Virus record (IMG/VR): IMGVR_UViG_3300042691_024377
Location: 1-26,989 of that record
Length of the DNA stretch: 26,989 nucleotides
From: a virus
Strand: one strand, 5' to 3'
The notes under the pieces are model-generated. The model searched no databases and had not been told where the DNA came from. It saw only the letters and a list, made by a program, of their open reading frames with translations. Within the stretch, counting starts at the first letter, position 1, and each line of letters starts with the position of its first letter. Below are positions 1 through 26,989 of the stretch, piece by piece. Both the position numbers and the translations under genes were made by a program.

Positions 1-81
1 GGTTAAATTATCATTCATCTTTCTAAGTTTATTTTGTGGTTAAAATCCCGCCCTTCTGGTAGCTGCAAATCGTTAGCAACA
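1..81. repeat. attC-like cassette site 1 (3' part only)
   Basis: The left edge holds the 3' half of a site homologous to the one ending at 1740. Both carry TTTTGTGGTTAAAATCCC, then a CCTTC-GG-AGCTGCA block and a terminal GTTAG core (GTTAGCAACA at 72-81 here, GTTAGGTGC at 1732-1740). The core TGTTGCTAAC reappears inverted at 285-294, so the gene between is bracketed by an inverted repeat. The 5' arm lies outside the window. Integron recombination site is an inference; the core does not strictly fit GTTRRRY. Confidence 0.5.
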
Positions 82-82
82 A

Positions 83-274
83 TTACATATAACCACCTTC
101 GTGCAACCTAATATATGCTTCACAATCTGACAATCCACCTTGATATACTTTATTCTCTTCCACTGTATCTGGTTCACTGTCATACGCACTTGTTCTTTCT
201 CCGTATATGGTTATAACCTCAATAACTTCATAAGTGTTGTCTTGAAAAAATCTAACTTTATATTCTCTTTTCAT
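83..274 (-). CDS. small hypothetical protein in an attC-like cassette
   Basis: Encodes 63 aa, not recognised. It begins with a basic strand-like stretch (MKREYKVRFF) and has a polar, acidic middle and an LSDCEAYIRLHEGG tail, so it looks like a small soluble alpha/beta protein. The stop codon lies one base from the core GTTAGCAACA and the start codon about ten bases from the inverted copy TGTTGCTAAC at 285-294. The gene therefore fills the whole interval between two repeat sites, as in an integron-type gene cassette. No promoter is apparent in the short upstream space. Function unknown; the reading frame itself is convincing because of its composition and tight fit. Confidence 0.7.
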   Translation of the reverse strand: MKREYKVRFFQDNTYEVIEVITIYGERTSAYDSEPDTVEENKVYQGGLSDCEAYIRLHEGGYM

Positions 275-284
275 AATAAGTAAC

Positions 285-385
285 TGTTGCTAACAGCGTA
301 TATACAAGATACGCCTACAAGCATTTGTTTATAATTTGAAATTTCGTTAAGGCGTACCTCGTATATACGCAAAACGTTATATGCA
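285..385. repeat. attC-like cassette site 2
   Basis: The outer parts are TGTTGCTAAC (285-294) and GTTATATGCA (376-385), which share only the TAAC/GTTA and TGC/GCA ends. Inside is a strong imperfect inverted repeat: 296-315 (starts GCGTATATAC) against 351-370 (ends GTATATACGC), 18 of 20 positions complementary. Short outer core boxes, a long inner stem and a 35-base loop are the architecture of an integron attC site. No coding sequence. Assignment is by architecture only. Confidence 0.45.
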
Positions 386-404
386 ATTTATCTGAATGAC
401 TTTT

Positions 405-464
405 CATACCTTATCGGGTATAATTGTGGTTAGTGAACGATATATCATACCCCATCGGGTATAA
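405..464. repeat. two tandem hairpins in a gene-less cassette
   Basis: Between sites 2 and 3 there is no gene. Instead a 19-base word occurs twice in direct orientation, CATACCTTATCGGGTATAA at 405-423 and CATACCCCATCGGGTATAA at 446-464, differing at two positions. Each copy folds into a 6-bp stem with a 4-base loop; the second stem is perfect (ATACCC/GGGTAT). The start points are 41 bases apart, about four helical turns. It could be a protein-binding site pair or small RNA hairpins; nothing decides between them. Confidence 0.55.
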
Positions 465-467
465 ACT

Positions 468-582
468 GCACATAACATGGTATTGCCGTCATTGTGGCTG
501 TTCATTATTTTCATCTGTTCACGAATCGTAAACACTCCTAATTTATGAACACAACGAACGGCAATACCCAGCCGTTATGTGC
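468..582. repeat. attC-like cassette site 3
   Basis: This is the cleanest complete site of the group. Outer boxes GCACATAAC (468-476) and GTTATGTGC (574-582) are perfect complements. Inner boxes GGTATTGCCGT (479-489) and ACGGCAATACC (558-568) are also perfect, offset by unequal spacers of 2 and 5 bases, the asymmetric arrangement typical of attC sites. Further partial pairing (TTGTG with CACAA) extends inward. The gene-free stretch 275-637 consists of sites 2 and 3 plus the tandem hairpins. Confidence 0.55.
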
Positions 583-637
583 AATTTTCTTTTTCATTTT
601 TTCTCCCACCGCACAAGGAGAACACAGAGAGTTTACG

Positions 638-1543
638 TTAATCATGACAACCTCCCGAATCACATGCTGCCCCACTTTCTTTTAACATTTCAGGTATCCA
701 ATTATTTTCAGAGTGTGCAATAAGTGTTTCATATTTTATCTTGCTATCTAACCACGTCCCCATTTCTTTATCTTCTTGCATTGCAAACCAATTCATTTTT
801 TTTGGGTGCAAGGCTGCCATTATACAAAGCGTATCAGGTTTTTTATGAAAGCATCCAACACAATTTGAAATAATAGGAAATTCAATTTGTCTGCGTTCCT
901 CAAATAGTGTTCCTCCTACATATCCGTTTAGCCTCCAGTAATCTTCAACCATTTGTTTTGTGACTGCATTTTTTACTAACGGAAACGAGCAAAAACGCCA
1001 ATTAAATGTTTCGTGCTTTTGCTGCCTTTGCCCACGAGTTGAGCAACTAACAGGTATTCTAAAATTTGTAGGGTCTGAATTGTTAAAAAACCTTTCCATT
1101 CTATCAAATTCATCAAACCTAAATCCTATTCGCATATTGCATTTTTCGCCAATCTCATTAAACCACCAATCAAATATTGGTTGTAGTTTCATTTGTTCTG
1201 TGCAATATCTTCTTGCCCAACTTGGTAAGCGTGTTTGAGTTCCTGTATCAATTACATCATCAAAACTTTTACCTCTTACCCAAATTATTTCCCTGCCTAA
1301 ATACTGCTCCAAATCCATCATTGCTTTCAATGTGGCATCATCTTCGGCAGTTGCAATAAACTCACCATATTTAGGTATTAGCTTTTCAAGTTTTCTATTT
1401 GCATAATCAACTATTGCTTTATCCTTTGGTGTGCATTCTTTGTCATCAATACAAACCAAACTGAAAACCTCATAATCCGCTGGATAATGAACCGCTATGT
1501 AAGCACTTGTTTTCCCTCCCGATATACTATTTACTGTCTTCAT
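638..1543 (-). CDS. PP-loop ATPase / PAPS-reductase-like phage protein (cassette copy)
   Basis: Encodes 301 aa. The N-terminus carries a PP-loop, SGGKTS at residues 8-13, the nucleotide-binding signature of the PAPS reductase / adenine nucleotide alpha hydrolase superfamily, with T in place of the usual D. A RYCTEQMKLQP segment matches the family's R-x-C-x-x-x-x-K-x-x-P pattern. Two further cysteine pairs, NCVGCF and a C-terminal CDSGGCHD, suggest a metal or Fe-S site. Similar phage proteins are commonly labelled PAPS reductase, but their substrate is unknown. I start at ATG 1541-1543, where the PP-loop position matches the paralogue at 11297; a longer frame would read into the repeat at 1608-1740. 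The gene sits alone between two attC-like sites and may have been captured as a cassette. Confidence 0.85.
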   Translation of the reverse strand: MKTVNSISGGKTSAYIAVHYPADYEVFSLVCIDDKECTPKDKAIVDYANRKLEKLIPKYGEFIATAEDDATLKAMMDLEQYLGREIIWVRGKSFDDVIDTGTQTRLPSWARRYCTEQMKLQPIFDWWFNEIGEKCNMRIGFRFDEFDRMERFFNNSDPTNFRIPVSCSTRGQRQQKHETFNWRFCSFPLVKNAVTKQMVEDYWRLNGYVGGTLFEERRQIEFPIISNCVGCFHKKPDTLCIMAALHPKKMNWFAMQEDKEMGTWLDSKIKYETLIAHSENNWIPEMLKESGAACDSGGCHD

Positions 1544-1607
1544 TATTTTAAATTTTGAGAACACAGAGAAAAACCCAACGCACAAAAAATGAAAAAGAAA
1601 ACAGACA

Positions 1608-1740
1608 CATAACAGCACCTAACCAAAAGCAGGGGTTTACTGCTTCTAAGATAGTTTGGTGGTGTTATGTAGTTTTGTGCTTCCATTGTGGTTTTGTGGT
1701 TAAAATCCCTGCCTTCGGTTAGCTGCATCACGTTAGGTGC
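1608..1740. repeat. attC-like cassette site 4 (compound)
   Basis: Outer boxes GCACCTAAC (1615-1623) and GTTAGGTGC (1732-1740) are perfect complements and satisfy the integron consensus RYYYAAC...GTTRRRY. An inner stem pairs GCAGGG (1629-1634) with CCCTGC (1707-1712), extended by a G-T wobble and TTT/AAA. A second dyad overlaps it: CATAACAGCACC (1608-1619) with GGTGGTGTTATG (1658-1669), 11 of 12 pairs. The right half is homologous to site 1. The overlap suggests two sites merged by recombination. Confidence 0.55.
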
Positions 1741-1785
1741 AATACCTTTTTTTGTCGCAATTATATTCTATTTTTAGACAAGTCA

Positions 1786-2064
1786 TTATAAAAATTTTTC
1801 TGCCTTATGTGTATCCAGTCCTGTATAAGTAAATACTATTTTCCTTAATTCCTCCCCACAACTTTTAGCCATCTTCATTCTCTCTGCCATTGGCATATTA
1901 TCAAAGTCTTGGTTGTCGTGCATCTTGTCCATTAGTGCTGTTTGGAAGATTATCAATGTATTCATAAAGTCCGTATTACTGTAATTAGGCTTACACGCTC
2001 CTTCTGATGCTTGTACTAAAATATCAGTAGCTATAACGTCTAATTCAAATTTGTAGGTGCGCAT
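1786..2064 (-). CDS. hypothetical protein, methionine-rich
   Basis: Encodes 92 aa of unknown function. It opens with a strand-like segment (MRTYKFELDVIATDILVQ) and continues mainly helical and charged, with several methionines around residues 45-66. It starts 6 bases after the end of the upstream minus-strand gene, so it is most likely the last gene of the minus-strand operon running down from 4559. The 45 bases between its stop and repeat site 4 hold nothing I recognise. Confidence 0.7.
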   Translation of the reverse strand: MRTYKFELDVIATDILVQASEGACKPNYSNTDFMNTLIIFQTALMDKMHDNQDFDNMPMAERMKMAKSCGEELRKIVFTYTGLDTHKAEKFL

Positions 2065-2070
2065 AAGAGG

Positions 2071-2457
2071 TTATTTACCCTTCAATAGTTTGTTTATTGT
2101 TTCATTATGCTCCATTGTTTCAGCACCATAAACATAAGCAGCCATTGAAATCCCGTTTAACTTATTCCCATATTGTGAATGCTGTAAAAATGTTCCCACT
2201 TCTCCATCTTCATAAACACAACTGTCTTTTATTACAATTAGAATATCAGCTATTTTGTGCTTTTTTCTTGCTTCTTCAACTTCTTTATAAAAGTTAGCAA
2301 GTGCTTCATTCGCTGCATCTCTATTAGCGTGTGGCTCACTCATTCTTTGATAATTTTCGGGGTCGTCTTTCCAATTTTTCATAGGTAGTTTTTTAGTTTC
2401 TGCAAATATAATTACTTTTTCGCATATCGCGATTTGCGATACCTTATTTATAGTCAT
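2071..2457 (-). CDS. hypothetical protein
   Basis: Encodes 128 aa, not recognised. The N-terminal third is polar and helical, rich in Asn, Glu and Lys. A hydrophobic strand (ADILIVIKDS) near residues 70-79 precedes an acidic turn and a small-residue segment (ISMAAYVYGAET). No signal peptide or membrane helix. It lies 6 bases downstream of the putative lipoprotein gene and 6 bases upstream of the 92-aa gene, an evenly spaced operon arrangement. Function unknown. Confidence 0.7.
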   Translation of the reverse strand: MTINKVSQIAICEKVIIFAETKKLPMKNWKDDPENYQRMSEPHANRDAANEALANFYKEVEEARKKHKIADILIVIKDSCVYEDGEVGTFLQHSQYGNKLNGISMAAYVYGAETMEHNETINKLLKGK

Positions 2458-2463
2458 TCTAAA

Positions 2464-2769
2464 TTATAATTCCTTATACTTTCTTATTACCGACTTCGGT
2501 ATTCTTATTACTGTGCCGATTGTGCTGTTTTGGAAGTAGCTTTCTGTAATTACTAAGTACTTACTATTGTCAACTATTACATAGCCTACTTGGGTTACTA
2601 TGCTATTTTCAGTTTTAGTCCACTCTACTGCCTCTTCGTATGTGTGCCAGCCCGAATCGGTGCTTATAATATCCTCCCACTCAATATACACAAGTTTGTA
2701 CTTTTTCTTAGTCGGTTGCGCCTCACAACTAAGAATGATTAATAGAAATAGTGCTAATAGTTTTTTCAT
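2464..2769 (-). CDS. putative small lipoprotein
   Basis: Encodes 101 aa. The N-terminus MKKLLALFLLIILSCEAQP is a basic residue pair, a hydrophobic core and a lipobox-like ILSC, so the protein is probably exported and lipidated at Cys15, with a mature chain of about 87 aa. The remainder is mixed beta with aromatic residues and no known motif. Its start overlaps by 4 bases the end of the band-7 gene at 2766, implying translational coupling and a shared location at the cell envelope. Phage-encoded lipoproteins often act in superinfection exclusion; that role is only a guess here. Confidence 0.75.
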   Translation of the reverse strand: MKKLLALFLLIILSCEAQPTKKKYKLVYIEWEDIISTDSGWHTYEEAVEWTKTENSIVTQVGYVIVDNSKYLVITESYFQNSTIGTVIRIPKSVIRKYKEL

Positions 2770-3287
2770 TGATTTATTAGTCTTATGCTTGTTATTTTAC
2801 CTAATGATTTTATAGATACGCTGATTACTTTGATGCCCCACTTGTTGCCCTCTTTTTTGCTTTTCTCATTGATGCTTTCTTCAAGTGCCTCGTTGTTTAT
2901 CTCGCTGAAATCTGTTTTTACAATTTCATATCTGATTATGCTTTGTATTCTTTCTTTGACTGCGCTTATTTCATCTCCTACCTTAAACAAGGCTCTTTCT
3001 ACATCTTTTACCTCATACGTTAACACCGCTTCAAGCACTATACATTTTTCATCTTTAGTAGTTATAGTCTGTGAGCCTAATTCAATGGCTTGCCTTGCAA
3101 TAGATACTGTGTGGATTTCGTCTATGTTAAAAGGTAGTTTCCAATGGAAGCCTGCCTCTAATATTTGTACTGGCTTTGGGTATTTGCCTAATCTTACCTT
3201 TATGCCTTGCTCCCATACTTGAAGTACATCCCAAAACTTAAACAGTTCTACAAAACTTAATATTACCTCAACTAATTTATCTAACAT
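2766..3287 (-). CDS. band-7 / SPFH (stomatin-prohibitin) domain protein
   Basis: Encodes 173 aa. An N-terminal hydrophobic segment (residues 1-25) acts as a membrane anchor. It is followed by the SPFH fold: EQGIKVRLGKYPKPVQILEAGFHWKLPF-type start, then ITTKDEKCIVLEAVLTYEV, and then a helical part with RYEIVKTDFSEI resembling the family's R-x-x-(V/I)-x-x-x-x-x-(D/E) segment. SPFH proteins form membrane-associated oligomeric rings that regulate proteases and microdomains. At 173 aa it holds only the SPFH domain and lacks the long coiled-coil tail of full stomatins. Coupled to the lipoprotein gene. Fold assignment is good; role in the element unknown. Confidence 0.8.
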   Translation of the reverse strand: MLDKLVEVILSFVELFKFWDVLQVWEQGIKVRLGKYPKPVQILEAGFHWKLPFNIDEIHTVSIARQAIELGSQTITTKDEKCIVLEAVLTYEVKDVERALFKVGDEISAVKERIQSIIRYEIVKTDFSEINNEALEESINEKSKKEGNKWGIKVISVSIKSLGKITSIRLINQ

Positions 3288-3356
3288 TTGATATGGTTTT
3301 AGTATTATTTATCGGTCATTATCTTGTGGTTTTGTGGTTAGTGAATGATTTAATGG

Positions 3357-4559
3357 TCAGAAATAATGTGTTAAATGGCTTATTCTTCCATGTTCCTTTG
3401 AGTGTATAAAGCCCTCTACTGCTACCATATTTAAGAATCCATTGTCAGCGTGCCATATATCGGCTGAACTTGGACTGCGAAGATAAGTAATATTTACTCC
3501 TACATAATCTTTACTTGATTGAAACTGTTTTTTATCTTGGTGGTGTACGTGGTGCAGATAGCCATATCTAAACTTGGTTTCATACCACATCTTAGGGTTT
3601 GATTGAGCATAAATTAGCGGTAAATCCATTGCCTTACCCTTATCTCCATGCTCTAAATTAATCATATTGTTAAAATACCGATAACACTTTCTATATGATG
3701 GGCTTATGTCAAATGTGATATTTTTGCAGTCTTTAAAATAGGTGCTAACAACTTCTGCCAAAAAACAGCCACTCATAAAGTCGTGATTTGATGGGCAATG
3801 GATTACATCTACATCTGCAACTGATAAACACAGTTCAATACACTCTACATAGCACTTCTTAGCTATCATAAAGGCTTCATACCAACTTACATCTGTATCT
3901 TGCGGTGTTTGCTTTGTTGTTGAATGGGTTAAGTTGTCAGTGTTTAGCACATCGTTTCCTATTACAAAGATTATTTTATCAATATGGAATCCGCTTGATT
4001 TTTGCAGTAATCCCTTTGTGCCTAATACTGCTCTTTCAACCGCTAACTTACTATTGTATTCTGCGCCAGTTAATTCTGATGTCGCGTATTTATTAATGTG
4101 AAGGTCGGCAATATCTATTACTAATAAATGTCCATCTTCTTGAAATTCTCTCTTTATCTTTGGGAACTTAGGCACATACTCTTGAATGTCTTTTAGTAGT
4201 GCGACCTTAAAATCTACTTCTTCTTTTGGCTCGGGCTTTCTGTAATCGGGATTGCTTGCAAATACATTTCCTCGTTTTTTACCATTTTCGTCTTTAACTT
4301 CAAGCCATAAGTGCCTTGCTGAATTTAATGGTATATCTATATCGTCACAGGCTTTTGCTATCCCCTCATGTTCGTCTAATATCCTCTTGTGATGCCTCGC
4401 TATAAATCGCCTAAACCCTAATACTGTTGTATCTTCATTCCTCTTTGCCTTTGTCTTTAATATCTTAGATACTATCTGGGCGTAGGTAAATCCTTGTCGT
4501 AGCAATGCAGCCACTTCGGAATCATATTTATAATAATCAATCTGTGCTTGTTTAGACAT
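3357..4559 (-). CDS. calcineurin-like metallophosphoesterase
   Basis: Encodes 400 aa. The N-terminal 60 residues look like a helix-turn-helix segment (LLRQGFTYAQIVSKIL). The catalytic half then carries the metallophosphoesterase motifs in order: D-L-H at 152-154, GND at 201-203, NHD at 258-260, and EHGD at 303-306, the ligands of a two-metal centre. The family hydrolyses phosphodiesters or phosphomonoesters, and this HTH-plus-phosphoesterase form recurs in Bacteroidota phages, where a nucleic-acid substrate is likely. It is the first gene of the minus-strand operon; a TACATTTG box on the minus strand lies at 4580-4587. The 69 bases downstream repeat TTGTGGTTTTGTGGTTAGTG, a word also found near the cassette sites. 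Confidence 0.85.
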   Translation of the reverse strand: MSKQAQIDYYKYDSEVAALLRQGFTYAQIVSKILKTKAKRNEDTTVLGFRRFIARHHKRILDEHEGIAKACDDIDIPLNSARHLWLEVKDENGKKRGNVFASNPDYRKPEPKEEVDFKVALLKDIQEYVPKFPKIKREFQEDGHLLVIDIADLHINKYATSELTGAEYNSKLAVERAVLGTKGLLQKSSGFHIDKIIFVIGNDVLNTDNLTHSTTKQTPQDTDVSWYEAFMIAKKCYVECIELCLSVADVDVIHCPSNHDFMSGCFLAEVVSTYFKDCKNITFDISPSYRKCYRYFNNMINLEHGDKGKAMDLPLIYAQSNPKMWYETKFRYGYLHHVHHQDKKQFQSSKDYVGVNITYLRSPSSADIWHADNGFLNMVAVEGFIHSKEHGRISHLTHYF

Positions 4560-4579
4560 AATATTATTATTTGTTTCTG

Positions 4580-4630
4580 CAAATGTAAGTTATTAATTGT
4601 TAACAAAATAATAATTATGAATGCGCATTC
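4580..4630 (-). promoter_or_regulatory. candidate minus-strand promoter with 12-bp palindrome
   Basis: Read on the minus strand, TACATTTG (4580-4587) fits the Bacteroidota -7 box TAnnTTTG just upstream of the metallophosphoesterase start. TTTTG at 4604-4608 could be the -33 box, but the spacing of 16 is short. The perfect palindrome GAATGCGCATTC at 4619-4630 lies behind it and could be an operator for either divergent promoter. Confidence 0.4.
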
Positions 4631-4634
4631 GCAA

Positions 4635-4696
4635 TTTAGATTGAGTAAAAATAATAAAGATTTATTTTTTTATTCCAAATATTGTTTTTAGATTTG
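4635..4696 (+). promoter_or_regulatory. plus-strand promoter with operator-like box (HNH/replication operon)
   Basis: TAGATTTG at 4689-4696 matches TAnnTTTG. A T-rich -33 position lies 20 bases upstream. TTTAGATTGAGTAAAAA at 4635-4651 matches 12 of 16 positions of the palindromic box seen in front of other operons (TTTAGAATnATTCTAAA) and lies one base from the expected distance. Transcription would start near 4700, exactly where the first helix of the leader RNA begins. Confidence 0.5.
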
Positions 4697-4699
4697 TGG

Positions 4700-4830
4700 C
4701 GGCTAAAAAATATAAGCATTAATGAAATCATTAAATAATAACATTCAATAAATCCTTGTAAGGGGTGATGTATCTTTTGTGCTTCCGCACACTTGCATAT
4801 ATGTTTTAGCCGACAGCACCCCTTACAAGG
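4700..4830 (+). promoter_or_regulatory. structured RNA leader A (pseudoknot) of the first HNH gene
   Basis: Two interleaved helices are visible. Helix a pairs CGGCTAAAA (4700-4708) with TTTTAGCCG (4804-4812). Helix b pairs CCTTGTAAGGGGTG (4754-4767) with CACCCCTTACAAGG (4817-4830), 14 perfect pairs. The order a-b-a'-b' is a pseudoknot. Smaller hairpins lie inside: TTAATG/CATTAA (4719-4734) and TGTGC-TTCC-GCACA (4778-4791). A 9-codon upstream ORF (4722-4751) ends two bases before helix b. Helix b closes 9 bases before the ATG at 4840. The same topology precedes the other two HNH genes. Confidence 0.65.
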
Positions 4831-4839
4831 TATTTATAC

Positions 4840-5265
4840 ATGGAAAATAAAACCTACGCTGAAAAGCTAAAAGACCCACGCTGGCAAAAGAAAAGATTAG
4901 AGATATTTCAACGCGACCAATTCCGATGTATGGAATGTTTCTCTGATGAAAAGTCACTCCAAGTGCATCACATAGCATATAAAGGGAAAAACCCGTGGGA
5001 TACTCCAAATGAACTACTTATTACTTATTGCTATGAATGCCATCAAAAAGAGGAAGATAAATTAAAAGCGGCAGGCGAAACTTTTGTTAAGTTAATGAGA
5101 GCCGATGGACAAAGAAGTATAGAGATAGAATACTTTTTATCAAACCTGCAATTATTGGCAAAAAAAGGATTGCCACATAAATTAGTTGGTTTTCTATCGT
5201 TGGTTATGACAGATGAAAAATTAATTAAGTACATAACTAAGTACATAACTAAAAACATTGATTAG
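4840..5265 (+). CDS. HNH endonuclease (zinc-binding type)
   Basis: Encodes 141 aa. The motif set is C30-x-x-C33, H43-H44 in LQVHHIAY, N58, and C64-x-x-C67-H68, which is the classical zinc-stabilised HNH nuclease; the preceding RWQKKRLEIFQRDQFRC is also typical. The domain fills residues 10-75; a helical tail follows and ends in a repeated KYITKYITK encoded by a 12-base direct repeat. It is a metal-dependent DNA nicking or cutting enzyme, probably a free-standing homing-type or phage recombination nuclease. It belongs to a different HNH group from the NUMOD4 proteins at 13.7 and 26.3 kb, yet shares the leader topology. It overlaps no gene; the replication genes begin one base after its stop. 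Confidence 0.85.
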   Translation: MENKTYAEKLKDPRWQKKRLEIFQRDQFRCMECFSDEKSLQVHHIAYKGKNPWDTPNELLITYCYECHQKEEDKLKAAGETFVKLMRADGQRSIEIEYFLSNLQLLAKKGLPHKLVGFLSLVMTDEKLIKYITKYITKNID

Positions 5266-5266
5266 T

Positions 5267-6067
5267 ATGAGAAAGTCATTTATTTTACACAACGACAGTT
5301 TAAATGTTCTCGATATTTTAACAGATGAACAAGCTGGAAAATTATTTAAGGCAATAAGAAATTACCAAAATGGAGTTCCACAAGAATTAGATTTTGGAAT
5401 TAACATCGCTTTCGTACAATTTGAAAATCAGTTCAAAAGAGATGAAGAAAAATATGAAAGTGTGGTAGAACGCAATAAAATCAACGGTTCTAAGGGAGGT
5501 AGACCAAAGAACCCAACTGAACCCAAAGAAACCCAAAATAACCCAGTGGGTTTATTAGAAACCCAAAATAACCCAACCGAACCCAAAAAAGCCGATAGTG
5601 ATAGTGATAGTAAGAATGATAGTGATAGTGATAGTGGAAGTGGTAGTAAAAAAGAAATAGATATTATTCCTAAAAAACAAAAAAAAGTTGTTTCTGAATT
5701 TGACAAGCAAATTCGTTCAGAGGGAAAACAGTTTTTTTTAAACTGCTATCAATCTAAAACAGGTAGTGAATTTTATTGGACACCAAAAGATGCAGTTGCG
5801 CTTATGGCGCTGCTCGACAAAGTGAAAGCAAAAGTGCGAGAAAAGTTCCCCGAAATTGAAAATGAATCTGCGGAGTTTAAAGAAAAATTATTAAGCGGAT
5901 TCCAAATAATCCTCACAAATATCAAGGATAAGTGGATTTTAGACAACTACACAATTCCAATTATTAACTCAAAATTCAACGAAATTTATTCACAGATAAC
6001 AACAAAAAAACATGACACAAACAACCTTACAGACCTCGTCAACTTCGCAGTTGGAGCAAATCAATAG
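5267..6067 (+). CDS. DUF6291-type phage replication protein
   Basis: Encodes 266 aa from ATG 5267. The N-terminus (MRKSFILHNDSLNVLDILT, then DEQAGKLFKAIRNYQNG) matches the DUF6291 family, found in phage replication modules in the position of a replisome organiser. The middle (residues 80-125) is a repeat-rich linker: NNPTEPK/ETQNNP units followed by an Asp-Ser run encoded by an AGTGATAGTGAT tandem repeat. The C-terminal part (about 140-265) is helical and probably an independent domain contacting DNA or the helicase. A TTG four codons upstream is possible, but ATG 5267 matches the family start. It is followed by an overlapping gene and the primase-helicase. Confidence 0.75.
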   Translation: MRKSFILHNDSLNVLDILTDEQAGKLFKAIRNYQNGVPQELDFGINIAFVQFENQFKRDEEKYESVVERNKINGSKGGRPKNPTEPKETQNNPVGLLETQNNPTEPKKADSDSDSKNDSDSDSGSGSKKEIDIIPKKQKKVVSEFDKQIRSEGKQFFLNCYQSKTGSEFYWTPKDAVALMALLDKVKAKVREKFPEIENESAEFKEKLLSGFQIILTNIKDKWILDNYTIPIINSKFNEIYSQITTKKHDTNNLTDLVNFAVGANQ

Positions 6068-6314
6068 AATTGCATTTATTTCAAAATCGCTAAAAGTTTG
6101 TGTACTTGCAGACCAAAATTTTAAATACAGCGATGAAATATTGGCTTATTGGGCTACTGAAATCAATTCAGATTATCCAACTTTAGCGCAAGAAAAGCTA
6201 AAAGAAATTATTAAAAATGGCTCAAAGGGTATGTATGGCAAGTATTACAGCATAAACCTTTCAACAGTTTACGATTGGATTAAGATAGCAACACCTAAGA
6301 AAATGGTTTACTAA
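6012..6314 (+). CDS. small replication-module protein (possible helicase partner)
   Basis: Encodes 100 aa. It overlaps the end of the DUF6291 gene by 56 bases in another frame, and its stop codon overlaps the start of the primase-helicase (TAATG). Such tight coupling argues for a replication role. The protein is helical with a K-L-K-E-I-I-K-N-G-S-K-G-x-Y-G-K segment near residues 65-80 and no Walker motifs. Small genes in this place are sometimes helicase loaders, but nothing in the sequence proves it. The true start could lie further inside; the frame downstream of 6067 is certain. Confidence 0.7.
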   Translation: MTQTTLQTSSTSQLEQINRIAFISKSLKVCVLADQNFKYSDEILAYWATEINSDYPTLAQEKLKEIIKNGSKGMYGKYYSINLSTVYDWIKIATPKKMVY

Positions 6315-8119
6315 TGATAGTTTTTGACAAAGACACCAAAATTGAGTACGACATTGACATTCACCACAGTGGAGAAAATGTTATGCGCTGCCCAGTGTGT
6401 TCAGACGATAGAAAAAAGAGGCACTTAAAATGTTTCAGTTTTAACACAGAAAAGCAGTCGGGCAAGTGTTCCCATTGCGATGCAATACTAATCAAAAAAA
6501 ACGAAGAATTTGTGAAACGTGAAATAAAGCCATATAAGACACCTATTTTTAAAAATGATACCCAACTATCAGACAAGGTAGTAAAGTGGTTTAGAGATAG
6601 GCATATTAGCCAAAAAACGATATTAGAATTAAAAGTTACAGAAGGACTTGAATGGATGCCTCAAACTCAAAAAGAGGAAAATACAATTCAGTTTAACTAT
6701 TTTAGAGATGGCGAAATTGTCAATACTAAGTATCGAGATGCAAAAAAGAACTTTAAACTTTTTAAGGATGCTGAATTGATATTTTACAATATTGACTGCC
6801 TTAAAGACTTTGATGAAGTTATAATAGTCGAGGGTGAAATAGACGCCTTGACACTTTGGGAGTGTGGCTTTAAAAATGTTATCAGCGTTCCCAATGGAGC
6901 AAACCTTAACAGAAATAACCTTGTTTACCTCGACAACTGTATTGATTTGTTTAAGGAGGACACAAAAATAATCCTTGCACTCGATAATGATAAGGCTGGC
7001 AATAACCTTAGAGATGAATTAGCGAGGCGTTTCGGATTTGAAATGTGCAGCAAAGTAACTTTTAAAGACTGCAAAGATGCTAATGACTGCATGGTTAAGT
7101 ATGGAGCAATAGATATAGCGGAATGTATAAAGAATAGAGAAGAATATCCATTGGAGGGTGTGTTTACTGCCAAAGATATTGATGCTGAAATAGACGACTT
7201 TTACTACAATGGATTACCAAAGGGAGCAACCTTAAATGTGCCGCAGTTAGATGAAAGACTTGAATATCACTTGGGGTACTTAACAACAATTACGGGAATC
7301 CCCTCTCATGGAAAGTCAGAGTTCTTAGACTTTATGCTTTGTAAGTTGGCAACACTACATGATTGGAAATTTGCCTTATACTCTCCAGAAAACTACCCTT
7401 TACAACTACATTTTAGTAAGATAGCAGAAAAGTTAATCGGTAAACCTTTTAGCGGTAAAGATAAGATGAATGAAATGGAGTTGAGGTTGGCAAAGGACTT
7501 TTTTGATACACATTTTTTCTTTATTAAGCCCGAAAAGAACTTTACACTTGATAATATCCTTGCATCGGTTAAATCGCTGATAAGAAAAAAGGGAGTTAAT
7601 GGATTTATTATTGATGCTTGGAATAAGTTAGAGCATAACTACGATAATGAATCTCGCTACATTTCTAAGGAGTTGGATAAGATAACAATGTTTACAGAAA
7701 CCAACAATGTAATGGGATTTGTGGTGGCGCATCCAACTAAAATTCAAAAGGACAAGGCAACTGGCAAGTTTGAAGTTCCAAACCTTTACTCAATCAATGG
7801 CTCGGCAAATTGGTATAACAAAACTCACAATGGAATAACTGTTTACAGAGATTTTGACACCAACACTACATTTGTTTACTTTCAAAAGGTTAAGTTTAAG
7901 CATTGGGGTTCAGTAGGGCAAGCGGAGTTAAATTGGAATGGCAAAAATGGCAGATATTATGCAAACACTTACGATGATACTAATTGGTTGATTAAAAATA
8001 CAGAGCAAATTACAATCCCACTTGAGCCAACCATTAAACCAAACAATGATTTTGACCGCCCTAATATAATAGTAAACAATGGAGGCTTTGTACCACAGGA
8101 GCACGATGACCTTTTTTAG
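6314..8119 (+). CDS. bifunctional primase-helicase (TOPRIM plus DnaB-like)
   Basis: Encodes 601 aa. Domains in order: a zinc ribbon with C26-x-x-C29 and C52-x-x-C55; a TOPRIM primase core with E173-G-E175 and D224-N-D226; and a RecA-type helicase with Walker A GIPSHGKS at 328-335 and a Walker B-like GFIIDAWNKLE near 430-440. This is the order of phage T7 gp4 and Twinkle, so the protein should make primers and unwind DNA at the fork. No separate DnaB or DnaG gene is present, which fits one fused enzyme. Its stop codon lies inside the palindromic box of the next promoter (8115-8131), so readthrough transcription could be affected by whatever binds there. Confidence 0.9.
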   Translation: MIVFDKDTKIEYDIDIHHSGENVMRCPVCSDDRKKRHLKCFSFNTEKQSGKCSHCDAILIKKNEEFVKREIKPYKTPIFKNDTQLSDKVVKWFRDRHISQKTILELKVTEGLEWMPQTQKEENTIQFNYFRDGEIVNTKYRDAKKNFKLFKDAELIFYNIDCLKDFDEVIIVEGEIDALTLWECGFKNVISVPNGANLNRNNLVYLDNCIDLFKEDTKIILALDNDKAGNNLRDELARRFGFEMCSKVTFKDCKDANDCMVKYGAIDIAECIKNREEYPLEGVFTAKDIDAEIDDFYYNGLPKGATLNVPQLDERLEYHLGYLTTITGIPSHGKSEFLDFMLCKLATLHDWKFALYSPENYPLQLHFSKIAEKLIGKPFSGKDKMNEMELRLAKDFFDTHFFFIKPEKNFTLDNILASVKSLIRKKGVNGFIIDAWNKLEHNYDNESRYISKELDKITMFTETNNVMGFVVAHPTKIQKDKATGKFEVPNLYSINGSANWYNKTHNGITVYRDFDTNTTFVYFQKVKFKHWGSVGQAELNWNGKNGRYYANTYDDTNWLIKNTEQITIPLEPTIKPNNDFDRPNIIVNNGGFVPQEHDDLF

Positions 8120-8175
8120 AATCATTCTAAATAACAAAACTAACTTGCAAACTAAAACTATAACCACTATTTTTG
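8115..8175 (+). promoter_or_regulatory. operon promoter with 17-bp palindromic operator (best copy)
   Basis: The palindrome TTTAGAATCATTCTAAA (8115-8131) is perfect around its centre. Thirteen bases later comes TTG (8145-8147), then exactly 20 bases, then TATTTTTG (8168-8175), a full Bacteroidota promoter. The same 61-base layout recurs at 10965, 15748, 22367 and 25526. The palindrome sits near -60 and is placed like an activator site, though repression is possible. Confidence 0.75.
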
Positions 8176-8179
8176 CACC

Positions 8180-8308
8180 ATGATATACCTTATCCTTTTA
8201 ATAGCAGTATTAATAGAAATGATATTTAGTCCTCGCTTGCTATCTTATAAAGGTGGTTGTGAGTTGGCTTATGGAATACACAAACGTAAATATAAAAAGT
8301 TATGGTAA
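8180..8308 (+). CDS. tiny single-helix membrane protein
   Basis: Encodes 42 aa. The N-terminus MIYLILLIAVLIEMIF is one uninterrupted transmembrane helix; the C-terminal half is basic (KRKYKKLW) and would stay in the cytoplasm. The ATG lies five bases after the -7 box of the promoter at 8168-8175, so the transcript is nearly leaderless. The end overlaps the next start codon. The gene at 11039 is likewise a tiny membrane peptide directly behind the same kind of promoter. Function unknown. Confidence 0.6.
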   Translation: MIYLILLIAVLIEMIFSPRLLSYKGGCELAYGIHKRKYKKLW

Positions 8309-8502
8309 TAGACTGGAAACAAATAGAGAATGAATTTGCCTTATGGCATTTAGAACACAAAGGAGCAAAGTCAGTTCAAGCGATAACTGAATGGTTTAAG
8401 AATCGTATCGAATCGGCTCAAATCGTTCCAACTATTGAAGATAAGATAGAGTACGAGAATATTAATGTAACAGCAGATATTAAAGTTAATTATGGAAAAT
8501 AA
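8302..8502 (+). CDS. hypothetical protein
   Basis: Encodes 66 aa, not recognised. It is helical in the first 35 residues (MVIDWKQIENEFALWHLEHK) with an acidic, strand-like tail. The start overlaps the end of the 42-aa membrane gene and the end overlaps the DUF3310 gene by 11 bases, so it is translated as part of a coupled chain. Confidence 0.7.
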   Translation: MVIDWKQIENEFALWHLEHKGAKSVQAITEWFKNRIESAQIVPTIEDKIEYENINVTADIKVNYGK

Positions 8503-8800
8503 CCAAATTGACGAGTTAGCATTAGCGGAGTTAAAGTTTTTACTAAAAAAACATGGTATGGAAAAGAATAAGGCATTAGAAACACAAGAAACCAAAGACA
8601 TGGTTAACCACCCTGCACACTACGGAGGGGATAATCCTATGGAGGTAATTAAGATTATAAATCACTATAACTTAGGATTTGAGTTGGGAAATGTCGCAAA
8701 ATATGTATTAAGAAGCGACAAAAAAGGTAATAAGTTAGAGGACTTAAAGAAAGCCGCTTGGTATTTACAACATGAGATTAAAAAATTAGAAAATGTATGA
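8492..8800 (+). CDS. DUF3310 protein (SaV-like)
   Basis: Encodes 102 aa. Residues 35-100 match DUF3310, with the signature VNHPAHYGGDNPMEVI, then G-N-V-A-K-Y-V-L-R near residue 70 and the helical K-L-E-D-L-K-K-A-A-W-Y-L ending. The family is widespread in phages and linked with nucleotide metabolism; phage protein SaV, which affects the sensitivity of lactococcal phages to AbiV, belongs to it. The first 35 residues are a charged helix outside the domain. Translationally coupled on both sides by overlaps. Confidence 0.85.
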   Translation: MENNQIDELALAELKFLLKKHGMEKNKALETQETKDMVNHPAHYGGDNPMEVIKIINHYNLGFELGNVAKYVLRSDKKGNKLEDLKKAAWYLQHEIKKLENV

Positions 8801-9027
8801 ATAAACCTAAAGAGTGGAATGAATTGATGTTTCCTTATAGACAAGTAAGAAAAGAGTTGTTTTGCACATCAGTAAATCGTAGAATAAACCCAATGTTTAG
8901 CAAATTAGATATTATCGCAGGAATCAAAGAGATGGGCTACAATGAAGTTGAGGCTATGTGGTATTATAACATAATTGAGGAAGTAAAGAAAAGAGGTTTA
9001 ATGGAGCGGAAAGGTGACGAAGATTGA
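8797..9027 (+). CDS. hypothetical protein
   Basis: Encodes 76 aa with no recognised domain. The middle is a helical segment (SKLDIIAGIKEMGYNEVEAMWYY in outline) that could form a small helical bundle; the ends are basic. It overlaps the DUF3310 gene by 4 bases and the next gene by 14, typical of this coupled operon. Confidence 0.7.
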   Translation: MNKPKEWNELMFPYRQVRKELFCTSVNRRINPMFSKLDIIAGIKEMGYNEVEAMWYYNIIEEVKKRGLMERKGDED

Positions 9028-9238
9028 GTTCACCACCACCGAACTTATAGAGTTCTTTAGAGAGTTAAGAACACCAAGTAGGTTAGAGAGGCACTTATTA
9101 AGAACGATTGCAGCCACAAGAAAAGCAGGACTATGGAAGCTGGAGGCAATGATTGAGCAAGAAGCGATTACAAGTGAGTTGTTTGAGAAGATTAAGATGG
9201 CAGTAGAAAATCCACAAATAAAAATTGAGATAAAATGA
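9014..9238 (+). CDS. hypothetical helical protein
   Basis: Encodes 74 aa from a GTG start at 9014; no ATG lies near the beginning. The sequence is charged and helical throughout (ELIEFFRELRTPSRLERHLL), with no cysteines. Overlaps both neighbours. Function unknown; the start is less certain than the frame. Confidence 0.65.
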   Translation: MTKIEFTTTELIEFFRELRTPSRLERHLLRTIAATRKAGLWKLEAMIEQEAITSELFEKIKMAVENPQIKIEIK

Positions 9239-9561
9239 AAACAGTAAGTAAATCAGAATGGTTTGTATTAGACAGTCCAATAGGCGAGCCAAATGTAAAA
9301 TGGAATCCCAATGATGAATACAATATAGAAAGAGTTGTAAAAAGAGATGGTTCAGTAGTTTGGTTTGGACTTGCTGTTAATTGGAAAAAAGATGAAGATG
9401 GCAATTGGGGCGTATTAACAACTAATGAAAATGCAAAACCATTAGAAAAGTATTTACCAGAAATTGTTTATTCGGAAGATGATAGGTATTATTTTAAGAA
9501 ATGTGAAATGCCTATTTATGAAAAACTGTATTTAGAAATGGCTTCAAACACTAAAATATAA
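9235..9561 (+). CDS. hypothetical protein
   Basis: Encodes 108 aa. Rich in Trp, Asp and Asn with alternating strand-like segments (SVVWFGLAVNWKK), suggesting a small beta protein. Overlaps the preceding gene by 4 bases and the next one by a single base (TAATG). Not recognised. Confidence 0.7.
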   Translation: MKTVSKSEWFVLDSPIGEPNVKWNPNDEYNIERVVKRDGSVVWFGLAVNWKKDEDGNWGVLTTNENAKPLEKYLPEIVYSEDDRYYFKKCEMPIYEKLYLEMASNTKI

Positions 9562-9737
9562 TGAGCAACCGAGAAGTAATTGATGCAAGGTCTGACCTCT
9601 ATCAAATTCAATACGCCATAGAATCCTTTGATGAATATGTAAGGTCAAAGAAGTCAATAAAAGACTGGAAAGAACACCTGCAACAGAAAAAGGCAGAACA
9701 AGAGGAGCTGATTTACAAACTTAAAAACAAGATATGA
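9561..9737 (+). CDS. small coiled-coil protein
   Basis: Encodes 58 aa. The C-terminal half (about residues 28-58) is a highly charged amphipathic helix rich in Lys, Glu and Gln, a probable coiled coil. The start codon overlaps the previous stop and the end overlaps the next ATG (ATGA). The seamless overlaps on both sides are the main evidence that this short frame is a gene. Confidence 0.65.
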   Translation: MSNREVIDARSDLYQIQYAIESFDEYVRSKKSIKDWKEHLQQKKAEQEELIYKLKNKI

Positions 9738-9934
9738 CAGCCTATCATCATTACCTAATCCGAGAAAGTCAAGGAAACAAAGAACACCTTGCAGGAATGA
9801 TTTACCTCGACCTCTATGAGCAGAATCCACAAGCATACGAACTGCTTGGAGATAAGACCTTAGACTTAGAGAAACCGCTACAATGCAAAGCAATATTAGA
9901 AGAAATAGCACAAACATTAATAAATCAAAACTAA
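9734..9934 (+). CDS. hypothetical protein
   Basis: Encodes 66 aa, helical and acidic, with a YLDLYEQNPQAYELLGDKTL segment in the middle. It overlaps the previous gene by 4 bases and is followed by a 6-base gap. No motif recognised. Confidence 0.65.
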   Translation: MTAYHHYLIRESQGNKEHLAGMIYLDLYEQNPQAYELLGDKTLDLEKPLQCKAILEEIAQTLINQN

Positions 9935-9940
9935 AACCAA

Positions 9941-10366
9941 ATGAAAGCAACAATCAAAAAACCAATCGAAGTAGAAATTAAAACATTATTAGTAAGGGCA
10001 GGTGTTAGATATTGGGAAGATACATCAGTAAATGGCATTGATGATGAAGAAGGTAAGTTAATCCCTTGTAGAGATGGCGACTATTGGTGTCCTAAAATTG
10101 ACATTGACAAAGGAGTAATCACTAATTGGGAGAAAGGAAAAACCGCTATTGTACACTATAAAATTTGCGATGATGGAACTTATGACTTGCTTGATGAAAA
10201 AGAAGATTGTGTTTTAACAAAAGAAGGTTATGTTCCCGATATTCTTGATTTAGATGGAGAATCTTATGGAGATTACATTATTATGACAATAAACGAAGAT
10301 GGCTCAATAGAAAATTGGGATAACAACCCAAACATTAATGATTTTCAAGACGAGGAGGATGACTAA
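9941..10366 (+). CDS. conserved acidic phage protein
   Basis: Encodes 141 aa. The opening MKATIKKPIEVEIKTLLVRA, the central ID-x-x-x-G-x-I-x-N-W and the SYGDYIIMTINEDGSIENW ending resemble a conserved uncharacterised protein family I know from phages and mobile elements of Bacteroidota and Proteobacteria. It is strongly acidic, finishing in DEEDD, and predicted all-beta. Soluble, no signal peptide. The stop overlaps the next start by one base (TAATG). Function unknown. Confidence 0.75.
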   Translation: MKATIKKPIEVEIKTLLVRAGVRYWEDTSVNGIDDEEGKLIPCRDGDYWCPKIDIDKGVITNWEKGKTAIVHYKICDDGTYDLLDEKEDCVLTKEGYVPDILDLDGESYGDYIIMTINEDGSIENWDNNPNINDFQDEEDD

Positions 10367-10551
10367 TGACTTTAGAAGAATTTTACCAACAAAAAGCCGA
10401 GTGCGCTAAAATCTTAAAGCTAATAGCCGAAACAGAGCAGCAAGAGGAAGATATTAAAGGACTATTCCTAAAGCTATTCGATATGTACCTAAAGAAAGAA
10501 CAAGGCTGGAGGCACACTGATAGGTTTAAGGATGTGATAAAACAACTGTGA
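10366..10551 (+). CDS. small helical protein
   Basis: Encodes 61 aa, nearly all helical and highly charged (AETEQQEEDIKGLFLKLF), probably a short coiled coil. Coupled to both neighbours by one-base overlaps (TAATG before, TGATG after). Not recognised. Confidence 0.65.
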   Translation: MTLEEFYQQKAECAKILKLIAETEQQEEDIKGLFLKLFDMYLKKEQGWRHTDRFKDVIKQL

Positions 10552-10895
10552 TGGAAAAAATTAAGATACCTCAAATAGACACCGCTAACTTTAAGATGAA
10601 CAAAGGCAGCGACATTAATATTACGCTGCATGATAACTACTTAGAGTACTTTGCGTGGTCTGAAAATGAAACCTTAAACCTTGAAACAGATGTTTGGGAG
10701 GAAAAAAGATACTACACCAAGTACAATATCAATAAAGAAAGAATAGAATCGTTTGACTTGGTATATCTTAATTCAGAGGAACTGTTTGAGGTATTAGTTT
10801 ATTTTGCTGGCAAATGCTTTGGAATACAGTTTAAGCACAAAGACGATGCAAATGCTATATTGAAAAGGTTAACTGATTGGATGTGGAATAAATAA
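10551..10895 (+). CDS. hypothetical protein, last gene of the operon
   Basis: Encodes 114 aa from ATG 10551, which overlaps the previous stop; a GTG one codon upstream is the alternative. Aromatic and acidic residues in the middle suggest a beta-rich fold, ending in a helix (ANAILKRLTDWMW). A hairpin terminator follows 43 bases after the stop, so this closes the operon that starts at 8168. Its KGSDINITL region loosely recalls the KRSDIVLTL of the protein at 12588; common origin is possible but unproven. Confidence 0.7.
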   Translation: MEKIKIPQIDTANFKMNKGSDINITLHDNYLEYFAWSENETLNLETDVWEEKRYYTKYNINKERIESFDLVYLNSEELFEVLVYFAGKCFGIQFKHKDDANAILKRLTDWMWNK

Positions 10896-10938
10896 AAAAG
10901 TGTGAGGTTTTTCTTGGTTAGTTCTCCTTGCAGTAAAA

Positions 10939-10966
10939 AAGCCTCATAGAAATATGGGGCTTTATT
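10939..10966 (+). terminator. rho-independent terminator
   Basis: AAGCCTCATA (10939-10948) pairs with TATGGGGCTT (10953-10962) in a 10-bp stem with one T-G wobble, closed by a GAAA tetraloop and followed by TATTT. It lies between the operon ending at 10895 and the promoter at 10965-11025, the right place for a terminator. Confidence 0.75.
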
Positions 10967-11025
10967 TAGACTTATTCTAAATTAACTTTACCTATTGCAC
11001 AATAAATATTTAGGCAGTAGTTTTG
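10965..11025 (+). promoter_or_regulatory. operon promoter with palindromic operator (second good copy)
   Basis: TTTAGACTTATTCTAAA (10965-10981) matches the 17-bp palindrome with one half-site mismatch. Then come 13 bases, TTG (10995-10997), 20 bases and TAGTTTTG (11018-11025). All distances equal those at 8115. The left end of the box overlaps the tail of the terminator. Confidence 0.75.
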
Positions 11026-11038
11026 TAAAAAAAAAGTC

Positions 11039-11110
11039 ATGGGATATAAATTATTCATACTGTTAATAGTTATTATAGCCCTAATAGCCAATATTAAACC
11101 TAAAGATTAG
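11039..11110 (+). CDS. tiny membrane peptide
   Basis: Encodes 23 aa: MGYKLFILLIVIIALIANIK followed by PKD. It is a single hydrophobic helix with a basic end, starting 14 bases after the -7 box of a strong promoter. The next gene starts two bases after its stop. The parallel with the 42-aa membrane peptide behind the promoter at 8168 supports it as a real gene, although such a short frame could arise by chance. Confidence 0.45.
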   Translation: MGYKLFILLIVIIALIANIKPKD

Positions 11111-11112
11111 CC

Positions 11113-11292
11113 ATGAGCCTAAAACACGAACAATACAACTCTTTAAAGTACACCCAAGACTTCCTTTATGACCTTTTAGACCCCAAGAAGCGACCTAAGA
11201 CACAAAAGGAAATGAAAGACAGGGTAAGAAGATGTTTAAGGCATTACCCTTTTTTGGATGGAAAAGGTAAGCCTTTATTCTCAAAACACTAA
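11113..11292 (+). CDS. conserved small phage protein
   Basis: Encodes 59 aa. The pattern FLYDLLDPKKRPKT, a basic R-V-R-R-C-L-R-H-Y-P-F-L segment, and a G-K-P-L-F-S end recurs in small uncharacterised phage proteins known to me. Strongly basic and helical, so nucleic-acid contact is plausible. It is located 2 bases after the membrane peptide and 4 bases before the PP-loop gene. Function unknown. Confidence 0.65.
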   Translation: MSLKHEQYNSLKYTQDFLYDLLDPKKRPKTQKEMKDRVRRCLRHYPFLDGKGKPLFSKH

Positions 11293-11296
11293 AAAT

Positions 11297-12106
11297 ATGA
11301 TAACAATAAATAGTTTAAGCGGAGGAAAGACAAGTTCGTACTTAGCAAAGCATTACCCTGCTGACTATAACCTATTTGCACTGGTGAAAATAGATGATGT
11401 TAAATGCGCTCCAAAGGATAAGAGCCTTATACAAATTGTTTCTGATAAGATAGGAGAAGATTTTATTGCAACTGCGGAGAGCGATTTAACACTAAAAGCA
11501 GTACTTGACTTAGAACAGTTAATAGGCAAGGAAATTATTTGGGTACATGGATTGTCTTTTGAAAAGATGATGAAAAAGAAAAGTGCTATGCCTAATATGG
11601 AGTGGAGATTTTGTACTACTGAATTAAAGATGCGACCTATATGGGATTGGTGGTTTAAAAATATCAATGAAAAGGTAAAAATGGGAATAGGATTCAGATA
11701 TGACGAAAAGGAAAGGGCTGACAAATTCTCAACCACTTTTAAAGGAATAATAGGCAGGTCTAAAAATGATAAAAGGAATAAGTGGGGAGAAATAGAATGG
11801 AGAGAAGGGTATTTTCCATTGATTGAAGATAAAACTACTCACTTACAAGTAAGACAATGGGCTGATTCAACAAACTTAACATTCCCATTAGATTCTAACT
11901 GTGTAGGTTGCTTTTGGAAGCCATTACAACAACTACGTAAGAATTGGGATTTAGAAACAGATAAGATGCAGTGGTTTTCAGACCAAGAGAAGAAAGCCCA
12001 ATGGAAAAAAGAAGCCTCATACGCTCAAATAAAAACTATTGGACTGCAACAAGAGTTTAACTTTGGCACAGGAAGCGGATGCCAAGCAGGATATTGTACT
12101 GACTAA
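11297..12106 (+). CDS. PP-loop ATPase / PAPS-reductase-like phage protein (operon copy)
   Basis: Encodes 269 aa from ATG 11297. SGGKTS is at residues 8-13, exactly as in the gene at 638-1543, and later motifs run in parallel: EIIWVHG, RFCTTELKMRP, IWDWWF, MGIGFRYDE, NCVGCFWK and the C-terminal C-x-x-G-x-C. The two are clear paralogues, this one about 30 residues shorter. The PP-loop binds ATP or an adenylylated substrate; the cysteine sets suggest a metal site. The phage family is widespread but its substrate is not established; roles in thiolation or base modification are guesses. A start at 11258 would overlap the 59-aa gene and misplace the PP-loop, so I reject it. Confidence 0.85.
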   Translation: MITINSLSGGKTSSYLAKHYPADYNLFALVKIDDVKCAPKDKSLIQIVSDKIGEDFIATAESDLTLKAVLDLEQLIGKEIIWVHGLSFEKMMKKKSAMPNMEWRFCTTELKMRPIWDWWFKNINEKVKMGIGFRYDEKERADKFSTTFKGIIGRSKNDKRNKWGEIEWREGYFPLIEDKTTHLQVRQWADSTNLTFPLDSNCVGCFWKPLQQLRKNWDLETDKMQWFSDQEKKAQWKKEASYAQIKTIGLQQEFNFGTGSGCQAGYCTD

Positions 12107-12133
12107 TTAACTTAACCATAAAACCAAACCAAA

Positions 12134-12322
12134 ATGAACAAATCAAGACAATCAGCCGACAAAGTAGAAGCCGCCATCGCCTCCCTACCTCCCGAACCAC
12201 AAATACATGATGTGGATTTTGTATGCACTGCTTACAATATTAACCTTTACCATATTATCAATGTGGCTAAACTTGGACATTTATTAACAGAGAGTGAATT
12301 AAGAAACCTTAAAAATTATTAG
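12134..12322 (+). CDS. hypothetical protein
   Basis: Encodes 62 aa, not recognised. A polar N-terminus with a proline-rich turn (LPPEPQ) leads into a helical C-terminal half. The gene follows the PP-loop gene after 27 bases and precedes the next by 5, so it belongs to the same operon. Confidence 0.6.
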   Translation: MNKSRQSADKVEAAIASLPPEPQIHDVDFVCTAYNINLYHIINVAKLGHLLTESELRNLKNY

Positions 12323-12327
12323 AAACA

Positions 12328-12585
12328 ATGCCAAAGCAAAAACAACACAAGTACAGATTCGACACCGAGAACGGTAGAGTAAAAATCTATGTAGATGGAT
12401 TCGTGATGATAGAGTTCAACCAAATCGACTATTTGGGGAAATACGCATTTCGTGACGACAAAAATTTATATGGAATTACATTCTTTTTTCTAAGAGAGGG
12501 TGCAGGCGGCTATGAATTTGACTTCTACGCTAAAACAAGAGAACATTGGGAGAGTGTATTGAAACTGTTAGATGAAAATATGTAA
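12328..12585 (+). CDS. hypothetical beta-rich protein
   Basis: Encodes 85 aa. Alternating hydrophobic and charged residues (RVKIYVDGFVMIEFNQ) and a glycine-rich turn suggest a small beta sandwich, ending in a helix (REHWESVLKLLDENM). The ending resembles other small phage proteins in this window such as that at 10551. Two bases separate it from the next gene. Confidence 0.65.
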   Translation: MPKQKQHKYRFDTENGRVKIYVDGFVMIEFNQIDYLGKYAFRDDKNLYGITFFFLREGAGGYEFDFYAKTREHWESVLKLLDENM

Positions 12586-12587
12586 TT

Positions 12588-12989
12588 ATGGAAATAGCAT
12601 ACCAAACACCAAAACTAAGTCAAATCCACATTGGCTTTAGATACGAAAGAAAAAACCACGATAACACATGGACAAAAACAGAGTTTACCACTAAGGACAA
12701 CTTAGCTTACTTTGAAATCTGCCTTAACGATGGAACATTCCGAGTAAAACCCCTTGACCATGATGACATTAAAGAAGCAGGGTGGGAGGAAGAAAAAACA
12801 ATGCTACCTAATAAATACAGCATAAACAAAAGAAGCGATATTGTATTAACCTTAAAGAAAAATGGAGTAGTACATATATACCATGAATGGGCAGAAAATG
12901 ACAGAACAATTTTTAAAGGAGAGGTCAAAAACTACAACAAACTCCTTGATGTAATGGAGATGGTAGGAATTAATGGATGCCAAGAATAA
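12588..12989 (+). CDS. hypothetical protein
   Basis: Encodes 133 aa, beta-rich with several Trp and Glu residues and no motif I recognise. The start lies two bases behind the preceding stop. Its second half loosely recalls the protein at 10551. The segment after it (12990-13067) contains only the doubtful 26-codon frame listed separately. Confidence 0.65.
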   Translation: MEIAYQTPKLSQIHIGFRYERKNHDNTWTKTEFTTKDNLAYFEICLNDGTFRVKPLDHDDIKEAGWEEEKTMLPNKYSINKRSDIVLTLKKNGVVHIYHEWAENDRTIFKGEVKNYNKLLDVMEMVGINGCQE

Positions 12990-13057
12990 AGTGGGTGACG
13001 AATTGGGAGGAGGAGAATAATTTGGAAGTTAGCCCAAAATTCATTACTTTTATTTAA
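12977..13057 (+). CDS. possible 26-codon ORF (doubtful)
   Basis: A frame overlapping the end of the 133-aa gene encodes MPRIKWVTNWEEE followed by an aliphatic end. It fills the gap before the gene at 13068 and overlaps in the manner of neighbouring genes, but its length is too small to exclude chance. Confidence 0.25.
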   Translation: MPRIKWVTNWEEENNLEVSPKFITFI

Positions 13058-13067
13058 AATTTACACA

Positions 13068-13511
13068 ATGAAAATAACAGAAAATGTAACATTATACAAG
13101 TGCGACTACTGCAAAAAGAAACTTTTTAGAAAAGGCGCAATGACAAGGCATGAAGAAACGTGCTTAAACAACCCCAAGAATCACAAAGCCTGCTTTAACT
13201 GTATATTCTTAGAGCAAACAGAACAACAGGTAGCATGGGGTCACGAAAGTCCTTTCACAGAGATGGGAGAAAAGAAAGTATTAGTATTTAAGTGCGCTAA
13301 ACTTTCTAAAACAATGTTTCCATACTCAATAGAAAGAAAGAAACTGCATGAAAGATTTGACACCTATATCGACCAAGAGCCAATGCCACACACTTGTGAA
13401 AGCATGAAAAAAATGACAGCAAACGAGCAAATAGACAGAATGATAAACGGAATACCTCTTGATGCAGAAAGTGTAATTGATAATATAAACAAAGATTTCT
13501 TTCCTAATTAA
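13068..13511 (+). CDS. zinc-finger protein
   Basis: Encodes 147 aa. The first 35 residues hold a C2H2/C2HC-like finger: C-D-Y-C-K-K-K-L-F spaced before R-H-E-E-T-C. A second cysteine group (ACFNCIF, then FKCAKL and HTCESM) suggests a further metal site. Such fingers may bind DNA, RNA or protein. It is the last gene before the second HNH unit, whose promoter overlaps its stop codon. No closer family recognised. Confidence 0.7.
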   Translation: MKITENVTLYKCDYCKKKLFRKGAMTRHEETCLNNPKNHKACFNCIFLEQTEQQVAWGHESPFTEMGEKKVLVFKCAKLSKTMFPYSIERKKLHERFDTYIDQEPMPHTCESMKKMTANEQIDRMINGIPLDAESVIDNINKDFFPN

Positions 13512-13559
13512 GAATTAATCTAAATAACTTGCATATTAAAAACACAGTTCCTATATTTG
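13508..13559 (+). promoter_or_regulatory. promoter of the second HNH unit
   Basis: TTG (13529-13531), 20 bases, TATATTTG (13552-13559): a full Bacteroidota promoter. TTAAGAATTAATCTAAA at 13508-13524 matches the palindromic box at 15 of 16 positions but is only 4 bases from the -33 box instead of 13, nearly one helical turn closer. Helix a of the leader RNA begins at 13564, at the expected transcription start. Confidence 0.65.
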
Positions 13560-13563
13560 TTCC

Positions 13564-13667
13564 GCTTATTCAACTAAACAAATGAACCTAAAAACAAAAT
13601 CCCGCTACTTCACATCGCCAAATACTACTTCCGTAGAACTGTTGGATAAGCCTTTGTGGATAGCGGG
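13564..13667 (+). promoter_or_regulatory. structured RNA leader B (pseudoknot) of the second HNH gene
   Basis: Helix a: GCTTATTCAAC (13564-13574) with GTTGGATAAGC (13641-13651), 11 pairs including one T-G wobble. Helix b: CCCGCTA (13601-13607) with TAGCGGG (13661-13667), with an inner CACA/TGTG extension (13611-13614, 13655-13658). Between b and a' is the hairpin CTAC-TTCC-GTAG (13625-13636). An upstream ORF starts at 13582. Helix b ends 10 bases before ATG 13678. The homologous leader at 26212 keeps the fold with compensatory changes. Confidence 0.75.
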
Positions 13668-13677
13668 TAATATTTTT

Positions 13678-14181
13678 ATGGAACACTATCAAAACTTATC
13701 ATTAACAGACATTGAAGGAGAGGTGTGGCTGCCTATAAACGGTCACAATGGTTTTATATCTAACTTCGGGAGGGTAAAACTACCACCATACATTACAAAG
13801 TTTGGCATTTTAAGATACCCAGAGAGAATAAAGAAACAGCAATCGCTAAACGGGTATAAATCAGTAGGCATTGGACATAAAAGAACACATTTAGTTCACA
13901 GGCTTGTAGCCCAAGCATTTATCCATAATCCAAATAATTTACCACAAGTAAATCATAAAAACTTCATTAGACATGACAACCATGTAGAAAACCTTGAATG
14001 GTGTACCGCAGATGATAATAGACTTCATGCTGTATTAGGTGGAAAAGCTACATTATCTTTAAAAACAGCGAAAAAGAATACAACCACAGAGCCGCCAAAA
14101 TTCAATATTACTTATGTTTATTTAGACAATGGAGAGTTCTACCAAAAGCATAATAACTTTGCAGAAGTAAAGAGGCAATAG
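13678..14181 (+). CDS. NUMOD4-HNH homing-type endonuclease (frameshifted)
   Basis: Encodes 167 aa in this frame. Residues 14-60 form a NUMOD4-like DNA-binding motif (GEVWLPINGHNGFISNFGRV). The HNH core follows: THLVHRLVAQAFI, then VNHKNFIRHDNHVENLEWCT with N92-H93-K94, and N-R-L-H-A-V. These are hallmarks of free-standing phage homing endonucleases, which cut DNA at target sites. I place the start at 13678, because it aligns with the protein at 26323 and lies 10 bases after the leader hairpin; the in-frame ATG at 13582 is the start of the upstream ORF. Frame 1 stops at 14181, but the protein clearly continues in frame 0 (see next entry), so a one-base shift interrupts it. Confidence 0.8.
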   Translation: MEHYQNLSLTDIEGEVWLPINGHNGFISNFGRVKLPPYITKFGILRYPERIKKQQSLNGYKSVGIGHKRTHLVHRLVAQAFIHNPNNLPQVNHKNFIRHDNHVENLEWCTADDNRLHAVLGGKATLSLKTAKKNTTTEPPKFNITYVYLDNGEFYQKHNNFAEVKRQ

Positions 14182-14555
14182 GAATATCGGGAGATACAAT
14201 TAAAAAGCATTTAGATAAGCCTACATCGTATCTTGGGTTTGCATTTAGAACAAAGTACACCAAAACTATTGAGCCTACGATACAGCCCTTGCAAGCAAAT
14301 AAGGTTAAAAAGATTTACTACATAAGGAAGCAGCCAAATGAGAATGGAAATATATTATCAAGGAAACCAATTAAAGCAGTAAGCAGACAAGGGGAGGAAA
14401 TAACCTTTGAATCAATATCAGCAGCAGTAAAGCATTTTAATACTAAATCAAAGCATTTGTCAAAGGCTATGAAAAGAAATAACTACCATAGAGAACATAA
14501 GTTTTACTTGATTCAAAAAGAATCACCAAAAGAAACACAGTTAATCCTATTTTAA
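14163..14555 (+). pseudogene. C-terminal part of the HNH endonuclease, displaced by a -1 frameshift
   Basis: In frame 0 the sequence stays open from 14157 and reads EAIGISGDTIKKHLDKP immediately where frame 1 ends in KRQ-stop. It completes one NUMOD1/IENR1-like repeat begun in frame 1 (YVYLDNGEFYQKHNNF) and then contains a second (KAVSRQGEEITFES, then SAAVKHFN). Such repeats bind DNA in homing endonucleases. The shift lies within 14157-14181, probably at the AAA of 14169-14171. Either a genuine indel or a sequencing error; no convincing slippery heptamer is present. Intact, the protein would have about 292 residues. Confidence 0.75.
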
Positions 14556-14571
14556 TAAATTTATTATATAT

Positions 14572-14799
14572 ATGAAAAACCTTACTAACCCTACCAGTTG
14601 CACATATGAAGCCCCCGTCTTGAAACTCCCACCGTCATTGACTTTGAGATTCAAAACTACATTTTCGATTCAATCCCTTTGCGCTCCTTTGCTGCTTTAT
14701 TCGGCATTGGCAGTCATTGGCAGTCTGTTTCTTATAACCAACTGTTCGCTCGGTTATAAATACATAAAAGTCTTATGCTTATTTAGTGACCTACATTAA
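14572..14799 (+). other. doubtful ORF region between HNH unit 2 and the next operon
   Basis: The stretch 14556-14864 has no convincing gene. A 75-codon frame exists at 14572-14799, with a hydrophobic segment and a composition richer in G+C, Cys, Ser and Leu than its neighbours, and I doubt it is translated. The region contains a tandem 10-base repeat CATTGGCAGT (14705-14714 and 14715-14724) and a perfect hairpin TTATAACC (14732-14739) / GGTTATAA (14752-14759). It may be a remnant brought in with the HNH element. Confidence 0.35.
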
Positions 14800-14812
14800 A
14801 AGTTCTTATTCT
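14798..14812. repeat. 15-base direct repeat (partner at 15059-15073)
   Basis: AAAAGTTCTTATTCT occurs at 14798-14812 and again at 15059-15073, each time beginning at or next to a stop codon and 261 bases apart. A degraded third version (AGTTATTCTT) follows the stop at 15557. The first copy lies just ahead of the promoter at 14814. Role unknown. Confidence 0.45.
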
Positions 14813-14813
14813 C

Positions 14814-14844
14814 TTGGTAAAATGTGGTATTAAATGTATCTTTG
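14814..14844 (+). promoter_or_regulatory. Bacteroidota-type promoter
   Basis: TTG (14814-14816), 20 bases, TATCTTTG (14837-14844), 20 bases ahead of the ATG at 14865. The shared palindromic box is not recognisable at the expected distance (14784), so this promoter may be controlled differently from the operon promoters. Confidence 0.6.
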
Positions 14845-14864
14845 TAGCTTAAATCTATACTAAA

Positions 14865-15059
14865 ATGATACACGCAGCGACAAACATTAACACTTATTCA
14901 ACTGTTTTCACTACTACAATGGCAGAATTAGCACGTCAATTAAACATATCAGCAAAGCAATTATCTAAATACTCAAACAATACAAAGCTATTTAAAAAAA
15001 CGTGGCTTATAACATCAGGTGAAGCCATCAAAAGCAAGTCAAAAGGACGCAAATTTTAA
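14865..15059 (+). CDS. small HTH-like protein
   Basis: Encodes 64 aa. Residues 19-50 (MAELARQLNISAKQLSKYSN) have the spacing of a helix-turn-helix, suggesting a small DNA-binding regulator; the tail is basic (KSKSKGRKF). A second ATG at residue 19 would start directly at the HTH and is a possible alternative. It has its own promoter and stands apart from the large operons, fitting a regulator. No family confirmed. Confidence 0.55.
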   Translation: MIHAATNINTYSTVFTTTMAELARQLNISAKQLSKYSNNTKLFKKTWLITSGEAIKSKSKGRKF

Positions 15060-15171
15060 AAAGTTCTTATTCTTATGGGCAAAAGCGGAACAAAACAACA
15101 TAAAAACATTCAATTTTCTTTGCTTTTATGCACAAAAGAAAGCAATAATACCTATAAATCAATTCTAAAGT

Positions 15172-15188
15172 ACTTTGTAATTCAAAGT
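15172..15188. promoter_or_regulatory. inverted repeat at the start of the next gene
   Basis: ACTTTG (15172-15177) and CAAAGT (15183-15188) form a perfect 6-bp dyad with a 5-base centre, ending 3 bases before the ATG at 15192. It overlaps a weak TACTTTG -7-like box, so it could be an autoregulatory operator or a translation-blocking hairpin. The rest of 15060-15171 holds only the direct repeat at 15059. Confidence 0.4.
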
Positions 15189-15191
15189 TGA

Positions 15192-15557
15192 ATGTATAAA
15201 TACAGACAATATAACTTCTGCTTTCAAAAGTGCTTAAATTACCCTATTAGAGTGGCTCTATTTGAACAAAACATTAGTGTTAATACATTGCTATCAATGG
15301 TACAGGGAAAAGGCATTAAATACACTTATTTTGGGCTTGCTGCTTTTATTGATGGTAAAAACATTTCAAACCTTTCATTAACTTACATTAGTAATCTTTA
15401 TGAGGCTTTATCTTTACCTTATCCAGATGCTAACTACTTGCTTGAATCATACAACAAATGGTTATCTATTAAAGCCTTTAAACTTGATAGGCGCAATGCT
15501 AACAGAATTAAAAAAGGTTTGCAGCCTGTTAATTCAATTAGTACAAGGATTAAATAG
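15192..15557 (+). CDS. hypothetical protein
   Basis: Encodes 121 aa, rich in Tyr, Asn and Leu, not recognised. Predicted helices around residues 20-40 and 60-95 (ISNLSLTYISNLYEALSLP) could make a helical DNA-binding fold related to lambda-repressor-type HTH, but the signature is too weak to claim. The C-terminus is basic (DRRNANRIKKG). It stands alone with an inverted repeat at its start, an arrangement that would suit a regulator. Confidence 0.55.
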   Translation: MYKYRQYNFCFQKCLNYPIRVALFEQNISVNTLLSMVQGKGIKYTYFGLAAFIDGKNISNLSLTYISNLYEALSLPYPDANYLLESYNKWLSIKAFKLDRRNANRIKKGLQPVNSISTRIK

Positions 15558-15654
15558 TTATTCTTTACTCCCTTTTATTACTTCATTACCTTAATACTTT
15601 TGAGGTCTTTTTGTGGGCGTTTTATTACTTGTACCTACAAACAACTTACTTTTT

Positions 15655-15690
15655 CCTTTGATTAAATTTTAGTCAATCCCTTTGATTAAA
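15655..15690. repeat. two direct copies of CCTTTGATTAAA
   Basis: The 12-base word stands at 15655-15666 and 15679-15690, 24 bases apart start to start (a little over two helical turns). It lies in the 315-base gene-free stretch 15558-15872, which also contains a TATCTTTG box at 15716-15723 and the promoter module at 15748. Paired same-face sites suggest regulator binding, but the evidence is only the repeat. Confidence 0.4.
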
Positions 15691-15747
15691 CTATGTGAAC
15701 GCTTTATGCAGTCTATCTTTGCGGTTGTTTTATGGTGTGTTTCCTTA

Positions 15748-15808
15748 TTTAGAATCAATATAAATTACGTTAGTAGGTAAAAATATTCAACAACATATAA
15801 CAATTATG
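15748..15808 (+). promoter_or_regulatory. weak copy of the 61-bp promoter module
   Basis: TTTAGAATCAATATAAA (15748-15764) matches the palindrome at 14 of 16 positions. At the module distances follow TAA in the -33 position and CAATTATG (15801-15808) in the -7 position, 6 of 8 conserved bases wait for TAnnTTTG being only partly met. The operator is convincing, the promoter boxes are poor. It would serve the gene at 15873. Confidence 0.4.
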
Positions 15809-15872
15809 TAAAATATTATTTGTTGGTTTGCACTCGTTAATCAATTATTAATCATTTAATACTTTATCAATT

Positions 15873-16355
15873 ATGAAACAGTTAAACTTATCTATAACAC
15901 AAAAATACACCTTAATTGAATCTTATTACCTATCTATTGAAAACGGGTGTACTTGCGATAATTGCGGCAAAATTATTACCAATATTGCAAAAGTTCAAGG
16001 CGATGATAGTAAACTGTATTTTGTTGGTTTAGATTGTGCAAGTACATTAACAGGAATTAAAGGCGATTTTGATTTTGACTATGTACATAAAGCAAATTTT
16101 AATCAAGCTAAACAAGCGAGAGCGAAAGTGTTAAAAGTGATTAAAGATATTAAAGCAAGCGGTCAACAGTATAAAGTTGAATTAATCACATTTTCAGATG
16201 ATAAGAACTATTTTAAGCAAATTGGGAGCGGCAAATATAATGTAGGTTTAGCGGGTGAATCTTTTAACCCTCGTTTTAACTACTGGAAACAATTTAATAG
16301 CGAGTTATGGAGTAAATATGTGCTACCAATGCTAAACGATTTAAAAACTAATTAA
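15873..16355 (+). CDS. phage protein with a zinc-ribbon-like motif
   Basis: Encodes 160 aa. A CTCDNCGK motif at residues 26-33, followed by a further Cys in GLDCAS about 25 residues later, suggests a treble-clef or ribbon metal site with the pattern CxxC...C. The second half is basic and helical, then beta (NYFKQIGSGKYNVGLAG). Similar uncharacterised proteins occur in phages and plasmids. It is the first gene of a loosely spaced series whose members each have a short AT-rich leader containing ATTAAT-like words. Confidence 0.65.
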   Translation: MKQLNLSITQKYTLIESYYLSIENGCTCDNCGKIITNIAKVQGDDSKLYFVGLDCASTLTGIKGDFDFDYVHKANFNQAKQARAKVLKVIKDIKASGQQYKVELITFSDDKNYFKQIGSGKYNVGLAGESFNPRFNYWKQFNSELWSKYVLPMLNDLKTN

Positions 16356-16396
16356 TCAACTTATATATTAATCATTATTTTTAATACTTAACTAAC

Positions 16397-16645
16397 ATGA
16401 AAAATAAAATAATCTTTGTCGATGCAATAAACAATGAATTTATTGTTGCAAGTTTTAAAACACAAATTGAGGCTTTTCAATGTGCTTCTTTGCTTGAGGC
16501 TTTAAATACTAATGAAAAATGCTTCTACGCTGTTGAATTTAAATTAAAAGGTCAAACAGTTAGAAAATTGCCGCAAGATATAAGAAAAACTATTTATGGC
16601 TCCAGCGAATTATACGACTATTTAAAGCCAATATTTAACGCTTAA
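16397..16645 (+). CDS. hypothetical protein
   Basis: Encodes 82 aa. Strand-helix-strand pattern (KIIFVDAINNEFIVASFKTQ, then IEAFQCASLLEAL) with no known motif. Forty-one bases follow the preceding stop. Function unknown. Confidence 0.6.
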   Translation: MKNKIIFVDAINNEFIVASFKTQIEAFQCASLLEALNTNEKCFYAVEFKLKGQTVRKLPQDIRKTIYGSSELYDYLKPIFNA

Positions 16646-16702
16646 TTTTTCAATCAAACCATATTAATATAATTTATAAACCAATTTAAAAACATAACCA
16701 AA

Positions 16703-17197
16703 ATGAAAACAAACCAAGATTTAACCACAGAACAATTAAAAGCCATTGCATTAAAACAATTTTTAGGAGATGATATTTTTGTCCTTTATACTGAAAATGA
16801 AGTGCTAATTTATGAAGGGACAGAAGAAGAAGCCCGCGAACAATTTGAAGCAGATATTGAAGGAACGGAGGAAGCAAATATTGATGCAAACTTTGAAATT
16901 TTTTGCTCAAACAATTTAACCGAAGTTGAAGAATATAATGAAAACGATTTTGACAATGATTATTTAGTGCTAACAGATGAAGAAGCAGATGAAAAATGGG
17001 AGGAAAGTTTAGATAATTATTTAGAAGAATGCATTTATCCAGAATTGGAAGGTAATTTAAAAAACTACTTTGATGACGAAAAATGGAAAAGAGACGCGAG
17101 ATATGATGGAAGAGGACACAGTTTAAGTGGATATGATGGAAACGAGAATGAAGAAACAGTTGAAGGCATTACATTCTATATTTATAGACAAAACTAA
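16703..17197 (+). CDS. highly acidic hypothetical protein
   Basis: Encodes 164 aa with about 47 Asp/Glu against 12 Lys/Arg, a net charge near -35. Acidic residues are spread along the chain rather than confined to a tail. A terminal YDGRGHSLSGYDGNENEE segment is distinctive. Phage proteins of such charge are often DNA mimics that inhibit restriction or host nucleases (for example the ArdA and Ocr families), but I see no sequence match to these, so this is a hypothesis. A perfect 11-bp hairpin follows 15 bases after the stop. Confidence 0.65.
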   Translation: MKTNQDLTTEQLKAIALKQFLGDDIFVLYTENEVLIYEGTEEEAREQFEADIEGTEEANIDANFEIFCSNNLTEVEEYNENDFDNDYLVLTDEEADEKWEESLDNYLEECIYPELEGNLKNYFDDEKWKRDARYDGRGHSLSGYDGNENEETVEGITFYIYRQN

Positions 17198-17211
17198 TTA
17201 ACCCCAAACCA

Positions 17212-17244
17212 AACAAAGGGAGCAAGAATAAAACTCCCTTTGTT
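17212..17244 (+). terminator. perfect 11-bp hairpin, possible terminator
   Basis: AACAAAGGGAG (17212-17222) pairs perfectly with CTCCCTTTGTT (17234-17244) across an 11-base loop. It follows the acidic-protein gene directly. On the plus strand an A-run rather than a T-run follows, so it may protect the 3' end of the transcript instead of terminating by the classical route. Confidence 0.5.
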
Positions 17245-17283
17245 AAAAAAATTAATATTATAAACCTTAATAAAATTAAAATT

Positions 17284-17478
17284 ATGAAAGCAGTATTTAA
17301 ACTTATCCCGATTAACTCATACATAGCAATAAAAAAACATTATTGCGAAAGTGTTGGAAGTGTTGATTTTTACAAGATGTTGCGCAGACGATTAAAACAT
17401 TTTAGTCCTAAAGAATTGGCAGCCTTTTTAACAAGGGAGTTAGAATATCATTATAAAGAGTATGCACAGTTTCAATAA
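17284..17478 (+). CDS. small basic hypothetical protein
   Basis: Encodes 64 aa, helical, with a basic patch (KMLRRRLKHFSPKELAAFL) that could bind nucleic acid. It has a short AT-rich leader after the hairpin at 17212. Not recognised. Confidence 0.55.
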   Translation: MKAVFKLIPINSYIAIKKHYCESVGSVDFYKMLRRRLKHFSPKELAAFLTRELEYHYKEYAQFQ

Positions 17479-17487
17479 TTATACAAG

Positions 17488-17649
17488 ATGCACCCAACAA
17501 TAACAAACACACTCCCCGAAGGGATTAAAATGAGCGCAATATTACCTTTTTTAAAGATAATTGCAGCCCAGCAAAAGTTAGATTTATCTAAATTAAGCCA
17601 TTACAGAAAGGCAAAAAGATTTTTATTAATAAGTATAAACCAAAATTAA
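17488..17649 (+). CDS. small hypothetical protein
   Basis: Encodes 53 aa. It starts 9 bases after the previous stop and ends 11 bases before the next start, filling the gap exactly. A hydrophobic stretch (MSAILPFLKIIAAQ) is flanked by basic residues. The composition agrees with the neighbours. An internal ATG at residue 15 is an alternative start. Confidence 0.5.
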   Translation: MHPTITNTLPEGIKMSAILPFLKIIAAQQKLDLSKLSHYRKAKRFLLISINQN

Positions 17650-17660
17650 AACATAGACAA

Positions 17661-17855
17661 ATGGAAGCGATAAAAGGAGTAAAAACAAACATTTTTAAAG
17701 ATGTAAGGATGCCGGTAAACGCAGGTATGCAATTTGGAACAAAAAACTACAAAATTAGAAAAATTGGCTATGAAGTTTTTAGGCATTATTTTGATACTAT
17801 TGAAATGGATTGTCAAGTAGGAAGCCAAAAGATAAAGAGAGTATTAAACTTTTAA
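17661..17855 (+). CDS. small hypothetical protein
   Basis: Encodes 64 aa, basic, with beta-like segments (KNYKIRKIGYEVFRHYF). No motif recognised. It is the last of three closely packed small genes before a 98-base gap that contains a hairpin. Confidence 0.5.
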   Translation: MEAIKGVKTNIFKDVRMPVNAGMQFGTKNYKIRKIGYEVFRHYFDTIEMDCQVGSQKIKRVLNF

Positions 17856-17898
17856 TTTAAGCCTTCTAAAGTAGGCAAAGTAATAAATCAGTGATAGG

Positions 17899-17927
17899 TA
17901 CTTTTGCATCATAATAGATGCCAAGTA
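17899..17927 (+). promoter_or_regulatory. hairpin overlapping a TAnnTTTG box
   Basis: TACTT (17899-17903) with AAGTA (17923-17927) and GCATC (17906-17910) with GATGC (17917-17921) form an interrupted stem around ATAATA. Its left arm contains TACTTTTG, a match to the -7 box, although no -33 box is visible. It may be an operator on a weak promoter for the gene at 17954. Confidence 0.4.
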
Positions 17928-17953
17928 TTAAACTAACTTAAATTAAAACAAAC

Positions 17954-18181
17954 ATGAAAACACTAAACCAATTAATTAAAATAGTTTCTTTCGGATTTTC
18001 TGGCTACGGTCATTATAGAGTAACTATAATTTACAGAGGAAAGGAGTACAAATGTACTACCACTAATATGGAAGCCATTGATGCAGCAAAGGAAGGCGAC
18101 AACGAAAAAGGCAGACTAACAAGAAGGCAGTCATTTTTAAGCCTATATAATGAGTGCAAACGTGCTAATAATTTAAGATAA
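17954..18181 (+). CDS. hypothetical protein
   Basis: Encodes 75 aa. A beta hairpin-like start (GYGHYRVTIIYRGKEYKCTTTN) is followed by a helical, charged second half containing RLTRRQSFLSLY. Similar short proteins are common in phages of this group; the function is not known to me. It is followed by another small gene after 10 bases. Confidence 0.6.
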   Translation: MKTLNQLIKIVSFGFSGYGHYRVTIIYRGKEYKCTTTNMEAIDAAKEGDNEKGRLTRRQSFLSLYNECKRANNLR

Positions 18182-18191
18182 AAATAAACCA

Positions 18192-18407
18192 ATGACACTA
18201 CAACAAACAATAAACCCAGAAACTGTATCAATTTTCAATGATGGCGAATATATTGGAGACATAACCAATAGAAATACTTTTTATGAAGCAATCCACAAGA
18301 ACGGAATGAAGGCAGTTTTTAATTCATTTGATGCAGCTAAACAACTTTTCGAGGAAGTAATTAAACCGAACACAGTTAAACGTAATAATCAACTTAATTT
18401 ATTTTAA
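18192..18407 (+). CDS. hypothetical protein
   Basis: Encodes 71 aa with a regular pattern: a start resembling a beta strand (ETVSIFNDGEYIGDI) and a helix (DAAKQLFEEVIKPN), then a basic tail. The tight spacing of 10-11 bases on either side places it in the same transcription unit as its neighbours. Not recognised. Confidence 0.55.
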   Translation: MTLQQTINPETVSIFNDGEYIGDITNRNTFYEAIHKNGMKAVFNSFDAAKQLFEEVIKPNTVKRNNQLNLF

Positions 18408-18418
18408 TAATTAACAAT

Positions 18419-18778
18419 ATGAAACTAACTAAACAAGAAACACAAAAATTGGCTGATATTTTAAGTAATTTAAAAACAGCGCAGAAGTACATTTCAAAGG
18501 AAGAAATAAGAATAATTAATACAAGCTATAAAACAGGCTTTAAAGAAGATATTTATACCAATGGAACTGGAGTGCAAGTAGGAGTAAATATAGATAAGGA
18601 AATAGGCAGCGACATTGTGTATTTAAGAAATGCAATACAAAAGTTAGAGTATTTTCTTTATCCCCCACAAATAGAAACTGAAAACTGCGGAGGAATTGAA
18701 GCTACAATGTACGAAATATGCAAACCAAACGGAATAACAATAGGAGACGCAAACACAAAATATATAAAATCATTTTAA
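18419..18778 (+). CDS. hypothetical protein
   Basis: Encodes 119 aa. Helical N-terminus (KLADILSNLKTAQKYIS), then a mixed region with KEIGSDIVYLRNAIQKLEYF as an amphipathic helix. No motif recognised. The short space after it contains the repeated leader AAACTAAACTAACAAGAA used again at 19190. Confidence 0.6.
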   Translation: MKLTKQETQKLADILSNLKTAQKYISKEEIRIINTSYKTGFKEDIYTNGTGVQVGVNIDKEIGSDIVYLRNAIQKLEYFLYPPQIETENCGGIEATMYEICKPNGITIGDANTKYIKSF

Positions 18779-18805
18779 TAATTCTAAAACTAAACTAACA
18801 AGAAG

Positions 18806-19168
18806 ATGGAAGCAAATATAAATTATAATCCAAAAGAAGTATTGAGCGATATTTTAAACGCCTTTTGTTTTGAGAGCCAAAGAATACAACAAGTTTATAA
18901 TCTATCTGGAATTAAAGCGCAATTATACAACGGTAAAAGAAGCAATGACAGATGCAAGAAAATATTGTTAAGAGCAATATCAAAAGACAAGGCAAAAGAA
19001 ATAATAAACAATATACCTTTTCCATATATTGAAACAGCAGACAAAATATTTGAAAAAAGGGAACACGACCACCACTATTTTATTGAAAATGTGTTGCAAG
19101 AACTACCAAAAAAGAAAGGGTATAAAATACAATGCACAACCGAGCCATATACAATTTTTTACAGATAA
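18806..19168 (+). CDS. hypothetical protein
   Basis: Encodes 120 aa, not recognised. The first part (residues 25-45, RIQQVYNLSGIKAQLYNG) could be a small helix-turn-helix; a REHDHHYFI segment adds a histidine cluster. Its leader, AAACTAAACTAACAAGAA directly before GATGGAA, is repeated in front of the gene at 19206, so the two starts derive from one duplicated initiation region. Confidence 0.6.
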   Translation: MEANINYNPKEVLSDILNAFCFESQRIQQVYNLSGIKAQLYNGKRSNDRCKKILLRAISKDKAKEIINNIPFPYIETADKIFEKREHDHHYFIENVLQELPKKKGYKIQCTTEPYTIFYR

Positions 19169-19205
19169 TTAAACCTATTCACTAACAAACTAAACTAACA
19201 AGAAA

Positions 19206-19526
19206 ATGGAAAACTTAAAACACACACAAGGTAGATACCAATGGGAGGCAAGAGATTTAGAAACAACTAAGCCTTTTATATCATGCGAGAACAAGAACGG
19301 AGCAACTGAATTTATATGCCATATAGACGTTAATTTTAAAGACCGTAAAGAAGTTAACGCAAATGCAAAGTTAATAGAGCAAGCCCCAAACCTTTTAAAC
19401 GCTGCAATACTATGTGAAAGCATAACGGAAAAATGCAATAACGCTATGTTGCCCCAGCACGTACAAGAATTATTAAAGTCATTAAACGACACACTAAAAG
19501 AAGCTATCAACAAAGCAATAAATTAA
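19206..19526 (+). CDS. phage protein of the NAKLI-x-x-AP-x-LL type
   Basis: Encodes 106 aa. The segment E-V-N-A-N-A-K-L-I-E-Q-A-P-N-L-L-N-A-A belongs to a very common family of small phage proteins that end in (E)ANA(K/R)LIAAAP-x-LL-x-AL. The function is unknown, although the genes usually lie near recombination or replication genes. Residues 1-60 form the beta-rich part, the rest is helical. The leader duplicates that of the gene at 18806. Confidence 0.7.
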   Translation: MENLKHTQGRYQWEARDLETTKPFISCENKNGATEFICHIDVNFKDRKEVNANAKLIEQAPNLLNAAILCESITEKCNNAMLPQHVQELLKSLNDTLKEAINKAIN

Positions 19527-19532
19527 ATTAAG

Positions 19533-19817
19533 ATGATACAACACAACCAAATAGGAAAGTACAGAAGTAAAGCCTCTATAATTGAAGCAAAATTAAATCA
19601 AACCTATGTAACCCCAAACGGAGATACTTACAGCCTTATAGGCTACGAAAAAGAGGGGAGAAAGTATGTTTATACTTATAGATGGCTTAATATGCCCGAA
19701 GAATTTAACACAGTCATAAAGAAAGGAACGTGCAAATTTTTACACGAGGCAAGATTGGAGGAAATTATTAACTGGATTGAACAAATAAAAGAAACCTATC
19801 ATAAATTTAAAGACTAA
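19533..19817 (+). CDS. hypothetical protein
   Basis: Encodes 94 aa. Beta-rich with aromatic residues (TYSLIGYEKEGRKYVYTYRW) and a helical end (LEEIINWIEQIKETYHKF). It follows the previous gene by 6 bases and precedes the next by 4. Not recognised. Confidence 0.6.
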   Translation: MIQHNQIGKYRSKASIIEAKLNQTYVTPNGDTYSLIGYEKEGRKYVYTYRWLNMPEEFNTVIKKGTCKFLHEARLEEIINWIEQIKETYHKFKD

Positions 19818-19821
19818 CCCT

Positions 19822-20100
19822 ATGAAAAAACTACTTAACACCCTCCAAACATTCAGAATCGGCTTACAAATGGAAGCCGAGCCGAAACCAAGAGCAAAAA
19901 GACACTACTTGCAAGAACGATTGGCAAGGCTTCAAAGACTTTCACAGTTAGCAAGAAGCGACAACAACATTTTTAAGGCAAGACAAGCCGACAGATTGAT
20001 TGAAAGTATGAATAAAAGACTAAACGCCAACGGTCAACTTTTGATGGCGCATATTGAACAAAAATCACAAACTATTTACAAACTACCTAATATTGATTGA
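19822..20100 (+). CDS. basic helical protein
   Basis: Encodes 92 aa, strongly basic and helical (RLARLQRLSQLARSDNNIF), probably a coiled coil with nucleic-acid or protein contacts. One base separates its stop from the next ATG. Not recognised. Confidence 0.6.
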   Translation: MKKLLNTLQTFRIGLQMEAEPKPRAKRHYLQERLARLQRLSQLARSDNNIFKARQADRLIESMNKRLNANGQLLMAHIEQKSQTIYKLPNID

Positions 20101-20101
20101 T

Positions 20102-20242
20102 ATGACCAAATACGAACTTAAACTCAAAGAGGTGGAAATGTTAATCCAAAGGGAGAAACTAAACCCATCAAGAAGCGAATTAGTAATGGATAAACTTATC
20201 GCTAAGAAAAGACAATTACTAAAACTAACTAAACCCGAATAA
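20102..20242 (+). CDS. 46-aa coiled-coil protein
   Basis: Encodes 46 aa from ATG 20102, directly after the previous stop; a longer frame upstream would overlap that gene. It is a single charged amphipathic helix (ELKLKEVEMLIQREKL). Two bases separate it from the next gene. Small but well framed. Confidence 0.5.
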   Translation: MTKYELKLKEVEMLIQREKLNPSRSELVMDKLIAKKRQLLKLTKPE

Positions 20243-20244
20243 AA

Positions 20245-20451
20245 ATGGAACAATCAAAACACCTATCAGATTTCCCAGCATCACAGATACCACAAGTAGT
20301 AGTGTGGGCTAAAGAGAAATGCAATGTATCAGCAAGAATATTAGAAAACGATTTAACCCTTATAAGAACTGAAACAACAAACGGTAAAGAGTATTTAAAA
20401 GAGGTTGTTGTTGGAAGTATAGTTATTAACCCTATAAAATTAAACCCATAG
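20245..20451 (+). CDS. hypothetical protein
   Basis: Encodes 68 aa, mixed alpha/beta, with VSARILENDLTLIRTE and KEVVVGSIVINPI as two hydrophobic strands. The next gene starts on the base after its stop codon. Not recognised. Confidence 0.55.
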   Translation: MEQSKHLSDFPASQIPQVVVWAKEKCNVSARILENDLTLIRTETTNGKEYLKEVVVGSIVINPIKLNP

Positions 20452-20640
20452 ATGGCATTTATCAAAGGAACTAATTGGAGTAATTTCCATAGCGGAAATA
20501 TACCTCAACCAAAGAAGAAGCCAACAAGCTACTCACTAATCTACCCTAATGGAGTTGTAGTGATAGCAAATGTAAGCTGGAAACTTTGCGACACATTAAA
20601 GAAACAACATATACACGCAACTATTAAACCTAACTATTAA
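20452..20640 (+). CDS. hypothetical protein
   Basis: Encodes 62 aa. A polar N-terminus with a PQPKKKP linker leads into a strand-helix segment (SYSLIYPNGVVVIANVSWKL) typical of small phage proteins. It begins immediately after the preceding stop codon. Function unknown. Confidence 0.55.
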   Translation: MAFIKGTNWSNFHSGNIPQPKKKPTSYSLIYPNGVVVIANVSWKLCDTLKKQHIHATIKPNY

Positions 20641-20652
20641 AAATTAGAAAAC

Positions 20653-20844
20653 ATGGATGAAGAAACAACAGTAAGATGCGATTTAGTTCATTCGAGCATA
20701 CAAGAACTTAAACAATTTGTAGATGCTTGTGAATTTTGTGGAGTAGCTGATTTTTGGTTTGATGGAGATAACTTTTTCGATAGCCCTCATTTAGAGGCAA
20801 CAGTTAATAAAAGAAAGTATAACGAATTTTTAGACCAACAATAA
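20653..20844 (+). CDS. hypothetical protein
   Basis: Encodes 63 aa, acidic, with two cysteines (ACEFCGV) and a WFDGDNFFDSP turn. It is followed after 3 bases by another small acidic gene. Not recognised. Confidence 0.55.
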   Translation: MDEETTVRCDLVHSSIQELKQFVDACEFCGVADFWFDGDNFFDSPHLEATVNKRKYNEFLDQQ

Positions 20845-20847
20845 CCT

Positions 20848-21009
20848 ATGAACCATAACAAAACCTTAGAACAAGAACCAACCCACATCGTAGTAACGGT
20901 GGAGGACATCGAAGAAGATGAAGAAATACTCTTTGAGGGAACACAAAGGGAATGCCAAAGTTTTATAAGAATTGATGGCAGAATAACACTAACAATAAAA
21001 CCTATATGA
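20848..21009 (+). CDS. small acidic protein
   Basis: Encodes 53 aa. Acidic middle (VEDIEEDEEILFEG) between beta-like ends. Its TGA overlaps the ATG of the DnaA-like gene (ATGA), so the two are translationally coupled and may act together, but that is inference. Confidence 0.55.
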   Translation: MNHNKTLEQEPTHIVVTVEDIEEDEEILFEGTQRECQSFIRIDGRITLTIKPI

Positions 21010-21581
21010 GAAAAGAAAAGAAGCCACAAAGACAACTGTTAGACATAAACACTATGAATGTTATCGCTAACGGAGTGATGCACTACTATAACGTACCTTT
21101 TGAAGCAATAGAGGGAACAAGTAAAGAACCTATATACGCAGAGCCAAGACATATTGCAATGGCTTTATGCTATTCTTTAACCTCCAATAACCAAGTGATG
21201 GTAGGAACATACTTCGGAGGTAGAAACCACGCCACCGTTAACCACGCTATGAAAAAGGTAGTTAATTTGTCCGCAGTTGACAAAAACTACAAAGACGTAG
21301 TAAAGAAGATTATTGCCTACGTTAACTTTGAATTAGGCAGGTCATTCAGACTTCAAGATGTTGTTGACACCTACAATAAAGTTAAAAATTCAAGTGTCCA
21401 TAGCGATAATCTTATCGAGGCTTTTAATGAACTTACTAAAGACCTAATGGAAACAGAGGAGCAAGAAGCTATGCTTAATATCGTTGCTAAGATGAAAGAG
21501 ATTAACGGATTAATTTGGTCAAAAGAAGTACAGTCAGAGGTCAAAGATAGAATCGGCATAAACGTATCAAAAAATGAATAA
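21006..21581 (+). CDS. DnaA domain IV-like DNA-binding protein
   Basis: Encodes 191 aa. Residues 12-110 match the C-terminal DNA-binding domain of DnaA: helices ending in AEPRHIAMALCYSLT, then the signature FGGRNHATVNHAMKKV, equivalent to FGGRDHTTVxHA of DnaA, whose residues contact the DnaA box. There is no AAA+ ATPase domain and no Walker motif. The remaining 80 residues are helical and unrelated. It should bind DnaA-box-like sites and could act in phage origin recognition, as a competitor of host DnaA, or as a transcription factor. The 5' end is coupled to the preceding gene. Confidence 0.85.
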   Translation: MRKEKKPQRQLLDINTMNVIANGVMHYYNVPFEAIEGTSKEPIYAEPRHIAMALCYSLTSNNQVMVGTYFGGRNHATVNHAMKKVVNLSAVDKNYKDVVKKIIAYVNFELGRSFRLQDVVDTYNKVKNSSVHSDNLIEAFNELTKDLMETEEQEAMLNIVAKMKEINGLIWSKEVQSEVKDRIGINVSKNE

Positions 21582-21666
21582 GAGAATAAAAATTAAACAC
21601 CAGTGGATTATCACAGCGATTATAACAATTTATTTACTAACTATACTAATTTTAATTTTAATATGA
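21574..21666 (+). CDS. tiny single-helix membrane protein
   Basis: Encodes 30 aa: a basic start (MNKRIKIKHQ) and then a continuous hydrophobic helix of about 20 residues rich in Ile, Leu and Thr. It overlaps the end of the DnaA-like gene by 8 bases and its stop overlaps the next start (ATGA). The overlap on both sides and the clean topology support a real gene. Function unknown. Confidence 0.5.
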   Translation: MNKRIKIKHQWIITAIITIYLLTILILILI

Positions 21667-22133
21667 GCAAAATACTAATTGAAAATTACAAAGGATGGGA
21701 GATTTACTTTGATAATAATAAGGAAAACTTCTACACAAGTTCGGATAGCTACGATAGAGAATGTATTAAAACTTCTTATGCTGCCGCAAAGAAATATATT
21801 GACGATTTTATAAAGGACAATATAACCTTTGAGCCAATTGTTATTGAAAAGAAAGACCACAGAGGAGCAACACAAATAAAACTTATTGGCATAAGAAAAG
21901 ATGGTAGATTTGTTTACGAGGGAAAAGATGGCAAAAAAGAGCAACTTTCAGAGTGGGATGAAAAGTATTATTATTTACCTACCGAAGAAAACAACGAAGC
22001 ATTAAAAAAGATTGCAGAAAAACAACAAATTATAGATGATATTAGTTTAGAAATTAGCGCACTTGAAAAAGAAATTATTAAAACACCAATTATTCAGCAG
22101 TTAAAAGAAAAATACAAACAATTAATAGGATAA
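21663..22133 (+). CDS. hypothetical protein with C-terminal coiled coil
   Basis: Encodes 156 aa from ATG 21663, coupled to the tiny membrane gene. The N-terminal part is rich in aromatic and polar residues (GWEIYFDNNKENFYTSSDSY). A beta segment (TQIKLIGIRKDGRFVYEGK) follows, and the last 50 residues are a charged coiled coil (ISLEISALEKEIIK). A start 60 bases upstream is possible but would overlap the membrane gene. Not recognised. Confidence 0.65.
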   Translation: MSKILIENYKGWEIYFDNNKENFYTSSDSYDRECIKTSYAAAKKYIDDFIKDNITFEPIVIEKKDHRGATQIKLIGIRKDGRFVYEGKDGKKEQLSEWDEKYYYLPTEENNEALKKIAEKQQIIDDISLEISALEKEIIKTPIIQQLKEKYKQLIG

Positions 22134-22137
22134 AAAT

Positions 22138-22362
22138 ATGATAACAAAACAAATTATTAGCTACAAGTCTTATAAAGACAATGGCTACGAGGTAAGAGTT
22201 TACGATGATAAATCTATTATCGTAGTTTGCCCTCCGTTAAACACAGAGTTTAGCTTATTAGAATTGCCAGAACACCGAAGGGAGGCAGTACAACCAATAG
22301 TGGATTTTATTGAAATGGATTTACAACACACTTTTACACCTCCCGAAGATGAAATTGAATAA
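22138..22362 (+). CDS. hypothetical protein
   Basis: Encodes 74 aa. Beta-rich start (ITKQIISYKSYKDNGYEVRV) and an acidic end (PPEDEIE). It is the last gene of this series; the recurrent promoter box begins 5 bases after its stop. Not recognised. Confidence 0.6.
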   Translation: MITKQIISYKSYKDNGYEVRVYDDKSIIVVCPPLNTEFSLLELPEHRREAVQPIVDFIEMDLQHTFTPPEDEIE

Positions 22363-22366
22363 GCTA

Positions 22367-22427
22367 TTTAGAATGTATCTAAATTACGCTAACTATTAGT
22401 ATATAAGGATATTATAAGTTAAATTTG
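22367..22427 (+). promoter_or_regulatory. operon promoter with palindromic operator (recombination genes)
   Basis: TTTAGAATGTATCTAAA (22367-22383) matches the shared palindrome at 14 of 16 positions. At the module distances stand TAG (weak -33) and TAAATTTG (22420-22427, full -7 match). The layout equals that at 8115 and 10965. It drives the SSB-ATPase-recombinase block from 22468. Confidence 0.6.
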
Positions 22428-22467
22428 CAGTTCAATTTATTAATTATTAATCTAAAACAGACTAAAA

Positions 22468-23154
22468 ATGGCTATTACAGCAAAAGACAACAGACCACCA
22501 AGAGAGTTAATCGAAGCAGGAAACTACATTGCACGATGCTATCAAATGATTGAAATTGGAACAGTTAAAGAGGATTTTCAAGGACAAGAAAAGACTTTAA
22601 CTAAAGTAAGAATCGGTTGGGAACTACCCACAGAGTTAAAAGTATTTAAAGAAGAAAACGGAGAACAACCAAGAGTTATCTCCAATGAGTACACTTTAAG
22701 CATGGCAGACAAAGCCACATTAAGAAAGCACCTTGAAGCATGGAGAGGTAAAACCTTTTCAGAGGAAGAAGCTAAAAACTTTGACATCACTAAATTATTA
22801 GGAGTGCCTTGTCAGTTAAACATCATTCACAAGGCAAGCAAGAAAGATGCAAGTAAGGTTTATGAACAAATCAGCAATGTATCTCCATTGATGAAAGGTG
22901 TTGTTTGCCCTCCCGCAGTTAATCCATTGTTTGTATTATCATTCGATGATTGGGATGTGCAAAAATTTGAATCATTGCCCGACTTTATCAAGGATAAGAT
23001 TAAAACCTCTGACGAGTACAAGGCTATCTATGCTACTAAGGAAGTTACCAAAGAGCAGCAGTTTGAAAATAATAGCCAAGACAAGTCTTTTGTTGATGCT
23101 CCGAAAGAAAAGCAAGTTACAATTCAAGATGAAAGTTCAGATTTGCCCTTCTAA
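22468..23154 (+). CDS. SSB-like phage single-strand-binding protein
   Basis: Encodes 228 aa. The body (residues 15-165) is a predicted beta-barrel-rich domain; the last 40 residues are a polar, flexible linker. The final residues DESSDLPF imitate the acidic tip of bacterial SSB (DDDIPF), which recruits replication and repair enzymes. Together with its place before the SMC-like ATPase this supports a DUF669-like or recombination-type ssDNA-binding role. There is no close match to classical SSB in the sequence I can see, so the function rests on the tail and context. Confidence 0.65.
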   Translation: MAITAKDNRPPRELIEAGNYIARCYQMIEIGTVKEDFQGQEKTLTKVRIGWELPTELKVFKEENGEQPRVISNEYTLSMADKATLRKHLEAWRGKTFSEEEAKNFDITKLLGVPCQLNIIHKASKKDASKVYEQISNVSPLMKGVVCPPAVNPLFVLSFDDWDVQKFESLPDFIKDKIKTSDEYKAIYATKEVTKEQQFENNSQDKSFVDAPKEKQVTIQDESSDLPF

Positions 23155-23173
23155 CTAACTGATAATCAATAAC

Positions 23174-24427
23174 ATGAAGATAGAAAAAGTTAAAATAAAA
23201 CAATTCAAAGTCCTTAAAGATTTTGAAGCCGACATAGCAGGTCATAACATATTTATTATGGGCGACAATGCACAAGGCAAAAGTTCGATAATTCAATTTT
23301 TAAAGATTGCATTAGGCGACCAAAGCAATATTCCTCCCGATGCCACAGGGGAGGGAGTTGTTATCGCTTCTAAAGATGGCGGAAATTACACCTTTAAAGT
23401 TAAATTTAAGGATGGCAAGCCAGTTGTTGAAGTAACAAGCCCCGATGGATTAAAAGACAGCAGAAAAGGAACATTAGCGGCTTTAACAGGTGCAATAGGA
23501 TTTGATATTGACGAGTTTGTTTCTTTAAGCAAGACCACAGCAGGTCAAAAGAAGCAAGTAGAAATCTATAAGTCATTCCTTGACCAAGAGATTATCAAAG
23601 AGATTGATGCCTTGCAATCCAAAGTTAAATCGTTGGAGGTTGACCGCACAGAAACAGGCAGAGAGGAAAAGCGTTTAAAGGCTGTTATTGAATCGCATCC
23701 ATTAAGAAATGAAATGGAGTTAACCAAGTTTAAGGAAGTTGACACAGCCGCTTTGTTGGAGAGTTTAAATAAGGCTAACGAAAAGAATAAGTCTATCGAG
23801 GGAGTTAACACTAAGATGGCGGCTAAAAAAGCAGAAGTTGATAATTGTGATGCTGAAATAGCTGAACTTGAAAAGAAAATTGCAGCCGAAAAAGAAAAGA
23901 AAGCAATCTTGTTAACTGAAATTGAAAAGGGTAAAATTTGGCTACAAACTAACACACCTATCGACACTACCGACATTCAAACTCAAATTAATGAAGCCTC
24001 CGAAACCAATAAGAAAGCAGCACAAGCAGCACAGTTAATTAAAGATAGAGAAGCACACGCCCAAGCAGCCGAATCTTATGGAGAAGCCACCGCCAACATT
24101 GAAAGCCAAAAAGCAGAGATAGCAAGTTTTATTAAAGAGATGGCAGTGCCAGTTGATGGACTACAATTTGATGATGATATGCTTATCTATAAGGGCGTTC
24201 CTGTATCAGAGGCAAGCCTTTCAACCTCCGAGATAATGGAGTTAGGATTATTAATGAAAGTAGCTGAAAATAAAGGGTTAGGTATCTTATTCCTTGAAAG
24301 AGGCGAAAGTTTAGGAGCGCAAAGGTTAAAAGACATTCAAGAGATGGCAGCTAAAAACAATATGCAGCTAATCATTGAACAAGTGGAAAGGGGCAAAGGG
24401 CTTCACATTGAAATAATGGAAGGCTAA
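23174..24427 (+). CDS. SMC/RecF-like AAA ATPase
   Basis: Encodes 417 aa. The start MKIEKVKIKQFKVLKDFE and Walker A GDNAQGKSS at 30-38 are those of the SMC/Rad50/RecF ATPases. Residues 145-310 form a coiled coil rich in Glu, Lys and Ala. The C-terminal part has a signature-like LSTSEIMELGL and a degenerate Walker B (LGILFLERGES), in which the usual D-E is L-E. No zinc-hook CxxC is seen, so the coiled coil is shorter than in Rad50. It would act with the SSB-like protein on DNA ends or replication forks. The stop overlaps the next start by one base. Confidence 0.8.
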   Translation: MKIEKVKIKQFKVLKDFEADIAGHNIFIMGDNAQGKSSIIQFLKIALGDQSNIPPDATGEGVVIASKDGGNYTFKVKFKDGKPVVEVTSPDGLKDSRKGTLAALTGAIGFDIDEFVSLSKTTAGQKKQVEIYKSFLDQEIIKEIDALQSKVKSLEVDRTETGREEKRLKAVIESHPLRNEMELTKFKEVDTAALLESLNKANEKNKSIEGVNTKMAAKKAEVDNCDAEIAELEKKIAAEKEKKAILLTEIEKGKIWLQTNTPIDTTDIQTQINEASETNKKAAQAAQLIKDREAHAQAAESYGEATANIESQKAEIASFIKEMAVPVDGLQFDDDMLIYKGVPVSEASLSTSEIMELGLLMKVAENKGLGILFLERGESLGAQRLKDIQEMAAKNNMQLIIEQVERGKGLHIEIMEG

Positions 24428-24645
24428 TGGAAGAAAAAATCTTTGACAGTAGTTATCTTAATAAAGGTATCTACAATAGCGAAACTAAGGAGTTAATCAT
24501 TGTGTTTAAAGCCAATGAGCAGCCTAAAATGTTTTATGAAGTTAGTCAAGAGGTTTGGGATGAAATGAAAGGGTCTGCTTCGGCAGGCTCTTTTTACCAC
24601 TCTAAGATTAAAAAGGTTTATGAGTATTCAGTTTGGGGAGAATAG
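24427..24645 (+). CDS. KTSC domain protein
   Basis: Encodes 72 aa. The whole protein fits the KTSC domain: DSSYLNKGIYNSETKELIIVF, then F-Y-E-V-S-Q-E-V-W-D-E-M and S-A-S-A-G-S-F-Y-H-S-K-I-K. KTSC is found at the C-terminus of some lysyl-tRNA synthetases and as small phage proteins, and is thought to bind RNA or nucleic acid. It overlaps the ATPase gene by one base and the next gene begins on the base after its stop. A terminator-like hairpin lies within its coding sequence. Confidence 0.8.
   Translation: MEEKIFDSSYLNKGIYNSETKELIIVFKANEQPKMFYEVSQEVWDEMKGSASAGSFYHSKIKKVYEYSVWGE
24570..24595 (+). terminator. terminator-like hairpin inside the KTSC coding sequence
   Basis: AGGGTCTGC (24570-24578), a TTCG tetraloop, and GCAGGCTCT (24583-24591) pair over 9 positions with two G-T wobbles, followed by TTTT. 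It has the form of an intrinsic terminator but sits within a gene. It may only reflect codon choice in the SASAGSF motif, or reduce transcription into the recombinase gene. Confidence 0.4.
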
Positions 24646-24828
24646 ATGCTCGGAGAAAACTATAAACTAAAGACAGGCAAACACTTTGGCAAGACTTTAA
24701 AAGAAGTACCAGCGAGTTACTTGCTATATTGCTATGACAATAACTATGTTATGGAGCAAGCAGCAAGACGATTTGTAGTGAACAATGAACAAGAGTTAAG
24801 AATAAAAGCTAAAAATGAGAAAGCATGA
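24646..24828 (+). CDS. DUF3820-like small protein
   Basis: Encodes 60 aa. The segment GKHFGKTLKEVPASYLLYCYDN matches the (F/H)GK(Y/T)-x-G-x-x-x-x-x-x-P-x-x-Y-L pattern of the DUF3820 / exonuclease X C-terminal family, which accompanies exonucleases and phage recombination proteins. The frame begins immediately after the KTSC stop and overlaps the recombinase start by 4 bases, so all three are coupled. Confidence 0.7.
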   Translation: MLGENYKLKTGKHFGKTLKEVPASYLLYCYDNNYVMEQAARRFVVNNEQELRIKAKNEKA

Positions 24829-25532
24829 AAGCTAAACTTTACGCTCGTGTCAGCACAGACAAGCAAGAAAGCAGCGTTGACCAACAAATAAAAGAACTGC
24901 AAGACTTTTGGGCAAGGTTAAATATTGATGGCTATGAAGTAGAATATCTTATTGATGAAAATGTTTCGGGAGGAACAGAATTGTTTGACAGACCACAAGG
25001 CTCAAAATTAAAGGATTTAGAAAGCGGCAGCATTGTTATTTGTTATAAAAGGGATAGAATGTTTCGCAATGTTATAAACGCCCTACAAATCGTTTATAAA
25101 TGGCTTGATGATGGAGTTACTATTTACTTCATTGAAAATGGAATAGAACCGCTAACACTTGAAAACCCTAATTCTAAGTTTATATTTACTATTCTTTGTG
25201 CTAAAGATGAACTTGAAAAGGACACAACAGCACTTAGAACAAGGTTAAACATGAAATTCCGCAAAGAAAATGGGCGCACTTATTCATCTGCTCCGTATGG
25301 CTGGACAAACGAGGGCGAAAGAGGCAATAATGGAAAAATAATTGATGGCAAACTTATCCCTAATGAAAAAGAGCAAGCAGTGATAAAAATGATTAAGGAC
25401 TTAAAAGAGAGTAAATATACTTTAGGAGCAATAGCAGATAAGTTGAATTTTAATAATATCCCATCTAAGAAAGGTGGAACTTGGAGCAGCAAAACCGTTT
25501 CCGATGTCCTTAACAACTCCCTTAATCAATAA
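24825..25532 (+). CDS. serine recombinase (resolvase/invertase family)
   Basis: Encodes 235 aa. The catalytic domain begins YARVSTDKQ with the nucleophile Ser10, and the second active-site region is KRDRMFRN (75-82). The chain then has the linker helix (AKDELEKDTTALRTRL), an APYGW segment, and a DNA-binding C-terminus with the resolvase-type IADKLNFNNIPSKKGGTWSS. Length is close to the 180-240 aa of resolvases and small invertases and much less than large phage integrases. It could resolve dimers, invert DNA or integrate the element; no crossover site is evident in the window. Confidence 0.85.
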   Translation: MKAKLYARVSTDKQESSVDQQIKELQDFWARLNIDGYEVEYLIDENVSGGTELFDRPQGSKLKDLESGSIVICYKRDRMFRNVINALQIVYKWLDDGVTIYFIENGIEPLTLENPNSKFIFTILCAKDELEKDTTALRTRLNMKFRKENGRTYSSAPYGWTNEGERGNNGKIIDGKLIPNEKEQAVIKMIKDLKESKYTLGAIADKLNFNNIPSKKGGTWSSKTVSDVLNNSLNQ

Positions 25533-25586
25533 TCATTCTAAATTAGCTTATCATAGTAATTAATTGAAAAATATTATATTAATTTG
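25526..25586 (+). promoter_or_regulatory. promoter module ahead of the exported protein
   Basis: TCAATAATCATTCTAAA (25526-25542) keeps a perfect right half-site but a poor left one. At the module distances stand GTA and TTAATTTG (25579-25586), 7 of 8 with respect to the conserved positions of TAnnTTTG except one base. It begins within the last codons of the recombinase gene. Confidence 0.45.
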
Positions 25587-25609
25587 TACTTTAATCTTAA
25601 AAACTAACA

Positions 25610-25921
25610 ATGAAAATATCAAACAACAGACTCAAACAAACAGTTGCAGGTCTTATGGCAGCCATGTCAATGGTAGCAGCACCACAACAAGCAAAGGCGG
25701 CAGAAACTCCAATGCAAAATGAAGTATCGGGAGCAAATAAAAATGCTACTCTTAAAACACAAGAGAGAAAGCAAGGTATATCAGTAAGCCAAGTAGGAGG
25801 CGGACTTGATTTCGACCATGTAAGAATGATGGAGAAGCCTAATCCTATTTACATTCCTTACTACCACCCAAAGCAAACTTACAGAGCGCAAGTAAGAAAG
25901 GCTAATAAAAGAAGAAAGTAA
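25610..25921 (+). CDS. small exported protein
   Basis: Encodes 103 aa. The N-terminus has a basic start, a hydrophobic core (VAGLMAAMSMVAAP) and AKA before AE, a classical signal peptide cleaved near residue 31. The mature part is polar and basic, with a PNPIYIPYYHPKQTYRAQV stretch near the end. Possible roles include periplasmic phage functions. It heads its own short operon behind the promoter at 25579 and precedes a membrane protein. Not recognised. Confidence 0.65.
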   Translation: MKISNNRLKQTVAGLMAAMSMVAAPQQAKAAETPMQNEVSGANKNATLKTQERKQGISVSQVGGGLDFDHVRMMEKPNPIYIPYYHPKQTYRAQVRKANKRRK

Positions 25922-25939
25922 ATCTTAAATCTAACACAA

Positions 25940-26173
25940 ATGAAACCACTAAACTACATCAAATCAAAGAAAGCCTCGTTACTTGCGTGTGCTTTAATCT
26001 TATTATTTTTCACAATCGGACTGCCCGAAAAGGTAACAACCGACCATTGGCGTTTGTATAGCATTTTTGACGTGCCTAATGGATGGGCGCGAGTTGTTGC
26101 GGCTGTATTGTTGGCTGTTACTTTTGGTGCTATTGTAGCGCAAGGTTTGAATGAATTTAAGAGGGGGAAATAA
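25940..26173 (+). CDS. two-helix membrane protein, holin-like in shape
   Basis: Encodes 77 aa with two hydrophobic helices: about residues 11-28 (SLLACALILLFFTIGL) and 51-68 (VVAAVLLAVTFGAIVAQG), and a basic C-terminus (FKRGK). Size and topology resemble a class II holin, and it lies behind an exported protein, but no lysin gene is in view, so this is only a suggestion. It ends 3 bases before the -33 box of the third HNH promoter. Confidence 0.6.
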   Translation: MKPLNYIKSKKASLLACALILLFFTIGLPEKVTTDHWRLYSIFDVPNGWARVVAAVLLAVTFGAIVAQGLNEFKRGK

Positions 26174-26175
26174 AT

Positions 26176-26207
26176 TTTGCTAATTAAAAAAATAATTCCT
26201 ATATTTG
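26176..26207 (+). promoter_or_regulatory. promoter of the third HNH unit
   Basis: TTTG (26176-26179), 20 bases, TATATTTG (26200-26207), identical in the -7 box and spacing to the promoter at 13529-13559. The context TTCCTATATTTG is shared by both. No palindromic box is recognisable upstream. Helix a of the leader begins 5 bases after the -7 box. Confidence 0.65.
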
Positions 26208-26211
26208 CAAC

Positions 26212-26312
26212 GCTTAATCGTTTACAAAATGAAATTTAAAAAATCCCGTAGTTATACATTGTCCTCTACAACCTAAATGGGTTGGGCGGTTAAGCCTTTG
26301 TGTTTCTACGGG
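26212..26312 (+). promoter_or_regulatory. structured RNA leader C (pseudoknot) of the third HNH gene
   Basis: Helix a: GCTTAATCG (26212-26220) with CGGTTAAGC (26287-26295), one T-G wobble at the same place as in leader B. Helix b: CCCGTAG (26245-26251) with CTACGGG (26306-26312). A small hairpin, CAACC/GGTTG (26269-26273, 26280-26284), lies between. Helix b ends 10 bases before ATG 26323. Shared words with leader B include CGCTTA, AAATCCCG and TAAGCCTTTGTG; paired positions that differ do so in both arms. Confidence 0.75.
26229..26276 (+). CDS. upstream ORF in leader C (15 codons)
   Basis: ATG 26229 to TAA 26274-26276 encodes MKFKKSRSYTLSSTT. The leader B frame at 13582 starts with MNLKTKSRYFTSPNTT, so K-S-R-x-(Y/F)-T-x-S-x-x-T-T is shared, and the frame covers the 5' arm of helix b in both. 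It may be a leader peptide whose translation alters the RNA fold. Conservation may also be due to the RNA itself. Confidence 0.4.
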   Translation: MKFKKSRSYTLSSTT

Positions 26313-26322
26313 TATTTTTATA

Positions 26323-26838
26323 ATGGAAAATCAAGAAATAATATGGAAAGATGTTGTCGGGTATGAAGGTGTTTACAAAATAAGTAGTTGCGGAAAGTTA
26401 AAAAGAATTTACAAAACTAAAAAAGATTCTATTCTTAAATGTTCTATAAACCAAAGCGGATACGTATGCGCACGAATAAGAATTAATGGAGGTTTTAAAA
26501 ATATTAAAGTTCACAGGCTTGTTTGTATTGCTTTTTTAGAAAATCCATTAAACAAACCTCATGTTAACCATAAAAACGGTATTAAAACAGATAACAGACT
26601 TGAGAATTTAGAGTGGGTTACTCCTTTAGAAAACAACACACACGCATTAGAAACAGGATTAGTTCAAAAAATAGGAGAGAAACATTCGAGTGCTAAATTA
26701 ACAACCGAGCAAGTTTTAAAAATAAGGGAGTTATCATCACAAGGCATAAGCGGAGGTAAAATAGCAAAAATAATAGGAATTGTAGGCAGGAATCATATTA
26801 ATGATATAATCAAAAGAAAAAAATGGAGACACATTTAA
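26323..26838 (+). CDS. NUMOD4-HNH homing-type endonuclease
   Basis: Encodes 171 aa. Residues 6-30 are a NUMOD4 motif (IIWKDVVGYEGVYKISSCGK). The HNH core follows: KVHRLVCIAFL, then H80-V-N82-H83-K and DNRLENLEWVT, then N-N-T-H-A-L. The C-terminal 50 residues contain a resolvase-like helix-turn-helix (LTTEQVLKIRELSSQGISGG) for target recognition. It is intact, unlike its paralogue at 13678, and lacks the NUMOD1 repeats of that protein. It would cut DNA near its own insertion site to spread. Its start is fixed by the leader hairpin 10 bases upstream. Confidence 0.85.
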   Translation: MENQEIIWKDVVGYEGVYKISSCGKLKRIYKTKKDSILKCSINQSGYVCARIRINGGFKNIKVHRLVCIAFLENPLNKPHVNHKNGIKTDNRLENLEWVTPLENNTHALETGLVQKIGEKHSSAKLTTEQVLKIRELSSQGISGGKIAKIIGIVGRNHINDIIKRKKWRHI

Positions 26839-26850
26839 AAAATACAAAAC

Positions 26851-26989
26851 ATGAAATTATTATATAACCCACATACATTGACGTTTTCATTTGAAGTGCC
26901 TTTTATGAAGCAAACTGCTGGCGTTCAAAAAATACTTGGCATAGCAATCGGCTTAAAACATCACAGAGTTGATTACTTCCCTTACTTCC
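26851..26989 (+). CDS. truncated gene at the right edge
   Basis: An open frame from ATG 26851 reads MKLLYNPHTLTFSFEVPFMK and continues without a stop to the window end (46 codons). It lies 12 bases after the HNH stop and has a leader similar to neighbouring genes. Too short to identify. Confidence 0.5.
   Translation, partial: MKLLYNPHTLTFSFEVPFMKQTAGVQKILGIAIGLKHHRVDYFPYF

Follow-up and report, generated by a model that had tools for sequence, protein, structure and literature searches.

Introduction

The mRNA leaders of T4 gene 32 and of S15 contain pseudoknots that are bound by the encoded protein and have a translational role. Structured RNA in front of phage endonuclease genes is known from T4-type homing endonucleases (I-TevI, segB and mobE), where hairpins hide the ribosome site, and from seg43(25), where the base of the stem lies just upstream of the RBS (PMC2988022). 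Paired 5' ends stabilise bacterial mRNA, and both RppH and RNase E need single-stranded 5' ends, as seen in data from E. coli and B. subtilis (PMC3997798). Bacteroidota do without Shine-Dalgarno use. In F. johnsoniae, 4–5 nt separate the -7 box from the transcription start, the mRNA between -20 and +20 usually lacks structure, and initiation is aided by A at -3, -6, -12 and -13 (PMC6847099).

The stretch analysed here, called the window, is a 26,989-base IMG/VR virus record. An earlier note had described two pseudoknotted RNA leaders in it as being under selection for their fold, and had proposed that they control endonuclease translation or form an RNA component of the mobile unit. The element is apparently an RNA family not described before, with a single architecture in two sequence classes. 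As judged from the sequence comparisons, it is best read, with a probability of roughly 0.55, as an mRNA leader that acts in cis in Bacteroidota phages and forms a portable cassette of promoter, pseudoknot and start codon with a sealed 5' end and a gated start.

Three leaders in the window

In leader 1, all parts of which lie on the plus strand, the -7 promoter box TATATTTG (TAnnTTTG) at 13552–13559 stands exactly 4 nt before helix a, whose first base (13564) is the predicted transcription start. Helix a pairs 13564–13574 with 13641–13651 (GCTTATTCAAC/GTTGGATAAGC; 11 pairs, one of them U-G), and helix b, interleaved with it, pairs 13601–13607 with 13661–13667 (CCCGCTA/TAGCGGG) and ends 10 nt before the ATG at 13678. 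The linker contains an upstream AUG (ATGAAC, 13582–13584), which here shares the frame of the HNH gene. Within the loop of helix b lie the 5' arm of an inner helix (CACA, 13611–13614, pairing with TGTG at 13655–13658), an unpaired conserved core at 13615–13619 (UCGCC here and UUGCC in most leaders) and hairpin c (CTAC-TTCC-GTAG, 13625–13636). Leader 2, also on the plus strand, has the box TATATTTG at 26200–26207 with TTTG upstream at 26176–26179, a helix a of 26212–26221 with 26286–26295 (26212 being the predicted start), a helix b of 26245–26251 with 26306–26312, and at 26255–26263 the inner helix arm UACA, pairing with UGUG at 26299–26302, together with the core UUGUC. Re-inspection of the sequence and a topology scan placed both leaders and their interleaved helices where the earlier note had them, and the arm differences between the two compensate as it claimed; the wobble that it saw at the same place is a feature of the majority type and is not general (helix a column 6 or 7). 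When folded as nested structures without the pseudoknot, leader 1 gave a z of -2.37 and leader 2 a z of -4.22 against shuffles.

The NUMOD4/HNH_3-like gene behind leader 1 (13678–14181, plus strand) has its frame broken near 14165–14180, through a sequencing error, decay or a programmed shift. The other frame runs on to 14555 with a NUMOD1-like tail (EAIGISGDTIKKHL...). Behind leader 2, a NUMOD4-HNH_3 endonuclease gene begins with the ATG at 26323 (26323–26838, plus strand). The flanking gene at 13068–13511 had too few relatives for an empty-site comparison. Elsewhere in the window, two related genes with an SGGKTS motif lie on opposite strands (638–1618, minus; 11258–12106, plus) and look like members of the PAPS-reductase/DndC-type nucleotide-binding family.

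The topology scan covered the whole window, both strands and every ATG, and sought a helix b ending 6–17 nt before the ATG together with a helix a whose upstream strand pairs within the loop of helix b. Of its four best matches, three (scores 29.0, 21.8 and 21.7) were leaders of HNH genes (4840, 13678 and 26323); these are all the HNH genes that were found in the window, and each has a leader of this kind in front. The fourth (17954, score 21.3) was all-AT with no promoter and was judged to be chance. Any topology match of at least 21.5 was seen in 8 of 60 dinucleotide shuffles, and three such matches in none of the 60. By topology alone leaders 1 and 2 are only modestly unusual, and the proof comes from homology.

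The earlier note, correct for its two leaders, had overlooked the third one at 4700–4830 as well as the inner CACA/TGTG helix, the loop hairpin and the unpaired core (UUGCC, CUU). In this third leader (plus strand) the -7 box TAGATTTG at 4689–4696 is a relaxed match, with G replacing H. Helix a pairs CGGCTAAAA at 4700–4708 with 4804–4812, helix b pairs CCTTGTAAGGGGTG at 4754–4767 with 4817–4830 in 14 pairs and ends 9 nt before the ATG at 4840, and hairpin c (TGTGC-TTCC-GCACA) occupies 4778–4791. The UUGCC/CUU core is absent, and the order of parts is that of leaders 1 and 2, with AAATCC opening helix b and TAGATTTG upstream. The HNH gene behind it (PF01844, 4840–5265, plus strand) is a relative of the HNH gene behind the leader of contig L176. 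In three relatives whose HNH genes are 74–84% identical to this one (L268–L270), both helices were kept and helix a showed compensatory changes. Across these and the third leader, 92 of 92 cells were paired with no mismatch and 9 of the 23 pairs were doubly changed, for example CCTTGTAAGGGGT/ACCCCTTACAAGG against CCTTACAGAGGGC/GCCCTCTGTAAGG. There are thus at least two sequence classes built on one plan. L271 was rejected as a member, having a plain terminator-like hairpin.

Relatives and covariation

A protein search with the second NUMOD4 HNH gene (26323) gave contigs in which a few leaders could be recognised by eye. The pattern AAATCCC..CATYGYC..GCCTTTGTG derived from these leaders matched 85 viral contig stretches (58 of them distinct), nearly all with the whole fold. 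The covariance model R1, built from 12 of the pattern-found leaders with no window sequence, returned leaders 1 and 2 as its two best matches on the window (34 and 32 bits; E 3e-6 and 1e-5). R1 further matched L047, L048, L121, L066, L176, L198 and a second copy in L160, and L239 is a second leader copy within the L198 contig. An R2 search of 395 Bacteroidia genomes gave a single true member, L242, which adjoins a terminase large subunit gene and presumably lies in a prophage. The pattern scan of bacterial genomes gave 17 matches and no real member, BLASTN against cultured phages gave no match, and the 43 matches of the exact pattern AAGCCTTTGTG..CGGGTA were all unrelated coding sequence. In Rfam 15, leaders 1 and 2 had no match up to E 1, the relatives had none to this element, and leader 3 had chance-level long-hairpin matches only, 30–200 bits below the cut-off. 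No pseudoknot leader of this kind was found in the open-licence papers searched.

Other RNAs were seen in these contigs. The aquatic-lineage phage contig L174 has an Rfam DUF805b RNA at 1492–1524 (41.6 bits, above gathering), and in several contigs the same GGGGTAGCCGAAAACC..GTAGGC leader stands behind the IWK gene. In L176, the minus strand of 13454–13520 matched the Twister-P3 ribozyme with 34.9 bits against a gathering score of 39.9.

The element is a pseudoknotted 5' UTR of roughly 90–130 nt with a common order. From the 5' side, TAnnTTTG is followed after 4 nt by the 5' arm of helix a (about 10 bp), an A-rich linker (about 17–27 nt long in the main class, 45 nt in the third leader), the 5' arm of helix b (7–11 bp in the main class), the arm of the inner helix (4 bp), UUGCC, hairpin c, the 3' arm of helix a, CUU, the 3' arms of the inner helix and of helix b, 7–12 U-rich nt and the start codon. 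Helix a and the inner helix are 3 nt apart, and the latter occurs as CACA/UGUG, UACA/UGUA, UGCA/UGCA, CGCA/UGCG and GGUA/UACC.

Covariation was measured in alignment A6, in which 18 divergent leaders were condensed to helix and core positions with registers set by anchors, and by hand for L176 (one-base bulge) and L239. In this alignment 98.8% of 432 cells pair, compared with 73% if shuffled and 33–45% if slid by 1–3 columns. The share of paired cells is biased upward, since pairing guided the choice of registers, but this choice does not explain how varied the pair types are, with four of them at several helix a positions. Twenty of the 24 pairs were changed on both sides, giving 99 compensatory cells against 22.7 in shuffles (0 of 500 as high), and covariation was found in every helix, including the inner one (helix 3 of A6). 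Selection on the fold, as the earlier note argued, is thus supported by the covariation in A6 and in L268–L270.

Promoter, start codon and upstream AUG

Both ends of the fold lie at fixed distances from expression signals. The -7 box TAnnTTTG was found in 51 of 55 leaders, and its spacing to helix a was exactly 4 nt in 50 of the 55. Among the five exceptions, one is truncated at the contig end, three keep the 4 nt with a box shorter by one base, and the fifth is the third window leader, where the distance is 3 nt by the same count. In about 41 of the 55, TTTG lies 19–20 nt upstream, as in Bacteroidota sigma-ABfr promoters. Given this spacing and that of F. johnsoniae transcription starts (PMC6847099), the first RNA base should be the first base of helix a, which agrees with the start proposed in the earlier note. 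The first pair of helix a is G-C throughout the 18 leaders of A6. On the 3' side, 59 of 65 distinct leaders have 10–12 nt between the last G of helix b and the start codon; the spacing counts at both ends come mostly from one closely related set of aquatic phage contigs, and the divergent leaders agree. Such tight spacing to the start codon makes a role in expression of the downstream gene, one of the two roles raised by the earlier note, the best reading.

An ATG, followed by RAA or similar, is present in the linker of nearly all members and is lacking in L239, L136 and the unrelated L107/L240 types. Its frame is open through the core in every lineage, with the frame itself varying, and in about 40% of divergent cases neither of the other two frames is open; in the third leader the frame of the ATG ends before helix b. 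A conserved leader peptide was ruled out, because the frame of this ATG relative to the core differs between lineages.

The upstream reading frame, and the U-rich run that comes after a strong stem in many leaders (GGGTATTTTT, GGGTGTTTTTT and AGGTATTTTTTT), would also fit a transcription attenuator, in which helix b and the U-rich run form a terminator before the start codon that is switched by helix a or by translation of the upstream frame. We consider this unlikely, as the U run is broken in the commonest type and in the third type (TATTTAGT and TATTTATA), the loop of helix b measures about 40 nt, the sites were not called by a terminator scan, and both helices can coexist, no exclusive terminator/antiterminator pair being seen. 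The fixed distance to the start codon across many unrelated genes, in a phylum without Shine-Dalgarno use (PMC6847099), could instead point to a ribosome-recruiting element, whose pseudoknot would bind 30S in place of the Shine-Dalgarno contact and give strong, context-independent initiation. This is at least as doubtful as attenuation, for the conserved unpaired core is only about 8 nt and differs in the second sequence class. For the preferred cis-acting leader, the placement of helix b is informative in another way: it covers about -11 to -22, a region that is normally open in F. johnsoniae messages and that lies within the part needed open for initiation in this phylum, and position -3 is mostly U and not A, which suggests a weak or gated start.

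Genes behind the leader

In members outside the aquatic lineage, various makes of HNH endonuclease are encoded behind the leader. NUMOD4-HNH_3 genes follow the leaders of L047, L048 and two of the window (13678 and 26323), HNH_3 that of L121, HNH_3 with an AP2-like domain those of L198 and L239, and PF01844 HNH those of L242 and window position 4840; the L176 gene is a relative of the last type uncalled by Pfam (52% over 69 aa). L047 and L121 were found via HNH proteins and are not independent evidence for the HNH association, whereas L048, L176, L198, L239 and L242 were found, or refound, by RNA searches. A replication-like gene lies behind L240, which is a weak model match but has clear helices. 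In aquatic-lineage contigs the leader is followed by DUF1376-like, DUF6291, DUF4326, GIY-YIG, SNF2-methylase and small unknown genes, and L160 has two leaders in tandem with a gene of its own behind each. The same RNA before many unrelated genes argues for action on the transcript and not on one protein. The element is not the partner of one protein family, and its association with HNH genes is real and not exclusive.

More than eight unrelated first genes stand behind one leader sequence in the aquatic-lineage contigs (L127–L211), and the conserved leader may serve there as a homologous recombination site for gene swapping. Two further pseudoknot arrangements were observed. L107 has a separate type at about 135–226, 1175–1264 and 3430–3519 (GAGCGTAGCA/TGCTACGCTC with CTAAAGGT/ACCTTTGGAG), two of which precede NUMOD4 HNH genes and one a third start; a search with its pattern found no further members, and since this type has a GGAG Shine-Dalgarno-like site it probably does not belong to a Bacteroidota phage. 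L249 has at about 120–220 helices of 15 bp and 7–11 bp in the same interleaved order before a NUMOD3/DUF7487 endonuclease-like gene.

As the element starts at the promoter and often heads gene blocks, it might be a phage-operon leader that acts in antitermination or timing via a phage factor, like the HK022 put RNA; this is quite improbable, because a fixed start codon distance would then be needless and the pseudoknot architecture is unlike put. Least probable is an RNA partner of the nuclease or mobile unit (omega-RNA-like), or an autoregulation target of the encoded protein: although an HNH gene stands behind all three window leaders and, with one exception, behind the divergent leaders that RNA searches alone had found, and the other pseudoknot type of L107 also precedes HNH genes, the same core is found before non-nuclease genes, and the HNH proteins are of several unrelated architectures with no RuvC and no guide position in the RNA.

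Discussion

The cis-acting mRNA leader remains the reading that we favour, a covarying fold having been found between promoter and start codon. With transcription beginning at the first nucleotide of helix a, the triphosphate-bearing 5' nucleotide would already be base-paired, and the 5' end would adjoin the helix junction, where the sole conserved unpaired bases (UUGCC and CUU) are located. Helix a and the inner helix being only 3 nt apart, the 5' end would be placed at this junction, which would explain the conservation of these bases. A flush paired 5' end may block pyrophosphate removal and 5'-end-dependent decay, a process better known from E. coli and B. subtilis than from Bacteroidota. 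On the 3' side, helix b would keep initiation at the AUG of the gene itself low as long as the fold stays closed; the simplest way to open it would be for a ribosome to begin at the upstream AUG and translate into helix b. The arrangement of the reading frames is suggestive of such opening; against it stand L239 and L136, in which the upstream AUG is missing, and the third leader, in which the frame stops before helix b.

It is a tentative further step to regard the element as a new phage RNA class, in which start site, sealed 5' end, pseudoknot and ribosome entry region form one portable module that would give captured genes stable, context-independent and switchable translation. A module common to unrelated genes offers a direct handle on phage translation control in Bacteroidota, and it extends the idea that phage homing endonucleases bring their own expression control. 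Should the sealed 5' end prove true, genetic work in Bacteroides and Flavobacterium would also gain from the leader a translation switch or mRNA stabiliser that is ready for use.

Among the known systems, an HDV-like ribozyme, which would have interleaved P1/P2 with a J1/2 of 1–4 nt, P1.1, P4 and a catalytic C, was rejected: the linker measures about 17–27 nt (45 nt in the third leader), 3 nt separate helix a from the inner helix, and Rfam gave no match. HEARO, or the omega RNA of IscB, resembles the present element as an RNA joined upstream to an HNH-domain gene. The earlier note had cited it as a precedent for an RNA component of the mobile unit and had itself pointed out that the proteins have no RuvC domain; Pfam bears out the latter, giving NUMOD4, HNH_3, HNH and AP2 only, and no RuvC-HNH IscB-type protein. 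The analogy itself is not supported, since unrelated genes lie behind the same RNA, the predicted start at the first base of helix a leaves no room for a 5' guide, and Rfam, which includes HEARO, gave no match. The leaders are also at most about half the size of HEARO and are not nuclease-specific.

The T4 gene 32 and S15 leaders are alike in having a pseudoknot in the mRNA leader, but the genes served here share no protein family. In 5'-terminal stem-loops of the ompA and papA type the 5' end is likewise paired from the first nucleotides; here, in contrast, the partner of the 5' strand lies inside the loop of a second helix, the structure reaches the start codon, and the members form a covarying family. 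T4-type endonuclease genes share RNA structure just before the start and promoters of their own. Their structures are simple hairpins over the Shine-Dalgarno, which are absent from late transcripts via an internal promoter. In the present leaders, by contrast, the RBS does not lie inside a stem, the stem ending 7–12 nt before the AUG in nearly all, and TAnnTTTG stands upstream of the whole fold, not at an internal position that would omit the 5' arm; the fold is a pseudoknot without Shine-Dalgarno, and unrelated genes are served. The broad kind, a structured mRNA leader, is thus known, and the architecture appears unusual in that it begins at the predicted transcript start and ends shortly upstream of the start codon.
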